From Methylobacterium sp. J-068 (lineage in GTDB: Bacteria; Pseudomonadota; Alphaproteobacteria; Rhizobiales; Beijerinckiaceae), in assembly GCF_022829445.1 (NCBI RefSeq), contig NZ_JAKSXY010000122.1:434001-498000 (forward strand): a DNA stretch of 64,000 nucleotides. The letters are read 5' to 3'. Below are positions 1 through 64,000 of the stretch, piece by piece. Position 1 is the stretch's first letter. Each line of letters opens with the position of its first letter. A program made the position numbers and the translations under genes. The notes beneath the pieces were generated by a model, which saw only the letters and a program-made list of their open reading frames with translations, did not search any database and was not told the origin of the DNA.

Positions 1-1714
1 TCCGGAGGTCGATCAGCGGCTGGTAATGAAGCACCATCTCGCCCGCGCGCAGAGCCGTCCGCATGTCCTGGTCGAGTTGACGCTGCCGGAGGCCACGATC
101 CTCCAGGGACATCTCGAAGCGGCGCCAGCATCCCTTGCCGGCGGCCTTCGCGCTGTAAAGCGCGAGATCGGCGCGGCTGAGCAGGCTGGCCGGATCCTGC
201 GCGTCCCGGGGGGCGTGCGCGATGCCGATGCTGACGCCGATCTCGAGATGGGCATCCCGGATCTGATAGGGCCGGCGCAGTTCGGCGATCACCTGCCGCG
301 CCAATCGCTCGGCGTCCTCCCCCGCCTGATCGGGGAGAAGGATGGCGAATTCGTCGCCGCCGAGGCGGAACGTGCGCGCGCGCGCCTCGGTCAGGCGGGT
401 CAGTTGCTGGGCGACATCGGCCAGCAACTGGTCCCCGACGGCGTGCCCCCGGCTGTCGTTCACCGCCTTGAAGCCATCGAGATCGAGGCAGAGCAGGGTC
501 GTCCCGACGTCCGGGCCGCCGGTCCCTAGCGGCCCCCCTGGCTCGCCCCCGCGCTCCCGGCAGACATCGTGGATCGCGTCCTGAAAGGCCGCCCGGTTCG
601 GCAGGCCGGTCAAGGTGTCGTGCCCCGCCAGGAACGCGATGCGTGCCTGGGCCTCGCGGCTGATCGTCGTGTCCGAGCCGACACCCCGATATCCGAGGAA
701 GTTTCCGTGCCGGTCGAAGGCGGGTTTGCCGTTGAGGCTCCACCAGCGCGTTCCGTCGGCGGTCGTGACCCGAACGGCATGATCGCGGAACGCCGCCCGC
801 GCCGCCATGGCCGCGAGCACGGCGGCGGCGCCCGCGTCGCGCTGCCCGGCATCCCCCTTGCCCCGGAGGATCGCCAGCAGGGTCACGCCCCGGAGAGCGG
901 CCGGATCATGCGACAGGGTCGCGGCCATGCGGGCCGGCACGTGGCGCAGGCGTCCCTCCGGATCGGTCTCCCAGAGCCAGTCGCTGGCGCCCTCCTCGAA
1001 ATCGTTGAGCAGGAGGCCGATGGTCTCGCCCTGGTGCTGCACCACGACCCGGTGCCAGATCCGCTGATACGACAGGATGGCCATCCGCCGAACGCTGAAG
1101 CAGACGAACAGCGCGTAGACGGCCAGCATGACCGAGACGTAGGCGCCGAACGGCGCCTCGCAGCCGGCGAGCCCGATGAACCCGCCCGCGACGATGGGTC
1201 CGGCGAGCAGCAGGGCCACGGAGAAGAACGGGCCGACGACGTAGGCATCGGAGATCAGCCCGGCGGTCACCGCGACCGCGAGCATCCGGTGCCCGCCATC
1301 CGAGGGCGGGATCAGGATCGCCGGCATCGTGGCCCAGGTCAGGCCGAGCGCGAGGGCGAGGCCCTTGGAGATCCACTCGCCGTGCCGGACGGCGGTCTCG
1401 GTCACCTCGCTGCGGAAGGTGTTGCGGTAGTACCAGGTCGTGAACAGCGTAGCGGCGACGATCAGCGAGATCGCGGCCATCAGGCCGGCCAGATAAATGT
1501 GGGAGGCGGTGTCCCAGAACATGTAGGCCAGGGCGAAGACCACGACGACGTGCGTCACCGCGGAGTAATTGGCCACCTGAAGGGTTTCGTTCAGCAACTC
1601 GGCCCGCGTCTCGGTCCGGTAGCTCTCCTCGGAGGTCAGGGCCGATCCGCCCGCCGGCGAGACGGAATCCGGCGCCCGGAGGCGGGTGGCCAGCAGGGTT
1701 CGCAGGCTGCGCAT
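1..1714 (-). CDS. Membrane PAS-GGDEF-EAL protein (c-di-GMP synthase/phosphodiesterase), C-terminus outside window
   Basis: Reading from ATG at 1714 gives an open frame to the window edge (571 codons, no stop). The first ~55 residues are soluble. Several hydrophobic helices follow (about residues 55-215, five or six segments), then a PAS-like domain containing a WLWETD stretch, then a GGDEF domain with an intact GGDEF signature (RLGGDEFAI, near position 350). The last visible residues (HYQPLIDL) are the opening of an EAL domain. It should make and/or break c-di-GMP at the inner membrane. The catalytic EAL residues lie outside the window, so phosphodiesterase activity cannot be judged. Its start codon lies one base after the stop of the upstream P450 gene, suggesting translational coupling. 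Confidence 0.88.
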   Translation of the reverse strand, partial: MRSLRTLLATRLRAPDSVSPAGGSALTSEESYRTETRAELLNETLQVANYSAVTHVVVVFALAYMFWDTASHIYLAGLMAAISLIVAATLFTTWYYRNTFRSEVTETAVRHGEWISKGLALALGLTWATMPAILIPPSDGGHRMLAVAVTAGLISDAYVVGPFFSVALLLAGPIVAGGFIGLAGCEAPFGAYVSVMLAVYALFVCFSVRRMAILSYQRIWHRVVVQHQGETIGLLLNDFEEGASDWLWETDPEGRLRHVPARMAATLSHDPAALRGVTLLAILRGKGDAGQRDAGAAAVLAAMAARAAFRDHAVRVTTADGTRWWSLNGKPAFDRHGNFLGYRGVGSDTTISREAQARIAFLAGHDTLTGLPNRAAFQDAIHDVCRERGGEPGGPLGTGGPDVGTTLLCLDLDGFKAVNDSRGHAVGDQLLADVAQQLTRLTEARARTFRLGGDEFAILLPDQAGEDAERLARQVIAELRRPYQIRDAHLEIGVSIGIAHAPRDAQDPASLLSRADLALYSAKAAGKGCWRRFEMSLEDRGLRQRQLDQDMRTALRAGEMVLHYQPLIDLR

Positions 1715-1715
1715 G

Positions 1716-3143
1716 TCACGCGGCCCGCCGCATCGGCAGCATCGGCATCCCGCCATGCGGCCGCAGGGTCACGCGGAACCGGGCCTCCGGCATCGCGGCT
1801 TGCACGGGGCGCAGCCTCACACTCGGCAGCAGCGTCGCGAGCACGACGAGGCACTCGCTGAGAGCGAGGCTCATGCCGATGCAGACGCGCGGACCGGCCC
1901 CGAAGGGCAGATAGGCGTAACGGTCTCGCGCCGCATGGATGGCAGGAGCGAACCGGTCCGGATCGAAGGTGTCCGGCCGATCCCAGAGCAATCGGTGGCG
2001 GTGCAGGGCGTAGACCGGCACATGCACCGATCGACCGGCGGGAATCAGCGTGTCGCCGAGGCGGATGCTCCGCGCCGCGCGGCGGACGAGGAGCGGCGCC
2101 GGGGGATAGAGGCGCATGGCCTCCATCACCACCTGTCGCGTGTAGGACAACGCGTCGAGGCGTGCGGGATCGTCGGCGAAACCGGTGCCGACCCGCGCGA
2201 TCTCGTCGAGGATCCGACGCTCGACGTCCGGGTGATCGGCCAGGAGCCGAAGGGTCCAGGTCAGGGCCAGAGCCACGGTCTCGTGACCGGCCGCCACGAA
2301 GGTGAGCAGGTTGTCGACGAGTTCCGCCTCCGACAGGGGCGCGCCGGTCGCGGGGTCACGGGCGGCGAGCAGAAGGCCGAGCAGATCGGAGCCCCCGCCG
2401 CCGCGCGCCCGGCGCGCGTTCACGAGGCCGGCCGCCACGGCGCGCAGCTCGCGGGCGGCCTCCCGACCCCGGCGCCCTCCCGGATGCGGCAGCCACGCGG
2501 GCAGGCCGAGCATGACGTAGGCCATCTTCCAGTTCGTCTGGCCGAGATAATCCTCCATGGCGGCGCCGAAGCGCTCGGCGTCGAGGCCCTCTCCCGGCGT
2601 CATCGTGGCCAGGATGATGTCGAGGGCCGTGCGCATCATCTCGGGCACGAGGTCGAAGGCGCCCGCATCCGCCGGCCGGTTCAGCCAGCGCTCCCGGGTC
2701 GCCTCGGCCGCCGCGGCCATGGCCGGGACGAAGTCGCGCACGCGGTCGGGTCGGAACACCGGCGCGGAGGTCCGGCGCTGTGCCCGCCACCGGTCTCCGT
2801 CTGAGGTGAGGAGGCCGGCGCCGAGGGCCGGGGCCAGGGCGCGCGTCATGAAGGCCTCCCGCTGGAGCGAGCCGGCCTCGTCGACGAGAAGGGTCCGGAT
2901 CAGCCCCGGCTCCATCACGAACACGGTCTGCTGCCCAAGGAGCCGCGTCTCGATCAACGGCTTGGCATAGACCTCCTCCGGCCAGGCATCGACCATGCTG
3001 CGCAGCATCGTCGCGAGGACGCCGGGAGCGCCTCCCAAGTCCTGCAATCGCTCGCGAAGAGAGATCGTCTCGCCGGCACTCACGGGCAGCTTGCAGAATG
3101 CCGTCGCCACGCGCAGCCCCATCGGATGAATGCGATCCGCCAC
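1716..3143 (-). CDS. Cytochrome P450
   Basis: 475-residue soluble cytochrome P450 starting with GTG. The heme-thiolate loop FGAGPRVCIG is present with the ligand at about Cys421. The I-helix oxygen-binding motif AGHETV lies near residue 285 and the K-helix ExxR (EAMR) near residue 342, so all diagnostic P450 motifs are intact. There is no membrane anchor, as usual for bacterial enzymes. Composition and motif spacing resemble the fatty-acid/terpenoid hydroxylase type (CYP4/BM3-like), but the substrate cannot be deduced. No ferredoxin or reductase gene is adjacent, so electrons must come from elsewhere. It is followed after one base by a GGDEF-EAL gene, an unusual pairing. The RBS is weak; an internal ATG at 3122 is an alternative start. 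Confidence 0.93.
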   Translation of the reverse strand: MADRIHPMGLRVATAFCKLPVSAGETISLRERLQDLGGAPGVLATMLRSMVDAWPEEVYAKPLIETRLLGQQTVFVMEPGLIRTLLVDEAGSLQREAFMTRALAPALGAGLLTSDGDRWRAQRRTSAPVFRPDRVRDFVPAMAAAAEATRERWLNRPADAGAFDLVPEMMRTALDIILATMTPGEGLDAERFGAAMEDYLGQTNWKMAYVMLGLPAWLPHPGGRRGREAARELRAVAAGLVNARRARGGGGSDLLGLLLAARDPATGAPLSEAELVDNLLTFVAAGHETVALALTWTLRLLADHPDVERRILDEIARVGTGFADDPARLDALSYTRQVVMEAMRLYPPAPLLVRRAARSIRLGDTLIPAGRSVHVPVYALHRHRLLWDRPDTFDPDRFAPAIHAARDRYAYLPFGAGPRVCIGMSLALSECLVVLATLLPSVRLRPVQAAMPEARFRVTLRPHGGMPMLPMRRAA

Positions 3144-3158
3144 ACAAGAGACCCGAGT

Positions 3159-3255
3159 GTTTTACAAAGTCTTACCGCATCGGAACGGAACGTCTTCGCC
3201 TGTGAATATTCAATCCATATCGCTCGATGTTATTCGATAAAGTTTTACACGTCTT
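3159..3255. promoter_or_regulatory. AT-rich region with near-identical direct repeats upstream of the P450 gene
   Basis: The block GTTTTACAAAGTCTT (3159-3173) recurs as GTTTTACACGTCTT (3242-3255), about 83 bases apart, in a markedly AT-rich stretch just upstream of the P450 start. This looks like a pair of regulator sites or a promoter-proximal repeat. The binding factor is unknown. The rest of 3144-3472 holds no gene I can support. Confidence 0.35.
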
Positions 3256-3472
3256 CTGCATGAAATGCGAAACCTCGATGCAGCCAGGCGGTCGACTTGG
3301 CCCCGGATGGACAACTCCGCTTCGATCGGAACATGGACGTGGCACGGCCCGCGCGATGCGTTCGCGGGACGGGCGATCGACGGGAACTTAGCTTGGCCTT
3401 TCGCATTCCGACCGCAGGGGATCGGCGACCGTGAGGCCGATCCAACCCCGATGCGGGGACATGGAGAAACGC

Positions 3473-3730
3473 ATGATCGGCCGTATCGCTCTCGCGGCGT
3501 GCTTCGTCCTTCCGGTCCTCGCCGCCGGTGGGGCCGGCGCGAACGAGGATCAGCAGGCCGCGCTCTGTCGCGGCGACGTCATGCGCCTGTGCCTCAGCGC
3601 GGTGCCCGACCGGGACGCGATCGTGTCCTGCATGAAGGTCAACCGGACCAGCCTCAGCGCCGGATGCCGCAGCGTGTTCGACGGCGGCACGCGGGGGCGT
3701 GCCGCGGCCCGCTCGGCCAACCTCCGCTGA
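3473..3730 (+). CDS. Small secreted cysteine-rich protein
   Basis: Short protein of 85 residues from ATG 3473, chosen because GGAG lies 7-8 bases upstream; GTG 3431 and ATG 3461 are in-frame alternatives. It has an N-terminal signal peptide (IALAACFVLPVLAAGGAGA) and a mature part with four cysteines in the order CRGDVMRLC, then VSCMK, then GCR. This resembles the Cys-rich GLG1-type repeat seen in many small periplasmic proteins of Rhizobiales. It probably forms two disulfides in the periplasm. Function is unknown. It stands alone between divergent P450 and nhaA. Confidence 0.7.
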   Translation: MIGRIALAACFVLPVLAAGGAGANEDQQAALCRGDVMRLCLSAVPDRDAIVSCMKVNRTSLSAGCRSVFDGGTRGRAAARSANLR

Positions 3731-3879
3731 TCGCAGGCGCGATCGCGCGAGGAGAACGCGCCGCGCCGGCCCCGCACCTCCGCCCATCCCTGGGACGCCT
3801 CGCACGTCGGCACCGGAGAAATCCGGGCCCATGGACGCGGGCGGCTTGAACCGCGGCTCCATCCTTGTCAGGCAGGGCC

Positions 3880-5073
3880 ATGCAGGCACCCTCACCGCTC
3901 CGGCGCCCCGTCTCCGCCCTTCGCAGGATGCTCACCAGCGAGGCCGGCGGGGGTCTCGTCCTGATGGCGAGTGCCGCCCTGGCGCTCGGGGTCGCGAATT
4001 CACCGCTCGCCGAGGCGTATTTCGGCCTGCTCAAGACGTATGTCGGAGGTCTGAGCGTCCTCCACTGGATCAACGACGCCCTGATGGCGGTGTTCTTCCT
4101 GCTCGTCGGGCTCGAGATCAAGCGTGAGATGCTCGATGGGCGCCTGCGGACCTGGCCCGACCGGATCCTGCCCGGTCTCGCGGCCCTCGGCGGCATGGCC
4201 GCTCCCGCCCTCGTCTACGTGGCGGTCAATCGCCACGCGCCCGAAACGATCCGCGGCTGGGCGATTCCCGCGGCCACCGACATCGCCTTCGCGCTCGGCG
4301 TGCTGGCACTGCTCGGCAAACGCGTTCCGATCTCCCTCAAGGTGTTCCTCACCGCGCTCGCCATCATCGACGATCTCGGCGCGGTGCTGATCATCGCGCT
4401 GTTCTACACGGCCGACCTGTCCCTGCCGATGCTCGGGGGTGCCGCCGCGACGCTGGCGGCGCTCTGCGGCCTCAACCGGGCCGGGGTGCGCCGGCTCTCG
4501 CCGTATCTCGTGCTCGGAATCCTGCTCTGGTTCTTCGTACTGAGATCCGGCGTTCACGCCACCGTGGCGGGCGTCCTGCTGGCGTTGACCATCCCGCTGC
4601 GCCTGAGCGTCGGTCGGCCCGACGATCCGACCTCGCCGCTGCACCGCCTGGAGCACGCGATCCATCCGTGGTCGGCCTACCTGATCCTGCCGGTGTTCGG
4701 TTTCGCCAATGCGGGCGTGTCGCTGGCCGGCTTCGCGCCCGGCATGCTGCTCGATCCCGTCACCCTCGGGGTCGCCCTCGGGCTGATCCTCGGCAAGCAG
4801 CTCGGCGTGTTCGGCTTCGTGCTCGCGGCGGTGAAGCTCGGGCTGGCGCAGCGACCGGCCGGCGCGGGATGGGCGCAGATCTACGGCGTCTCGCTCCTGT
4901 GCGGCGTCGGCTTCACCATGAGCCTGTTCATCGGGCTCCTCGCCTTCGCCAACGCGCCGGAGCTCGAATCCGGGACCAAGGTCGGCGTTCTGACGGGCTC
5001 GATCGTCTGCATGTTGGCGGGCGCGCTGGTGCTGCTCGTCGCGCCGCAAGCGCACGCGCGCAACGCGTCCTGA
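3880..5073 (+). CDS. nhaA: Na+/H+ antiporter NhaA
   Basis: 397-residue inner-membrane antiporter that exchanges Na+ (or Li+) for protons, used for pH and sodium homeostasis. About twelve hydrophobic segments span the protein. The paired aspartates of the ion-binding site are visible in AIIDDLGAV (Asp164-Asp165, equivalent to E. coli Asp163/164). Other NhaA hallmarks are [14 protein letters not shown] near residue 75 and [15 protein letters not shown] near the C-terminus. Length is normal for the family. ATG 3880 follows a GGCAGGG element; a TTG at 3865 is an in-frame alternative. It appears monocistronic. Confidence 0.96.
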
Positions 5074-5313
5074 ACGCTTGCCGCGCCACAACCTGCGGTC
5101 GACGGGGCACACGCGGCGTGTCTGGCTTCCGAGTTCGCCCGCAGCGATCTGGAATGCTGGCGTTGCAGTCAAGATCGGCTTGGATCGTCTGGGCAATCAT
5201 CAGTCGTCCACATGAATCTGGAGGCCTGGAAAATCCCGGACCACACTTGACTTCTCCGACATCTATTCGGATCAATGGGATACGGGCCACCAGATCACAC
5301 AGAGATTAGAAAG

Positions 5314-5877
5314 ATGGGAACATTCACGAAAGATGACCTGAAAAATACTTGGAAGTCATCTTCTAACGCAGACGCAAAGAAATTTGCCGAAGATGTCGAA
5401 ACGGTCAACAATGTGTACAAGATTCTCAATACATCAATCGAATTAATGGCGGAAAGCGTTCACGAGAAAGGCAACATATCAGGTACGTCCGCGACCATGT
5501 TCGCAGCCAAGAAAACGCTCGCGATCGGCGCCACGGCCGCCGGAATGAAGGATGCTGGAGAAGGAATAAAGGTGGCGACCTTCATGGGAAGTCAGTTCCT
5601 GACGACGGTCGAGATGGGCACCGAGGCGATGAGGCTCGCAAGTCCAGGGCGTGCGGGGGTCTACATCTCGTTGAAAGTCGCGGAGAAGGTCGTATCCGCA
5701 GTCGGGCTGGGCAACGTCAACAAGTGCAAAGCCGCGCTCGCCTCATTGACCGTTAATGCCGGCGTATCGACGTTCACCTGCGTGGCGACCGGAGGCGCAC
5801 TCTGCATTCTGGGGGCAGCCTCCTTCGCCCTGGAAGCCATCAACACCCATGCCCAGTGTCGCGCGGAGCCGCTCTGA
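5314..5877 (+). CDS. Hypothetical protein with hydrophobic, glycine/alanine-rich C-terminal half
   Basis: I do not recognise this 187-residue protein. The N-terminal ~60 residues are charged and helical (KDDLKNTWKSS, DAKKFAEDVETVNN). The rest carries weakly hydrophobic Gly/Ala-rich helices (KKTLAIGATAAGMKDAGEG, SLKVAEKVVSAVGLG) and ends in a Cys-containing hydrophobic stretch (CVATGGALCILGAASFALEA). There is no signal peptide. ATG 5314 is preferred over 5275 because the purine-rich AGAGATTAGAAAG lies just upstream. The first third is clearly AT-richer than its neighbours, and the gene ends about 130 bases from tRNA-Val, which suggests acquisition by transfer. The helices might insert into membranes, but this is speculation. 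Confidence 0.6.
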   Translation: MGTFTKDDLKNTWKSSSNADAKKFAEDVETVNNVYKILNTSIELMAESVHEKGNISGTSATMFAAKKTLAIGATAAGMKDAGEGIKVATFMGSQFLTTVEMGTEAMRLASPGRAGVYISLKVAEKVVSAVGLGNVNKCKAALASLTVNAGVSTFTCVATGGALCILGAASFALEAINTHAQCRAEPL

Positions 5878-6010
5878 CCAGAGCGAGCGGCCTCGCTGCA
5901 GCGATCGAGCAAGCGGCAAGGTCACAGACTTTGGTCTCGACTGGGTTCGTTGAGGGGTGGATCGTCAGGAGTGTCGTTGGAAAACGACTGCCGGCCTTAC
6001 CGGATCAGAA

Positions 6011-6085
6011 TGGTGGACGGTGCAGGGATCGAACCTGCGACCTTTCCCGTGTGAAGGGAACGCACTACCGCTGTGCTAACCGTCC
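6011..6085 (-). tRNA. tRNA-Val (anticodon CAC)
   Basis: Complete cloverleaf on the minus strand, 75 nt including an encoded CCA (6011-6013). The acceptor stem GGACGGT pairs with ACCGTCC. The anticodon stem TTCCC/GGGAA encloses the loop TTCACAC with CAC at positions 34-36, reading GUG. The T-arm is GCAGG-TTCGATC-CCTGC. It sits between an AT-richer orphan gene and the iron importer operon. Confidence 0.95.
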
Positions 6086-6173
6086 TGACCAATCCCTTAC
6101 GCCCGTTCGGCGAAGCCTCTGCCCGTGGAGCGGAGGCGTACGCACTCGACAGCGCGCCGGGGACGAGGGCCTT

Positions 6174-7898
6174 CTAGGGCGATGGGCGCGGCCCCGTCAA
6201 GCGCTGATCGCGCGGTTCTTGCAGCGTTCCGAGCCGGAGAAGGATCACCACCGGCACGAGCCCGACGGCCACGATGAGCAGGGCCGCGACCGAGCCGTCC
6301 TCGTAGGTGCCGCGCGCGGCCTCGCCGTAGAGGTGGGTCGCCAGGGTCTCGACGTTGAGGGGGCGCAGCAGCAGGGTCGTGGGCAATTCCTTGACGCAAT
6401 CGACGAAGACGAGGAGCGCACCGCTCAGCACCGCCGGCCAAGCCAGGGGGAGCTGCACCCGCCGCAGCGTCGCACCGGGGCCGTGCCCGAGCATCCGCCC
6501 GGCATCGGGCAGGCTGCGGGGCAGGCGACCGAGCCCGGCCTCGCAGGTGCCGATGCTGACCGCGAGGAAGCGCAGGAGGTAGGCGGTGACGAGGGCCCCG
6601 CCGGTGCCGAGACCGATCAGCGCCGGGGCGGCGCCGAAGACCTGGGTCATCCCCGCCGAGAGGGCGGAATCGGCCAGCGCCAGGGGGCCGAGCAGGCCGA
6701 TGGCGAGGATCGCGCCGGGCAGCGCGTAGCCGAGGCTCGCCACCCGGATCAGGGCCAGCCCGAACCGGCGTGCCACGAGGCGCGGACCGGCGGCCACCAG
6801 GAAGCCGAGGGCGGCCGCGATGCCGGTCGCGGCGCCGGCATAGAGCAGGGTGTGGCCGATCTCGGACAGGATCGTCTCCGGCAGGCCGTGGCGCATCACC
6901 CGCCGCGCGGCGGAATGCGCGAGGTAGCTCGCCGGGATGAGGAAGCCGATCGCGACCGGGACGAGCCCGAGCGCGAGGGCGATCCAGCCGCGCGGGCCGG
7001 CGAGGCGCCGGCGGGCCAGCCCGCGCGGGCGTTGGGCGGTGCCGGCAAAGCCTCGCCCGGCCCTCGCCCAGCGCTCCAGGGCCACCAGGGCCGCCACCGC
7101 CATCAGCATGACGAGGGCGATCTGTGCCGCCCCGGCGAGGTCGGAGCGGTTGATCCAGGTGGCGTAGACCTGAACCGTGAGCGTGCGCACGCCGAGGAAT
7201 TCCGCCGCGCCGATGTCGTTCAGGGCCTCCATCAGCGCGAGGCTCGCCCCCAGCGCGATGGCCGGGCGCGCCATCGGCAGGGCGACGCGCAGGAACGTGG
7301 CCGAGGGCGAGCGGCCGAGCATCCGCGACGCCTCGATGAGGTTGGCGGCCTGCATCAGGAACAGCGCCCGGGTCGGCAGGTAGACGTAAGGGTAGAGCAC
7401 GAAGCCGAGGAGCAGGATGCAGCCGGGCAGCGAGCGGATGTCCGGCAGCGCGAGATCGCGCGGGCGGGCATAGCCGAGGAGATCGCGCAGGGTCGTCTGC
7501 ACCGGGCCGATCGGATGCATCAGGTCGAGATACGCGAAGGCGACGATGTAGGTCGGCACCGCCATCGGCAGGAGCAGGGCCGCCTCCAGGAGGCGCCGGC
7601 CGGGAAACGCGTAGGCCGCCACCAGCCAGGCCGACCCCGCCCCGAGGACGATCACCAGGGCGCCGGTTCCGGCGAGCAGCAGCCCCGTGTCGCGCAGGGC
7701 CCGCGGCAGGACGTGGGCGAGGAGGTGGGGCCAGAGCGCGCCCGAGGCGGCGTCGCCCAAGCCTTCCCCGGCCGCCAGCACGAGGGCGACGACGGGGCTC
7801 AGCACCACGGCGCAGAGCGCCAGGGCGCCAAGCCCCCAGGCCAGGGCGGGGATCCGCGCGGCGCGCGGCCCGGCTGGGGCGGGGGCGGCCCCGATCAT
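6174..7898 (-). CDS. Ferric iron ABC transporter permease (FbpB-like, fused double permease)
   Basis: 574-residue inner-membrane permease made of two homologous halves of about six helices each, the FbpB/SfuB/AfuB arrangement. Each half carries an EAA-type coupling loop: LMEALNDIGAAEFLGVRTL in the first and CVKELPTTLLLRPLNVETL in the second. Both fit the iron(III) family rather than sulfate or polyamine permeases. It begins 42 bases after the binding-protein gene on the same strand and completes a three-gene importer with the genes at 7941-8963 and 9100-10194. Substrate is inferred from the family and the binding protein. Confidence 0.9.
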   Translation of the reverse strand: MIGAAPAPAGPRAARIPALAWGLGALALCAVVLSPVVALVLAAGEGLGDAASGALWPHLLAHVLPRALRDTGLLLAGTGALVIVLGAGSAWLVAAYAFPGRRLLEAALLLPMAVPTYIVAFAYLDLMHPIGPVQTTLRDLLGYARPRDLALPDIRSLPGCILLLGFVLYPYVYLPTRALFLMQAANLIEASRMLGRSPSATFLRVALPMARPAIALGASLALMEALNDIGAAEFLGVRTLTVQVYATWINRSDLAGAAQIALVMLMAVAALVALERWARAGRGFAGTAQRPRGLARRRLAGPRGWIALALGLVPVAIGFLIPASYLAHSAARRVMRHGLPETILSEIGHTLLYAGAATGIAAALGFLVAAGPRLVARRFGLALIRVASLGYALPGAILAIGLLGPLALADSALSAGMTQVFGAAPALIGLGTGGALVTAYLLRFLAVSIGTCEAGLGRLPRSLPDAGRMLGHGPGATLRRVQLPLAWPAVLSGALLVFVDCVKELPTTLLLRPLNVETLATHLYGEAARGTYEDGSVAALLIVAVGLVPVVILLRLGTLQEPRDQRLTGPRPSP

Positions 7899-7940
7899 GG
7901 AGCCCTCACGGCCTGTCCGGCAGGGCCGCCGCGTCCGGCC

Positions 7941-8963
7941 TCAATTGTCGAAGCCGACCGTATCGAGGAGCAGGCTCGCCGCCTTGCGGTTGCGGGCGAT
8001 CTCGACCAGCGGCACGGCATCGATGGTCAGGGGTCCGAGCGCGCTCAGCAGGGGATCGACCGGCGCGCCGGCCTTCACCGGATACTCGAAATCGGCCTTG
8101 GCGTAGAGCCCCTGGGCCTCGTCGGAGACGAGGTATTCGAGGAGCTTGACGGCCTCGTCGCGGTTGGGCGCATTCTTGGCGACCACCGCGCCGGAGATGT
8201 TCACGTGCGTGCCGCCGCCCGCGAAGGTCGGCATCGCCACCTTGATGCCATCCCCCCATTTCTGCTGCTCGGGACCGCCGCGCCCGGAGCGCATCAGGCC
8301 GACATAGTAGGAGTTGCCGAGCCCGATCTCGCAGGTATCGGCGAGGATGTCGCGGGCCACGTCCCGGTCGCCGCCGGCGGGCTTGCGCGCGAGGTTGGCC
8401 TTCAGGGCGCGCAGCCACGCCTCGGTCTTCGCCGGACCGTGCTTGACGAGGTGATGGGCGATCAGCGCCGTGTTGTAGGGGTGCTGACCCGAGCGCAGGC
8501 AGAGGCCGCCCTTCCATTTCGGGTCGGCGAGCCCCTCGTAGGAGATCCCTTCGAGGTCGGTGAGGTCCTTGTCGGCGTATAGCACGCGGGCGCGCATGGA
8601 GAGCGCGAACCAGCGGCCGTCGGCATCGCGCAGGGTGGCGGGCACCGCCGCCTCCAGCACGCCGGAGCGCACGGGCTGGGCCAGGTCGCGGTCGACGAGA
8701 TCGATGATGTTGCCGACATCCACGGTCATCAGCACGTCGGCCTTGGCCCGCGCGCCCTCCGCCGCCACGCGCTCGGCGAGGCCCTTGTCGACGAACACGG
8801 TGTTGACGGTGACGCCGCTCCTGGCCGTGTAGGCATCGAGCAGGGGGCGGATCAGGCCGGGCTCGCGGGTGGTGTAGAGGTTCACCTCCGCCGCCGACGC
8901 CGTACCGATCGCGGCCGCGAGAACCATGCCCGCGAACCCGGCCGCCTTCATCCCACTCACCAT
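7941..8963 (-). CDS. Ferric iron ABC transporter periplasmic binding protein (FbpA-like)
   Basis: 340-residue periplasmic binding protein with a clear signal peptide (FAGMVLAAAIGTASAAE). The mature start EVNLYTTREPGLIRPLLDAY matches FbpA/FutA/Idi proteins, and the consecutive tyrosines in GLGNSYYVGLMR (about residue 215) match the iron-coordinating Tyr pair of the family. It would capture Fe3+ in the periplasm and pass it to the permease at 6174-7898. The ATG at 8963 has a good GGAAGGGGG ribosome site 8 bases upstream. The 136-base gap before it leaves room for a separate promoter, so the binding protein may be expressed more strongly than the ATPase upstream. Confidence 0.92.
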   Translation of the reverse strand: MVSGMKAAGFAGMVLAAAIGTASAAEVNLYTTREPGLIRPLLDAYTARSGVTVNTVFVDKGLAERVAAEGARAKADVLMTVDVGNIIDLVDRDLAQPVRSGVLEAAVPATLRDADGRWFALSMRARVLYADKDLTDLEGISYEGLADPKWKGGLCLRSGQHPYNTALIAHHLVKHGPAKTEAWLRALKANLARKPAGGDRDVARDILADTCEIGLGNSYYVGLMRSGRGGPEQQKWGDGIKVAMPTFAGGGTHVNISGAVVAKNAPNRDEAVKLLEYLVSDEAQGLYAKADFEYPVKAGAPVDPLLSALGPLTIDAVPLVEIARNRKAASLLLDTVGFDN

Positions 8964-9099
8964 GACCGACCCCCTTCCCGTTGAACGTGGCGGGTGTTCA
9001 GAAGCATCGGCGAGGAAAAAGCAAGAACGATATCTTCGACTTAAACCAGTTAAAAACTACATCTCCTCGCGACATGCCCCTTCGGACAAGTCTTGCGTT

Positions 9100-10194
9100 T
9101 TAATCCATCTCATCTTCAAAAATAAAGAACCCTTCCCGATCGAGGGTCAGGCCGACGGCGTCGCCCGGTTGGCGGGGGTCGTGATCGGGCACCGGGAGAC
9201 GCAGGACTTCCGCAAACCCCTCCACCGCGAGGGTCAGGAGGGCATGGGCTCCGAGGAAGCGGCGCGCGGTGACGACGCCGCGAAGCCGCGCGACGTCACG
9301 AAGCCGCGCGTCCGGAGGGTCGAGCCGGATCGCCTCCGGACGAAGGCACAGGGTCAGACGCGCGCCCTCGGGCCGACCCGGCGCGGGCATGCGCCCGAAC
9401 GGCGTGGCGACGCCGCCCGCGCGGCAGGTGCCGGCGATCTCGATCATGTCGCCGAAGAAGCGCGCGGCGAACCGCGTCTCGGGCTGCCGGTAGAGATCGC
9501 GCCCGGTGCCGATCTGGACGATGCGCCCCCGGCGCATCAGGGCGATGCGGTCGGCGAACCCCAGCGCCTCCTCGGGATCGTGGGTGACGAGGAGCGTGGT
9601 CGCGCCATTGGCGCGCAGGACCGCGAGCGTCTCGTCGCGGACCCGGTCGCGGGTGCGTCGGTCGAGGTTCGAGAACGGCTCGTCGAGGAGGAGGATGCGC
9701 GGACCCGGCGCCAGGGCGCGCGCGAGCGCCACGCGCTGGCTCTCGCCGCCCGAGAGCGTGCCTGGATACTGCTTCGCCCGATCGCTCAGCCCCACCTGCG
9801 CAAGCCGTGCGGCGGCGATCGCCCGGGCCTCGGCGCCGGACTTGGCATGGAGCCCGAAGCGGACGTTCTCGTCCACGTTCAGGTGGGGAAACAGCGCGTA
9901 GTCCTGGAACATCAGCCCGACACCGCGCTTCTCGGGCGGGAGGCCCCGGCGGCCCTCGCTGACCACGATTCCGTCGAGGCGGATCGTGCCGGTCTCGGGC
10001 TGCTCCAGGCCCGCGATGGCGCGCAGGAGCGTGCTCTTGCCGCAGCCGGAATCGCCCAGCAGCGCGAGGATCTCGCCCGCCCGGACCTGCAGGGAGATGT
10101 CGTCGAGCGCCCGCACGGCGCCGAAGCGCAGGCCGATCCCGCGCAGGTCGAGGCGCGGCGGCGGGAGGTCGGGTCGGGTCTCGGACGGGATCAT
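9100..10194 (-). CDS. Ferric iron ABC transporter ATP-binding protein (FbpC-like)
   Basis: 364-residue ABC ATPase with Walker A GDSGCGKST, Q-loop MFQDYALFPH, signature LSGGESQRVALARAL, Walker B ILLLDEPFS and the switch histidine in LLVTHDPEEA. A C-terminal TOBE-like regulatory domain follows (about residues 245-364), as in FbpC/PotA/MalK importers. It energises the permease at 6174-7898. Its ATG overlaps the stop of the upstream hydrolase by four bases (ATGA), so the two are translationally coupled. Gene order (ATPase, binding protein, permease) differs from the usual A-B-C order. Confidence 0.92.
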   Translation of the reverse strand: MIPSETRPDLPPPRLDLRGIGLRFGAVRALDDISLQVRAGEILALLGDSGCGKSTLLRAIAGLEQPETGTIRLDGIVVSEGRRGLPPEKRGVGLMFQDYALFPHLNVDENVRFGLHAKSGAEARAIAAARLAQVGLSDRAKQYPGTLSGGESQRVALARALAPGPRILLLDEPFSNLDRRTRDRVRDETLAVLRANGATTLLVTHDPEEALGFADRIALMRRGRIVQIGTGRDLYRQPETRFAARFFGDMIEIAGTCRAGGVATPFGRMPAPGRPEGARLTLCLRPEAIRLDPPDARLRDVARLRGVVTARRFLGAHALLTLAVEGFAEVLRLPVPDHDPRQPGDAVGLTLDREGFFIFEDEMD

Positions 10195-10922
10195 GCGCGC
10201 CTTCGTGCGTTACCGGCGCCGGGCCGCGAGAACGCGCCGGTGCGGAGGAAGCGCAGGGTCTCGTCGATGACCCTGGGGTTGCGCATCATCAGGCCGTGGC
10301 TCGCGTGCAGGGTGACGTGGTCCGTCATACCGCACACCCGCGTGCGCTGCACGGTGACCCGGCCGTCATTGGCGCCGGGCAGCATCAGCCACGATTCGAG
10401 CGGATAGAGCGAGCGGTCGCCCGCGATGATCCCGAGCGGATAGTCGACGCGTCCGAGGAGCGCGCGCAGCCCGTCGTCCCGCCGGGTCGTCAGCTGGGCA
10501 CCCGCCGGACCGAAGAAGCGGCGATAGGCCCACAGCGTGTGGAGCCGGTCGGCGATCTCGCTCCCGCCGTTCGGAGGCCCCAGCATCACGACGCGGCCGA
10601 GCCTGGCCGGCCGGTGGGCGCGAAGCCATGCGCGGGCCAGGAGGCCGCCCATGGAATGCGTGACCACGTGGAGCGCCCGCGTGCCTTCGGCAAAGGCCGC
10701 CGCGCGGGGCGCGACGACGTCCACGAGGTCCTCCAGTGCCGCCACGCGGGAGGGATAGTCGAGGTTCAGCGTCGCGAACCCGGCCTCGCGGCAGGCCCGC
10801 TCCATCGGCGCGAAGGAGGAGGCCCGGCGCGCCATGCCGTGCAGGAGGAGGACGCCCTCGGGCGCCCGTTCCAGCCCCCCGGTCCCGGGTGATCGTTCGG
10901 GTTCGCGCGTGGTCATTCGCAC
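10191..10922 (-). CDS. Alpha/beta hydrolase (lipase/esterase-like)
   Basis: 243-residue alpha/beta hydrolase. The oxyanion motif HGMARR sits near residue 28 and the nucleophile elbow THSMGG near residue 89, followed by a GPPNGGSE loop typical of triacylglycerol-lipase/PGAP1-like proteins; a late His (TLHASHGLMM) could complete the triad. No signal peptide is visible, so it is probably cytosolic. It is the first gene of a four-gene minus-strand run with the iron importer and overlaps fbpC by four bases. A role in releasing iron from a ferri-siderophore ester is possible but unproven. An in-frame ATG at 10916 is an equally likely start. Confidence 0.82.
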   Translation of the reverse strand: MRMTTREPERSPGTGGLERAPEGVLLLHGMARRASSFAPMERACREAGFATLNLDYPSRVAALEDLVDVVAPRAAAFAEGTRALHVVTHSMGGLLARAWLRAHRPARLGRVVMLGPPNGGSEIADRLHTLWAYRRFFGPAGAQLTTRRDDGLRALLGRVDYPLGIIAGDRSLYPLESWLMLPGANDGRVTVQRTRVCGMTDHVTLHASHGLMMRNPRVIDETLRFLRTGAFSRPGAGNARRRA

Positions 10923-11021
10923 CCCGTCATGGCCTCATCCGCGATGGTCGAGCGGCCTGCCGGTCGCGCAATCCCTCCGGCATGCTTATATTCCGGTTAT
11001 GTTCCATCAAAGCCCCGACCG

Positions 11022-13268
11022 ATGCCCTGCGTCGCCGAGATCCTGATCCCGCTGGCGCTCGACAGCGCCTACAGCTACGCCGTGCCGGCCGGGCTCGACC
11101 TCTCGGTCGGCGAGGTCGTGCAGATCCCGCTCGGACCGCGCGAGACGGTGGGGGTGGTCTGGGGCGTGCGCCAGAGTCCCGGCGGCTCGAACCTGCGCGC
11201 CGTGACGGGCCGCCTCGACGTGCCGGCCCTGCCCGACGCGCTGCGCGAACTCGTCGACTGGCTCGCCCGCTACACCCTCGCGCCGAAGGGCTCGGCGCTG
11301 GCCATGGCGCTGCGGCTGCCCGACGAATCGGCGCTCACCGAGACGGTGCGGGTCGGCGTGCGCGCCTCCGGCAAGGCCCCCGCGCGCCCGACCGCCGCCC
11401 GCGACAAGGTCCTGGCCGTGGCGGCGGACGGCGCCATGCGGGGCAAGAGCGCGCTTGCCAAACAAGCCGGCGTCTCCCTCAGCGTGGTCGACGGCCTCAT
11501 CGACGACGGCGCCCTGGAGGCGATGGCGCTGACACCGGAGCCCGTCGCCCTGCCCCCTGACCCGGACCATGCCCGCGTGCCCCTGTCGGAGGCGCAGGAG
11601 GCGGCGGTGCGGGAGCTCGTCGGCCTGATGAATCCCGGCCCGGCGCAGCCCCCGCCGACGGACGGAATCGGCGACCCGCTTCCGGCGGACGGCAAGGTCC
11701 CGCCCCCCGGCGCGGAGCACAAGGCCCCGACCGTGCTGCTGGAGGGCGTCACCGGATCGGGCAAGACGGAGGTGTATTTCGAGGCCGTGGCCGATTGCGT
11801 CCGGCGCGGGCACCAAGCGCTGATCCTGATGCCGGAGATCGCCCTCACGGCGCAGTTCCTCGATCGCTTCGCGGAGCGCTTCGGCGTGCGCCCGGCGACC
11901 TGGCACTCGGGCGTCGGGGGGAAGCGGCGCGAGCGCATCCGCGCCGGGGTCACGGCGGGCGAGATCGCCGTGGTGGTGGGCGCCCGCTCGGCCCTGTTCC
12001 TGCCCTTCGCCGATCTCGGCCTCATCGTGGTCGATGAGGAGCACGAAGCCGCCTACAAGCAGGAGGACGGCGTGCATTATCACGCCCGCGACATGGCGGT
12101 GGTGCGCGGGCGGATCGAGAACTGCCCGGTGGTGCTGGCCTCCGCCACGCCCTCCATCGAGACGCGGGTGAATGCGACACGCGGGCGCTACGTCCGCGTC
12201 GCCCTGCCCGAGCGCTTCGGCGGACGGCGCCTGCCCGACATCGCCGCCATCGACATGCGGGCCGACAAGCCCGAGCGCGGCCGCTTCATCGCGCCCGCCC
12301 TGGTCGCGGCCGTGCGCGAGACCGTGGAATCCGGCGATCAGGCGCTGCTCTTCCTGAACCGGCGGGGCTACGCGCCTCTGACCCTGTGCCGGGCCTGCGG
12401 CCACCGCTACCAGTGCCGCAACTGCTCGACCTGGCTGGTGGAGCACCGTTTCCGCCGGGCCCTGGTCTGCCACCAGTGCGGCTACGCCGAGCGGCGCCCG
12501 GATTCCTGCTCGGAATGCGGCACCTTCGACAACCTCACGCCCTGCGGCCCCGGCGTCGAACGCATCGCCGAGGAGGTCGCCGAGATCTTTCCGGACAAGC
12601 GGGTCATCGTGCTGTCGAGCGACTTCCCCGGCGGGGCCGAGCGCCTGCGCGCCGAACTCCAGACCGTGGCGGAGGGCGGCTGCGACATCGTCATCGGCAC
12701 GCAGCTCGTGGCCAAGGGCCACAACTTCCCGCACCTCACCCTGGTAGGGGTCCTCGACGCCGATATCGGCCTGACCTCCGGCGACCCGCGCGCGGCCGAG
12801 CGCACCTTCCAGTTGCTGCAACAGGTCACCGGCCGGGCCGGGCGCGGCGAGAAGCCGGGGCGCGCCCTGCTCCAGACCTACCAGCCGGACCACCCGGTGA
12901 TCGCGGCCCTGCTCTCGGGCGATTCGGAGCGCTTCTACGAGGAGGAGATCGGCGCGCGCGAGGCCGCCGGCCTTCCCCCCTTCGGGCGCCTCGCGGCCCT
13001 GATCGTGTCCGCCAGCGAGCGCGAGGTCGCCGAGGCCCACGGGCAGGCGCTGGCCCGCGTGGCCGAGCCGCCGGAGGGCGTGATGGTGCTGGGCCCGGCC
13101 GAGGCGCCGCTGGCGCTGATCCGGGGCCGCTACCGCTTCAGGCTCCTGGTGAAGACCGAGCGCAGCGTCGATCTGCAGACCTACCTGCGGGATTGGCTGG
13201 CGCGGGGGCCGAAGGTTCGCGGCAACGTGAAGGTCGCCATCGACGTTGACCCACAGAGTTTCCTATAA
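11022..13268 (+). CDS. priA: Primosomal protein N' (replication restart helicase PriA)
   Basis: 748-residue superfamily 2 DNA helicase that reloads the replisome at stalled forks. An N-terminal DNA-binding domain (PCVAEILIPLALDSAYSYAVP) is followed by the helicase core with Walker A GVTGSGKTE (about residue 244) and the DEEH box (VVDEEHEAAYKQEDG, about 337). The zinc-binding insert contains eight cysteines between about residues 455 and 510 (CRAC, CRNC, CHQC, CSEC). Motif VI is QVTGRAGRGEKPG. ATG 11022 matches the usual PriA N-terminus; the frame is open upstream to 10929 but without resemblance to the family. Confidence 0.96.
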   Translation: MPCVAEILIPLALDSAYSYAVPAGLDLSVGEVVQIPLGPRETVGVVWGVRQSPGGSNLRAVTGRLDVPALPDALRELVDWLARYTLAPKGSALAMALRLPDESALTETVRVGVRASGKAPARPTAARDKVLAVAADGAMRGKSALAKQAGVSLSVVDGLIDDGALEAMALTPEPVALPPDPDHARVPLSEAQEAAVRELVGLMNPGPAQPPPTDGIGDPLPADGKVPPPGAEHKAPTVLLEGVTGSGKTEVYFEAVADCVRRGHQALILMPEIALTAQFLDRFAERFGVRPATWHSGVGGKRRERIRAGVTAGEIAVVVGARSALFLPFADLGLIVVDEEHEAAYKQEDGVHYHARDMAVVRGRIENCPVVLASATPSIETRVNATRGRYVRVALPERFGGRRLPDIAAIDMRADKPERGRFIAPALVAAVRETVESGDQALLFLNRRGYAPLTLCRACGHRYQCRNCSTWLVEHRFRRALVCHQCGYAERRPDSCSECGTFDNLTPCGPGVERIAEEVAEIFPDKRVIVLSSDFPGGAERLRAELQTVAEGGCDIVIGTQLVAKGHNFPHLTLVGVLDADIGLTSGDPRAAERTFQLLQQVTGRAGRGEKPGRALLQTYQPDHPVIAALLSGDSERFYEEEIGAREAAGLPPFGRLAALIVSASEREVAEAHGQALARVAEPPEGVMVLGPAEAPLALIRGRYRFRLLVKTERSVDLQTYLRDWLARGPKVRGNVKVAIDVDPQSFL

Positions 13269-13319
13269 CGCGAGCCCGACGTTCGCTGCGTCACGTTCGA
13301 TCCCCGAGGAGTGCCACAC

Positions 13320-13679
13320 GTGCTGACCTACACCAAGAAGCCGGATTCGAGCGTCGCCGAGATCGTGGTCGACGGGCAGATCACCGATGCGGACATGAAC
13401 ACCGTCATCACCGCGATGCAGGCCGACCTCGACAAGGGCGGCAAGATTAAGCTCCTCGAGGACGTGCGCGATTTCAAGGGCATGGAGCCGGCGGCGTTCT
13501 TCAAGGACCCGCGCTTCGGCCTCGCCATGATGAAGGGCGTCAGCCACGTCGCGCTGGTGACCGACGCCTCCTGGCTGCGGATGATCGCCGACACCTTCGG
13601 CAAGGTCTCGCCGGCCCAGATCAAGACCTTCGACCGCGCGCATATCGACGACGCGCGCAAGTGGCTCGCGGCCGCCTGA
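13320..13679 (+). CDS. SpoIIAA-like (STAS-related) protein
   Basis: 119-residue single-domain protein of the SpoIIAA-like family (PF11964 type), related to STAS anti-sigma-antagonist folds. Characteristic parts are VAEIVVDGQITDADM at the start and KLLEDVRDFKGMEPAAFF in the middle, ending in ARKWL. These proteins bind small molecules or lipids; the role here is unknown. GTG 13320 has GAGGAG 8-9 bases upstream, while GTG 13311 would overlap that ribosome site. It is convergent with the next gene, with stop codons four bases apart and no terminator in between. Confidence 0.85.
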   Translation: MLTYTKKPDSSVAEIVVDGQITDADMNTVITAMQADLDKGGKIKLLEDVRDFKGMEPAAFFKDPRFGLAMMKGVSHVALVTDASWLRMIADTFGKVSPAQIKTFDRAHIDDARKWLAAA

Positions 13680-13683
13680 CGCG

Positions 13684-14079
13684 CTACTCGGCCTGGGCGG
13701 TCCGCGTCGTCTGACGCCGGGCCGTCCAGCGGCCCGAGCACAGGGACGAGACCTTCCAGGTGCCGCCACCGCTCTGGGCCTGGAGACGGCCCGAGACCGC
13801 GCCGCTGGCGGTGCCGTTCGAGACGTTGAGGCCGACCGACCCGTCGGGACCGACGCGACCGCTCAAGGTGGCGCTGCCGGACGCGGAGGCGAGGCGCACC
13901 TGCCCTTCCTGCACCGAGACCGCGTAGGTGTAGCGGCTGTCGCAGACCATGCCGCTCTCGGTGACGAGTTCCACCGACCAGGCGCCGTTGAAGTTCCCGC
14001 CGTCACGCGCGGTGGCCGGGACCAGCGCGGGCGAGGACAGGCCGGCTCCGAGCGCCAGAACCACCGCGACTTTGAACAT
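13684..14079 (-). CDS. Small secreted protein of unknown function
   Basis: 131-residue protein with an N-terminal signal peptide (VAVVLALGAGLSSPALVPATA). The mature part is beta-rich: NFNGAWSVELVTESGMVCDSR, a Ser/Gly-rich centre, and a C-terminal CSGRWTARR. The N-terminal GxW and C-terminal CSGRWxAxR pattern recurs in small periplasmic proteins of Methylobacterium and Bradyrhizobium. The two cysteines (CDSR and CSGRW) could form a disulfide, closing a small lipocalin-like barrel. No function is known. Confidence 0.75.
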   Translation of the reverse strand: MFKVAVVLALGAGLSSPALVPATARDGGNFNGAWSVELVTESGMVCDSRYTYAVSVQEGQVRLASASGSATLSGRVGPDGSVGLNVSNGTASGAVSGRLQAQSGGGTWKVSSLCSGRWTARRQTTRTAQAE

Positions 14080-14276
14080 GCGTCATCCTTCGACAAAGCC
14101 GTCCGTTCACGCGCCGACCACGGAGCGGCCAAGCGACATCGCAAGCAGACGATCAGGTGAGAGTGCGCACATCATACCCGCCGAAGCGGCAGGATTGTGA
14201 CAGACGCCGAATTCGTGTGATGAGCATTGTCGCGGACACCACCTGAACGGGCGATGATCAAGCAGAAGCTTGGCGC

Positions 14277-15266
14277 TTATCGATCGTAATACGCCTGCAA
14301 CGCTTCGCGGTCGCGGGTGAGCGGCAGCGCGAGCAGGGCCAGGACCCTGGCCTTGTCGGGGGTGAGGTCGTCGGCGAACACGGCGCCGGCCTTGAGCAGC
14401 GTGTTGCCGCCCCCCTTGAAGCCATAGACCGGGAGCGCGCGGCCCTGCGCGACCTGGCTCGCCACGATGATGGTGACGCCCGCCGCGATCGCCTCCGTCA
14501 CGGCATCGAACAGCGCGTCGTTGACGTTGCCGAAGCCGTAGGCGGCGATCACCACGCCCTCGGCGCCGCGAGCGACCGCGTGGCGGAGCTGCTCCCCATC
14601 GTCCCCGGCCACCATCGGCACGAGACCGACCCGGGCGAGGCGGGCGGGCAGCGGCAGGGTCTGGCGCCGCAGGGATTTGCGCCAGAACACTACCCGGTCC
14701 TCGTCCACGTGGCCGAGGAAGCCGGCCTCGCCCGAATTGAAGGTCTCGACGTTGTTCGTGTGCGTCTTGCGCACCTCGCGCGCGGCGTTGACGTTGTGGT
14801 TCAGCGTCACCGTCACGCCCATGTCGCGCGATCCCGGCGCCAGGATCTGCCGGGCGGCGTTGAGGAGGTTGCGCGCGCCGTCGGCATCCGGATCGGAGGC
14901 ATTGCGCTGGGCGCCCACCATCACGACGGGCTTGTCGCCGGCGAGCGTCAGGTCGAGGAAATAGGCGGTCTGGTCGAGGGTGTCGGTCCCGTGCAGGACG
15001 ATCGCGCCCGCGATCTCGGAACGGTCCAGCAGGCCCGCCACGGTCCGGCTCAGGTCCGGCCACAGCGCCGGGCCCATATAGGCGCTCGGCGCGTTGGCGA
15101 ATTCCACCACCTCGATCCGCGCCAGATCGGCCAGGCGCGGCACGGCCGCCGCGAGATCCGCCCCCGTCAGGGCCGGGACAGGAGCGCCCGTCACCGGGTC
15201 GTTCTTCATCGCGATGGTGCCGCCGGTCGCCACGATGGCGATGGTCGGCCGAACGGGATCGGACAT
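14277..15266 (-). CDS. L-asparaginase
   Basis: 329-residue asparaginase of the bacterial type I/II (AnsA/AnsB) family, hydrolysing asparagine to aspartate and ammonia. The first catalytic threonine lies in VATGGTIAM (about Thr14) and the second motif LHGTDTLDQTAYFLDL at about residues 91-106. No signal peptide is visible, so a cytosolic enzyme is likely. It begins 6 bases after the Trm112-like gene and so probably ends the minus-strand operon that starts with the thioredoxin gene at 17115. Confidence 0.92.
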   Translation of the reverse strand: MSDPVRPTIAIVATGGTIAMKNDPVTGAPVPALTGADLAAAVPRLADLARIEVVEFANAPSAYMGPALWPDLSRTVAGLLDRSEIAGAIVLHGTDTLDQTAYFLDLTLAGDKPVVMVGAQRNASDPDADGARNLLNAARQILAPGSRDMGVTVTLNHNVNAAREVRKTHTNNVETFNSGEAGFLGHVDEDRVVFWRKSLRRQTLPLPARLARVGLVPMVAGDDGEQLRHAVARGAEGVVIAAYGFGNVNDALFDAVTEAIAAGVTIIVASQVAQGRALPVYGFKGGGNTLLKAGAVFADDLTPDKARVLALLALPLTRDREALQAYYDR

Positions 15267-15272
15267 GCGCGA

Positions 15273-15479
15273 CTAGTCGGTCAGGGTCCGCGCCTCTTCG
15301 GGCAGCATGATCGGGATGCCGTCGCGGATCGGGTAGGCGAGGCGCGCGGAGCGGCTCACCAGTTCCTGCCGGGCGGCATCGTATTCGAGCGTGTCCTTCG
15401 TCAGGGGACAGACGAGAAGCTCGAGGAGCTTGGGGTCGACGCGGGTGGCCTCGACGGGGCTCGGGGTGTCATCGGCCAT
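15273..15479 (-). CDS. Trm112-family protein
   Basis: 68-residue protein with the Trm112/YcaR core: [20 protein letters not shown] followed by [21 protein letters not shown]. In eukaryotes and archaea Trm112 activates methyltransferases; bacterial members are short and poorly understood. Only one of the usual zinc-binding cysteines is present (VCPLTK), so metal binding is doubtful. It lies between the Lon-N protein and asparaginase genes with short gaps. Confidence 0.9.
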
Positions 15480-15524
15480 GGGTGGCGTGTCCTTCGCGTG
15501 GGAAAGCTCCCGCGAACGGGAGCG

Positions 15525-16193
15525 CTATTGCAGCGTGGGTTCGGAGCCCGACCCGCGCACCAACTCCATTTCGGTGACCGCGATCAAGACCTCCGCCCGC
15601 GTCTTGAGGTCCGGAGCCTCGAGCATGGCCTGCTTCTCGCGCGCGCCGAACGGACTCATCATGCAGAGCGCGTTGACCAGCGCCTCGTTCGGCGCCTCCT
15701 CGATCCCCGCCCAATCGACCTTGAGGTCGTTGACCTCGACGAAGTCCCGCAGGGCCTTCAGCACGCCCTCGCGGTCCACCGCCTCCTCGCCGGCCCGCGC
15801 CTCGAAATCCGTGGCGAAGTCGTCGTAGGACACCTGGCAGCGGCGGTAGCGCGTCGTCGTGGCGAGTTCGCTCTCGACCCGGAACCGCGCGATTCCGGTG
15901 AGCGAGATGAGGTAGCGCCCGTCTCCGGTTTCGGCGAACTGGGTGATGCGTCCGGCGCAGCCGACCCGGAACAGCTTCGGGGTCATCGGCGAGGAACCGG
16001 CCTCCACGTCCGGCTGGATCATGCCGATGATCCGGTCGCCGCGCAGGGCGTCGTCGACCATGGCGAGGTAGCGCGGCTCGAAGATGTTGAGCGGCATCTG
16101 TCCGCGCGGCAGCAGCAGCGCACCGGGCAGGGGAAACACCGGGATGACTCCGGGGCAATCGGCCGGTCCCTTGTAGCCCGCATGCGTGCTCAT
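15525..16193 (-). CDS. LON peptidase substrate-binding domain protein
   Basis: 222-residue stand-alone Lon N-terminal domain (PF02190 type) without the AAA or protease parts. Diagnostic stretches are IPVFPLPGALLLPRGQMPLN, IFEPRYLAMVDDAL and GCAGRITQFAETGDGRYLI. It is probably a chaperone- or substrate-binding module. It starts 28 bases after the thioredoxin-TPR gene, so the two are very likely co-transcribed, matching the pairing seen in many alphaproteobacteria. Confidence 0.92.
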   Translation of the reverse strand: MSTHAGYKGPADCPGVIPVFPLPGALLLPRGQMPLNIFEPRYLAMVDDALRGDRIIGMIQPDVEAGSSPMTPKLFRVGCAGRITQFAETGDGRYLISLTGIARFRVESELATTTRYRRCQVSYDDFATDFEARAGEEAVDREGVLKALRDFVEVNDLKVDWAGIEEAPNEALVNALCMMSPFGAREKQAMLEAPDLKTRAEVLIAVTEMELVRGSGSEPTLQ

Positions 16194-16221
16194 CGCGTCA
16201 CCCCGCCGTTCGTTGGCCGCT

Positions 16222-17115
16222 TTACGCGAAGACGAGCGTCGACAACCGCCGCCGTCCGCGAATCGACGCCTTGTCCATCAGACCCCAGGCCTCGAAGAAC
16301 GTGAGGAGCTGCTTGCGGGCCGCCCCCTCGTTCCACGTCCGGTCCCGCCGCTCGATCTCGATCAGCTGGTCCACCGCCTCGTCGCGCATGTTGCGGCCGT
16401 TGAGACCGAGCGCGAGGTCGAAGCGAGCCTGGAAATCGTTCGGATCGGCCTCGATGCGGGACTGGAACGTGCCGAGATCGCCCAGGGCCGCCGCCTGCTC
16501 GGCGAGTTCGATCGCCGCCCGCACGCTGGAGAGGCCCGCATGCCCGGCCTTGTCGGCGGGAGCCATCGCGACGAGCTGCTTGGCGTTCTCGATGTCGCCG
16601 AGGTCGAGCTGGATCTTGGCGAGCGCCGCGATCGCGTCGACGTTCTCCGGCTCCTCCGCCAGCACGGCGGCGTAGAGCTGCGCCGCTCCGGCGACGTCGC
16701 CGACCCCGAGCAGCGCCTCGGCCTCCGACATCGCCTCCTCGATCGGCGTGGGACCGGCCGGGCCGGCGAGGCGCGCGATGAACTCCTTGATCTGGGTCTC
16801 GGGCACCGCGCCCATGAAGCCGTCCACCGGCTGGCCCTTGTCGAAGGCGATGACGGCGGGAATCGACTGGATGCCGAGCTGTCCGGCGATGGAGGGATGC
16901 TCGTCGATATTCATCTTGACGAGCTTGACCTTGCCGGCGGAGCCCTGAACCACTTTCTCCAGCACGGGCGCGAGCTGTTTACAGGGCCCGCACCACGGCG
17001 CCCAGAAATCCACCAGCACGGGCTGCTGCATCGACTCGGCGATGACGTCCTGGCGGAAGCTCGCCGTGGTCACGTCCTTGGTGGGTTCGCCCGGCATCGG
17101 CGCATCGTTCAGCAT
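16222..17115 (-). CDS. Thioredoxin-TPR protein (CnoX/YbbN-like)
   Basis: 297-residue protein with an N-terminal thioredoxin domain (active site WCGPC, Cys42 and Cys45) and a C-terminal TPR-like helical domain with VDQLIEIERRDR and a closing FFEAWG motif. E. coli CnoX (YbbN) has lost the second catalytic Cys; here both are kept, so redox activity is expected in addition to holdase/chaperone function. It is the first gene of a minus-strand set with the Lon-N, Trm112-like and asparaginase genes. Confidence 0.93.
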   Translation of the reverse strand: MLNDAPMPGEPTKDVTTASFRQDVIAESMQQPVLVDFWAPWCGPCKQLAPVLEKVVQGSAGKVKLVKMNIDEHPSIAGQLGIQSIPAVIAFDKGQPVDGFMGAVPETQIKEFIARLAGPAGPTPIEEAMSEAEALLGVGDVAGAAQLYAAVLAEEPENVDAIAALAKIQLDLGDIENAKQLVAMAPADKAGHAGLSSVRAAIELAEQAAALGDLGTFQSRIEADPNDFQARFDLALGLNGRNMRDEAVDQLIEIERRDRTWNEGAARKQLLTFFEAWGLMDKASIRGRRRLSTLVFA

Positions 17116-17283
17116 AACGTCCTCAAGGCAGTCATTGGATCGGCGTGAGAGGCGGGTCTGTCCACCGGCCCCTCGTGCGTCAAGAGATGGGAACTCCGCG
17201 CGCTCGGACCAGGGTGGGCGGCCAACACCGCGCCATACCCCGATCCGGCCGGCATCGACGGAACGGACGGGGGCCCTCTCCCG

Positions 17284-17775
17284 TCAGCGCGCGGGCGCGC
17301 TGCCGTTCTCCTTGGCGGCATCCGGCGCCTTGGCGTCGGTGACGAAGGTGCCCTGGTAGGCCCCCTTGGCCGCGTTGGCCTCGCAGGTGATCGCGGTCTT
17401 GCCCGGCTGCGGCGTGCTGAAGGTACAGGAGCCCACCGCCACGAGCGGGCCCTGGACCACCCCGTCCTTCGTCGTCTCGCTCGGGATCACGAGGTTGATC
17501 GGCTGAAGCGGGTCGGTCTCCTCGGTGCGCTCCTGCTGAGCGCCGTTGCCGCTGAAGCTCAGGGAACGGCCCTCGGCCGCGAAGTCGAAGCTGGTCCGGC
17601 TGCGCGAGACCGTGTTCATCAGCGTGCCCTTGCAGGTCGCGGTCACGTCCTTGCCGGCGATCACGAGCTTCTCGCAACGGCCGTCGAGCTTGACGGCGGT
17701 CTGCGCCATGGCGGGCAGGCCGGCGAGCAGCGGAGCGGCGGCGAGGACGAGGCGGAGGGGCGAGAGCAGCATCAT
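17284..17775 (-). CDS. Secreted protein of unknown function
   Basis: 163-residue exported protein starting with two consecutive ATGs (17775/17772). A signal peptide (LRLVLAAAPLLAGLPAMAQ) precedes a mature domain with three spaced cysteines (GRCEKLV, ATCKGTL, GSCTFST) and a fourth in ITCEANA, consistent with two disulfides. The C-terminal tail is low-complexity (KAPDAAKENGSAPAR). No family is recognised. The frame stays open far upstream into the neighbouring gene, but only this start gives a coherent exported protein. Confidence 0.75.
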   Translation of the reverse strand: MMLLSPLRLVLAAAPLLAGLPAMAQTAVKLDGRCEKLVIAGKDVTATCKGTLMNTVSRSRTSFDFAAEGRSLSFSGNGAQQERTEETDPLQPINLVIPSETTKDGVVQGPLVAVGSCTFSTPQPGKTAITCEANAAKGAYQGTFVTDAKAPDAAKENGSAPAR

Positions 17776-17846
17776 GATCCCGATGTAAGGCCGAGCGTCG
17801 ATCTGTCGAGGGTCCGGCGCGTCGTGACGACCGCCGGGTTTTCGAA

Positions 17847-18824
17847 TCACGCCGGAAAGCGCGCGGCCCGGTCGTTGGGCGCGTCGAGGTCGAGATCCGG
17901 CCCGAGGGGAACGATTCCGGTCGGGTTGATGGTCGGGTGGCTCTCGTAATAGTGCCGCTTGATGTGGGTGAGGTTCACCGTCGCGGCGACACCCGGCAGG
18001 GCATAGAGGTCGCGCAGATAGTGCGACAGGTTCGGATAATCGGCGATGCGCTGCCGGTTGCACTTGAAGTGCCCGACATAGACCGGGTCGAACCGCACCA
18101 GCGTCGTGAACAGCCGGATGTCGGCCTCGGTCAGCCGGTCGCCGCAGAGATAGCGCGACCGGTCGAGGCGGGCCTCGAGGGCATCGAGTTCGGCGAACAG
18201 GGCGGTGACGGCCTCCTCGTACGCGCCCTGTTCGGTGGCGAAGCCCGCCTTGTAGACCCCGTTGTTCACCGCGTCGTAGACGCGCGCATTCACCGCATCG
18301 ATCGCCTCGGCGAGGTCCGCCGGGTAGAGGTCCGGCCCGGCCGCTCCGAAGGCGCCGTTCAGCATGCGGATGATCTCGGCGGATTCGTTGGACACGATGG
18401 CGGCGCGTCGCTTGTCCCACAGCACCGGCACGGTGACGCGTCCGGTGAAGGCGGGATCGTTCTTGAGGTAGACCTCGTAGAGGCGCGCGGCGCCGTTCAC
18501 CGGATCGGGCGTGGCGCCGGGCGAATCCCCGAAGACCCAGCCCTCCGCGCCCATGTGCGGATCGACCACCGAGACCGAGATCGCCTCCTCGAGGCCCTTG
18601 AGGGCGCGCACGATCAGGGTGCGGTGCGCCCAGGGGCAGGCGAGCGAGACGTAGAGATGGTAGCGCCCGGCCTCGGCCGGAAACCCGCCCTCCCCCGTCG
18701 GACCGGGGGCGCCGTCGGCCGTCACCCAGTTGCGGAACTTGGCGTCGGTCCGCTTGAAGCGGCCTCCGCTCGCCTTGGTGTCGTACCAGGTGTCCTGCCA
18801 AACCCCGTCCACGAGCAGACCCAT
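17847..18824 (-). CDS. Glutathionyl-hydroquinone reductase (YqjG/ECM4-type GST)
   Basis: 325-residue glutathione transferase of the Xi class, which reduces glutathionyl-hydroquinones with glutathione. The catalytic cysteine lies in LACPWAHRT (Cys63), the class signature CPWA. Other marks are VVDPHMGAEGWVF, NESAEIIRML (glutathione-binding) and C-terminal TLVRFDPVYVGHFKCN. It is probably cytosolic. Length agrees with the family (about 320-330 residues). Confidence 0.94.
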   Translation of the reverse strand: MGLLVDGVWQDTWYDTKASGGRFKRTDAKFRNWVTADGAPGPTGEGGFPAEAGRYHLYVSLACPWAHRTLIVRALKGLEEAISVSVVDPHMGAEGWVFGDSPGATPDPVNGAARLYEVYLKNDPAFTGRVTVPVLWDKRRAAIVSNESAEIIRMLNGAFGAAGPDLYPADLAEAIDAVNARVYDAVNNGVYKAGFATEQGAYEEAVTALFAELDALEARLDRSRYLCGDRLTEADIRLFTTLVRFDPVYVGHFKCNRQRIADYPNLSHYLRDLYALPGVAATVNLTHIKRHYYESHPTINPTGIVPLGPDLDLDAPNDRAARFPA

Positions 18825-18865
18825 GTGCCATCCCTCCTGCGGTGATCACAGGCGAAGATGGGCGC

Positions 18866-19834
18866 TCAGGCCTCGGCGGACAGCCCCTCGGACACGGGCG
18901 CCTCGGGCGGCGGCGCAGCCGCTTCGGCGAGATGCTCGCCCGTCTGGTAGGTCGCGATGTCGAAGGTGTCGTCGGGCAGGCGGACGAGGAAGCGCTCCGC
19001 GATCTCGAACAGCAGCAGGTCCGGCTTCACGGCGGCGACGTAGTCCCAGTCGATGCTCGACGACCAGATGAAGTGGACCTCGCGAAACGTCTCCGCGATG
19101 AGGCCGCTGAGCATGATCGGCGCGAAATGCGCGTAGGAATCGCCGAACAGGACCACCGTGCGGGGGTCGGCCCCGTCCGACTCGTTGCGGAAGCGCACAT
19201 GCGCGCCGACATGGAGATCGACCGCCCGCCCGGCCGCCTCGTAGGCCTCGACGAGCGGGCTCGCGTAGACCCGGCGCGCGTTCAGATCGATCACCGCGTG
19301 GGTCGCGGTCTCGATCGGCGGATCGGGCAGCTTCGAGCCGAGGTCGCGCGCGGAGGTGGATTCGTAGCGTTCGCGCCGGTCGAGGTCGGCGGGGGGCACC
19401 GCGCCGCAGGCCCGCATCAGGACCCGGTAGGCGAGCAGGCAGCCGTCGTAGTTCCAGTGCGTGTCGGTGCGGTAGTAGAGCGGGACCGGTCCGTCGCGCG
19501 CCGCGCGCAGGGGCGCGAGCAGGTCGACGAATGCCGGATTGTTGATGAGGCGCCGGGCCAGCGCGCGCGCGGGCGAGCGGCGCGGATTGTAGTCGAGGTC
19601 CTTGGTCAGATGGTCGTAGACCGAGAGCTTCTCGGGCACGATGACGTGCAGGTAGCGGATTCCCAGCGCCTGGGCGCGGGCGGCCCGCGTCTCGAGCAGC
19701 TTGCGCCAGCCGCGCAGCAGCCGCCAGCGGGCGAACGTCGCGCGGTACTGTTCCAGAACACCGTTGGTGCCCCCGATCAGGAAGAGCCAACCATCCCGAC
19801 CCACATGAACGAAGTCCTGGTGTCTGCGCCGCAT
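18866..19834 (-). CDS. AlgX/AlgJ-like SGNH-hydrolase-fold protein
   Basis: 322-residue protein with two hallmarks of the AlgX/AlgJ (DHHW) group: YYRTDTHWNYDG at about residues 121-132 and the nucleophile block LFGDSYAHF at about residue 230. An N-terminal GRDGWLFLIGG and VIVPEKLSVYDHL also fit. Family members O-acetylate exopolysaccharides such as alginate in the periplasm. Here I see no signal peptide or membrane anchor at the visible start (MRRRHQDFVHVGRDGWLF), and no polysaccharide genes adjoin. The protein may act in the cytosol or have a mis-set start; acceptor unknown. Confidence 0.8.
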   Translation of the reverse strand: MRRRHQDFVHVGRDGWLFLIGGTNGVLEQYRATFARWRLLRGWRKLLETRAARAQALGIRYLHVIVPEKLSVYDHLTKDLDYNPRRSPARALARRLINNPAFVDLLAPLRAARDGPVPLYYRTDTHWNYDGCLLAYRVLMRACGAVPPADLDRRERYESTSARDLGSKLPDPPIETATHAVIDLNARRVYASPLVEAYEAAGRAVDLHVGAHVRFRNESDGADPRTVVLFGDSYAHFAPIMLSGLIAETFREVHFIWSSSIDWDYVAAVKPDLLLFEIAERFLVRLPDDTFDIATYQTGEHLAEAAAPPPEAPVSEGLSAEA

Positions 19835-19974
19835 CGGGGCTCTCTAGCCGCCTCCGGTCGTGCTGAACAGGGCGCGCACGCGCAGGCTTCGGGAGCCCGG
19901 CGCGGCCCGCACGGGCCGATTGCGCCTCGGGCGCGGCTGGACGCGCCATCCGCGCGCGCCATCTCCCCAAGGGC

Positions 19975-20505
19975 ATGACACACCCCGCTCCCACCACCGA
20001 CCCGCTGATCCTGACGCTCGCGATGGACCCGGAGACGTTCGCGCGGTTCGACGGCCTGCGCCGCCGGCACTTCCCGCAGGCGCTGAACCATATCCCGGCC
20101 CACGTGACCCTGTTCCATCACATGCCGGGCGCGAGCGAGGCCGGCATCGTCGAGACCCTGGCGGCGCTGATGCGGAGCCAGGCTCCGCCCGAGGTCGCGG
20201 TGACGGGCCTGCGCTTCATCGGGCGAGGGGTCGCCTACGTGCTCGCCTCGGAGGCGTTGTCGGGCTTCCGGGCTCGGCTGGTCGAGCGTTTCGAACCCCT
20301 CGACGGCGGCCTCACCGCGCAGGACCGCCAGGGCTGGCGCCCGCACGTCACGGTGCAGAACAAGGTCGAACCCGCCACGGCACGAAGGCTGCACGCCGAA
20401 CTCGAGGCGGATTTCGCGCCCTATCGGTTCACCGCGCCGGGACTGCTGCTCTGGCGCTACCTCGGCGGCCCCTGGGAGCGCCGGGCCACCTTCCGGTTCG
20501 GATGA
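19975..20505 (+). CDS. 2H phosphoesterase / 2'-5' RNA ligase family protein
   Basis: 176-residue protein with the two HxT motifs that define the 2H phosphoesterases: HVTL (His43) and HVTV (His124). The repeated fold and length match the 2'-5' RNA ligase (LigT/ThpR-like) branch. Biochemical role in this branch is usually cyclic phosphodiester hydrolysis or RNA 2'-5' ligation; which applies here cannot be told. It is transcribed away from the AlgX-like gene. Confidence 0.88.
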   Translation: MTHPAPTTDPLILTLAMDPETFARFDGLRRRHFPQALNHIPAHVTLFHHMPGASEAGIVETLAALMRSQAPPEVAVTGLRFIGRGVAYVLASEALSGFRARLVERFEPLDGGLTAQDRQGWRPHVTVQNKVEPATARRLHAELEADFAPYRFTAPGLLLWRYLGGPWERRATFRFG

Positions 20506-20574
20506 CGGGCCTCGCGGCCTCGCGGCCGCCGAGACGGGGTTACGTCCGGGTCTCAGCGCGCTAAGGACGGTTCC

Positions 20575-21348
20575 ATGAAAGCCCTGCCCTCCGGCTACCG
20601 GAACAACCCGCTCGTCAGCCGCGCCAATGCCCTGCGCCTCGCCCTGCGCCTCAACGAGGTCGGTCCCGTTCTCACGCTGCTGGCGGTGAGCCTGCTCGGC
20701 TACGGGTTCTTCGCCCTCGCCCACGAGGTCGGGGAAGGCTCGACCGCCGCCCTCGACCGCAAGATCCTCCTGGGCCTGCGCAACCCGGCCGACCTGTCCG
20801 ACCCGATCGGCCCGCGCTGGCTCGAGGAGACGATGCGCGACATCACGGGCCTCGGCAGCGTGTTCACCATCGTGTTCGTGACGGCGGCGGCCTGCACCTA
20901 CCTCGCGATCACCCGGCGCCGGCGCATCGCGGTGTTCGTGATCGCGGCGATCGGCGGAGGAGAAGTCGCCTCCACGATCCTGAAGCTGTTCTACCACCGG
21001 CCCCGGCCTGATCTCGTGCCCCACGGCATGGAGGTGTTCACCGCCAGCTTCCCGAGCGGACACGCCATGATGTCGGCCATCGCCTACCTGACGCTGGCGA
21101 GCCTGATCGCCCGGGTCGACCGGCAGCGCGGCGTCAAGGTGCTGGTGCTGACCATCGGCGTCTCGATGACGCTGCTGGTGGGCATCAGCCGGATCTATCT
21201 CGGGGTTCACTGGCCGAGCGACGTGCTCGCCGGCTGGTGCGTCGGCGCGGCCTGGGCCGCCCTGTGCTGGTTCGTCGCCCTCGTGCTGCAGCAACGGGGC
21301 GAGGTGGAAGCGCCGAGCAACCCGGGAGCAGCGAGGAGCGAGCCTTAG
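20575..21348 (+). CDS. PAP2-family phosphatase (membrane)
   Basis: 257-residue membrane phosphatase. All three catalytic motifs are present: KLFYHRPRP (about residue 140), SFPSGHAM (about 160) and SRIYLGVHWPSD (about 205-216). Six hydrophobic helices surround them. Such enzymes dephosphorylate phosphatidate or undecaprenyl-diphosphate at the inner membrane. The start ATG follows AAGGACGGTTCC. Confidence 0.92.
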   Translation: MKALPSGYRNNPLVSRANALRLALRLNEVGPVLTLLAVSLLGYGFFALAHEVGEGSTAALDRKILLGLRNPADLSDPIGPRWLEETMRDITGLGSVFTIVFVTAAACTYLAITRRRRIAVFVIAAIGGGEVASTILKLFYHRPRPDLVPHGMEVFTASFPSGHAMMSAIAYLTLASLIARVDRQRGVKVLVLTIGVSMTLLVGISRIYLGVHWPSDVLAGWCVGAAWAALCWFVALVLQQRGEVEAPSNPGAARSEP

Positions 21349-21526
21349 TGCCGCTCACAAGACGCCCGCGGCACCGTGGTGCTCGGAGCGAGAACCGAGA
21401 CGGGCGGGAGTTTTCTGAGACGCTCTTAACCCTAACCGGAGATAAAGACGGGCGCAGGCCGGTCGGGCAGGGCACGGCTCGGCCCTGATCCCGTTGTCGC
21501 ATCAGGCAGCGTCCGGAGCGATCCCA

Positions 21527-21901
21527 ATGGCAGGCACACTCCCTGATCGTCGCATGGCGACACGCAGGCGCAGCCTGCTCGGAGCCGCGATCCGGACGGA
21601 CCTGCATCCGTCCGAGACGGAATGCGTGGTGCGCGACAGGGGCGTCGCGGGCCTGCGCCTCGAACTCAGCCACGCGGTCCCGCTCCCGCACAGCTTCGAG
21701 ATCCACATCCCCAAGACCCGCGAGACGCGGCAGGTCGAGGTCGTCTGGCGCGACGAAGGCGCGATGGGTGTCAGGTTCGTCTCGGTGAAGCCGTCCGACG
21801 CGGAGGTGATTCCCTTGAGCCTGATGCGCGATCTGCATGCGGCCCGGCAGGACATCGCGACCTTGCGCGCGCGCCTGTCGCGCCTGGGCGACGAGGCCTG
21901 A
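21527..21901 (+). CDS. PilZ-domain protein
   Basis: 124-residue protein resembling a single PilZ domain: an arginine-rich start (RRMATRRRSLLGA), then CVVRDRGVAGLRLEL and EVVWRDEGAMGVRF. The usual RxxxR plus DxSxxG signature is only partly preserved (VRDRGVAGL in place of DxSxxG), so c-di-GMP binding is uncertain. ATG 21527 has GGAG 9 bases upstream; TTG 21494 is an in-frame alternative. It could respond to GGDEF proteins such as the one at 1-1714. Confidence 0.75.
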   Translation: MAGTLPDRRMATRRRSLLGAAIRTDLHPSETECVVRDRGVAGLRLELSHAVPLPHSFEIHIPKTRETRQVEVVWRDEGAMGVRFVSVKPSDAEVIPLSLMRDLHAARQDIATLRARLSRLGDEA

Positions 21902-22040
21902 ACGGACATTCGTCGACGCGGTGCGACGGCAGGGGACCTCGCGGCTGCCGGAACTGCGTTTCGGGCGGCGACGTTCCCGCACGGTACGGCCGGCGCGTCC
22001 GCGTGCCATGCCGGGTCCCGCCGAATCGACAGCGAGTTTC

Positions 22041-23351
22041 ATGACGGACGACATTCCGCTCTCCCGCCGCAACGTCCTGCGCGCCGGCAGCGCCACGCTG
22101 ACCGGTCTCGCCCTCGGGGCCACGAGCGCCGGGGCGCAATCCGGGCCGCCGGGCCCCTCGGTCCCGGCCGATACGGGGGCGGTGCAGGGGGGCAGGGTGA
22201 TGTTCCCGAACTGGCGCGGCCCCGGCGACCGGGCGCCTCCGCCCCCGCCCGCCCCGATGCCGCCGGGCAAGCGCGTGGGCTTCGCCATCGTGGGCCTCGG
22301 ACGGCTCAGCCTGGAGGAGATCCTGCCGGCCTTCGGCGAGACCCGGAAGGCACGCGTCGTCGCCGTGATGTCGGGTACGCCGGCCAAGGCGAAGCTGGTC
22401 GCCGAGCAGTACGGCATCGCGCCGGAGGCGGTCTACGGCTACGACGAGTGGGACAGGCTGGCGCAGAATCCCGCGATCCAGGCCGTCTACGTGGTGACGC
22501 CGAACGCGGTCCATCGCGGCGACGTGCTCGCCGCCGCCAAGGCCGGCAAGCACGTGCTCTGCGAGAAACCGATGGCGACCTCCTCGGCCGAGGCGCGCGA
22601 GATGATCGCGGCCTGCGCGGCGGCCAAGGTCAAGCTGATGATCGCCTATCGCTGCCAGTACGAGCCTTACAATCGCGAGGTGGTGCGCCTCGCCCGCTCG
22701 GGCGAGTTCGGCCGGCCGCGCCTGATCCAGGCCTTCAACGGCCAGACCACCGGACTGCCCCAGCAATGGCGGCTGAAGAAGGCGCTCGCCGGGGGCGGCG
22801 CCCTGCCGGATATCGGCCTCTACTGCCTCAATGGCGTACGGGCGCTCACCGGTGAGGAGCCGGTCTCGATCGAGGCGCAGATCCACGCGCCCTCGGGCGA
22901 TGCGAAATTCGCCGAGGTCGAGGAGACCGTCTCCTTCACCCTGCGCTTTCCGTCCCAGGTCATCGCCCAGTGCATGACGAGCTACGGCGTGCACGAGTCG
23001 CGCCGCCTCCAGGTCCATACCGAGCGGGCCGACATCGACCTGCGGAACGCCTTCGCCTATCGCGGCCAGCAGCTCGTCGTGGCGCGCCCCGACGGACAGG
23101 TGGAATCCCAGGACACGCGCGTTCTGACCCAGAAGAACCAGTTCGCCCTGGAGATCGACCACATGGCCCGCTGCATCCTGGAGGATCGGCGACCGCGCAC
23201 GCCCGGCGAGGAAGGTCTGCAGGACCAGGTCCTGATGGAGGCGATCTACGAGGCCGCCCGCACGGGAAGGCCGGTCACCGTGGGTCCGCCCCCCGGCGCG
23301 GGCGGCGGCCTCGACGTGACCCGCGGCCCCGAACTCGACGAAGCCGGCTGA
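22041..23351 (+). CDS. Tat-exported Gfo/Idh/MocA-family oxidoreductase
   Basis: 436-residue NAD(P)-dependent oxidoreductase. It begins with a twin-arginine signal (LSRRNVLRAGSATLTGLALG), so it is exported folded with bound cofactor, like glucose-fructose oxidoreductase of Zymomonas. The Rossmann motif is FAIVGLGRLS (about residue 83) and the catalytic EKP is in CEKPMATS (about 173), followed by the YRCQYEPYN block. A proline-rich linker (PPPPPAPMPPG) separates signal and enzyme. It sits just before a carbohydrate-selective porin, suggesting periplasmic sugar metabolism. ATG 22041 is chosen because the Tat motif follows at once. Confidence 0.9.
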   Translation: MTDDIPLSRRNVLRAGSATLTGLALGATSAGAQSGPPGPSVPADTGAVQGGRVMFPNWRGPGDRAPPPPPAPMPPGKRVGFAIVGLGRLSLEEILPAFGETRKARVVAVMSGTPAKAKLVAEQYGIAPEAVYGYDEWDRLAQNPAIQAVYVVTPNAVHRGDVLAAAKAGKHVLCEKPMATSSAEAREMIAACAAAKVKLMIAYRCQYEPYNREVVRLARSGEFGRPRLIQAFNGQTTGLPQQWRLKKALAGGGALPDIGLYCLNGVRALTGEEPVSIEAQIHAPSGDAKFAEVEETVSFTLRFPSQVIAQCMTSYGVHESRRLQVHTERADIDLRNAFAYRGQQLVVARPDGQVESQDTRVLTQKNQFALEIDHMARCILEDRRPRTPGEEGLQDQVLMEAIYEAARTGRPVTVGPPPGAGGGLDVTRGPELDEAG

Positions 23352-23442
23352 CCCCTCCCGAGGACGGTTGCCTCAGCGTCACGCGAACCGGATAGACTGC
23401 GCCTCGGCACGGTGTTGGACCGCCCCGGGACCCTCGAGACGC

Positions 23443-24975
23443 TTGATCCAGTTTCCGCATGCCTCCACCCCGAGACGGCCGGTTGCCGCCATCCTGGGCG
23501 GATTCCTCCTCCTCGTCGTCACGGCCGGGACCGCCGTCCGGGCGGAAACCCCCGCGGAGAGGGCCGCGCGCCTCGCCGCCGAGGGAATCGCGATCGGTTC
23601 ACCGCGTGGCGCCGGCGGCGACCCGCAGACCTCGGTCGCCCAATCCGTCACCTCCTCGCGGCCATCCGCCAACCTCGACACGTCGATCCAGGACCAGCTC
23701 GGCTCCTACGGCGATCCCTTCGGCGTCCGGGCCGCCCTGAAGGCGCGCGGCGTGACCTACAGCCTGACCTATATCGGCGAGAGCCTCGGCAACGTCAGCG
23801 GGGGCCTGCGCCATCGCGGAATCTACGAAGGCCTGCTCGACCTCGAGATCGACGTCGACCTCGAACCCCTGCTCGGCTGGAAGGGGGGCGCGCTCCACAC
23901 CAACCTGTTCCAGATCCACGGGGCTGGCCTGTCACGCGGCGCGGTGGGCAACCTGATCACGGTGAGCGGCATTGAGGCGCTGCCGTCCTCGCGCCTCTAC
24001 GAATTGTGGTTCGAACAGAAGGTCTTCGGTGACCAATTCGGCCTGAAGTTCGGGCAGATCGCAGCCGACACCGAGTTCGCCGTGACGCAGACCGGCACGG
24101 TGTTCGTGAACTCCACCTTCGGCTGGCCCAACAACATGGCGGTGGTGGTCCCGAGCGGCGGGCCGATCTATCCCCTGGCGGTGCCGGGCGTGCGGGCGAA
24201 ATACGTTCCCGACGCCAACCTCTCGTTCCAGGTCGGGCTGTTCGACGGTGACCCGGCAGGCCCCGCGCGCGGCACCCTCGACCCCGATCCGCAGCGCCGC
24301 AACCGCACCGGCACCAACTTCCGCACCGGCGACCCCGCCCTGGTGATCGCCGAGGTTTCCTACGCCTACAACATCGCGCCCGGCAGCACGGGCGAGGCCG
24401 GAACGGTGACGCTCGGCGGCTGGTCCCATTTCGGCCGCTTCGACAGCCTGCGCTACGACGAGACCGGGGCCTCCCTCGCCGCCCCGTCGAGCACCGGCGT
24501 CGCCCGCCGCTTTCGCGGTCAGGCCGGGCTCTACGGCCTCATCGACCAGACCATCTACCGCGAGCCCGACGACCCGAACGACGGCGCCAGCGTGTTCCTG
24601 CGTGCCTCCGGCTCGCCCTCCGACCGCAGCCTCGTGGATTTCTACGCCGATGTGGGCATCGCCTATAAGGGTTTGCTGCCGGGCCGCTCCGACGACACGG
24701 TCGGCCTCGCCTTCGGCCTGTCGCGGATCTCGCCCCAGGCGCGCGGCCTCGATACCGACACCATCCGGGTCACCGGCATCGCCACCGCGCGCCGAAGCAG
24801 CGAGGCGGTGCTGGAGGCGACCTACCAGGCCGTGCTCGGCCCCGGCGTGACCCTGCAGCCGGATTTCCAGTACGTGTTCCGTCCGGGTGGCGGCATCCCG
24901 AACCCGCGCGACGCCGGCGGCGCCCGCATCCGCAACGCGGCCGTGTTCGGATTGCGCGGAACGATCCGATACTGA
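23443..24975 (+). CDS. OprB-family carbohydrate-selective porin
   Basis: About 510-residue outer-membrane beta-barrel of the OprB family, a sugar-selective porin. A signal peptide (VAAILGGFLLLVVTAGTAVRA) precedes a short linker and the OprB domain, recognisable by GVTYSLTYIGESLGNVSGG, LYELWFEQ, FGLKFGQIAADTEF and the terminal aromatic RGTIRY. The likely start is TTG 23443, placed right before the signal peptide; TTG 23368 is in frame too. It follows the Tat oxidoreductase after about 90 bases and is convergent with the next gene, three bases apart. Confidence 0.88.
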   Translation: MIQFPHASTPRRPVAAILGGFLLLVVTAGTAVRAETPAERAARLAAEGIAIGSPRGAGGDPQTSVAQSVTSSRPSANLDTSIQDQLGSYGDPFGVRAALKARGVTYSLTYIGESLGNVSGGLRHRGIYEGLLDLEIDVDLEPLLGWKGGALHTNLFQIHGAGLSRGAVGNLITVSGIEALPSSRLYELWFEQKVFGDQFGLKFGQIAADTEFAVTQTGTVFVNSTFGWPNNMAVVVPSGGPIYPLAVPGVRAKYVPDANLSFQVGLFDGDPAGPARGTLDPDPQRRNRTGTNFRTGDPALVIAEVSYAYNIAPGSTGEAGTVTLGGWSHFGRFDSLRYDETGASLAAPSSTGVARRFRGQAGLYGLIDQTIYREPDDPNDGASVFLRASGSPSDRSLVDFYADVGIAYKGLLPGRSDDTVGLAFGLSRISPQARGLDTDTIRVTGIATARRSSEAVLEATYQAVLGPGVTLQPDFQYVFRPGGGIPNPRDAGGARIRNAAVFGLRGTIRY

Positions 24976-24978
24976 CGG

Positions 24979-26409
24979 CTATTCCGCCGCCGGCGTGTGT
25001 AGCGACAACAGGCGGGCCGTGCGGGCATGGTCCACGGCGCGGCCTCCCTCGGCCCCCGTATCGCCGAGATTGCGCCGCTCGTCGTTGATCGCGGCATGCA
25101 CCGCGTCGATGGCGAGGATGAGGGCGCTGACCGTGCGGTTGTCGATGTTGCGCTCGCGGGCGTGCTGGACGACGTCGGAGACGAGTTCGTCGGTCTCCCG
25201 CACGAGGCCGTCGAGATCGGCCTTGGCGGTGGCGGTCCGCACTTCGCGCAGGATGTCGAGGAGGCGGTCGAGGACGATATCGATGCGCTCGCGCCGCTTG
25301 CGGGCGAGGCGCTGCGCGATCCAGGCGACGCCCGAACCGACCGTGCCGCCGAAGAAGGCGAGCAGGTAGATGTAATCCTCGTAGCGCTCGAACATCGTCT
25401 GCTGCTCGCGCTCGAAGTAATCCACCGCCCCCGGATGGTTCGGCAGGCGGGCGCTGGTGGCCGCCACCGTCGAATCGAAATCGGGCGCCTTCATCAGGTT
25501 GGCGATGGGTGCGAGCGGCGCCAGCTTCGAGCGCCACTCGAACAGGTGCTGGGTCACCGAGGCGACGGTGAAGCGGCTGACGCCGCCTCGCGCCATCAGC
25601 CGGTAGGAGGCCCCCACCGTCTTAACGTCCTCGTCGGGACGCTTGGGGCGACCGCCGAAGGTGCCGGCCGGGATGGTCACGGATTGCAGTTCCGGCATCC
25701 GCTGGATGATGGCCTCGCCGTCCGAGACCGAGACGAAGGTGATCTTCTTCTCGGCGGAGGCCGCCTCGACCGCACGCACCGTCGAGATCGCAGCCTTCGA
25801 GGCCGGAGCGGCGATGACCGCCACGGCATCGACCCGCCCGTCCGCGATGGCGCTCGTCACCTCGTTGGGCTTCAAGGGTATGAGGGCGACGCGGGCCAGG
25901 CCGAGAACGACCTCCGGTCCGGCCTCGCCCGGCGCCTGGGGCACGAAGTCGTAGAAGCCGAGCAGGTTCGTCAGGAACGGCAGGTCGGCCGCATGTCGCT
26001 CCACCACCCCGAGGCGCTTGCGCGCGAGGTCGGGAAAACTCTCGATTCCGGCCGCCTCGGGAGCGGCGATCAACAGGGCCTCGTCGTGCAGGATGGCGAG
26101 CGTCAGGCCGTTCTCGGGCAGGAGCACGTCGGGCCGGACCACCGCGAGATCGGCCTTGTTGCGCTGAAGCGCCTCGGCACTGTCGCGGACGTCGTCGTAG
26201 AAATTCAGCTTGAGGCGCACATCTTCATGGCCGCGGGCGAGCGCCTGCGCGTAGGTCTGCAGCAGCACCGCCTCCGCGCCCTCGCGCGGGCCGACCGCCA
26301 CCGTGAGGGTGGTGGGCCGCGACAGGTAGACCAGCATGCCCGCCACCATGGCGAAGCCGAGCGCCAGGAGGACGAGAAGCCACTCGCGTCTCACAAGGAA
26401 TGCCGGCAT
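24979..26409 (-). CDS. TAXI-family TRAP-type solute-binding protein with C-terminal membrane anchor
   Basis: 476-residue protein. An N-terminal helix (WLLVLLALGFAMVAGMLVYL) is followed by a TAXI-type binding domain (TLTVAVGPREGAEAVLLQTY). A second hydrophobic segment (YIYLLAFFGGTVGSGVAWIA) near residue 375 is followed by a charged cytosolic helical tail (RKRRERIDIVLDRLLDILRE). No TRAP DctQM permease genes lie nearby. The anchored layout looks more like a sensor or orphan binding protein than a transporter subunit. ATG 26409 is chosen since the upstream extension lacks any sign of coding character. Confidence 0.83.
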   Translation of the reverse strand: MPAFLVRREWLLVLLALGFAMVAGMLVYLSRPTTLTVAVGPREGAEAVLLQTYAQALARGHEDVRLKLNFYDDVRDSAEALQRNKADLAVVRPDVLLPENGLTLAILHDEALLIAAPEAAGIESFPDLARKRLGVVERHAADLPFLTNLLGFYDFVPQAPGEAGPEVVLGLARVALIPLKPNEVTSAIADGRVDAVAVIAAPASKAAISTVRAVEAASAEKKITFVSVSDGEAIIQRMPELQSVTIPAGTFGGRPKRPDEDVKTVGASYRLMARGGVSRFTVASVTQHLFEWRSKLAPLAPIANLMKAPDFDSTVAATSARLPNHPGAVDYFEREQQTMFERYEDYIYLLAFFGGTVGSGVAWIAQRLARKRRERIDIVLDRLLDILREVRTATAKADLDGLVRETDELVSDVVQHARERNIDNRTVSALILAIDAVHAAINDERRNLGDTGAEGGRAVDHARTARLLSLHTPAAE

Positions 26410-26489
26410 GACAGGCTCGCGCTTTTGTCCCGCGTGATCACCATCTTGAGAGGCCCGCTCCCGAAACACATCCGGATCGTGATGAACCG

Positions 26490-27095
26490 ATGACACTGCG
26501 AAATGTTGCGTCGCGCGCTCCCGGGAAACCGCCGGCCGACGACCGACCGGCCGAGATCAAGCCGCCACCGCCGGTCACGCCCGCCTACCTGGAGCGCGCG
26601 GCGCTTCATTACCTCGAACGCTACAGCGCGTCCGTGGCGATGCTGCGGCAGACCCTGAAGCGCCGGGTGGACAAGCGGTGCCGCCTGCGCGGCGAGGAGG
26701 CCGGCGCTTTCGCGGAGGCGATCGAGGCCACGGTGGCGCGCGCGGTCGCCGCGGGCCTCGTGGACGATGCCCGCTTCACCGCCGGCCGCCTGGCGGCCCT
26801 GCGCCGGCGCGGCGCCTCCGCTCGCGCCGTCTCGGCCAAGCTCGCCGCCAAGGGCGTGTCGCGCGCGCAGGTGGAGACCGCCATGGAGGAGGAGCGCGAG
26901 GCGGCGGATGCGGGCACCGATCTCGAGGAGGCCGCCGCGCGGGCCTACGCCAAGCGCCGGCGGCTCGGCCCCTGGCGCCGGCCGGAGACCCGCGAGGCGT
27001 ATCGCGAGCGTGACCTCGCCGCGATGGCGCGGGCCGGCTTCGGCTACGGCCTGGGGCGCCGGATCATCGAGGAGGCGCCGGACGACCCGGCATGA
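26490..27095 (+). CDS. recX: Regulatory protein RecX
   Basis: 201-residue RecX, which binds RecA filaments and limits recombination. Core motifs of the three-helix repeats are visible: YLERYSASVAMLRQTLKRRV, LVDDARFTAGRLAALRRRG and SARAVSAKLAAKGVSRAQVE, then a GFGYGLGRRII tail. It is slightly longer than average because of a proline-rich N-terminus. recA is not adjacent. The gene is divergent from the TAXI protein and lies before the repair genes at 27180-29878. Confidence 0.9.
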   Translation: MTLRNVASRAPGKPPADDRPAEIKPPPPVTPAYLERAALHYLERYSASVAMLRQTLKRRVDKRCRLRGEEAGAFAEAIEATVARAVAAGLVDDARFTAGRLAALRRRGASARAVSAKLAAKGVSRAQVETAMEEEREAADAGTDLEEAAARAYAKRRRLGPWRRPETREAYRERDLAAMARAGFGYGLGRRIIEEAPDDPA

Positions 27096-27179
27096 GCCTG
27101 CGACAACCGGGCATCGGACAGCGCCGGGAATTCACCGCGAGCGCTTGAACGAATCACGAACGAAGCGCATTTCCGAGGG

Positions 27180-28394
27180 ATGGACGAGACGCTCGCGAAG
27201 AAGCTGCGCATCCTTGCCGATGCCGCCAAGTACGACGCCTCGTGCTCCTCTTCCGGGGCGCCGAAGCGCAGCGCCGGCAAGGGCGAACTCGGCTCCACCA
27301 CGGGCGCCGGCATCTGCCACGCCTACACGCCGGACGGGCGCTGCATCTCGCTCCTGAAGATCCTGCTGACGAATTACTGCCTGTTCGACTGCGCTTATTG
27401 CGTCAACCGCCGCTCCTCCAACGTGGCGCGGGCGAAGTTCAGCGTCGAGGAGGTCGTGACCCTCACGGTGGAATTCTACAAGCGCAACTACATCGAGGGC
27501 CTGTTCCTCTCGTCGGGCATCATCAAGTCGCCCGATCACACGATGGAGCTGCTGACGCGGGTGGCCAAATCCCTGCGGCGCGACCACGGCTTTCGCGGCT
27601 ACATCCATCTGAAGTCGATCCCGGAGGCGAGCCCGTGGCTGATCGAGGAGGCGGGCCTCTATGCCGACCGTCTGTCGATCAACGTCGAGTTGCCCACCGA
27701 GGCGAGCCTGGAGCGCCTGGCGCCCGAGAAGAACGGCGCCGTCATCCAGAACGCCATCGCGCAGATCGGCGAGCGGATCACGCAGGCCAAGTCCGAGAAG
27801 CGCCGGTTCTCGCCGGCCGGGCAATCGACGCAGGTGATCGTGGGCGCCGATGCCACGACGGACGAGGCCCTGATCCGCAAGAGCGCGCTTCTCTACGGCT
27901 CGTACAACCTGAAGCGCGTCTATTACTCGGCCTTCAGCCCGATCCCGGACGGCTCGACCATCCTGCCCCTGAAATCGCCGCCGCTCCAGCGCGAGCACCG
28001 GCTGTACCAGGGCGACTGGCTGCTGCGGTACTATGCCTTCACTCCCGACGACGTCGCGGACGCGACCGAGGACGGGATGCTCTCCCTCGACATCGATCCG
28101 AAGCTCGCCTGGGCGCTGAAGCACCGCCACCGCTTCCCCGTCGACGTGAACGCCGCCGACCGCGAGATGCTGCTGCGGGTGCCGGGCCTCGGGGCGCGGG
28201 CGGTCGACAAGATCGTCCGGGCGCGGCGCCATACCCGGCTGCGCCTCGACGACGTCGCCCGGCTCACCTCGGCCCTGAAGCGGGCGCGGCCCTTCCTGAT
28301 CACGGCCGATTACCATCCCGCCGGCGGACTGACCGACCGCCTCGATCTCCGCGCGCGACTGGCCGATCCGCCCCAGCAGCTGAGCCTGTTTTGA
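27180..28394 (+). CDS. Putative DNA modification/repair radical SAM protein (TIGR03916-type)
   Basis: 404-residue radical SAM protein. The 4Fe-4S motif is NYCLFDCAYC (Cys67, Cys71, Cys74; CxxxCxxC), followed by VNRRSSN and the GLFLSSGII SAM-binding region. A C-terminal helix-hairpin-helix (LLRVPGLGARAVDKIV, about residues 325-345) suggests DNA binding. This is the family paired with DUF4130-UdgX proteins in many bacteria and predicted to act in DNA repair or modification; no reaction is established to my knowledge. The next gene starts two bases after its stop, so the pair is co-translated. Confidence 0.92.
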   Translation: MDETLAKKLRILADAAKYDASCSSSGAPKRSAGKGELGSTTGAGICHAYTPDGRCISLLKILLTNYCLFDCAYCVNRRSSNVARAKFSVEEVVTLTVEFYKRNYIEGLFLSSGIIKSPDHTMELLTRVAKSLRRDHGFRGYIHLKSIPEASPWLIEEAGLYADRLSINVELPTEASLERLAPEKNGAVIQNAIAQIGERITQAKSEKRRFSPAGQSTQVIVGADATTDEALIRKSALLYGSYNLKRVYYSAFSPIPDGSTILPLKSPPLQREHRLYQGDWLLRYYAFTPDDVADATEDGMLSLDIDPKLAWALKHRHRFPVDVNAADREMLLRVPGLGARAVDKIVRARRHTRLRLDDVARLTSALKRARPFLITADYHPAGGLTDRLDLRARLADPPQQLSLF

Positions 28395-28396
28395 GG

Positions 28397-29878
28397 ATGA
28401 ACCGGCGCCTGGATCCCCCTCCCCCCGGCCCCGCGCAGGAGGGGAGAACGGGTGGTGGGCCGCTCGAAGCCGTGTTCCTGCGCGCGGGCGCCGACCTCGA
28501 CGGGTTTCGCGCCGCCACCCGTCGCCTCGCCGGGCGGGGCGTTCCGCCCGAGCGGGTGCTCTGGTCCATCGGCGAAACGCCCGGGCTGTTCGGCGAAGCC
28601 ACGGACGGCCCCGCCGCCGAAGCCCCCTTGCGCCTGCCGCGCGGGATCGCCGAGATGGTCGGCGCGGTGGTGCCGCACCGCGATCCGGAACGCTACGCCC
28701 TCCTCTACGAACTGATCTGGCGCATCCTGCAGGGCGAGCGTCGACTCCTCGAAGTGTCGAGCGACCCGCTGGTCCACCGCCTGGAGCGGATGCGCAAGGC
28801 GATCGGCCGCGACCTGCACAAGATGCACGCCTTCCTGCGCTTCCGGCGGGTCGAGGCCGAGGGGCCGGAACGCTTCGTGGCCTGGTTCGAGCCCGACCAC
28901 CACATCCTGGCCGCCGCCGCGCCGTTCTTCGTCGGGCGTTTCCGCGCCCTGACCTGGACGATCCTGACCCCCGAGGCCTCCGTGTCCTGGGATGGCACCA
29001 CCCTGACCTTCGGGCCGCCGGGCCGGCGCGAGGACGCACCGGCCCATGACGGCTTCGAGGCGGGCTGGCGCGATTACTACGAGAGCACGTTCAACCCCGC
29101 CCGCACCAACCTCACCGCCATGCGGGCCGAGATGCCGAAGAAGTACTGGCGCAACATGCCCGAGACCGCCGCGATTCCGGGCCTCGTCCGGCAGGCGGCG
29201 GCCCGGACGGGCGCCATGATCGAGAGGGAGCCGCAGATGCCGGTCAAGCGCAACCCCGCCCGGGCCGTCGCCGCGATGGCCGACCAGGCCCCGGACTCAC
29301 TGGAGGCGCTCAATGCCATCATCAGGCGTTCGGAGCCGCTGGTGCCGGGCGCGACCCAGGCCGTCCTCGGCGAGGGGCCGGCGGGCGCCACCATCGCCTT
29401 CGTGGGCGAACAGCCGGGCGACCAAGAGGATCGCCAGGGGCGTCCCTTCGTGGGACCGGCCGGGCAGTTGCTGTCGCGCGCCATGGGCGAGGCCGGCATC
29501 GCGCGCGGCGAGGCCTACCTCACCAATGCGGTCAAGCACTTCAAGTTCGAGGAGCGCGGCAAGCGCCGCATTCACCAGAAGCCCACGGCCGGCGAAGTCA
29601 GCCATTACCGCTGGTGGCTCGAGCGCGAACTCGAGTTCGTCGCGCCGAAGCTCGTGGTGGCCCTCGGCGCCACCGCCGTGCTGGCCCTGACCGGCAAGGC
29701 GATCCCGATCACCCGGGCCCGTGGACCCGCGCAGTTCGAGAAGCCCTATGCGGGCTTCATCACCGTGCATCCCTCCTACCTGCTGCGCCTGCCGGACGAG
29801 GCGAAGGCCGAGGCCTACGCCGCCTTCGTGGCCGACCTGCGCCGGGTCCAGGAACTCGGGCAGTCGCTACGGGTATAG
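28397..29878 (+). CDS. DUF4130-UdgX fusion: UdgX-family uracil-DNA binding protein
   Basis: 493-residue fusion. Residues ~20-275 form the DUF4130/TIGR03915 domain (YALLYELIWRILQGERRLLE, GRDLHKMHAFLRFRRVE). Residues ~290-493 form a UdgX-type uracil-DNA glycosylase domain with FVGEQPGDQEDRQGRPFVGP, TNAVKHFKFE and the loop GKRRIHQKP. In mycobacterial UdgX the His of KRRIH becomes covalently bound to abasic sugar after uracil removal; here this is His393. The whole protein contains no cysteine, so the Fe-S cluster cysteines of UdgX are missing. It is coupled to the radical SAM gene by a two-base gap. Confidence 0.9.
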   Translation: MNRRLDPPPPGPAQEGRTGGGPLEAVFLRAGADLDGFRAATRRLAGRGVPPERVLWSIGETPGLFGEATDGPAAEAPLRLPRGIAEMVGAVVPHRDPERYALLYELIWRILQGERRLLEVSSDPLVHRLERMRKAIGRDLHKMHAFLRFRRVEAEGPERFVAWFEPDHHILAAAAPFFVGRFRALTWTILTPEASVSWDGTTLTFGPPGRREDAPAHDGFEAGWRDYYESTFNPARTNLTAMRAEMPKKYWRNMPETAAIPGLVRQAAARTGAMIEREPQMPVKRNPARAVAAMADQAPDSLEALNAIIRRSEPLVPGATQAVLGEGPAGATIAFVGEQPGDQEDRQGRPFVGPAGQLLSRAMGEAGIARGEAYLTNAVKHFKFEERGKRRIHQKPTAGEVSHYRWWLERELEFVAPKLVVALGATAVLALTGKAIPITRARGPAQFEKPYAGFITVHPSYLLRLPDEAKAEAYAAFVADLRRVQELGQSLRV

Positions 29879-29881
29879 GCC

Positions 29882-31702
29882 TCAGCCTTCCCCGGCCTCG
29901 CCCTTGTGCGGGCGCAGTTCCGGCGCGCCGTGGTCGATCTCGGCCTCCACGGGCGCCGACCGGCTCTCCACGCGGGTGCTGTCCACGAAGATGCGGGCCT
30001 CGCCCTCCTTCAGGCCGAGGCTGCGCAGGGCATAGAGCGTCATGCCGAAGGCCAGTTCACGCTCGGCCATGAGGACGAGGCCGACGCCCTGCTCCTCGAA
30101 GTGGCGGCGCTCGGCGTCGTTGTGGGTCCGCACCAGGGTGTCGATCCCCGGATACGCCTCGCGCGCGAGTTCGACGATGCGCCGGGTGGTGTGCGCCTCC
30201 GGGGTCGCCACCACGATCAGCTTGGCCTGGGCGATGTCGGCGGCCTGGAGGATGCCCGGCGCGGTGGCGTCGCCGAACACGGCCTCGATACCGTCCCGGC
30301 GCAGATCCAGCACCCGGCGCCGGTCGCGGTCGAGAACGACGTAGGGCAGGTCCCAGGCCTTGAGCGCATTGCCGATGGTGCTGCCGACGCGGCCGTACCC
30401 GACGATGATCGCGTGGCCGCGATGCGGGGGGCTCTCGATGGCGACCGCGAGCGCATCGGCGCCCTTGCGCTCGAAGCGCGCGGCGAGGTGGGGACGCTCC
30501 GCGACCTTCCGGCCGACCCAGTCGGTGAGCGCGAAGAACAGCGGGTTGAGGGTGATCGACAGGATGGCGCCGCCGAGGATGAGGTCACGCCCCTCCTCCG
30601 GCAAGAGTTTCAGGGACAGCCCGAGGCTGACGAGGATGAACGAGAACTCGCCGATCTGGGCAAGACTCGCCGCGATGGTGAGGGCGGTGCCGAGCGGGTG
30701 CCGGAACACGAGCACGATCGCCACCGCCGCCAGCGACTTGCCGACCAGGATGACGCCGAGCACGGCCAGCACCGAGAGCGGCTCGCGGATCAGGATGCCG
30801 GGGTCGAACAGCATGCCCACCGAGACGAAGAACAGCACCGCGAAGGCGTCCTGCAGCGGCAGGGAATCGGCCGCCGCCTGGTGGCTGAGGTCGGATTCGG
30901 CGAGCACCATGCCGGCGAAGAAGGCGCCGAGCGCGAAGGAGACGCCGAAGAGTTCGGCCGAGCCGAAGGCGATGCCGAGCGCCAGGGCCAGGACCGCCAG
31001 GGTGAAGAGCTCGCGCGAGCCCGTGCGCGCCGCCTGATCGAGGAGCCAGGGCACGAAGCGCCGGCCGCCCACCAGCATCACGGCGGTGAAGATTCCCACC
31101 TTGGCCAGGGTCAGTCCGAGGGTGAGCCAGAGGTTGCCGTCGCCCGCGTGGTGCGCGGCGCCCGCCCCGTCGCCCCCGAGGGATGGCGCCAGCGCCGGTA
31201 GCAGCACGAGGGCCAGCACCATCGCCAGATCCTCGACGATGAGCCAGCCCACCGCGATGCGGCCCTTGTCGCTGTCGAGGAGCTGGCGCTCCTCGAGGGC
31301 GCGCAGCAGCACCACCGTGCTCGCCACCGAGAGGGCGAGGCCGAAGACGAGGCCGGCGCCTAGGCCCCAGCCCCAGGCGAGGGCAAGGGCGCCACCCATG
31401 ACGGTCGCCGCCACGATCTGCACGATGGCACCGGGCAGCGCGATGGTGCGCACCGCCATCAGGTCCTTGATCGAGAAGTGCAGGCCGACGCCGAACATCA
31501 GCAGGATCACGCCGATCTCGGCGAGCTGCCCGGCCAATTGGCTGTTGCCGACGAAGCCCGGCGTGTAGGGGCCGACGAGGACGCCCGCGAGGAGGTAACC
31601 GACCAGGGGCGGCAGGCGCAGGCGCTGGGCCAGCATTCCGCAGACGAACGCAAGGACGAGGCCCAGGGCGATGATGGCGATCAGCTCGGTCGCGTGCGGC
31701 AC
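29882..31702 (-). CDS. CPA2-type cation/proton antiporter with TrkA-N domain (YbaL/KefB-like)
   Basis: 606-residue inner-membrane antiporter. Twelve to thirteen hydrophobic helices (from LIAIIALGLVLAFVCGML; hallmark LPPLVGYLLAGVLVGPYTPG) form a Na+/H+-exchanger domain. A C-terminal NAD-binding RCK/TrkA-N domain follows (AIIVGYGRVGSTIGNALKA, with the VVLDRD acidic end, from about residue 435). Layout and length match YbaL/KefB/KefC potassium:proton antiporters. No KefF/KefG ancillary gene is adjacent, favouring the YbaL branch. Convergent with the UdgX fusion, three bases apart. Confidence 0.92.
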   Translation of the reverse strand: MPHATELIAIIALGLVLAFVCGMLAQRLRLPPLVGYLLAGVLVGPYTPGFVGNSQLAGQLAEIGVILLMFGVGLHFSIKDLMAVRTIALPGAIVQIVAATVMGGALALAWGWGLGAGLVFGLALSVASTVVLLRALEERQLLDSDKGRIAVGWLIVEDLAMVLALVLLPALAPSLGGDGAGAAHHAGDGNLWLTLGLTLAKVGIFTAVMLVGGRRFVPWLLDQAARTGSRELFTLAVLALALGIAFGSAELFGVSFALGAFFAGMVLAESDLSHQAAADSLPLQDAFAVLFFVSVGMLFDPGILIREPLSVLAVLGVILVGKSLAAVAIVLVFRHPLGTALTIAASLAQIGEFSFILVSLGLSLKLLPEEGRDLILGGAILSITLNPLFFALTDWVGRKVAERPHLAARFERKGADALAVAIESPPHRGHAIIVGYGRVGSTIGNALKAWDLPYVVLDRDRRRVLDLRRDGIEAVFGDATAPGILQAADIAQAKLIVVATPEAHTTRRIVELAREAYPGIDTLVRTHNDAERRHFEEQGVGLVLMAERELAFGMTLYALRSLGLKEGEARIFVDSTRVESRSAPVEAEIDHGAPELRPHKGEAGEG

Positions 31703-32021
31703 GGGTCAGTGGTCTCCGGGTCGGACAAAGGGGTCTATGGGCCGTGCCGCCTGACGCCGTCGAGAGCAAGCCGGCATCGGCCATCACGTCCGCGATGTGC
31801 CCGAAATTCCACCGCCCGTGGCGTCCCGGGTGCCGCGACGCACAACGCTTCCCGCCCGAGGGGAGTTTCGGGGACTAATCGCGCGGCGTGCGCCCTCGCA
31901 TTTCCGTGAGCCGCGATGAAACCCGCAGCCGCCACGCTCGGTTGTCGAGACAAGATGTGGTGACGCGAACGACGCCCGCATCATCTTTCAAGAACCATGT
32001 ATCCTGTAGGGCGGACGATCG
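31703..32021. other. Intergenic region, no gene supported
   Basis: Divergent spacer between the antiporter and BrkB-family genes. Short frames on both strands are arginine-rich and have no family resemblance or convincing ribosome sites. The stretch presumably holds both promoters; I see no clear elements. Confidence 0.4.
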
Positions 32022-33179
32022 ATGACATCACCGACCGAGCGTTCGACTGCGCCCAGCGCGGCCGAAACCAAGAATTCGACGATCTGGACCCTTGCCCTCG
32101 CCACCGCCCTTCTGGGCTTCGTGGCGCTTCCCCGCCGGAGCGGCGCAGGACCATCGGCCCGCGCGATGCCGGCGGACCCGACGCGCCAGCCCTCCCCGTC
32201 CCATGCGGGCCCGGATGCGCGGCGCGTCGCCGACAGCCAACCGGAGCGCGGACGCAAGGCGCGGACGCCGTCCGAGATCCCGGCCAAGGGCTGGAAGGAC
32301 ATCGGCCTGCGGGTGTTCCACGACGTGTCGGAGAACAACATCGTCTCGGTCGCCGCCGGGGTCACGTTCTACGTGCTGCTGGCGATCTTTCCCGCCGTCG
32401 CGGCCCTCGTCTCCTGCTACGGGCTGGTGGCCGACGTGGCCACCATCAACGAGCACCTTCAGAACCTCCAGGGCGTCGTTCCCTCCGGCGCCCTCGACAT
32501 CATCGGCGAGCAGGTGAAGCGCATCGCCGCCAAGGGCGACACCACCCTGGGCCTCACCTTCTTCACCGGCATCGTCCTCTCGCTCTGGAGCGCCAATGGC
32601 GGCATGAAGGCGGTCTTCTCCGCCCTCAACATCGTCTACGAGGAGCGTGAGAGCCGCAGCTTCGTCTGGCTCAACCTGCGCTCGCTGGCCTTCACCGCCG
32701 GCGCGCTGCTGTTCATCATCCTGGCGCTCGTCGGCATCGTGGTGGTGCCGGCCGCCATCGCCATCGTCGGCCTGAGCGCGAAGGCCTGGTACATCGCCCT
32801 GCTGCGCTGGCCGGTGCTGCTGTTCGCGGTGCTCGGCGGCCTCGCCCTGCTCTACCGCTACGGCCCCAGCCGCGACGCGCCGCGCTGGCGCTGGGTGACC
32901 TGGGGCAGCGCCATCGCCGCCGTGGCCTGGGTCGCGACCTCGCTCGGCTTCTCTTGGTACGTCGCCAATTTCGGCAAGTACAACGAGACCTACGGCTCGC
33001 TGGGCGCCGTGATCGGCTTCATGACCTGGATCTGGATCTCGACCACGATCGTGCTCATCGGCGCCGAGATCAATGCCGAGATGGAGCATCAGACCGAGGC
33101 CGACACCACGCGCGGCCCCGAGCAGCCGCTGGGCGCCCGCGACGCGCGGATGGCGGATACGGTGGGGGCGGCGGCCTGA
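32022..33179 (+). CDS. YihY/BrkB-family inner-membrane protein
   Basis: 385-residue membrane protein of the YihY/virulence factor BrkB family. After a ~95-residue polar, proline-rich N-terminus comes the conserved core: VSENNIVSVAAGVTFYVLLA, GLTFFTGIVLSLWSANGGMK and GFMTWIWISTTIVLIGAEIN. Six membrane segments are expected. Function is not firmly known; family members are often misnamed RNase BN. A single hydrophobic helix in the N-terminal extension (TIWTLALATALLGFVAL) is extra compared with most homologues. Confidence 0.9.
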   Translation: MTSPTERSTAPSAAETKNSTIWTLALATALLGFVALPRRSGAGPSARAMPADPTRQPSPSHAGPDARRVADSQPERGRKARTPSEIPAKGWKDIGLRVFHDVSENNIVSVAAGVTFYVLLAIFPAVAALVSCYGLVADVATINEHLQNLQGVVPSGALDIIGEQVKRIAAKGDTTLGLTFFTGIVLSLWSANGGMKAVFSALNIVYEERESRSFVWLNLRSLAFTAGALLFIILALVGIVVVPAAIAIVGLSAKAWYIALLRWPVLLFAVLGGLALLYRYGPSRDAPRWRWVTWGSAIAAVAWVATSLGFSWYVANFGKYNETYGSLGAVIGFMTWIWISTTIVLIGAEINAEMEHQTEADTTRGPEQPLGARDARMADTVGAAA

Positions 33180-33221
33180 AGGGGCTTCCGGCGACCGCGT
33201 GCCCTGCGGTACGTTCCCGCC

Positions 33222-33445
33222 ATGGAACGCGACGCCGCCATCGAGATCTTGCGGACCCACGAGGGTGTTCTGCGCGCGCGCGCCATCCTGGCATTCCCTG
33301 GCGCAACGTCGCGGATGCCGGAAATTTCTACCGGCACGCCGACCATCGGGTGGCGCTGGACATCGTCTGGAAGACCGTCCACGACCACCTGAAACCGAGC
33401 ATCGCGGCCTGCCACGCCGAACTGAGCCGACCGCCGGCCCCGTGA
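33222..33445 (+). pseudogene. Remnant of an MntA/HepT-type toxin-antitoxin locus
   Basis: Starting at ATG 33222, the first ~21 codons (MERDAAIEILRTHEGVLRAR) resemble the N-terminus of MntA-type minimal nucleotidyltransferase antitoxins. From about 33290, in another frame, the sequence reads IPWRNVADAGNFYRHADHR then VALDIVWKTVHDHLKP and ends at 33445; this resembles the C-terminus of HepT (DUF86) toxins, whose consensus has PWR-IR-x-RN and DxEIVW. The catalytic GSxxRG of MntA and the RX4-6H active site of HepT are missing. Best explained as one internal deletion that removed most of both genes. Confidence 0.6.
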
Positions 33446-33489
33446 ACGCGAACCGCCCCGATGCCCCCTTCGCGAGACCGTGTCGCCCG

Positions 33490-36400
33490 ATGACCGCTGC
33501 TCCATCCGAAAAGCCCGTCGGCCCCGGCGATCAGATCATCCTGGTCGACGGTTCGTCGTTCATCTTCCGGGCCTACTTCCAGTCGATCAACCAGGACCAG
33601 AAGTACAACACCCGGCCCTCGGACGGCCTGCCCACCGGCGCGGTGCGCCTGTTCTGCACCAAGATCGCCCAGTTCGTGCAGGAGGGGGCCGCCGGCGTGA
33701 TGCCGACCCATCTCGCCATCGTGTTCGACAAGTCGGAAGGCTCGTTCCGCAAGGAACTCTACCCCGACTACAAGGGCCACCGGCCGGACGCGCCGGACGA
33801 CCTCAAGCGCCAGATGCCGCTGATGCGCGATGCGGTGCGGGCCTTCGGGCTGCAGCCGATCGAGCTCATCCGCTACGAGGCCGACGACCTCATCGCGACC
33901 TATTCGCGCCAGGCCGAGGCGCGCGGCGCCGGCGTCATCATCGTCTCCTCCGACAAGGATCTGATGCAGCTCGTCGGGCCGCTGGTGCGGTTCTACGATT
34001 TCGAATCCGGCGCCAAGGGCAAGCCCGGCTACCGCCCCGAGCGCAACCTCGACCGCGACGCGATCATCGCCAAGTGGGAAGGCCTCCAGCCCGAGCAGAT
34101 CGGCGACGCCCTGGCGCTGATCGGCGACACCTCGGACAACGTCCCGGGCGTGCCGGGCATCGGCCTGAAGACGGCCGCCGCGCTGATCAAGGAATACGGC
34201 AGCCTCGACGCGCTGCTGGAGCGGGCCGCCGAGATCAAGCAGCCCAAGCGCCGCGAGACCCTGCTCGCCAGCATCGACCAGGCCCGGCTCTCGCGAAGGC
34301 TCGTGGCGCTGGAGGAGAACGTCCCGTTGCCCGTGGCGCTCGACGACCTGCGCCTGCCGAAGCCCGACCCGCAGAAGCTCGTCGGCTTCCTCAAGGCGAT
34401 GGAATTCAACACCCTCACGCGCCGCATCGCGCAGATGCTCCACGTCGATCCGGAGGCCGTGCAACCCGACCCGGCCCTGCTGCCGCACCGCAAGCCCGAG
34501 GCGGACGCGCCGTTCTTTCCCGACGCGCACGGCGATCCGGTGCCCCTGGATCCCGAAACCGTCTCCGGCGCGGCGCGCGGGGAGGTCGATCCCTTCGCCG
34601 ATCTCGGGCTGCCCGACGTCGCGCCGAAGCCGCGCGGTCCGTCCGAGCCGACGCCCGCCAACCTCGTGGCGGCGCGGGCGGCGGAATCGGTCAAGCCCTT
34701 CGACACCGCCGCCTACGAGACGATCCAGGCCGTCGAGCAGCTCGATGCCTGGATCGCCGAGGCCGAGGAAGCGGGCGTGATCGCCGTCGACACGGAGACC
34801 GATTCGCTCGACGCCAACACCGCCAACCTCGTCGGCATCTCCCTCTGCGTCGCGCCGGGCCGTGCGGCTTACATCCCGCTCCGGCACGTCGAGCCCATCC
34901 GGGGTGCCGATGGGGACCTGTTCGGCGAGGCCAAGACGGCCACCGACGTGTTCCAGCCGGCCGCGGGCCAGATCGACCTCGACGCCGTGATCGCACGGCT
35001 GAAGCCGCTCCTCGAGAATCCCGGCGTGCTCAAGGTCGGCCAGAACCTGAAATACGACTGGGTCGTGCTGTCGCGCTACGGCATCCGCGTCGCGCCCTTC
35101 GACGACACCATGCTGATCTCCTACGTGCTCGATGCCGGCAGGGGCGGGCACGGCATGGACGAGCTCGCGCGGCGCCATCTCGGCCACCAGCCGATCACCT
35201 TCTCGGACGTGGCGGGCACGGGCCGGGCCAAGATCACCTTCGACCGGGTGGCCCTCGACAAGGCCACCGCCTACGCGGCCGAGGACGCCGACGTCACCTT
35301 GCGCCTGTGGCGGATGATGAAGCCGCGCCTCGTCGCCGAGAAGCGGGTCGCCGTCTACGAGACCCTGGAGCGCCCTCTGGTGCCGGTGATCGCCCGGATG
35401 GAGGCGCAAGGCATCCGCATCGACCGCAACATGCTCAGCCGCCTGTCGGGCGACTTCTCGCAGATTCTCGTTCGTCTCGAAGAGGAGATCCAGGCGGATG
35501 CCGGCGAGACGTTCCAGGTCTCCTCGCCCAAGCAGATCGGCGACATCCTGTTCGGCAAGATGGGCCTGCCCGGCGCCAAGAAGACGCCGTCGGGCCAATG
35601 GGCGACACCCGCGACGCTGCTCGAGGAGTTGGCCCAGGCCGGGCACGATCTGCCGAAGAAGATCCTCGAATGGCGCCAGCTCGCCAAGCTGAAATCCACC
35701 TACACGGATTCGCTGCAGCAGCACGCCGACCGCGAGACCGACCGCGTCCACACCTCGTTTTCGCTGGCCGCCACCACCACCGGGCGGCTCTCCTCGTCGG
35801 AGCCGAACCTGCAGAACATCCCGATCCGCACCGAGGAGGGCCGGCGCATCCGCCGCGCCTTCGTGGCGGCGGAGGGCAACCGCCTGATCTCGGCCGATTA
35901 CAGCCAGATCGAGCTGCGCCTGCTCGCGCATATCGCCGACATCCCGCAGCTGCGCCAGGCCTTCGCGGACGGCATCGACATCCACGCGGCCACCGCCAGC
36001 GCGATGTTCGGGGTGCCGCTGCCTGAGATGACGCCGGATCTTCGGCGACGCGCCAAGACCATCAATTTCGGCATCATCTACGGCATCTCGGCCTTCGGCC
36101 TCGCCGACCGTCTCGGCATCGGCCGCGAGGAGGCCTCGGCCTTCATCAAGCAGTATTTCGAGCGCTTCCCCGGCATCCGCGCCTATATCGACGACACCAA
36201 GCGCCTGTGCCGGGACGTCGGCTACGTCACCACCCTGTTCGGCCGCGTCTGCCACTATCCGCAGATCCGCTCGAACAATCCGAACGAGCGCGCCTCCGTC
36301 GAGCGTCAGGCCATCAACGCGCCGATCCAGGGTTCGGCCGCCGACATCATCCGCCGCGCGATGATCCGCATGGAGGACGCGCTCAAGGCCGAGCGCCTCA

Positions 36401-36582
36401 ACGTGCGCATGCTACTGCAGGTCCACGACGAACTCGTGTTCGAGGCCCCCGAGGACGAGGTCGAGAAGGCCCTGCCCGTCATCACCCGCATCATGGTCGA
36501 GGCCCCCGCCCCCGCCTTGACCCTGCGGGTGCCGCTGGTGGTCGACGCGCGGGCGGCCCTGAACTGGGAGGAGGCGCACTGA
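33490..36582 (+). CDS. polA: DNA polymerase I
   Basis: 1030-residue Pol I with all three domains. The 5'-nuclease occupies about residues 1-310 (IILVDGSSFIFRAYF, YEADDLIATY). The 3'-5' exonuclease begins near residue 430 and keeps the catalytic DxE (AVDTETDSLD). The polymerase domain carries motif A SADYSQIELRLLAH (about 803), motif B RRRAKTINFGIIYGIS (about 855) and motif C VHDELVFEAP (about 979). It is longer than the E. coli enzyme because of a variable linker at about residues 330-420. ATG 33490 gives the standard N-terminus. An AT-rich module begins about 20 bases after the stop. Confidence 0.97.
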   Translation: MTAAPSEKPVGPGDQIILVDGSSFIFRAYFQSINQDQKYNTRPSDGLPTGAVRLFCTKIAQFVQEGAAGVMPTHLAIVFDKSEGSFRKELYPDYKGHRPDAPDDLKRQMPLMRDAVRAFGLQPIELIRYEADDLIATYSRQAEARGAGVIIVSSDKDLMQLVGPLVRFYDFESGAKGKPGYRPERNLDRDAIIAKWEGLQPEQIGDALALIGDTSDNVPGVPGIGLKTAAALIKEYGSLDALLERAAEIKQPKRRETLLASIDQARLSRRLVALEENVPLPVALDDLRLPKPDPQKLVGFLKAMEFNTLTRRIAQMLHVDPEAVQPDPALLPHRKPEADAPFFPDAHGDPVPLDPETVSGAARGEVDPFADLGLPDVAPKPRGPSEPTPANLVAARAAESVKPFDTAAYETIQAVEQLDAWIAEAEEAGVIAVDTETDSLDANTANLVGISLCVAPGRAAYIPLRHVEPIRGADGDLFGEAKTATDVFQPAAGQIDLDAVIARLKPLLENPGVLKVGQNLKYDWVVLSRYGIRVAPFDDTMLISYVLDAGRGGHGMDELARRHLGHQPITFSDVAGTGRAKITFDRVALDKATAYAAEDADVTLRLWRMMKPRLVAEKRVAVYETLERPLVPVIARMEAQGIRIDRNMLSRLSGDFSQILVRLEEEIQADAGETFQVSSPKQIGDILFGKMGLPGAKKTPSGQWATPATLLEELAQAGHDLPKKILEWRQLAKLKSTYTDSLQQHADRETDRVHTSFSLAATTTGRLSSSEPNLQNIPIRTEEGRRIRRAFVAAEGNRLISADYSQIELRLLAHIADIPQLRQAFADGIDIHAATASAMFGVPLPEMTPDLRRRAKTINFGIIYGISAFGLADRLGIGREEASAFIKQYFERFPGIRAYIDDTKRLCRDVGYVTTLFGRVCHYPQIRSNNPNERASVERQAINAPIQGSAADIIRRAMIRMEDALKAERLNVRMLLQVHDELVFEAPEDEVEKALPVITRIMVEAPAPALTLRVPLVVDARAALNWEEAH

Positions 36583-36602
36583 AGCGCGCCAGGAGGCGCA
36601 CT
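36569..36602. repeat. 12-bp direct repeat at the polA 3' end
   Basis: AGGAGGCGCACT occurs at 36569-36580, spanning the last codons of polA, and again at 36591-36602, at the boundary of the AT-rich module. The tight spacing (22 bases) at a sharp composition change suggests a junction left by an insertion or a small duplication. No third copy was seen at the far end of the module (around 37430). Confidence 0.5.
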
Positions 36603-36937
36603 CAACCCTCGAACTTCAGGTCGTCGCCGATCAGGAACGTTCGCCCATTCTTGGGGACGGGAAATCCGTAACCCGTCCCCTTCTCACCCCAAAAGAGGCG
36701 ACCGCTCGCGTGGTAGTCACTCATGTAAATTTCGACGCCAATTTTTTGCAGCGTCAAATGAAGGGCTTGAACGGCATCGAAACCGGCACCGAAACTCGAC
36801 CTGACACCCGAGGGCCAATCGATCTTATATCGACAAATCCATGAGGATTTATCCTGCTCTGGGGCAAACATCGTTATTTTGATCGGCACGTCATCGCCGC
36901 CGACTTCGTACTGAAGCGTGCGCTCCGCAATGACCAT
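36602..36937 (-). CDS. DUF6968-like small protein
   Basis: 111-residue soluble protein. The pattern AERTLQYEV, then WICRYKIDW, then FDAVQALHLTLQKIG resembles what I recall as DUF6968, a small domain common in accessory regions of Proteobacteria; no activity is known. Base composition is far AT-richer than polA beside it. The start has a strong AGGAG 9 bases upstream that overlaps the stop of the upstream gene, so the two are translationally linked. Its position as second gene of a two-gene unit would suit an immunity or antitoxin role, but that is inference. Confidence 0.75.
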   Translation of the reverse strand: MVIAERTLQYEVGGDDVPIKITMFAPEQDKSSWICRYKIDWPSGVRSSFGAGFDAVQALHLTLQKIGVEIYMSDYHASGRLFWGEKGTGYGFPVPKNGRTFLIGDDLKFEG

Positions 36938-36947
36938 CGCTTTTCTC

Positions 36948-37319
36948 CTAATAGTTCAACGGTGGAATCGAGTGCCCCCGCTCACAAGCGACAAGCCTGA
37001 CCATTGCTTGCGCATAGCAGCTTCTTAGTCCTACGATTCCACAATGAAATACGTCTCGCTTATATTGATCGTCACAATATTCTTGAGAACGCTCCGAAAG
37101 CTGAACATAACGGCGCGAAGATGCATTGCCTTCAACCAAGTTACTAAAATCTGATCCGGTATTATCTTCCGCGACCCATTGGCCGCCACCTGTGGTCCCA
37201 GCAGGAGCCCGAAGCTGATTTTTGTCAAATTTCAATAACAGTCGGATCTTTTGAAATGCAACTTGGCAAGCGGCGGCGTCCAAATCTGATCTAATTTGAA
37301 GAAGACTTCGAAGCGCCAT
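36948..37319 (-). CDS. Unknown protein with GGQW motif, possible toxin/effector-like
   Basis: 123-residue protein, AT-rich. An N-terminal helical part (KIRLLLKFDKNQ) leads to LRAPAGTTGGGQWV, a motif of the RxPAGxxxGGQW type found in many uncharacterised and polymorphic-toxin-like proteins of Rhizobiales. The C-terminal part has four cysteines (EYCDDQ, FHCGIVGLRSCYAQA, VACERG) and ends IPPLNY. No signal peptide. ATG 37319 has GGAGG 7 bases upstream and a promoter-like element further up. It is followed after 10 bases by the DUF6968-like gene. No catalytic site can be named. Confidence 0.7.
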   Translation of the reverse strand: MALRSLLQIRSDLDAAACQVAFQKIRLLLKFDKNQLRAPAGTTGGGQWVAEDNTGSDFSNLVEGNASSRRYVQLSERSQEYCDDQYKRDVFHCGIVGLRSCYAQAMVRLVACERGHSIPPLNY

Positions 37320-37348
37320 CGTCGAACCTCCGATTCTGTAAGCCTATA

Positions 37349-37376
37349 ATCCTAATCGAAATCGGGGCGATTTCAA
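37349..37376 (-). promoter_or_regulatory. Candidate sigma-70 promoter of the GGQW/DUF6968 pair
   Basis: On the minus strand TTGAAA (37371-37376) and TAGGAT (37349-37354) are separated by 16 bases, about 30 bases before the start codon at 37319, with GGAGG (37327-37331) in between. It implies the module carries its own promoter. Confidence 0.5.
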
Positions 37377-37471
37377 GAAAAAATTCCTCACGCTGTCTAG
37401 ATTCTGCGTCGGCCAAATTTTTTATGAACAGCCAATCCGCCCGAAGGCGGCAGGCGGCTTGTCCGTCTACA

Positions 37472-38116
37472 TCATGCCTTGGGCGACGATTCGTACGGCG
37501 TCACCACATTGGGCGCCGCTTCCGCCTCGGCTCGATCGAGGAAGCCGATGATGTCGGGGCTGAGGATCAGGGGCAGGTATTCGGCGATGCGTTCGTCCGG
37601 CCACGCGCACCAGTTCACCCGCAGCAATCGGGCGATCGTCGCGTCGTCGAAGCGGGTGCGGACCACCTCGGCCGGATTGCCGGTCACGATCGCGTAAGGC
37701 GGCACGTCGCGCCGCACCACGGCGCCCGCCCCGACGACCGCACCCGTGCCGATGGTGACGCCCGAGAGCACGGTGCAGTTCGCCCCGAGCCAGACTTCGT
37801 CACCGATCACCACGTCGCCGCGCGTGACGTGATCCGGCTCCGCCGACAGGGCTTGCGCCCACACGCCGCCGCCGACGATCCCCGCGATCGCCTTGAACGG
37901 ATAGGTGGTCACGAGGTCGGTCCGATGGTTGCCGAGCGCGATCGTGACATTCGGACCGATGGAGCAGAAGCGTCCGATCGTGAGGCTGGCCAGATCCGGT
38001 TCGAGGATGCGCGGACAGCCGTAGGTGTGCGCACCGATGGACCAGCCCCAGCGCAGGATCTCGCGGGCGAGGTGGAGGCGCGTCAGGTCGTCGAACAGGG
38101 GCTGAGGTTCGATCAT
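37472..38116 (-). CDS. Hexapeptide-repeat acetyltransferase (CatB/Vat-like)
   Basis: 214-residue left-handed beta-helix acyltransferase, which uses acetyl-CoA. Hexapeptide repeats are visible in two blocks: SIGPNVTIALGNHRTDLVTT and VVIGDEVWLGANCTVLSGV then IGTGAVVGAGAVV. The catalytic His is in LGNHRTD, and the C-terminal VNWCAWPDERI resembles the xenobiotic acetyltransferase WWDW region. Family members acetylate chloramphenicol, streptogramins or sugars; the substrate here is unknown and it need not confer resistance. Divergent from the DUF4142 gene. Confidence 0.88.
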   Translation of the reverse strand: MIEPQPLFDDLTRLHLAREILRWGWSIGAHTYGCPRILEPDLASLTIGRFCSIGPNVTIALGNHRTDLVTTYPFKAIAGIVGGGVWAQALSAEPDHVTRGDVVIGDEVWLGANCTVLSGVTIGTGAVVGAGAVVRRDVPPYAIVTGNPAEVVRTRFDDATIARLLRVNWCAWPDERIAEYLPLILSPDIIGFLDRAEAEAAPNVVTPYESSPKA

Positions 38117-38389
38117 GGAAGTCCTCGGTTCGAACGATGCTCAGCCATGGTGAGGGCGAGACCGGGTCTCTCGCAACCGTCGGGCCGGCCCCACGCCGGC
38201 ATGGAAGGATCGCGTTCGCCCATCCTTCGGCAGGCACCACCGATGGAGTTTCGCGCCGAGAAAAACACCCCCACGAATGCAGGGCTCCAATGCGACGCAG
38301 AGTTGGAACGGGGAGCGGGGCCATGGGTTGCCGCACCGCAAACGAACCCGATGAACGGCGCCAGCACGGCGTCACAGGAAGCTTCCGCC

Positions 38390-39109
38390 ATGACCAAATC
38401 CACCCTGCTCGCCGCCCTCGGCCTCTCGGTCGCCGCCCTCGCGACGCCGGCGCTGGCCCAGGAGCCGCTGTCCTTCCGCGTCGCGCCACAGTTCGATGGC
38501 AACCAGCCGGCCGTGACCGACACCTCCGACTTCCGGGCCGCCGCGCTCCGCTCGGATGCCGTCAGCATCGAGTCGAGCCGCATCGCCCTGGAGCGGTCGC
38601 GCAACCCGCGCGTGCGGCAGTACGCGCACAACGTTCTCGTGGAGCGCAAGGCCACCACCCAGGCCCTGTTGCCCGAGGGCACCTCGCTGACCGCCGGCGG
38701 CACCGTGATCTCGGACACCCAGCCCTTCGAGACCCGCCTCGACAACCCGGTCGGCGTCGTGCTCGCCCCGGTGACGATCTCGGCCACCATCGCCCAGCGC
38801 GTGGTGGGCGGCGTGCTTGGCGGCGTCGGCCTCGTGGACAACAGCCCCTCCGAGCCCGGCCGCCGCGTCGCCATCGGCGCCGAGGGTCAGGCCCGCATCG
38901 ATCGCCTGAAGTCCGCGCCGACCGCACGCGATTTCGACCGGACCTATGTGGACCAGCAGGCCCGCTCGGACGCCCGCACGCTGGGCCTCTACGCCTCCTA
39001 TGCCCGCAACGGCGACAGCGCCCAGGGCCGCGAATTCGCCAATCAGGCGTTGCCCTACATCGCGGGCGAGCATGCGCACTCGGCCAATCTCGCCGATCGG
39101 GTGAACTGA
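38390..39109 (+). CDS. DUF4142-family exported protein
   Basis: 239-residue periplasmic protein. ATG 38390 follows AGGAA by 9 bases and is directly followed by a signal peptide (LLAALGLSVAALATPALAQ). The DUF4142 domain is split in sequence: SDAVSIESSRIALERSRNPR and VRQYAHNVLVERKATTQAL in the first half, RDFDRTYVDQQARSDARTL and the closing IAGEHAHSANL in the second. The domain is ferritin-like and helical; function is unknown, often stress-related. A strong hairpin follows the stop. Confidence 0.85.
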   Translation: MTKSTLLAALGLSVAALATPALAQEPLSFRVAPQFDGNQPAVTDTSDFRAAALRSDAVSIESSRIALERSRNPRVRQYAHNVLVERKATTQALLPEGTSLTAGGTVISDTQPFETRLDNPVGVVLAPVTISATIAQRVVGGVLGGVGLVDNSPSEPGRRVAIGAEGQARIDRLKSAPTARDFDRTYVDQQARSDARTLGLYASYARNGDSAQGREFANQALPYIAGEHAHSANLADRVN

Positions 39110-39139
39110 CCGCCCGACCACTAGGATTGTGAGACGAGG

Positions 39140-39167
39140 AAGGGCCGCCCCCCTGGGGGCGGCCCTT
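39140..39167 (+). terminator. Rho-independent-type hairpin after the DUF4142 gene
   Basis: Near-perfect GC-rich inverted repeat, AAGGGCCGCCCC paired with GGGGCGGCCCTT, 30 bases past the stop of the DUF4142 gene. It lacks a long T tract, as is common in high-GC genomes. It may also serve the convergent gph gene. Confidence 0.7.
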
Positions 39168-39190
39168 CGCGCATTCGCGCCGGAGAACCG

Positions 39191-39871
39191 TCAGGCGGCT
39201 CTCATCAGGGCATCGACGGCGTCACCGAGTTCGTCGAAATGCGCGATGACCCGGTCGGGGCCGAGTTCGGTGACCGGCAGGTCGGTATAACCGAAGGGCA
39301 CGGCCACCACCGGAATCCCGGCCGCCTTGGCGGCGTCGATGTCGGCGCGGGAATCCCCCACCATCACGGCGCGGGCCGGGTCGCCTCCGGCCCGCGCGAT
39401 CGTCAGGGTGATGTGGCGCGGATCGGGTTTGAAGTACGGGAACGTCTCGCGGCCGCAGATCGTGGCGAAGCGGTCCGCAATGCCGAGAAGTCCGAGCAGG
39501 CGCACCGCCTGATGCTCGTACTTGTTGGTGCAGACCGCGAGCAGGAAGCCGCGCGCGCGCAGCGCGTCCAGCGCCTCGGTGACGCCCGGGAAAAGGTGCG
39601 AGTGATCACACAGGTGATCGCCGTAATGCGTGATGAAGTCGGAGAACAGCGCCTCCAGCCGTTCCGTGCTCAGGGGCTCGCCCGCCGTGGTGAAGCCGCG
39701 CTGGATCAGGGCCTTCGCGCCGGCGCCGATCATGTCGCGGGCCTGCGCGAGGGGCAGGGTCTGGAGCCCCTCGCGCCGCAGGATCACGTTGAGGGTCCCG
39801 ATGAGATCGCCGGCGGTCTCGGCGAGCGTTCCGTCGAGATCGAACACGGCGATGGGGGGAAGGGTCGTCAT
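39191..39871 (-). CDS. gph: Phosphoglycolate phosphatase (HAD family)
   Basis: 226-residue HAD hydrolase. Motif I is VFDLDGTLAETAGD near the N-terminus, motif II is in AVCTNK, and motifs III/IV are KPDPRHI and MVGDSRADIDAA. The cap domain carries YGDHLCDHSHLFPGV, typical of Gph, which removes 2-phosphoglycolate arising from DNA repair or photorespiration. ATG 39871 is chosen because the catalytic motif follows at once; ATG 39883 is close. The frame is open further upstream without family resemblance. Confidence 0.87.
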   Translation of the reverse strand: MTTLPPIAVFDLDGTLAETAGDLIGTLNVILRREGLQTLPLAQARDMIGAGAKALIQRGFTTAGEPLSTERLEALFSDFITHYGDHLCDHSHLFPGVTEALDALRARGFLLAVCTNKYEHQAVRLLGLLGIADRFATICGRETFPYFKPDPRHITLTIARAGGDPARAVMVGDSRADIDAAKAAGIPVVAVPFGYTDLPVTELGPDRVIAHFDELGDAVDALMRAA

Positions 39872-40193
39872 GAGGGCTCGCAGACGGGTAGGGCCGGCCG
39901 CGCATCGTGCGTCGGGCCCGGGATTGGCTCGCCCCGGCTCTAGACCATCCCCGGCGATCCGGCGAGGCGAGCCCGGTTTTCCGGCGCGACCTTTGCCGGT
40001 GGACAGGTGCCGCACGCTCTTCGCGGGCTTCGGACGCGCACTTGCTTCCGCGTCGCAGCGTCCTGTACGGTTCGTTCAGCCGACGGCCGGGGAGCCGCTC
40101 GGCCATCATCCGACGGTCCCGCCCTGCTCGCATGGCGTCCGCCCGTCATGGGCGGCGTGAACCGGTCGGGTGTGGACGATTTCGGAGGGAGCG
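39872..40193. other. Divergent intergenic region gph/gcrA
   Basis: About 320 bases between gph and gcrA. The frames in it are low-complexity and arginine-rich with no recognisable domain. It should contain both promoters; an evident GGAGGG lies directly before gcrA, otherwise I see nothing specific. Confidence 0.4.
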
Positions 40194-40706
40194 ATGGTGG
40201 ATACGGTCCCGAGTTGGTCGGACGAGCGCGTCGATCAGCTGCGCCGGCTGTGGGAGGAGGGCCTGAGCGCCAGCCAGATCGCCACACAGCTCGGCGGCGT
40301 GACGCGCAACGCGGTGATCGGCAAGGTTCACCGCCTCGGCCTCTCGGGCCGGGTCAAGTCGGCCGAGATGGCAGGGACCGCGTCGCGCAGGACCGGCCGT
40401 GACGCCGAGAGCGAATCCGCCCTGGCCGTCGTCGAGGACGTGATCCCGATGGTGGACCTGCCGGTGGAGATCCCCCCCTCGACAACGCCCGCGCCCGTCG
40501 CGCTCACGATATCGCGTCGCGTCACCATCATGGATCTGCGGGAATCGATGTGCCGCTGGCCCATCGGCGATCCGACCTCGCCGGATTTCCACTATTGCGG
40601 CGACCGCTCGATCACGGGCCTGCCCTACTGCACCACGCACGCGCAGATCGCCTATCAGCCGGCGGCGGAGCGCAAGCGGGATCGGCGCATCGGCGGCTTC
40701 CGCTGA
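40194..40706 (+). CDS. gcrA: GcrA cell cycle regulator
   Basis: 170-residue GcrA. The diagnostic N-terminal DNA-binding domain reads SWSDERVDQLRRLWEEGLSA, then QIATQLGG-TRNAVIGKVHRLGLSGR. The C-terminal RNA polymerase sigma-70-binding region with LRESMCRWPIGDP and CTTHAQIAYQP is intact. In Caulobacter, GcrA works with sigma-70 at CcrM-methylated GANTC promoters to drive S-phase genes. ATG 40194 has GGAGGG 4-8 bases upstream. It is a good marker for Alphaproteobacteria. Confidence 0.96.
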   Translation: MVDTVPSWSDERVDQLRRLWEEGLSASQIATQLGGVTRNAVIGKVHRLGLSGRVKSAEMAGTASRRTGRDAESESALAVVEDVIPMVDLPVEIPPSTTPAPVALTISRRVTIMDLRESMCRWPIGDPTSPDFHYCGDRSITGLPYCTTHAQIAYQPAAERKRDRRIGGFR

Positions 40707-40796
40707 GCCGGCGGCGCGGCGGAGTGGCACGGTTTTCCGGTTTCGCGCGTTGAGTTCCGTCGCCGATGCAAGATCGGCGCTGGAAGGTGACGCATC

Positions 40797-41039
40797 GTGA
40801 CGGAGACTTCGAGCACAACCCAAGACGCCGACGCGGCATTCCTCGACCTGCATGCCCAGCGCGAGGCGCTGGAGCGGCAATTGTCCCTGGCTCAACTCCG
40901 CCAGCAATTCGGAACGGGACAGGACGAAGTCGCCCGCGCGACCAGCGAGGAGCAGTCGCTGCTGCTCAGCCTGGATCGGGTCCTCACCCTCATTCGGGCC
41001 GCCGAATACAAGCGGCAGCCGAATTCGCGCCGCTGGTAG
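40797..41039 (+). CDS. Small helical protein of unknown function
   Basis: 80-residue protein from GTG 40797 with GGAAGGT about 9 bases upstream. It is almost entirely predicted helix, with heptad-like leucines (FLDLHAQREALERQLSLAQ, then LLLSLDRVLTLIRAAEY) and a basic end (KRQPNSRRW). No family is recognised. It may be a small coiled-coil adaptor. It stands alone between gcrA and the NepR-like gene. Confidence 0.6.
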   Translation: MTETSSTTQDADAAFLDLHAQREALERQLSLAQLRQQFGTGQDEVARATSEEQSLLLSLDRVLTLIRAAEYKRQPNSRRW

Positions 41040-41125
41040 GCGCTTTCATCAGAGCCGGACGCGACCGGTTCTCGGACTTCGCCCGACACACCGTCGAGCC
41101 CAAACCCTCAACGGCGCAAAGCGCT

Positions 41126-41335
41126 CTAATCGAGCCGCCGCCGGTCCCGCTCCTTGTGCCTCAGGCGCAGAAGCAGATCGATCTGGCTGTCGGGAATCGG
41201 CTGGGTGTCGCAGGTTTCCTCGTAGATGGACCGCAGCGCGGTCCCCAGCCGGTAGCGGGTGTCGTCGGGCAGGTTGGGCTGGCACGAAGTCTCGATGTCG
41301 GCCCGCCGTTCACTGTCGCAGAGTCTCTGGTCCAA
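41126..41335 (-). CDS. NepR-like anti-sigma factor (putative)
   Basis: 69-residue protein whose centre, LGTALRSIYEET followed by QPIPDSQIDLLLRL, closely follows the NepR consensus (I-G-x-x-L-R-x-x-Y, about 5 residues, P-V-P-D, D-L-L-x-x-L). NepR sequesters the general stress sigma factor EcfG and is released by phosphorylated PhyR. No phyR or ecfG gene is in the window, so this would be an orphan paralogue. The only available start is TTG 41335. One residue longer between the two NepR helices than usual. Confidence 0.55.
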   Translation of the reverse strand: MDQRLCDSERRADIETSCQPNLPDDTRYRLGTALRSIYEETCDTQPIPDSQIDLLLRLRHKERDRRRLD

Positions 41336-41454
41336 CGTCTCAGTCCCTCGTTCGAGTGATCCAACGTCGGCGCCGAATCGGAGCGCACTCGCCGTTCAGG
41401 GAGTGTTACCGAGCATGGTTAAGAGCGCGTTAACGCAACCACGAACCGGGTGCC

Positions 41455-43122
41455 TCAGGCGTCGGCCGCCTGGAGCAGGCGCGCCGCGGCGGCCCGCGCC
41501 TCGTCCGTCACCGTGGCGCCCGCGAGCATCCGCGCGATCTCCTCGCGGCGGGCGGGCGCCTCCAGCGACGCCACGCGGGTCGCGACACGGTCGCTGCCCT
41601 TGACGGGATCCTTCGCGATGAGGAAGTGCGTCACCGCCCGCGCCGCCACCTGCGGAGCATGCGTGACCGCCACCACCTGCACGCGGGTGGACAGCCGGCC
41701 GAGGCGGGCCCCGATGGCATCCGCCACCGCGCCACCGACGCCGGTATCGATCTCGTCGAAGATCAGGGTCGGCGCGGACCCCTTGTCGGCCAGCACCACC
41801 TTCAGGGCCAGCATGAAGCGGGACAATTCACCGCCGGAGGCCACCTTCATCATCGGTCCCGGGCGCGTCCCCGGATTGGTCTGTGCCCAGAACTCGATCC
41901 GATCGCTGCCGGCCGGGTCTCGGGATTCCGGATCGGTGGCGATCTCGGTGATGAAGCGGGCGCGCTCCAGCTTCAGCGGCGGCAGTTCCGCCTTCACCGC
42001 CGCGTCGAGGGCCTTCGCGGCCCGCCCGCGCCCCTCCGTCAGTTTGGTCGCCGCCTTGGCATAGGCGGCCTCCGCGCCGGCCAGCGTTGCTTCCAGGCCG
42101 GCCAGCGCCTCCTCGCCCGCATCGATCGCCGCGACATCGGCCGCGTAGCGCTCCCGCAGGGCCGCGAGATCGTCGACCGCGACCTGATATTTTCGCGAGG
42201 CGGCGCGCAGAGCGAACAGCCGCTCCTCCACGCGTTCGAGTTCGCGGGGATCGAACTCGGCCTCGCGAAGCGCCACGTCGAGGATGGTATGGGCCTCGTC
42301 GAGGGCGGTGAGCGCGGCATCGAGCGCGGCGACGCAGGGCTCCACGAGAGCGGGCAGTTGCGCCGCCCGACGTTCCAGCTTGCGCAGGGCCGAGGACAGG
42401 TGGGAGACGATGCCGCCTCCCGAGGCCTCGATCGCCTCGTTGAGTTCGCGCGCGACCTTCTCGCTCTGCTGCATCACGGTCCGGCGCTCGGCCAGCGTGG
42501 TCTCCTCGCCGGCTTCCGGCGCGAGGGTTTCGAGTTCAGCGACCGCGTGACGCAGGAAATCGGCCTCCTTGGCGGCGGCCTCCACCCGGGCGCGGTGCTC
42601 GCTCAACGCGCTGCGCGCGGCCTTCACGCGCTTGGCCGCCGCCGCGACCTGGGCGAGCGGCCCTTGCAGGCCACCGAACGCGTCCAGGATGGCGCGGTGC
42701 GTGCTGGGGTCGGCGAGCGCCCGGTCGTCGTGCTGCCCGTGAATTTCCACCAGAGCCGCCCCGATGGCACGCAGGACCTGGACGCCCACCGCCTGATCGT
42801 TGACGAAGGCCCGGGTGCGCCCGTCGGCCATCTGGACCCGCCGCAGGATCAGGTCACCCTCGGTGTCGATCTCGGCCTCGGCGGCGAGTGCGCGCGCGGG
42901 ATGGTCGAGGGGCACGTCGAAGACGGCGGTGACGGCGCCCTGCCCTTCCCCATGGCGCACGAGCCGGCCGTCGCCGCGCCCGCCCAAAGCCAGGGCGAAG
43001 GCATCGAGCAGGATCGATTTGCCCGCGCCCGTCTCGCCCGTGAGGACGCTGAGGCCCTCGCGGAAGTTCAGGACGAGCTTGTCGATGAGAACGATGTCGC
43101 GGATCGCGAGCTGGCTCAGCAT
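41455..43122 (-). CDS. recN: DNA repair protein RecN
   Basis: 555-residue SMC-like ATPase for double-strand break repair. Walker A is LTGETGAGKSILLDA (about residues 29-37); the ABC signature region ASGGELSRFMLALK and Walker B TLIFDEIDTGVGG are present near residues 430-460. The centre is coiled-coil (REAEFDPRELERVEERLFAL). N-terminus LSQLAIRDIVLID is standard. It lies downstream of bamD, a common order in Rhizobiales; ligA, which often follows, is absent here. Confidence 0.96.
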   Translation of the reverse strand: MLSQLAIRDIVLIDKLVLNFREGLSVLTGETGAGKSILLDAFALALGGRGDGRLVRHGEGQGAVTAVFDVPLDHPARALAAEAEIDTEGDLILRRVQMADGRTRAFVNDQAVGVQVLRAIGAALVEIHGQHDDRALADPSTHRAILDAFGGLQGPLAQVAAAAKRVKAARSALSEHRARVEAAAKEADFLRHAVAELETLAPEAGEETTLAERRTVMQQSEKVARELNEAIEASGGGIVSHLSSALRKLERRAAQLPALVEPCVAALDAALTALDEAHTILDVALREAEFDPRELERVEERLFALRAASRKYQVAVDDLAALRERYAADVAAIDAGEEALAGLEATLAGAEAAYAKAATKLTEGRGRAAKALDAAVKAELPPLKLERARFITEIATDPESRDPAGSDRIEFWAQTNPGTRPGPMMKVASGGELSRFMLALKVVLADKGSAPTLIFDEIDTGVGGAVADAIGARLGRLSTRVQVVAVTHAPQVAARAVTHFLIAKDPVKGSDRVATRVASLEAPARREEIARMLAGATVTDEARAAAARLLQAADA

Positions 43123-43254
43123 GCCGCGTATGGGGCCCCGTTGTGAACGCTGGCGCTGTCTTTACGGCGAAGTGCCGCCGGCTTCACGTAAAAAAGATGC
43201 CGCCCCCGGCAGGGAGCGGCAAGGCGGCCCTCGGTGTGTGAGGGGCGGGCCGCG

Positions 43255-44133
43255 CTACTGAGCCTCGGCCGTCCGGCCGATGACGCCGCGATAGACCTTG
43301 CTGAGCCACGAGGTCTTCTCCTCGCGCGGCTCCAGGCCACCATTCTGCAGGAGCGCGTGCGCGTCCTTGTACCAGGGGCTGTCGGGGAAATTGTGCCCGA
43401 GCACGGCGGCGGCGGTCTGCGCCTCCTGGGTCAGGCCCAGGGCCATATAGGCCTCGGTCAGGCGCTCCAGCGCTTCCTCGGCATGGCGGGTCGTCTGATA
43501 CTTGCTGACGACATCGCGAAACCGGTTGATCGCGGCGGGGAAGTTGCGACGCTCGAGGTAGAAGCGGCCGACTTCCATCTCCTTGCCGGCGAGCTGGTCG
43601 CGGGTGATCTGGATCTTGGCCTTGGCGTCGGCGGCATATTCCGAGGTCGGGTACTTCTGGACGAGTTCCTGCAGGCCGGCGAGCGCCTTCTCGGAGCGCT
43701 CCTGGTCGCGGGTCACGTCGGGGATCTGCTTGTAGTGCGACATCGCCATCAGGTACTGGGCGTAGGCCGCGTCCTTGCTCGCCGGATGGCGCTGGAGGTA
43801 GCGCTTCGAGGCGCTGATCGCGTCGTCGTACTTCGCGCCCTCGTAGTTCGAATAGGCGGTCATCAGCAGCGCTTTGCGCGACCAGTCCGAGTAGCTGTAG
43901 GTCTTATCGAGTTCACCGAATTTCTTCGAGGCGCCCTCGTAGTCCTTGTCCTCCATCCGCGCCAAGCCCTCGCTGTAGAGCTTGTCGGCGGGAACATCGG
44001 GGATGACTTCGGGTTTGTACTTCTCGGCGAAGGGATTGATCGAGTCGAGGGCGTCGCAGCCACCGAGCCCGAGGCCCACGAGGGTCACCAGCACGGCCGC
44101 CATCGCACCGCGGTTGGGATGAGTAAGGCGCAT
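43255..44133 (-). CDS. bamD: Outer membrane assembly lipoprotein BamD
   Basis: 292-residue lipoprotein of the beta-barrel assembly (BAM) machine. The signal peptide ends in the lipobox LGLGGC with the lipidated Cys26. The mature part has tandem TPR repeats (KLYSEGLARMEDKDYEGASK, YAQYLMAMSHYKQIPDVTRD) typical of BamD/ComL. The MSHY.QI..V.RDQ block is diagnostic. ATG 44133 gives a normal signal peptide; the frame is open 11 codons further up. Located between lpxC and recN. Confidence 0.95.
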   Translation of the reverse strand: MRLTHPNRGAMAAVLVTLVGLGLGGCDALDSINPFAEKYKPEVIPDVPADKLYSEGLARMEDKDYEGASKKFGELDKTYSYSDWSRKALLMTAYSNYEGAKYDDAISASKRYLQRHPASKDAAYAQYLMAMSHYKQIPDVTRDQERSEKALAGLQELVQKYPTSEYAADAKAKIQITRDQLAGKEMEVGRFYLERRNFPAAINRFRDVVSKYQTTRHAEEALERLTEAYMALGLTQEAQTAAAVLGHNFPDSPWYKDAHALLQNGGLEPREEKTSWLSKVYRGVIGRTAEAQ

Positions 44134-44355
44134 TCCGGTCTTCCCCCAACAGACGGGTCCGTTCACGGACGCGCGTCGTCAAGCCATCACAAAGGTCGGT
44201 CGCGTGGCTGACGGCCTCATGCCACGATCCGGGTGCGCTGCACACCGGACGGACGTCCCGTTTTCACGCTCGATTCACCGTGGAGCGCGATTTGGGCGCG
44301 AAAGCGGCGGGCGGGCCACGCCCTTAACAGAAAGCAGAGAGGTGTGGCGGTGCCG

Positions 44356-45303
44356 CTACAAGTCGCCGACGAAGGCGGCGATTCCCAGGCTCGCGCCGAA
44401 CTCGGTCAGGCTGGTCTCGCGGCGGGGGGCCGGGCCCTCGACGATGGCGTAGTTGGCGCGATCGGAGAACAGGGCCGTGAGGACGCCGACATTCATGCGG
44501 TGGCCGCCGCAATAGGAGCGGTAACCGCCCTGGAGCGGAAGGCCGGCCAGGGCCAGATCGCCGACCGCGTCGAGGAATTTGTGGCGGACGAACTCGTCCG
44601 CGTAGCGCAGGCCCTCGGGGTTCACGACGGCCGTCTCACCGACCGCCACCGTGTTCTCGAGGGAAGCGCCGAGGGCGAAGCCCGCCTTCCAGTAGCGCTC
44701 CACGTCCCGCATCATCCCGAAGGTGCGCGCGCCCGCGATCTCGCGACGGTAGGCGGAGGGGGTGAGGTCCATGGCCTTGCGGCTGCGGCCGATCACCGGA
44801 TTCTCGAAATCGATCTCGACGTCGAGGCGAAAGCCCCGGTCGATCGGGCGAAGCTCGGCGAAGGCGCGGCCGACCTCGATGCGGACGGAGCGGAGCACCT
44901 TGATCCAGCGGCGGGCGGCGCCGCAGGTCGCGGTGCCGACGGCGTCGATCGCCCGTACGTAGGGAAGCGCGCTCCCGTCGAGGATCGGCATCTCGGGGCC
45001 GTCGATCTCGACGAGGACGTTGTCGATGCCGAGGCCGTAGAGCGCCGACATCAGGTGCTCGATGGTGGCGACGGCGCCGCTCTCGACGTCACCGATGACG
45101 GTGCAGAGTTCGGTGGCGGAGACGCAGGCGTGATGGGCCTTGATGAGCCGGTCGTTGCCGGTGGGCATTCCGGTGCGGAGGAAGGCGATGCCGTGGTTGG
45201 CGGGCGCTGGATGCAGCGTGATCTCGACCGGGTTTCCGGAATGGACGCCGATGCCGCTCAGGGTCGCGGGGGCTTTGAGAGTCGTCTGTTGGTTCGTTCG
45301 CAT
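44356..45303 (-). CDS. lpxC: UDP-3-O-acyl-N-acetylglucosamine deacetylase LpxC
   Basis: 315-residue zinc deacetylase that commits UDP-GlcNAc to lipid A synthesis. Zinc ligands are in IEHLMSALYGLGIDN (His near 80) and in HKFLDAVGDL (His and Asp near 235-240); the catalytic C-terminal His is in GGHRMN. Start KAPATLSGIGVHSG is typical of LpxC. It lies downstream of ftsZ across a 330-base gap containing its own candidate promoter. Confidence 0.96.
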   Translation of the reverse strand: MRTNQQTTLKAPATLSGIGVHSGNPVEITLHPAPANHGIAFLRTGMPTGNDRLIKAHHACVSATELCTVIGDVESGAVATIEHLMSALYGLGIDNVLVEIDGPEMPILDGSALPYVRAIDAVGTATCGAARRWIKVLRSVRIEVGRAFAELRPIDRGFRLDVEIDFENPVIGRSRKAMDLTPSAYRREIAGARTFGMMRDVERYWKAGFALGASLENTVAVGETAVVNPEGLRYADEFVRHKFLDAVGDLALAGLPLQGGYRSYCGGHRMNVGVLTALFSDRANYAIVEGPAPRRETSLTEFGASLGIAAFVGDL

Positions 45304-45437
45304 TCCATAGCCCTCGGCCGTGATCGGGCGTGCCCATCCCGTTGGGATGGGCCTTCAGCCCCTGCGATCCGTCCGCTGCTTGAAGCCCCTGCCGGCGCTT
45401 GACGGTCGAAACCGCCGCGCCTTGTCGTTCCAAATTT

Positions 45438-45466
45438 CGTATAGCCGTGCCCCAAAGCGAGGCCAA
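45438..45466 (-). promoter_or_regulatory. Candidate promoter of lpxC
   Basis: Minus-strand TTGGCC (45461-45466) and TATACG (45438-45443) are 17 bases apart, in an AT-richer patch. Transcription would start near 45431, giving a 5' leader of about 130 bases. Each hexamer matches 4 of 6 consensus bases. Confidence 0.4.
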
Positions 45467-45553
45467 ATCACGGATTCTTACGCTGTGTTACAGCCCCGGT
45501 TTCATCGAGCGATTCCGGAAGCCGTTTCTAAACAATGACTTAACAACAGGAAC

Positions 45554-45579
45554 GGCCCGGAGCCGCTGGGCTCCGGGCC
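45554..45579 (-). terminator. Terminator downstream of ftsZ
   Basis: Perfect 10-bp inverted repeat GGCCCGGAGC / GCTCCGGGCC with a 6-base loop, about 55 bases after the ftsZ stop and followed on the minus strand by the T-rich stretch GTTCCTGTTGTTAAG. It should separate the fts block from lpxC. Confidence 0.75.
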
Positions 45580-45632
45580 TGTGGCTGAAATATCTCAGCC
45601 TGTGGGTCGCGGGGGTGGTGGACCCTCGCCTT

Positions 45633-47414
45633 TCAGTTGGCCTGGCGGCGCAGGAAGGCCGGGATTTCGAGCTGGTCGTCGTCCATCATCCGGGATTGGG
45701 GCGCGACGCGGCCCTGCGGATCGAGGTTCCCCTGAGCCGGGCGGTAGGACGGCGGAGCCTGGACCGGCGCACGCTTGGCGTAGTCGGTCGGCGCGGGGGC
45801 CTGCGGCGTCGGAGCGGCGGGCGCCCGCATCGGCGGGAGCGGCGCGGCCTCGACATCCTCACGGCGTCCGCCGAAGCCCACCGTCGCGAGACGGCGCAAA
45901 AGCGTCATGCGCTTGGAATCGGTCGCCGGCTCGGCCGGCTGCTCCTCGCGGGCCCGGAGCTGGGCCTGGGCGGGAAGCGGCAGGTCCTGGATCTGCGGCA
46001 TGCGCGGGGCGCGCGCCACGGCGACGGCCGGACGCGGCGGCACGAAGGCGCCGGTGCCGGGCTGCGGCGCGGGCTCGGCCACCGGGGCCGGGGCGGGCTC
46101 GTAGGCCATGGCGGCGCGCGGCTGCGTCTGGGTCAGCATGACCTCGTCGCGCATGACGGGGGCCTGCGGCAGCTCGATCCGCATGGGCTCGGGCGCCAGG
46201 GCCACCGGCTCGGGAGCGCGGAGCATCTGGACGGGAGCCTGGAGCGGAGCGGCCTGGGCGGGCGCCTGCACGGGCAACGGAGCGGCGGCCGGAGCGGCTA
46301 CGGCCTGCTCCTGTCCGGCGGGGCGAAAGGTCGGCGCGGGCTGTGCGGCCCGCGCCCTCGCTTCCGCACGCAGACGCTCCGCGACCTCGGCGATGCGCTG
46401 CTCGGTCTGCACGATGTCGGGGTTGTTCTGGGAATTGGCGGCGATCAGGGCCGGCTCGATGCCGGTGGCGACCACCGAGACGCGGATGATGCCGTCGAGG
46501 CTCTCGTCGAAGGTCGCGCCCAGGATGATGTTGGCGTCCGAATCCACTTCCTCGCGGATGCGGGTGGCGGCCTCGTCGAGCTCGTAGAGGGTGAGGTCGT
46601 TGCCGCCCGTGATCGAGATCAGCAGGCCGCGCGCGCCCTTCATGGAGACATCGTCGAGGAGGGGGTTGGCGATGGCGGCTTCCGCCGCGCGGTTGGCGCG
46701 GTTCTCGCCCGACGCCTCGCCGGTGCCCATCATGGCCTTGCCCATGCCCCGCATGATGGCGCGGACGTCGGCGAAGTCGAGGTTGATCAGGCCTTCCTTG
46801 ACCATGAGGTCGGTGATGCAGGCCACACCCGAGTAGAGCACCTGGTCGGCCATCGCGAAGGCGTCGGCGAAGGTGGTCTTCTCGTTGGCGACCCGGAACA
46901 GGTTCTGGTTCGGGATCACGATGAGGGTGTCGACGGCGGCCTGAAGCTCCTGGATGCCGGCTTCCGCCGTGCGCATGCGGCGCACGCCCTCGAACTGGAA
47001 GGGCTTCGTCACGACGCCGACGGTGAGGATGCCCATGTCGCGGGCAGCCCGGGCGATGACGGGAGCCGCGCCCGTGCCGGTGCCGCCGCCCATGCCGGCG
47101 GTGATGAAGCACATGTGCGCGCCCGAGAGCTGGTCACGGATCTCGTCGATGACCTCGTCGGCGGCCGCCGAACCGACTTCCGGGTGCGAGCCGGCGCCGA
47201 GGCCCTGCGTCACGCCGAGACCCATCTGGATCACGCGCTCGGCCTTGGACGAGGTGAGCGCCTGCGCGTCGGTATTGGCGACCACGAACTCGCAGCCCAG
47301 CAGGCCGGATTCGATCATGTTGTTCACGGCGTTGCCGCCGGCTCCGCCGACACCGAAGACGGTGATGCGGGGCTTGAGTTCCCGGATATCCGGCGCCTGC
47401 AGACTGATGGCCAT
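45633..47414 (-). CDS. ftsZ: Cell division protein FtsZ
   Basis: 593-residue tubulin homologue that forms the Z-ring. The N-terminal GTPase (about residues 10-320) has [15 protein letters not shown], the tubulin signature [10 protein letters not shown] (about 108-117) and the catalytic T7 region [12 protein letters not shown] very long Pro/Ala-rich linker (about residues 325-575) leads to the conserved C-terminal peptide [11 protein letters not shown] that binds FtsA. The linker makes it much longer than E. coli FtsZ (383). ATG 47414 is the family start. Confidence 0.97.
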
Positions 47415-47531
47415 GGTGTCGAGCCTCTCGTGCCTTTCACGTTTCGTTTGACGCTCGCCCGGAGGAAGCGCCGATTTGTCAGAGCCGGTCACGCTCACCC
47501 TGCGGGGTTTCGAGCGCGGCGGCCGTCGTTC

Positions 47532-48854
47532 CTAGAAGCTCTCGCGGATCCAGCGTCCGACGCGCGAGAGGTAGCCGTCCGTTCCCGTGCCGGCGAAGGC
47601 CCCGTGGCCCCGCGGCTCGAAATGCTCCGCATGCGCCACCTGCGGGTAGACGAGGAGGCCCACCGCCGCCGAGAAGGCGGGGCCCTTGGCGGCTTCCGGC
47701 AGGCCCCGGATGCCCAGCGGCCGGCCGATGCGGACCTGCCCCTCCATGACCCGGCGGGCCACTTCGGGCAGGCCGACGAGCTGGCTCGCGCCCCCGGTCA
47801 GCACCACCCGGCGCCCGGCCTGGGCGGAGAAGCCGGCGGCGCGCAGGCGGTCGCGCACCAGTTCCACCACCTCCTCCACGCGCGGACGGATGATCCGCAC
47901 GAGCTGCGAGCGCGGCACGTGCGTGGGGGCGTCGCCCTCGTCCTCGCCGACGCCGTGGACCGCGATCATGTCGCGCTCGTCGGACGCGGTGGGCAGGGCC
48001 GAGCCGTAGAGGGTCTTGAGGCGCTCGGCCGCCGCCACCCGGGTGGAGAGGCCGCGCGCGATGTCCATGGTGACGTGGTGGCCGCCGACCGCGACCGCGT
48101 CCACGTGGACGAGGTGACCGCCGGAGAACACGCCGACGCTGGTGGTGCCGCCGCCCATGTCGACCACGGCGACGCCCATCTCGGCCTCGTCGTCCACCAG
48201 GGCCGAGAGGCCGGCGGCGTAGGGCGTGGCGATCACCGCCTCGACGCCGAGGTGGCAGTGCTCGACGGCCAGCATCAGGTTGCGGGCTGCGGCCGCCTCG
48301 CCGGTGACGACGTGAAGGTCGACGCCGAGCGCGTCGCCCATCATGCCCGAGGGGTCGATGACCGCGCCCTGGCCGTCGATGGCGTAGCCCGTCGGCAGGG
48401 CGTGGAGCACCGCGCGGCCGGGGCTGACGCCGTGGGCCGAGGCGGTCTCGAGCACGCGCTCCACGTCGGCGCCGGTGACGGTGCCGGTGCGGGTGTTGAC
48501 GCGGGCCTCGAAGTGCTGCGAGCCGATGCGGCCGCCGGACATGTTCACGATGACCGACTGCACCTCGACCTTGGCCATCCGCTCGGCGGCATGGACCGCC
48601 TGACGGATCGCCGTCTCGGCGGATTCGAGATCGACGATGACGCCGCCCTTCAGCCCCTGCGAGCGCTGATGGCCGATGCCGATCACGCGGGCGAAATGGG
48701 TGCGCCCGCGCAGGGTGGTGAGGGCCTCGGCCGGCTGAAGCTCGGCGATGAGGCAGACGATCTTGCTCGTTCCGATGTCGAGCACCGAGAGGGTGGTGCT
48801 GCGCCGGGCCGAGAGAGGTTTCAGGCGTGGGGTGAGGCCGTGCGGGTCGTGCAT
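47532..48854 (-). CDS. ftsA: Cell division protein FtsA
   Basis: 440-residue actin-fold protein that tethers FtsZ to the membrane. Phosphate-binding motifs are VLDIGTSKIVCLIAE near the start and VVDMGGGTTSVGVF in the middle; the adenosine motif VVLTGGASQLVGL follows. The C-terminal amphipathic membrane-targeting helix is YLSRVGRWIRESF. It lies between ftsQ and ftsZ in the standard order, with gaps of 66 and 117 bases. Confidence 0.96.
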   Translation of the reverse strand: MHDPHGLTPRLKPLSARRSTTLSVLDIGTSKIVCLIAELQPAEALTTLRGRTHFARVIGIGHQRSQGLKGGVIVDLESAETAIRQAVHAAERMAKVEVQSVIVNMSGGRIGSQHFEARVNTRTGTVTGADVERVLETASAHGVSPGRAVLHALPTGYAIDGQGAVIDPSGMMGDALGVDLHVVTGEAAAARNLMLAVEHCHLGVEAVIATPYAAGLSALVDDEAEMGVAVVDMGGGTTSVGVFSGGHLVHVDAVAVGGHHVTMDIARGLSTRVAAAERLKTLYGSALPTASDERDMIAVHGVGEDEGDAPTHVPRSQLVRIIRPRVEEVVELVRDRLRAAGFSAQAGRRVVLTGGASQLVGLPEVARRVMEGQVRIGRPLGIRGLPEAAKGPAFSAAVGLLVYPQVAHAEHFEPRGHGAFAGTGTDGYLSRVGRWIRESF

Positions 48855-48920
48855 CGGGCTACCGAGCGGAAGGGGTGAAGCGGGACGGATGCGCGCGATG
48901 CGCCGGACGGATCGTGCGGC

Positions 48921-49907
48921 TCATGTGCTGGTCCCCTTGGGCTTGGACTTCTTCTGGGATTCGGCGCGGGCGGCGGCCGCCTCCTCGGTGAGCCGAACCA
49001 CGACCCGGTCGGGCATGCGCAGGTCCACCGCGATGATGTCCTTCTCGAGGATGCGATTGTCGCGTTCGAGCTTGACGAGGCGCGCCAGCGCCTCGATGGC
49101 GCCGGTCTCGGGCAGGCGGATGTCGACGCCGTCGAGCTTGAGCGTCCAGCGCCGGCCCGAGACGTAGGTGCCGGCCTTGACGCGCTCGGCGAGGGAGCCC
49201 GCCGCCTCGATCAGGGCGAGGTAATCCTTGAGCTTGAGGTTGGCGTCGTCGCCGACCACGAGCGGGAGCGCGGCGTAGCGGTCGTCCCGCATCTGGTCGA
49301 TCACAGTGCCGTCAGCGGCGATCACGGCGATCTCGCCGTTGCGCTGCCACAGGGCGGCGGGCTCGCGCTCCACCTGGGTGATGACGATCTCGTTCGGATA
49401 GACCTTGCGCACCGAGGCGCTGGCGATGAGCGGCACCGCCAGCAGGCGCTCGCGGGCTTCCGCCACGTCGAGGAAGACGACGGAGGAATGGCCGTCGATG
49501 CCGGCGGCCTGGAGCACCTCGCGCTCGTAGAGCCGGGCGATCCCCGAGATGGTGACGCGCTCGACGCCGAAGCCGGCCAAACGGGCGAGGATGTCGAGGG
49601 GGCGGCCGTGCTCGACCACGAAGCGGTCATACGCGCCGCTGCCGACGAACCCGGCCAGCGCCAGGGTCGCGAAGGAGACCGAGAACACCGCCGTGCCGAG
49701 ATGGCGCGGGACGCGCCGCTCAATGGGAACCGCGAGGCGGGAGCGGCGGCCGGGGGGCGTGAAGCGGCGCAGGCGCGCGGCGAGCGCGGCGCGAACGGAG
49801 GCGATCGTGCCGGCGGCGGGCCCCAGGGAACCTTGGCTCAGGGAACCTTGGCCGCCGAACGGGCCTTCGGCCCCTACCGGCCCAACGTTGCGTCCTCCAC
49901 CATCCAT
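48921..49907 (-). CDS. ftsQ: Cell division protein FtsQ
   Basis: 328-residue bitopic division protein. A basic cytosolic N-terminus (~75 residues, containing the duplicated QGSLSQGSLG) leads to one membrane helix (AVFSVSFATLALAGFVGSG), then the POTRA domain (VERVTISGIARLYEREVLQA) and the FtsQ domain (PNEIVITQVEREPAALW). It ends in a Lys-rich tail (AESQKKSKPKGTST). Its start overlaps the end of ddl by 34 bases, so the two are translationally coupled. Confidence 0.93.
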   Translation of the reverse strand: MDGGGRNVGPVGAEGPFGGQGSLSQGSLGPAAGTIASVRAALAARLRRFTPPGRRSRLAVPIERRVPRHLGTAVFSVSFATLALAGFVGSGAYDRFVVEHGRPLDILARLAGFGVERVTISGIARLYEREVLQAAGIDGHSSVVFLDVAEARERLLAVPLIASASVRKVYPNEIVITQVEREPAALWQRNGEIAVIAADGTVIDQMRDDRYAALPLVVGDDANLKLKDYLALIEAAGSLAERVKAGTYVSGRRWTLKLDGVDIRLPETGAIEALARLVKLERDNRILEKDIIAVDLRMPDRVVVRLTEEAAAARAESQKKSKPKGTST

Positions 49908-50797
49908 TGGACGAGCTCACCGAAACTAAAGCCCGCGTGGGCTGCGATCTCCGGGACCAAGCTCGTCTTCGTCATGCCGGGTTGCGTGTTGACCTCCAGG
50001 ACGACGAGGGCACCGGTTCCACCCGGTGTGTCGTCGTAGCGAAGGTCCGCACGGCTGATGCCCCGGCACCCGAGTGCTTGATGCGCCGTTAACGACAACT
50101 CTTGGACACGCTGGTAAAGATTTGGTTTAATTTCTGCCGGGAGGACGTGGATCGACCCCCCCTCCGCATACTTCGCGTCGAAGTCGTACCACTCGCCCGA
50201 GGCCGGCTTGATCTCGATCACGCCGAGGGCCTTGTCCCCCATCACGGCGCAGGTCAGCTCGCGCCCCGCGACGTAGGTTTCGGCAAGGATTTCATCGCCA
50301 TAGGCCCAATCCTCCCGGCCCACTTCCTGGGGCGGATGGGAGCGTCCGTCGCGCACGATGATGACACCCATCGAGGAGCCCTCGGCCACCGGCTTGAGCA
50401 CGTAGGGCGGCGTCAGCACGTGCGACTTCGCCGCCTCGTGACGGTTAACGACGCGCCCCTCCGGAACGCTGACGCCGGCCGCCCGCATGATCACTTTGGC
50501 ACGCTCCTTGTGCATGGCCAGCGCCGAGGCGAGCACGCCCGAATGCGTGTAGGGGATGCGCAGCAGCTCCAGCAGACCCTGGATCGTGCCGTCCTCCCCC
50601 GCCGGTCCGTGCAGGGCGTTGAAGGCCACGTCGGGGCGCAGGGCGGTCAGCACCGTCGCGATATCCGGCTGGACATCGACGCGGGTGACGCGGAAGCCCT
50701 GCCCTTCGAGGGCATCGGCGCAGGCCGTCCCCGAATTCAGCGAGACCGGGCGCTCGGAGGACCATCCGCCCATGAGGACGGCGACGTGCTTGGACAT
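49874..50797 (-). CDS. ddl: D-alanine--D-alanine ligase
   Basis: 307-residue ATP-grasp ligase that makes D-Ala-D-Ala for peptidoglycan. The N-terminal VAVLMGGWSSERPVSLNSG, the ALHGPAGEDGTIQGLLELL stretch, the ATP-binding loop KPVAEGSSMGV and the C-terminal DLRYDD and LEVNTQPGMT metal site are all present. ATG 50797 matches the family start. Position between murB and ftsQ is the standard dcw order. Confidence 0.96.
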   Translation of the reverse strand: MSKHVAVLMGGWSSERPVSLNSGTACADALEGQGFRVTRVDVQPDIATVLTALRPDVAFNALHGPAGEDGTIQGLLELLRIPYTHSGVLASALAMHKERAKVIMRAAGVSVPEGRVVNRHEAAKSHVLTPPYVLKPVAEGSSMGVIIVRDGRSHPPQEVGREDWAYGDEILAETYVAGRELTCAVMGDKALGVIEIKPASGEWYDFDAKYAEGGSIHVLPAEIKPNLYQRVQELSLTAHQALGCRGISRADLRYDDTPGGTGALVVLEVNTQPGMTKTSLVPEIAAHAGFSFGELVQWMVEDATLGR

Positions 50798-50870
50798 GGG
50801 GACTCCGTGGAGAATGGGGCTCTGATCGGTATGATCCCGGACCGGAATCATCGGCCCGGACGCAGGGATA

Positions 50871-50984
50871 TCAAAGGTCGGTAGAAGCCTCGTCGTCGGC
50901 TCGTCCGCCCCATTCGGTGAAGGCCACGAAAGGATCGTCACGCTCCGGCAACGCCGTTTCCAGCGCCTCGTCAACCGTCATCAT
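50871..50984 (-). CDS. Small 37-residue peptide between murB and ddl
   Basis: Short frame from the double ATG at 50984/50981 with AGGAAG 4-8 bases upstream, encoding an acidic peptide: MMTVDEALETALPERDD, then PFVAFTEWGGRADDEASTDL. The F-x-E-W-x-x-x-A-D-x-x-A-x-x-D-L end looks like the acidic C-termini of small antitoxin-like proteins I have seen in alphaproteobacteria, but no DNA-binding domain is present. It sits in the murB-ddl gap on the same strand. Whether it is translated is open. Confidence 0.5.
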   Translation of the reverse strand: MMTVDEALETALPERDDPFVAFTEWGGRADDEASTDL

Positions 50985-51088
50985 GCGCTTCCTGCCTCTC
51001 GTTCCGGTCCGACCGGGAGCCGCATCCCGCCCTGGATCGAGGGCCGCTTCCGCCATCGGCATCCGGCCCGATCCCAAGGCGTCACGTC

Positions 51089-52027
51089 CTACCGGCCCGG
51101 CACTTCCGCGTGGAGACCGATGCGCTTGATCTCCCAGTGCAGATCGACGCCCGAGGTCTCGCGCACGCGTCGGCGGACCTCCTCGCCGAGCCCCTCGATA
51201 TCGGCGGCCGTGGCGCCGTCGCGGTTGATCAGGAAGTTGCAGTGCATCTCGGAGACCTGTGCGCCCCCGACCCGCAGGCCCCGGCAGCCGGCCGCGTCGA
51301 CGAGTTGCCAGGCCTTGGCCCCGGGCGGATTCTTGAAGGTGGAGCCGCCGGTGCGCTCGCGGATCGGCTGGGCCGCCTCGCGCGCCGCCGTCACCCGCTC
51401 CATCTCGGCCTCGATGGCCGCGCGCTCGCCCGGTCGTCCCCGGAACACGGCCTGCGTGAAGATCACGTCGTCGGGGGCGCCGCTGTGGCGATAGGCGAAG
51501 CCCATCTCCGCGTGGGTGAACCGGCGCGCCGTCCCGCGTCGGTCGATGCCGTGGGCCTCGACCAGCACGTCCGTGGTCTCGCCCCCGTGCGCGCCGGCAT
51601 TCATGCGGAGCGCCCCGCCGACCGCGCCCGGGATGCCGCGGAAGAACGCGAGCCCGTCGAGCCCGGCCTCCGCCGCGGCCTTGGCGAGGCGCATGTCCGG
51701 CACCGCCGTGCCCACCAACAGGGTCTCGCCGTCGACCGCCACCGAGCCGAACGCCTTGCCGCCGAGGCGGATCACGACGCCCGGCACGCCGCCGTCGCGC
51801 ACGATGAGGTTCGAGCCGAGGCCGATCACCGTGACGGGAATCTCGGGGTCGAGGGCCGCGAGCAGCGCCGCGAGGTCCTCCGCATCGGCCGGGCTGAACA
51901 GCACCTGCGCCGGGCCGCCGACCCGGAACCAGGTCAGGTCCGAGAGCGGCTGGTTGGCGATGAGCCGCCCGCGCAGGGCCGGAGCCCGGGCGCGGATGTC
52001 GGGGGTGATGTCCGGGAAGGCGGTCAT
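51089..52027 (-). CDS. murB: UDP-N-acetylenolpyruvoylglucosamine reductase MurB
   Basis: 312-residue flavoprotein that reduces enolpyruvyl-UDP-GlcNAc to UDP-MurNAc. The FAD-binding [20 protein letters not shown], the [20 protein letters not shown] block, the catalytic GGSTFKNP (Ser) and the late glutamate region [17 protein letters not shown] identify it as type II (no Tyr-loop insert). Standard dcw position. Confidence 0.96.
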
Positions 52028-52115
52028 TGCGGCTGGTGCTTCTCGGATGAAACAGCGAACGATTGCACGACTAATACCGGTTCCGGTTGATCACTTCGAG
52101 ACGATCGGACGCGAC

Positions 52116-52217
52116 GGGCTCCCTCTCCTGGAAGGAGAGGGTTGGGGAGAGGTGTGGTCCATCTCCGGAAAGGTCTCACACCTCACCCTGTCCCTCTCCT
52201 TCCAGGAGAGGGGACCC
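52116..52217. repeat. Nested palindromic intergenic repeat
   Basis: Two ~41-base arms (52116-52156 and 52177-52217) are inverted copies with few mismatches around a 20-base loop. Each arm itself contains the palindrome CTCTCCTGGAAGGAGAG. Transcripts would fold into a long cruciform or hairpin. It looks like a REP/RPE-type mobile intergenic element. The rest of the 397-base murC-murB gap (52028-52424) holds no gene I can support. Confidence 0.8.
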
Positions 52218-52424
52218 GCGAGCCACCCCATCACCGAACGGATCAGGCCGAAACGGTGTAAGGACGAGGTGCGCGATGGCCCGGACAGTCGGCTAAACAC
52301 GTCCGGCGGCGCGCGCCCTCACCCGGATGCGGCCCCGGATGGCTCCGAAGACCGAGACCCTCGTTCGCGGGAAGCCGCGCCAACGCGCCGAAGCACCCGA
52401 AGGGCAGCGACGCGGAGACTCGCC

Positions 52425-53840
52425 TCACGCCGGCACACCGTCCAGGGCCGCGAGTTCACCCGGCAGCGCGTAGGCCCATTGCGTGATGTTGCCGGCGCCG
52501 AGACAGACCACGTAGTCGCCGGGCTTCGCCCGCCCCGCGACGATCCCCGCCAGGTCCTCCGAGCGCTGGAGCGCGATGGCATCGCGGTGGCCGCGCGACT
52601 TCAGCCCCGAGACGAGGCCGTCGCGGTCCATGCCCTCGATCGGCGCCTCGCCCGCCGCGTAGACGGGGGCGACGATGACCGTGTCGGCATCGTTGAAGCA
52701 GGTGCAGAAATCGTCGAACAGCGAGGCCAGACGCGTGTAGCGGTGCGGCTGCACGATGGCGATAACGTTTCCCTCGGTCGAAGCGCGGGCGGCCTTCAGC
52801 ACCGCCTTGATCTCGACCGGATGGTGCCCGTAATCGTCGAAGATCAGCGCGCCGTTCCATTCCCCGGTCTTCGTGAAGCGGCGCTTGACGCCGCCGAAGC
52901 CGGCGAGCGCCTTGCGGATGGCTTCCGGCTCGACGCCGAGTTCGTGGGCTACGGCGAGCGCCGCCGTGGCGTTCAGGGCGTTGTGCTTGCCGGGCATCGG
53001 CAGGATCAGGTCTTCCATCTCGAGGCGGAAGCCCGGACGCCGGTCGCGGATCATCACCCGGAATTTGCTCTGGCCGCCGCGCAGGTCCACGTCGATGAGG
53101 CGGACATCGGCCTGCGGGTTCTCCCCGTAGGTGATGATGCGGCGATCCTCGATGTGTCCGACGAGATCCTGCACGATCGGATGGTCGATGCACATCACGG
53201 CGAAGCCGTAGAACGGGATGTTGTCGATGAAGCGCCGGAAGGCGTCCTTCACCGCCTCGAACGAGCCGAAATGGTCGAGATGCTCGGGGTCGATGTTGGT
53301 GACGATGGCGACGTCGGCGGGCAGTTTCAGGAAGGTGCCGTCGGACTCGTCGGCCTCCACCACCATCCACTCGCCCTCGCCCATGCGGGCGTTGGTGCCG
53401 TAGGCGTTGATGATGCCGCCGTTGATCACGGTGGGGTCGAGGTTGCCGGCGTCGAGCAGGGTCGCCACGAGGGAGGTCGTCGTGGTCTTGCCGTGCGTGC
53501 CCGCAATGGCGACGCAGGACTTGAAGCGCATCAGCTCGGCCAGCATCTCGGCCCGGCGCACCACGGGCAGGCGGCGCTCGCGGGCGGCGACGAGTTCGGG
53601 GTTGTCGCGCCGGATCGCGGTGGAGACGACCACCAGGGCGGCGTCCTCGACGTTGCCGGCCTCATGCCCGATGAAGGTGCGCATGCCCTTCTCGGCGAGG
53701 CGCCGGACGTTGGCGTTGTCGTTCGCGTCCGACCCCTGCACGGTGTAGCCGAGGTTGTGCATCACCTCGGCGATGCCGGACATGCCGATGCCGCCGATGC
53801 CGATGAAGTGGATGGGACCGAGCTTGTCGGGCAGCTTCAT
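52425..53840 (-). CDS. murC: UDP-N-acetylmuramate--L-alanine ligase MurC
   Basis: 471-residue Mur ligase adding the first amino acid of the stem peptide. An N-terminal Rossmann domain ([20 protein letters not shown]) is followed by the ATP-binding [13 protein letters not shown] (about residue 112), [12 protein letters not shown] and [15 protein letters not shown]. Complete and of normal length. Transcribed with murG upstream (59-base gap). Confidence 0.96.
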
Positions 53841-53899
53841 GGGAAGGACCAGTCTCAGGAGCGTCGGGAGCGCGGGTCGACCGACTCGAACGGGATCAA

Positions 53900-55024
53900 T
53901 CAGGCGACAGGGATTCGGGAGCCGGCCGCCGTCGCGATGACGATGTCGGCGAGCCGTTCGGCGGCATCGTGGATACCGGCGCTTTTGGCGGCTGAAGCCG
54001 CCGCGGTCAATTTTGGCGGATTCGAGAAGAGCTCCACCAGTTCCGCCGTGAGGCGGTCCGGCGTGAAGGCGGTCTGCGGGATCGCCTGCGCGGCGCCGAT
54101 GGCGGCCAGCGTCGCGGCATTGGCCGCCTGATCCTGGTCGAGGGCGCCGGGGAGCGGCACCAGGATGGCGGGCCGGCCGATCGCGGCGAGTTCCGACACC
54201 GTCGAGGCGCCGGAGCGGCCGATGACGAGATGGGCCGCCGCCATGCGCGCCGGCAGGTCCTTGAAGAAGGGCGCGGCCTCGAAGCCGGCGAGCCCCAAAC
54301 CGAGATAGAGGTTCTGGACCTGCGTCAGGTCCTCGGCCCGCACCTGCTGCACGAGGCGGAGTCTGCCGCGCAGGTCCGCCGGCAGGTTGGCGATGGCGGT
54401 CGGCACGACCTCGCCCATGACGCGGGCCCCCTGGCTGCCGCCGAAGACGAGGAGATGCAGCGGGTCGCCCGCGCCGAGGGGCGGATAGGCGATCTTCGCG
54501 GCCTCGAGCACCGCCGGGCGTAAGGGATTGCCCGTGTGCGTGCGGGGCGCGAGCGCCTTCACGGGCACGCCGCGCACGTCCCGGAAGCCCGTGGCGATGG
54601 CCCGCGCGCCCCGAGCCAGGAAGGCGTTGGCCCGGCCCATCACGGCATTCTGCTCGTGCAGGACGGTGGGCACCCGCAGGATCTGCCCGGCCAGCATCGG
54701 CGGTACGGTGGGATAGCCGCCGAAGCCCACGATGGCGGCCGGGTCGATGCGCTTGATCTGCCGGGCCGCGACGCCGAAGCCGCGCCCCAGGGTGAGGAGC
54801 GCGGCGCCGCGCTTGATCAGCGAGCGGCCCGAGGGCGTCGCCGAGGCGATGGTGACGATCTCGGAGGCCGGGAAGCCGGCGGCGATGGAATCCACGCGGG
54901 CGTCGGTGGCCAGCGCCACCCGCACGCCGCGCGCGCGCAGGGCGTGCGCCAGGCTCTCGGCGGGGAAGAGATGCCCGCCCGTGCCACCGGCACAGAGCAG
55001 GATCGTGGCTGTCGCGACGGTCAA
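53900..55024 (-). CDS. murG: Lipid II-forming GlcNAc transferase MurG
   Basis: 374-residue peripheral glycosyltransferase that converts lipid I to lipid II. The N-terminal [19 protein letters not shown] glycine loop, the [13 protein letters not shown] block and the UDP-GlcNAc motif [19 protein letters not shown] are intact. No ATG or GTG is available; TTG 55024 fits the family N-terminus and overlaps the ftsW stop codon by four bases (TTGA), so translation is coupled. The frame continues upstream inside ftsW without MurG similarity. Confidence 0.94.
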
Positions 55025-56187
55025 CGCATCACTCCGGCGATGGTCGCCGGGGCGGTGCCCGGCGGCTTCTGGCTCAGGGTGGTGGTCCGGGGGCGCTTGC
55101 GGGTCAAGGCCACGAGGAAGCCCATGCCGAGCGCCAGCGAGATCAGCGAGGAGCCGCCATAGGAGACGAAGGGCAGCGTCATGCCCTTGGCGGGCATCAG
55201 GCGCACGTTCACCGCCATGTTGATGCAGGCCTGGAGCCCGAACAGCGTGGTGAGACCCGTGATGGCGAGACGCGAGAAGGTGTCGTCGGTGCGGCGCGCC
55301 AGCTTCAGGCCCCGCATGACGATGTAGGCGAAGAGCAGCACGAGGCCGAGGCAGACCAGGGTGCCGAACTCCTCGCCCGTCACCGAGAAGATGAAGTCGG
55401 TATGCGCGTCGGGCAGGTGGCGCTTGGCCACGCCCTCGCCGGGCCCGGTGCCGAGCCAGCCGCCGGAATTGAACGATTGCTGGGCCCAGAAGCCCTGGAA
55501 GTTGTCGCCGGAATCGCTGTTCAGGAAGCGGTCGATGCGCTCGCGGACGTGGTAGAGGAAGCGGTAGGCGGCGGCGACGCCGATGAGGCCGCCGGCGCCC
55601 AGGCCCGCCACCCAGAACCAGTGCAGGCCGGCCACGAAGAACAGCGCGCACCAGACGATGGTGATGAGCATGGTCTGGCCGAAATCCGGCTGCAGCACGA
55701 GCGGCACGATCGTGACCGGCAGGAGCAGGATCGCCAGGAGGCCGCCCGGCATGTCGCGCCGCTGCGCGCCCTCCGAGAAGGCCCAGGCGGCCACCACCAC
55801 GAAGGCGGGCTTCACGAATTCCGAGGGCTGGATGCCGATGGCCCCGAACTGGATCCAGCGATGCGCGCCCTTGATCTCCGGGCCGAACTTGCCCGCCAGG
55901 ATGCACAGCGCGACGCCCATCATCCAGGTGAAGAGGGCGACCCGCCGGATATGGCGCAGGGACAGGAACGACACCGCGACGATGATGAGGATCGTCGGCG
56001 CCAGATAGAGCGCCTGCCGGTTGAGGAAGTGGAAGGTCGGCAGCCCGATCTTCTCCGCCACGGGCGGACCGCCGCCCATGAGGAAGACGAGGCCCGCCAC
56101 CATGAGCGCGCCGAGGCCGGCGAGCAGGCCGCGATCGACGGTCCACCACCAATCCGTCAGGGGCGTGCGTTCCGCGCGGGACATCAT
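55021..56187 (-). CDS. ftsW: Lipid II polymerase / SEDS protein FtsW
   Basis: 388-residue SEDS-family protein with ten membrane segments. Marks: [55 protein letters not shown] and the terminal [20 protein letters not shown]. FtsW polymerises septal glycan with its partner PBP FtsI. It begins with two ATGs (56187/56184). Upstream there is no murD, murE, murF, mraY or ftsI; the block begins here. Confidence 0.94.
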
Positions 56188-56296
56188 GGGATCAGCGCTC
56201 TCCGGAGCCTCGCCGGCGCCCGAGACGGGCAGCCGGTCGCGGCCGGCGGCGTCACGCCGGCACGGACTCGATCCTGTGCCGGAATGGTAAACCAAG

Positions 56297-56324
56297 TGTT
56301 GCGGAAAACAGGGTGTTGCGGAAA
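56297..56324. repeat. Tandem 12-bp repeat upstream of ftsW
   Basis: GTGTTGCGGAAA occurs at 56297-56308 and 56313-56324, a 16-base period, between the ftsW start and the next gene. It might be a duplicated promoter element or a simple slippage product. Confidence 0.45.
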
Positions 56325-56340
56325 CCGGCCCGCGACCGCG

Positions 56341-56574
56341 TCAGCGGTTCATGTTCTTGAAGCGGCAGGTGCGGCCGGTATCGCGATACCCGGCCGGGCA
56401 GCGGCGCACGCAGGCCCCGGCCGCGAACTTCAGCGGCGGCCGGCAGGCTTGCCGGAACCGGCCCTGCCCGTACTGATAATCCTGTGCCGGGCTTTGCGCC
56501 TCGGCCGGCGCGGCGGTCCCGAGGGGAATCAGGACGGACAGGAGCAGGGCGGCAGGGGGGAGGCGGAGGCGCAT
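56341..56574 (-). CDS. Small secreted Cys-rich protein
   Basis: 77-residue exported peptide. Signal peptide LPPAALLLSVLIPLGTAAPAEAQ, then a basic mature part with four cysteines (QACRPP, GACVRRCPAGY, RTCRFK). The pattern GxCVRRCPxGYRDTGRTC occurs in small secreted proteins of Rhizobiales; function unknown. ATG 56574 is preceded by a GGAGGGG-like purine stretch. It lies between ftsW and the COG0523 GTPase. Confidence 0.72.
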   Translation of the reverse strand: MRLRLPPAALLLSVLIPLGTAAPAEAQSPAQDYQYGQGRFRQACRPPLKFAAGACVRRCPAGYRDTGRTCRFKNMNR

Positions 56575-56660
56575 GGGCGTTGTCCGGGAGGGGCGGCGCG
56601 CGAACAACGCCCGCATCCGGAATCGGTTCGCCCGTCCGCGCCTCGGGCCGCCCCCCGCCC

Positions 56661-57659
56661 TTACGCCGCTCTGCAATCCTCGAAACCGGCGCGGATCTCC
56701 TCCGGGTCGAGCTTGCGCCCGATGAACACCACCCGCGAGACCCGCGCCTCGTCGTCCTTCCACGGCCCCTGCAGGTCGCCGTCGAGGATCTGGTGGACGC
56801 CCTGGAAGACGAAGCGCTGCGGCTCGTTCGGGAAGGCGACGATGCCCTTGCAGCGCAGGATGTCGGGCCCCTGGACCTGGGTCAGGGTCGAGATCCAGGG
56901 CATGAACTTTTCGGGGTCGACGGGGCCGTCGATCTTGGCCGAGACCGACCGCATGTCGTCGTCGTGGTGATGGTGGTGGCCCTCCTCCAGGAAGTCGGGC
57001 TCGATGTCGAGGATGCGGCCGAGGTCGAAGGCGTTGCGCTCCAGCACCGCCTCGAGGGGCACGGCGCAGCGCTCGGTGCGGTGGACCTGGGCGTAGGGGT
57101 TGATCGCCCGGATCTGGCCCTCGACCCGGGCGAGGTCGGCCTCCTCCACGAGGTCGGACTTGTTGAGCAGGATGACGTCCGCGAAGGCGATCTGGTTCTT
57201 GGCCTCCGGCGCGTCCTTGAGACGGTCCGAGAGCCACTTGGCGTCGGCCACCGTCACCACCGCGTCGAGGCGGGCGGCCGCGCCCACATCCTCGTCGATG
57301 AAGAAGGTCTGGGCGACGGGGGCGGGATCGGCCAGCCCCGTGGTCTCGACGATGATCGCGTCGAACTTGCCGCGCCGCTTCACGAGCCCGTCCATGATGC
57401 GGATGAGATCGCCGCGCACGGTGCAGCAGACGCAGCCGTTGTTCATCTCGAACACCTCCTCGTCGGCGCCGATGATGAGGTCGTTGTCGATGCCGATCTC
57501 GCCGAACTCGTTGACGATCACGGCGTAGCGCTTGCCGTGGTTCTCGGTGAGGATGCGGTTGAGGAGCGTGGTCTTGCCCGCGCCGAGATAGCCGGTGAGC
57601 ACGGTGACGGGAATCTTCGCGGCGATGGTCGGGCTGTCGGAGTTCGGGTTGTCGGACAT
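56661..57659 (-). CDS. COG0523 (CobW-family) GTPase, metallochaperone-like
   Basis: 332-residue G3E GTPase. Walker A is [15 protein letters not shown] (about residues 20-34), the metal-binding CxCC is [13 protein letters not shown] (about 75-85), and the G4 motif LLNKSDLV is present. A His-rich loop (GHHHHHDDD) near residue 225 is typical of zinc/cobalt-type COG0523 proteins. It probably hands metal to a client enzyme; which metal is not decidable. It follows the TetR gene after 41 bases on the same strand. Confidence 0.92.
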
Positions 57660-57700
57660 GGAGGCTCTTCGAATGGCGCGGGTGGCGTCGCTGGAGCCTG

Positions 57701-58297
57701 TTATATTGTATCATCGGCGCGCGATGAAAGCCCGTCGGGCCGGAGTCCGTCGCAGAGGGCGTCGAGCGTTCCGCGAAAACCCACCGGTCCCGCGAGCAGG
57801 CGCTCCATCAGGAGCGCGCCCTCCAGGGTCGCCACCACCATCCGGGCCGTCGTCGCCGGCACCACCGAGTCCCGCACGCTCCCGGCCGTGATTCCTTCCG
57901 CCAGAACCGTCTCCAGCCAGGCGATGTGCTTGTCGAAGAAGCGGGCGATGTCGGCGCGCAGGGACTCGGGCAGGGCGTCGCCCTCGATCGCCAGGACGGC
58001 GCAGAGGCAACCCAGGCCCGCCTCGACGCCACCGAGATAGAGCGTGCCGTAGGCGGCAATCCGCCGGATCGCCTCCGGCTCGCTCGCACGGATCTCGGCC
58101 AGGGCCGCGTCGTAGCGGGCATCGTAGGCCGCCACGAGGGCATGGGCGAGGTCGGACTTGGTGCGGAAGTAATGGTGAATGCTGGCCTTTCGGATCTGCA
58201 CCGCCTCGGCGAGGTCGGCATAGCTGAAGCCCGCATAGCCACGCCGGCGCACCAGGAACTCGGCCTGCAGCAGCAACTCGGCGCGGGTGTCCCTCAT
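57701..58297 (-). CDS. TetR-family transcriptional regulator
   Basis: 198-residue repressor. The N-terminal helix-turn-helix ([20 protein letters not shown], then [11 protein letters not shown]) is clear; the ligand-binding domain has closely spaced cysteines in [13 protein letters not shown], which could sense redox or reactive aldehydes as in NemR/AcuR-like regulators. It is divergent from the PQQ relay genes, and the 150-base spacer holds an inverted repeat over the promoter -10, so repression of those genes is likely. It may also be co-transcribed with the GTPase at 56661. Confidence 0.9.
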
Positions 58298-58392
58298 CGT
58301 CCCTCATCGTTCCTGGTCGCCATCGACCGCGCGAGACCTGGCTCCGAACACGACGTCGAACGTTCGAAACCGGAATGGGCCGTCTTGTGCCA

Positions 58393-58428
58393 TTGACGGC
58401 GCCAAATATCTACCTACTAATCGGTAGA
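58393..58428 (+). promoter_or_regulatory. Promoter with TetR-type operator for the PQQ relay operon
   Basis: TTGACG (58393-58398) and ACTAAT (58416-58421) are separated by 17 bases. The inverted repeat TCTACC (58409-58414), 8 bases, GGTAGA (58423-58428) covers the -10. A GGAGG ribosome site (58438-58442) precedes the metallohydrolase ATG at 58448. A regulator bound here would block polymerase; the adjacent TetR gene is the obvious candidate. Confidence 0.65.
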
Positions 58429-58447
58429 AAGAAAAACGGAGGAATTC

Positions 58448-59401
58448 ATGCCGGTCGATACGACCCGGTCACGCTCGCAGGCGACGCGGCGCGGCGCCCT
58501 GTTCGGGGGCCTGTGCCTGTGCTGCTTGCCGACGCTCGGGCGGTCGGCGGAGGGCTTCGCGCTGAACGAGGTCGGTCCAGGCATCTTCATCCGGCGGGGA
58601 TCCGACACCGAGGCGAGCCGCGAGAACGACGACGCCATCGCGAATATCGGTTTCATCGTGGGCGAGCGGTCGGTGATGGTCACCGAGTCCGGCGGCAGCG
58701 CCGCGGACGGTGCCTGGCTGCGCGGCGAGATCCGGAGGCGCACGGACAAGCCGATCAGTCACGTGGTGCTGACGCACGTGCATCCCGATCATTGCTTCGG
58801 CGCGGCGGCCTTTGCCGAGGACAAGCCGGTCTATGTCGGCCACCATGCGCTGCGGGCGGCGCTGGACGCGCGCGGCAACTATTATCGCACCCGTCTGGTC
58901 GAGATCCTGGGGGCCGACCGGGCCGGCAGCGTCGTCTACCCCACCCTCGAGGTGAAGGAGAGCACCGAGATCGACCTCGGCGGGCGAACCCTGCGCTTCA
59001 CCGCCCACGGAGCGGCGCACACGAATTGCGACCTGTCCATGCGTGATTCCGCCTCCGGAATCCTGTTTCCGGCCGACCTCCTGTTCGTGACCCGCATCCC
59101 GTCGCTCGACGGCAGTCTCGTGGGCTGGCTCAAGGAGGCCGAAGTGCTGAGGGCGATGGACGCGGTGAAGGCGGTGCCGGGCCATGGCCCGACGCTGGTC
59201 GATTTCGCCCCCGCCATGGACGACCTGACCCGCTACCTTACGACCCTTCGCGACGAGACCCGCCGGGCGATCGCGGCGGACATGCCGATCGAGAAGGCCG
59301 TTCGGACCGTCGGCCAGGCCGAGCGGGACAGGTGGGTCCTGTTCGAGACCTATAACGGCCGCAACGTCACCCAGGCCTTCAAGGAACTGGAATGGGAGTG
59401 A
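58448..59401 (+). CDS. Quinoprotein relay system zinc metallohydrolase (MBL fold)
   Basis: 317-residue exported metallo-beta-lactamase-fold protein. A twin-arginine-like signal (TRRGALFGGLCLCCLPTLG) precedes the domain. The zinc motif is VVLTHVHPDHCFG (HxHxDH); further ligands are in HGAAHTNCDLS, FPADLLF and VPGHGP. The family is found with PQQ-dependent dehydrogenases and SoxYZ-like carriers; its substrate is unknown. First gene of an operon with the genes at 59497 and 60381. Confidence 0.87.
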   Translation: MPVDTTRSRSQATRRGALFGGLCLCCLPTLGRSAEGFALNEVGPGIFIRRGSDTEASRENDDAIANIGFIVGERSVMVTESGGSAADGAWLRGEIRRRTDKPISHVVLTHVHPDHCFGAAAFAEDKPVYVGHHALRAALDARGNYYRTRLVEILGADRAGSVVYPTLEVKESTEIDLGGRTLRFTAHGAAHTNCDLSMRDSASGILFPADLLFVTRIPSLDGSLVGWLKEAEVLRAMDAVKAVPGHGPTLVDFAPAMDDLTRYLTTLRDETRRAIAADMPIEKAVRTVGQAERDRWVLFETYNGRNVTQAFKELEWE

Positions 59402-59496
59402 CGGAACGCCCTCGAGACCCCATCCGGCGTGCACAACATCGCCCGCCCTCGCCACGCACCGCATCGACCAACGCAAAACACTCAAGGAGACACGCC

Positions 59497-60366
59497 ATGC
59501 CGTCCGTCCTCGCCAACCCTGTCCTGATCCGTCCCGTCCTGCGCTGCGCGATCACGGCGTTGACGCTCGCGCTCCCGCTCGCCGGCGCCGGCGCGGTGTT
59601 GAAGCCCGCCCTGGTCCAGGCCGCCGGCGCCTCGGACGACGAGGCCGAGCGGCTCGCCCGCTGGAAGGAGATCCAGAAGTCGATCTTCGGCGACAAGCGG
59701 ATCGAGGCCAGCGACAGCCTGATCAAGGTCGATGCGCCGGTGCGGGCGCTCGACGCCTCCCTGGTGCCGATCACCCTGACGATGCCGGAGAAGGATCAGG
59801 TGGCGGGCGTCCACCTCATCATCGACGACAACCCGTCGCCCTACGCCGCGCACATCGCCTTCGGTCCGGGCGCCGATCCGGGCGAGGTCAAGCTCCGGGT
59901 GCGGGTGAACAACTACACCAACATCCACGCGGTGGTGGAGACCAAGGATGGCCGGCTCTTCGAGGCGACGAAGTTTGTCAAGGCCTCCGGCGGCTGCTCG
60001 GCCCCCATGGGCATGAGCGACGAGGAGGCGATGAAGGGCATGGGCGACATGAAGATGAAGTTCGCGGACAGCCAGCCCGGCCAACCGGTCGAGACGACGC
60101 TGATGGTCCGCCATCCGAACTTCAGCGGCATGCAGATGAACCAGGTCACGCGCGACTACACCCCCGCCCGCTACGTCAACAAGCTCGCGATCACGCGCGG
60201 GGGCCAGTCCGTCCTGACCCTCGACGGCGACATCTCGATCGCCTCGAACCCGGTCATCAACTTCGGCCTGCGTCCCGGCGGGCAGGGCCCGATCAAGGTC
60301 ACGGCCTCGGACAACCAGAACGGGCACTGGGAGCACAGCTTCACCGTGCCGAGCGCGACCAACTGA
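59497..60366 (+). CDS. Quinoprotein dehydrogenase-associated SoxYZ-like carrier
   Basis: 289-residue periplasmic protein fusing SoxY-like and SoxZ-like domains. A signal peptide (LRCAITALTLALPLAGAGA) is followed by the SoxY-like half ending in KASGGCSAPMG, where Cys167 corresponds to the sulfur-carrying Cys of SoxY GGCGG. The SoxZ-like half has TLMVRHPNFSGMQMNQ and ends HWEHSFTVPS. Thought to carry intermediates for PQQ-linked alcohol oxidation. ATG 59497 has AAGGAG 8 bases upstream. Confidence 0.9.
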   Translation: MPSVLANPVLIRPVLRCAITALTLALPLAGAGAVLKPALVQAAGASDDEAERLARWKEIQKSIFGDKRIEASDSLIKVDAPVRALDASLVPITLTMPEKDQVAGVHLIIDDNPSPYAAHIAFGPGADPGEVKLRVRVNNYTNIHAVVETKDGRLFEATKFVKASGGCSAPMGMSDEEAMKGMGDMKMKFADSQPGQPVETTLMVRHPNFSGMQMNQVTRDYTPARYVNKLAITRGGQSVLTLDGDISIASNPVINFGLRPGGQGPIKVTASDNQNGHWEHSFTVPSATN

Positions 60367-60380
60367 GCGGGCCGGACAGG

Positions 60381-60983
60381 ATGCAGCGCCTCGCCCGGAT
60401 CGCGGCCGCCGGGCTCGCCGCCCTCCTCCTGGGGGCGGCGAGCCCGGCTTCGACAAACCCGGCGGATTCCCCCGTCAACGTGCCCGAGCCCGAGGGGATC
60501 TGGACCGGGCCGCAGCGGGGCTACACCCCCGCCACCCTGTCGGGCGCGCATGTGATCGACATCGACGCGCTCGACGCCCTGATGGCGCGGGACGCGCCTG
60601 TGCTGCTCGACGTCTCCCTGGCCGACCGACGCCCGGCGGGCTTTCCCGCCGACCGGCCCTGGCTGCCGGCCCACCGCTCGCTGCCGGGCGCGGTCTGGAT
60701 GGCCAATGCCGGCGCCGCCCCCCTCGACCCGGCGCACGAGGCCCTGTTCCTGAAGCGGGTGGAGGCCTTGACCGGGGGCGACAAGGGCCGGGCCGTCGTC
60801 GTCTTCTGCCATCCCGAATGCTGGGGCAGCTGGAACGCGGCCAAGCGCCTCGTCCTCCAGGGCTACACCCGCGTGAACTGGTTCCCCGAGGGCATCGAGG
60901 GCTGGCAGGAGCGCCACCCCACCACGGTGATCCCCGAGGACACGGCCTGGACGGCGCGCGCGGGCAGCGAGGCCCGTCGCTGA
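60381..60983 (+). CDS. PQQ-dependent catabolism-associated CXXCW-motif protein
   Basis: 200-residue exported rhodanese-like protein. A signal peptide (IAAAGLAALLLGAASPA) is followed by PEGIWTGPQRGYTPATLSGA. The family motif is seen as VFCHPECWGSWNAAKR (cysteines near residues 141-146). Members occur with PQQ alcohol dehydrogenases and their cytochromes. It starts 14 bases after the SoxYZ-like gene, completing a three-gene operon. The dehydrogenase itself is not in this window. Confidence 0.9.
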   Translation: MQRLARIAAAGLAALLLGAASPASTNPADSPVNVPEPEGIWTGPQRGYTPATLSGAHVIDIDALDALMARDAPVLLDVSLADRRPAGFPADRPWLPAHRSLPGAVWMANAGAAPLDPAHEALFLKRVEALTGGDKGRAVVVFCHPECWGSWNAAKRLVLQGYTRVNWFPEGIEGWQERHPTTVIPEDTAWTARAGSEARR

Positions 60984-62000
60984 CGCGGACGGGCACCACA
61001 GCGTGGATGATCGACGGGTCCGACCGGTGACGGCGAGGCGGTTCCGTTCGCGGCGGGGTGCGTTCCCTCTTCCCCGGCGGTGATCGCGCGTCCGAAGCCG
61101 GCCCGATCCGCCACCGCCTCGGCTCCCGCCGCCTTCGGCGCCGAAGACGATGTTGTGCTGGACGTCGACGGTGATCATTCACCTCCTCGCACTTCCATCC
61201 GGGGCGAAACGGATGATCGCCCATCGAGCCGCAACGCAAGCCGATTGGAACAACTGCAATACGCAGCGCCAGGGACAGCCACTTCATATTGAATGACGAC
61301 AGATCAGATCTCGAGAAATTAGATCGATCCTCATCACGATTCGTGTGAAACACACAAAACGATATGCTTGCCGACCGTATCGACATCCTCGGGCTTTCCC
61401 CGAACGCACTGACTTGAAATGGTGATGTTCATAACTTTAAACCGGATGCCTCGCCGGAGGAGCGGACCCGGATGGCGCAACGCCCGGCCCCTCCGGACGC
61501 AAGGCCCCACCCGGCACGACTCTCGGTGAGGACCGAGACGCCCGCCCGCGCGGGCGGTGAGCCGATCCGACGCGGGGCCCGCGACCTCGGGCCCGCCCGT
61601 TTTCGCCTCCACGGCCGCGCTCAAAATATCGGCACGCCCCAGTGGGTTCGCCGGCATGACCGCAGTTGACACGCGTCCGGTCGTGGCGGAATACAGGCGC
61701 CCACAGGTGCCCCGAAGTCTAGGGAGGGACCGCCCGGAGAGAGCACGAAGCCGCGACGCCATCGCCGCTATCGAAGCCCCCGGGCAAGACCGTCCGGCCG
61801 ATCGTTTCGGCCGTTCGGATCCACGATCGCTCTCGCTCTCCCATCGTATCCGGCACCGGACTGGGGCGTCGCGCGGACGGCGACAATGCGCCGGGACCGT
61901 CACGGGACCCCGCGCGATCCGGGCGCCGGCCGTGTATAGAGGCTCCACCCACAGACGGGCCGCCGCGTTCCTGCGGCCCGAACCAGCCGGGTGGAGTTCC
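60984..62000. other. Long intergenic region, no gene supported
   Basis: About 1 kb between the CXXCW gene and panB. It contains an AT-rich island (about 61290-61440). A 33-codon minus-strand frame from ATG 61432 (NITISSQCVRGKPEDVDTVG...) lacks a clear ribosome site. A minus-strand ATG at 61178 is preceded by AGGAGG, but only three bases separate them and the frame runs into shadow sequence. Nothing else is convincing. Confidence 0.4.
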
Positions 62001-62825
62001 ATGTCGCAAGCCGTGCAGTCCCGCCGCATCCGCGCGATCGATCTCGCCAAGCGCAAGAGCGAGGGGCGCAAGATCATCGCGCTGACCGCCTACCACGCCC
62101 ACACGGCCGGCATCCTCGACCCCTATTGCGACTTCATCCTCGTCGGCGATTCCCTCGGCATGCTGATGCACGGCATGGAATCCACCCTGCCGGTGACCCT
62201 CGAGATGATGATCGTGCAGGCGCAGGCGGTGATCCGCGGCACCTCGCGGGCGCTCGTCGTGGTGGACATGCCCTTCGGCTCCTACGAGGCCAGCCCGCAG
62301 CAGGCCTTCCTCAACGCCGCCCGCGTGCTCAAGGAGACGGGCGCCGGCGCCATCAAGATGGAGGGCGGCGCGCGCTTCGCCGAGACCGTGGCCTTCCTGG
62401 TCGAGCGCGGCGTGCCGGTGATGGGCCATATCGGCCTCACGCCCCAGTCGGTGAACACCATGGGGGGCTTCAAGGTGCAGGGCCGCGAGGCCGACGGTGA
62501 GCGCCGCCTGATGGCGGATGCCCGCGCCATCAGCGATGCGGGCGCCTTCGCCATCGTGATGGAAGGCATCGTCGAGCCGGTGGCCCGCGCCATCGCGACC
62601 TCCCCGGACATCACCGCCCCGACCATCGGCATCGGCGCCACCCAGGCCTGCGACGGCCAGATCCTCGTCCTGGAGGACATGCTGGGCCTGAGCGACCGGG
62701 TCCCGAAATTCGTGAAGCGCTTCGGCACCCTGCGCGGCCAGATCGAGGCGGCCGTGAAGGACTACGCCGAGGAGGTCCGCTCCGGCACCTTCCCGGCCGA
62801 CGAACACACCTATCAGCCGCTCTGA
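62001..62825 (+). CDS. panB: 3-methyl-2-oxobutanoate hydroxymethyltransferase PanB
   Basis: 274-residue enzyme that makes ketopantoate from ketoisovalerate and methylene-tetrahydrofolate, the first step of pantothenate/CoA synthesis. Marks: [55 protein letters not shown], and [20 protein letters not shown]. Metal ligands Asp are in VGDSLG and VDMPFG. ATG 62001 has GTGGAG 7 bases upstream. panC is not adjacent. Confidence 0.96.
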
Positions 62826-63351
62826 GCCCGGGCCACGCTGACGCGCGGCTCCCGGCCCGCGCCAGGGTCGCGCGAGCAGCGGGAAACTCCGATCGCCGAA
62901 CGGCGCGCGTCTCCGCGACGGACGGCCCGATCAATGCGGGCCCGTTCGTACCACGCGCGGATTTCGATCGGCTCCAGCGGATTTGACGCCGACGCCTCGA
63001 ACGACGCCGGAGATCACAGGACCGGGTCGGCCTGCGCACGAGGCGCGAAGACACGATCAGGCCACCGAGCCCGAGACGAATGCGCTTCGTCGTCCGGCCT
63101 GGACCCGAGCCCGTCACGCGCAGACCGGAACGGAGTACGGCGAGGCGAATCCAGCCCGCCGGCCCTCTGTGCTCTGGCGGCAACGGCCATCCGAGTTTGC
63201 GTTCGAGGGCCTTGCAAAGCTCCAGGCCGGGCCGTAGCGAGAGCTCAGAAAAACATTGTATTACAACACTTTACATAAATTCTAATCTGCGCGCCCGCGT
63301 CCCTCCTCGCCCTTTCGGCGAGCCCGTCGTGCTGCGCCACCGCGAGGATCG
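62826..63351. promoter_or_regulatory. Intergenic region upstream of the TonB receptor with AT-rich, palindrome-containing promoter patch
   Basis: No gene is supported here. Near its end, 63250-63290 is sharply AT-rich and contains the perfect palindrome TTGTA-T-TACAA (63256-63266) and a possible TTGTAT/ATTCTA promoter pair 17 bases apart. A regulator site for iron control (Fur or Irr type) would be expected before a siderophore receptor, but the sequence does not clearly match either consensus. Confidence 0.4.
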
Positions 63352-64000
63352 ATGATCATGTCCGCATCTCGGATGCGCCGGAAGTCCCTGTCCCGCTGGA
63401 TGCTGGCCGGGCTCTCCCTCGCTGCTCTCACGGCGCCGGCCCGGGCGCAGCAGAGTACGGTCACCCTCGAGACGCTGAGCGTCGAGGGCGCCGCGCGCGG
63501 CAACGGCAACGGCGTCGTGGCCGCGCCGGGCGCGCGGGCGCTGGAATCGGCGCGCGGTCCCGTCGATGGCTACGTCGCGAACCGCAGCGCGAGCGCGACC
63601 AAAACCGACACCCCGATCATCCGCACACCGCAATCGATCAGCGTGATCGGCGCTCAGCAGATCGAGGCGCAGCGCTCGCAGACGGTGGCGGAGGCCCTGC
63701 GCTACACGCCGGGCGTCTACGCCAATCAGTTCGGCCCCGACACGCGCCTCGACTGGTTCCTGATCCGAGGCTTCTCGGCCACCGAGACGGGCCTGTTCCG
63801 GGACGGGCTCCAGCTGTTCCAGACCTCGTTCGCGAATTTCCGCATCGATCCGTTCGGCGCCGAGCGCATCGAAATCCTGCGCGGACCCGCCGCCACCCTG
63901 TTCGGCGGCAGCCCCGTGGGCGGCCTCGTCAACATCGTCTCGAAGCGTCCGACCGCCGAGCCGCTGCGCTACCTCGAACTCGGCGGCGGGTCGTTCAACC
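63352..64000 (+). CDS. TonB-dependent siderophore receptor, C-terminus outside window
   Basis: First 216 residues of an outer-membrane receptor. A signal peptide (SLSRWMLAGLSLAALTAPARAQ) is followed by the plug domain of the FhuA/FecA siderophore type: TDTPIIRTPQSISVIGAQQI, VAEALRYTPGVYANQFG, FLIRGFSA, RIEILRGPAATLFGGSPVGG and LVNIVSKRP. The barrel is cut off. ATG 63352 is preceded by GAGGA; a second ATG lies at 63358. Iron-siderophore uptake fits the FbpABC importer earlier in the window. Confidence 0.93.
   Translation, partial: MIMSASRMRRKSLSRWMLAGLSLAALTAPARAQQSTVTLETLSVEGAARGNGNGVVAAPGARALESARGPVDGYVANRSASATKTDTPIIRTPQSISVIGAQQIEAQRSQTVAEALRYTPGVYANQFGPDTRLDWFLIRGFSATETGLFRDGLQLFQTSFANFRIDPFGAERIEILRGPAATLFGGSPVGGLVNIVSKRPTAEPLRYLELGGGSFN

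Follow-up and report, generated by a model that had tools for sequence, protein, structure and literature searches.

The open reading frame at 28397-29878 of the window (the whole 64,000-nucleotide stretch of DNA analysed here) most probably encodes a functional covalent UdgX, fused to a DUF4130 domain, that has lost its [4Fe-4S] cluster. We give this reading a probability of about 0.78, judging from sequence comparison and structure prediction. The features of the fusion are as follows.

28397-29878, + strand: DUF4130-UdgX fusion, 493 aa with zero cysteines, from the ORF translation
28490-29167, + strand: DUF4130 / TIGR03915 domain, residues 32-257, 193.5 bits against a cut-off of 112.25
29174-29848, + strand: UdgX domain TIGR03914, residues 260-484, 299.7 bits against a cut-off of 189.95
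29318-29350, + strand: loop IIRRSEPLVPG, residues 308-318, at the place of the former CxxC ligand loop by alignment
29405-29419, + strand: motif A GEQPG, residues 337-341, a sequence motif
29537-29539, + strand: His381 of KHFKF, present at the putative fourth cluster-ligand position, from conservation
29561-29575, + strand: R-loop KRRIH, residues 389-393, with the predicted crosslinking His393, from conservation
29606-29608, + strand: Tyr404, at the site of the third ligand cysteine by alignment
29768-29788, + strand: motif B HPSYLLR, residues 458-464, from conservation

The translation bears out the sequence-only reading in its description of a 493-residue DUF4130-UdgX fusion without cysteine. 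The motifs it named are in place, GEQPGDQED from residue 337, TNAVKHFKFE from residue 376 and KRRIHQ with His393 from residue 389, and the stretches it pointed to at the expected ligand sites are found at residue 308 (IIRRSE) and residue 402 (SHYRWW). By alignment, the IIRRSEPLVPG loop is two residues shorter than the loop of relatives with CxxC, as it is in most of the window's clade. The UdgX signature is described as R107 and H109 together with Q53, and the cluster ligands are not part of it in the passages of PMC10359453 that give it. The window protein carries the corresponding Q339, R391 and H393. It has none of the three cysteines of the [4Fe-4S] ligand trait, so it is placed in UdgX only as a cluster-free variant. 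With the family 4 UDG model TIGR00758 it scores 111.2 bits, below the cut-off of 125.3. The gene was found in all 59 Methylobacterium genomes searched, the window's own included, and M. bullatum has a protein that is 80% identical. Relatives at E values up to 1e-20 occur in 392 plasmid records, including Azospirillum replicons whose fusions are 62-66% identical, which indicates that the gene is often located on secondary replicons. Among viral contigs, a search that reaches close relatives only gave six pattern matches, none of which encodes a relative.

To describe the ligand sites, we examined 290 loci, of which 282 contain a UdgX-like ORF; 269 of these are unique, and 263 have both Q53 and H109. 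Not counted are eight loci without a UdgX match (L138, L139, L141-L144, L146, L150), 13 loci identical to others, three family 4 UDGs (L002, L030, L031) and three loci in which Q53/H109 is absent from the open frame read (L029, L098, L147). The last 150 residues differ between every pair of the 263. The proportions below are not natural frequencies, as the queries were mostly proteins without the cysteines and 56 of the 114 sequences without them come from the window's genus. The three cluster cysteines, namely those of CxxC and the cysteine of C-(R/K)-W-W, are all present in 149 sequences and all absent in 114, and no sequence has one or two of them. Cysteines present only sporadically, which the sequence-only reading had named as refuting it, were thus looked for in these 263 sequences and not found. 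The third site is Tyr in 108 of the 114, Glu in three, and Gly, Asp or His in one each; the codons there are TGC/TGT for Cys and TAC/TAT for Tyr. The first site is variably Ser, Ala, Tyr, Gly, Arg or Met in 27 representatives without the cysteines. A replacement set of conserved ligands was also sought, and none appears at these two sites.

The earlier statement that UdgX holds its cluster by four cysteines proved imprecise, because UdgX with cysteines has three conserved ones and an invariant histidine, the His of KHF (149/149). We infer, from conservation and comparison with family 4 UDGs, that this His is the fourth cluster ligand; the family 4 enzymes presumably have Cys in its place. Of the 114 sequences without the cysteines, 100 keep His at the site and 14 have Arg, and Arg is restricted to such sequences, which fits the assignment, as Arg replaces His only where the cysteines are gone. 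Because the His is kept in those 100, it must have a further role, or be tied to the cluster less closely than assumed. Three stand-alone UdgX proteins without the cysteines (L090, L091, L092) have KRF for KHF and Glu at the third-Cys site, and their genomes also carry a fusion with the cysteines. As a separate observation, the family 4 UDG of the window's genome (L002, G000:C84:86589-87095) carries Cys in just two of the three ligand columns, as do those of relatives in the same order (L030, L031); all three lack a residue in the loop-ligand column, so loss of the cluster may extend to some family 4 UDGs of Alphaproteobacteria.

The absence of cysteine from the whole protein is weak evidence on its own, because Cys-free ORFs are not rare in the window. 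With Cys at its mean frequency in the window, 0.89%, a random protein of 493 aa would be Cys-free with p of about 0.012, but a crude set of 48 gene-like ORFs from the window, which does not include the fusion, has five that are Cys-free. Among the window's ORFs of at least 350 aa the proportion is 1/19, the one being the neighbour at 24979-26496, a 505-aa NMT1_3 protein. Members of the same clade as the window fusion (L004-L009) have one or two stray cysteines elsewhere in the protein. What goes beyond chance is the loss at three aligned ligand columns, not the overall lack of cysteine. Chance and sequencing artefact were rejected as explanations on the basis of the 114 unique sequences.

The active site is retained in these sequences. 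All 114 keep E52, D59, F65, N91, K94, R107 and H178, and 113 keep D56; Q53 and H109 were the entry criterion here. These residues are among those that PMC10776899 lists as important in M. smegmatis UdgX. In 27 representatives of the main clade without the cysteines, for which H109 was not used in the choice, H109 and Q53 are present in 27/27, and so are R391 and H393 of the R-loop and H458 and R464 of motif B. For M. smegmatis UdgX, activity was reported as not detected for Ala mutants of D59, F65, N91, K94, R107 and H178 (PMC10776899). The UdgX domain is under strong purifying selection in Methylobacterium, with dN/dS of 0.046-0.149 over nine comparisons; DUF4130 gives 0.14-0.242, and UdgX lies below DUF4130 in each of the nine. 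A pseudogene was rejected on these values. The AlphaFold2 model of the fusion has a mean pLDDT of 88.9 and a pTM of 0.59, and from residue 301 on the pLDDT per ten-residue block is 84-98. In a structure search with this model, the matches listed align to the UdgX half. The four best rows are M. smegmatis UdgX (Z 26.8-27.1, rmsd 1.7-2.0 over 196-204 residues), and the other matches listed are entries of the UDG superfamily or phiLo polymerase. In the last of these (PDB 9qhs, a family A DNA polymerase), a UDG-like stretch matches the UdgX half with Z 16.4. When the model was compared with that of a fusion bearing the cysteines (L192), by secondary structure and pLDDT only, no clear difference was seen at the cluster site.

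The fusion lies directly downstream of a radical SAM gene with a SOS box.

27147-27161, + strand: LexA/SOS box GAACGAATCACGAAC (GAAC-N7-GAAC), a perfect match, with 18 nt between it and the start codon of the radical SAM gene
27180-28394, + strand: radical SAM partner, TIGR03916 (rSAM_link_UDG), 404 aa, 549.6 bits against a cut-off of 343.5

The names of TIGR03914, TIGR03915 and TIGR03916 link one another, so the gene set is a known unit. The CxxxCxxC motif of the partner starts at residue 67, and partners in named Methylobacterium loci are up to 97% identical. In two other loci (L176, L214) the best partner match is without CxxxCxxC. Four of the loci with a DUF4130 match and no UdgX match in the stretch examined (L141, L142, L143, L150) have a radical SAM gene with an upstream SOS box. 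One paper describes DUF4130 as an enzyme predicted to be mutagenesis-related and links it to UDGs and to radical SAM proteins like SplB (PMC3765255). Directly 5' of the operon, at 26490-27095, is a recX-like gene with a RecX_HTH2 match of 24.5 bits, slightly below the Pfam cut-off of 26; a match to this gene is also seen in five named Methylobacterium loci.

Box-like sites are no commoner than chance in the window (35 sites with at most one mismatch, two of them perfect, against 39.5 expected), so it is the position of the box that counts. A perfect GAAC-N7-GAAC or GTTC-N7-GTTC was found in 146 of 158 unique upstream regions, counted from -250 to +30 nt around the estimated start of the radical SAM gene, where about 0.005 perfect boxes per region are expected from the rest of the same loci. 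By group, it is present in 68/69 regions without the cysteines, 71/82 with them and 7/7 others. Stenotrophomonas, a gammaproteobacterium with a different LexA box, accounts for four of the 12 regions lacking a perfect one. We take COG4277 to be the TIGR03916 protein. The alphaproteobacterial LexA motif is GTTC-N7-GTTC, and SOS control of the COG1573-COG4277 operon (UDG and partner) has been reported in Alphaproteobacteria and Verrucomicrobia; for Bacteroidetes it is a prediction (PMC8565304). SOS control has also been predicted for a gene named splB in alpha- and betaproteobacteria (PMC3323433), whose product may be a different radical SAM protein. SOS control of the operon in the window's lineage is supported by the conserved box and is not new.

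A cluster-free enzyme is not the only way to read the missing cysteines. The sequence-only reading had offered, as one option, that the role of the cluster passed to the radical SAM partner, so that Fe-S would be supplied in trans. The partner does hold CxxxCxxC, and its gene is at most 300 nt away in 95 of 99 fusion loci without the ligand cysteines (81 of 104 with them). However, the partner has six near-invariant cysteines, C67, C71 and C74 of the SAM motif together with C22, C46 and C55, and the same six are found in 96 rows from loci without the ligand cysteines and 96 from loci with them (matches over 340 residues), with each cysteine present in 99% or more of the rows of either group (192 in all). 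No gain of cysteine in the partner is thus tied to the loss of ligands in UdgX, and none of the 11 stand-alone UdgX copies without the cysteines has the partner gene in the stretch examined, although the upstream stretch is short for four of them. The hand-over was rejected on these grounds, and we consider it highly improbable. C22, C46 and C55 may hold a second cluster in the partner. A different metal site, with Zn, or with Fe bound through His, Asp or Tyr, could also replace [4Fe-4S], and the His381 and Tyr404 shared by most members would be candidate ligands. We regard this as very unlikely in view of the variation at the first and third ligand sites and the 14 sequences with Arg for the KHF His. 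Alternatively, the UdgX domain may have become a catalytically weak or dead binder of uracil-DNA after losing the cluster. In M. smegmatis, H109 variants are reported to lose crosslinking and gain plain excision, which makes the steps separable (PMC10359453). This view is at odds with the kept active-site residues and with selection that is stronger on UdgX than on DUF4130 in Methylobacterium, and we find it unlikely, if less so than the two proposals above.

The cluster seems to have been lost more than once. With the ligand columns removed, 27 UdgX domains without the cysteines, in fused and stand-alone forms, fall into one clade with support 100/99, the one to which the window protein belongs. 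Among the best 80 of 582 relatives, 28 are without the cysteines and 52 have them, and 21 of the 28 belong to this main clade by their loop. Its named members within those 80 are Methylobacterium, Microvirga, Azospirillum and Ancylobacter, and its MAGs there are named Bosea, Enterovirga, Hyphomicrobium, Rhodovastum and Enhydrobacter, with others named less precisely. Three further groups were found, in Belnapia/Acetobacteraceae (L198, L199, L200, L209, L215), Sphingomonas (L218, L254, L256) and Parasphingorhabdus (L240, L284-L290). When these groups are added, the best trees require four losses, and one tree five, with separate losses in Belnapia/Acetobacteraceae and twice in Sphingomonadales. 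The trees and the loops suggest four losses, and at least two are likely. Both states also occur side by side: four genomes (G190, G224, G228, G185) each have a fusion with the cysteines and a stand-alone UdgX without them, G473 has the reverse, and L254 (without) and L255 (with) are from the same genus. The absence of the cysteines is therefore not a failing of the host.

The rival account is a single loss that spread by exchange of the UdgX domain, which we hold to be a real possibility, at well under even odds. Tests on the whole fusion speak mostly against it. One clade of all sequences without the cysteines gives p=0.003 with 39 rows, main clade plus Belnapia plus L218 gives p=0.003, main clade plus Belnapia plus the Sphingomonas group gives an AU p of 1.7e-5, and the two sphingomonad groups together give p=0.004; the loops without the cysteines also differ between groups in sequence and length. 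On the other side, all sequences without the cysteines as one clade give p=0.072 with 71 rows, and on UdgX columns alone the values rise to p=0.056 for main clade plus Belnapia plus Sphingomonas, a marginal result, and p=0.333 for the two sphingomonad groups, which is no rejection. A tree in which main clade and Belnapia are constrained together scores better than the unconstrained tree (p=0.69, 71-row whole fusion), and neither main clade plus Belnapia plus L240 (p=0.386) nor main clade plus Belnapia plus the Parasphingorhabdus group (p=0.215) is rejected. We note that the groups tested for a single origin were named once the trees were known, so the p-values look better than they should. A single clade for the Sphingomonas group is not rejected either (p=0.289), and this clade is recovered on UdgX columns with support 96. 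L256 groups with L218/L254 on UdgX columns and not on the whole fusion. This is the pattern expected from domain exchange, and it suggests that sphingomonads have exchanged the UdgX domain.

We return to the preferred reading, a covalent UdgX without its cluster. The proposal that the uracil chemistry runs without Fe-S holds as far as comparison of sequences can carry it, as the ligand cysteines are lost as a set, the active-site residues are kept and the domain is under purifying selection in Methylobacterium; the absence of the cluster and the intact covalent chemistry are both inferred. The cluster thus appears dispensable for crosslinking to uracil-DNA. Upon DNA damage, LexA repression at 27147 would be relieved, leading to joint production of the fusion and its radical SAM partner. 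The UdgX domain would find and excise uracil, and His393 would bond to the remaining deoxyribose to form the crosslink, in the way that His109 of M. smegmatis bonds to deoxyribose (PMC8070346). The cluster site may be closed by protein packing around Tyr404 with no metal, and the resulting enzyme would need no Fe-S assembly and be immune to cluster oxidation. Our guess is that the benefit lies in doing without Fe-S assembly and in withstanding oxidation under stress.

It is still debated whether the Fe-S clusters of DNA repair enzymes have a structural role or serve as redox wires in charge transport along DNA, and redox activity has been reported for the family 4 UDG of Archaeoglobus fulgidus (PMC9266487). 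The sequences described here provide matched pairs in nature, in which fusion, operon and SOS box are alike and the cluster ligands are either present or absent. Such pairs exist within a genus (L254/L255) and, as fusion against stand-alone form, within the four genomes named above, and comparing them would test the purpose of the cluster. A broader proposal, to which we give slightly less than an even chance, is that the cluster is a removable structural part, shed several times in SOS-inducible alphaproteobacterial UdgX, with all ligands going at once and mostly a Cys-to-Tyr plug. These enzymes would then be oxidation-proof suicide crosslinkers, and the cluster-free twins would show that uracil search and crosslinking can do without charge transport along DNA. 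Mycobacterial UdgX has been used as a uracil-DNA probe (PMC8070346), and a Cys-free and metal-free UdgX might be handier for this purpose.

Earlier work had already established UdgX, its fusion to DUF4130, the operon and the SOS control of that operon. Our literature searches on UdgX, UdgX Fe-S and UdgX cysteine found no cluster-less UdgX, and a mention in the 2015 discovery paper or the two 2019 structure papers is possible. Searches for Fe-S loss in general found nothing pertinent beyond the review PMC9266487, and a search for TIGR03915 found nothing. Among known systems, M. smegmatis UdgX (6AIL, 6IOD, 6AJO and others) is like the fusion in fold, in GEQPG, in KRRIH with the crosslinking His and in HPS..LLR. 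It is described as a stand-alone protein with 4Fe-4S (PMC10359453), whereas the window protein is fused to DUF4130 and has no ligand cysteine. The family 4 UDGs of Thermus thermophilus (1UI0, Z 24.8) and Thermotoga maritima (1VK2, Z 25.0) are alike in overall fold. Unlike the window fusion, this family has motif A as GE(A/G)PG, no R-loop His and the cluster present (PMC10359453). A parallel outside the superfamily is the zincless finger of human NEIL1, a glycosylase that likewise lacks the metal ligands of its relatives and keeps the structural element (PMC9266487), but there the element is a Zn finger and not a [4Fe-4S] site. Also known are the TIGR03915-TIGR03914 fusions with cysteines, together with TIGR03916 (the SOS operon COG1573-COG4277). 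They share architecture, operon, LexA box and active site with the window fusion, but hold CxxC and the cysteine of C-(R/K)-W-W, neither of which the window fusion has.
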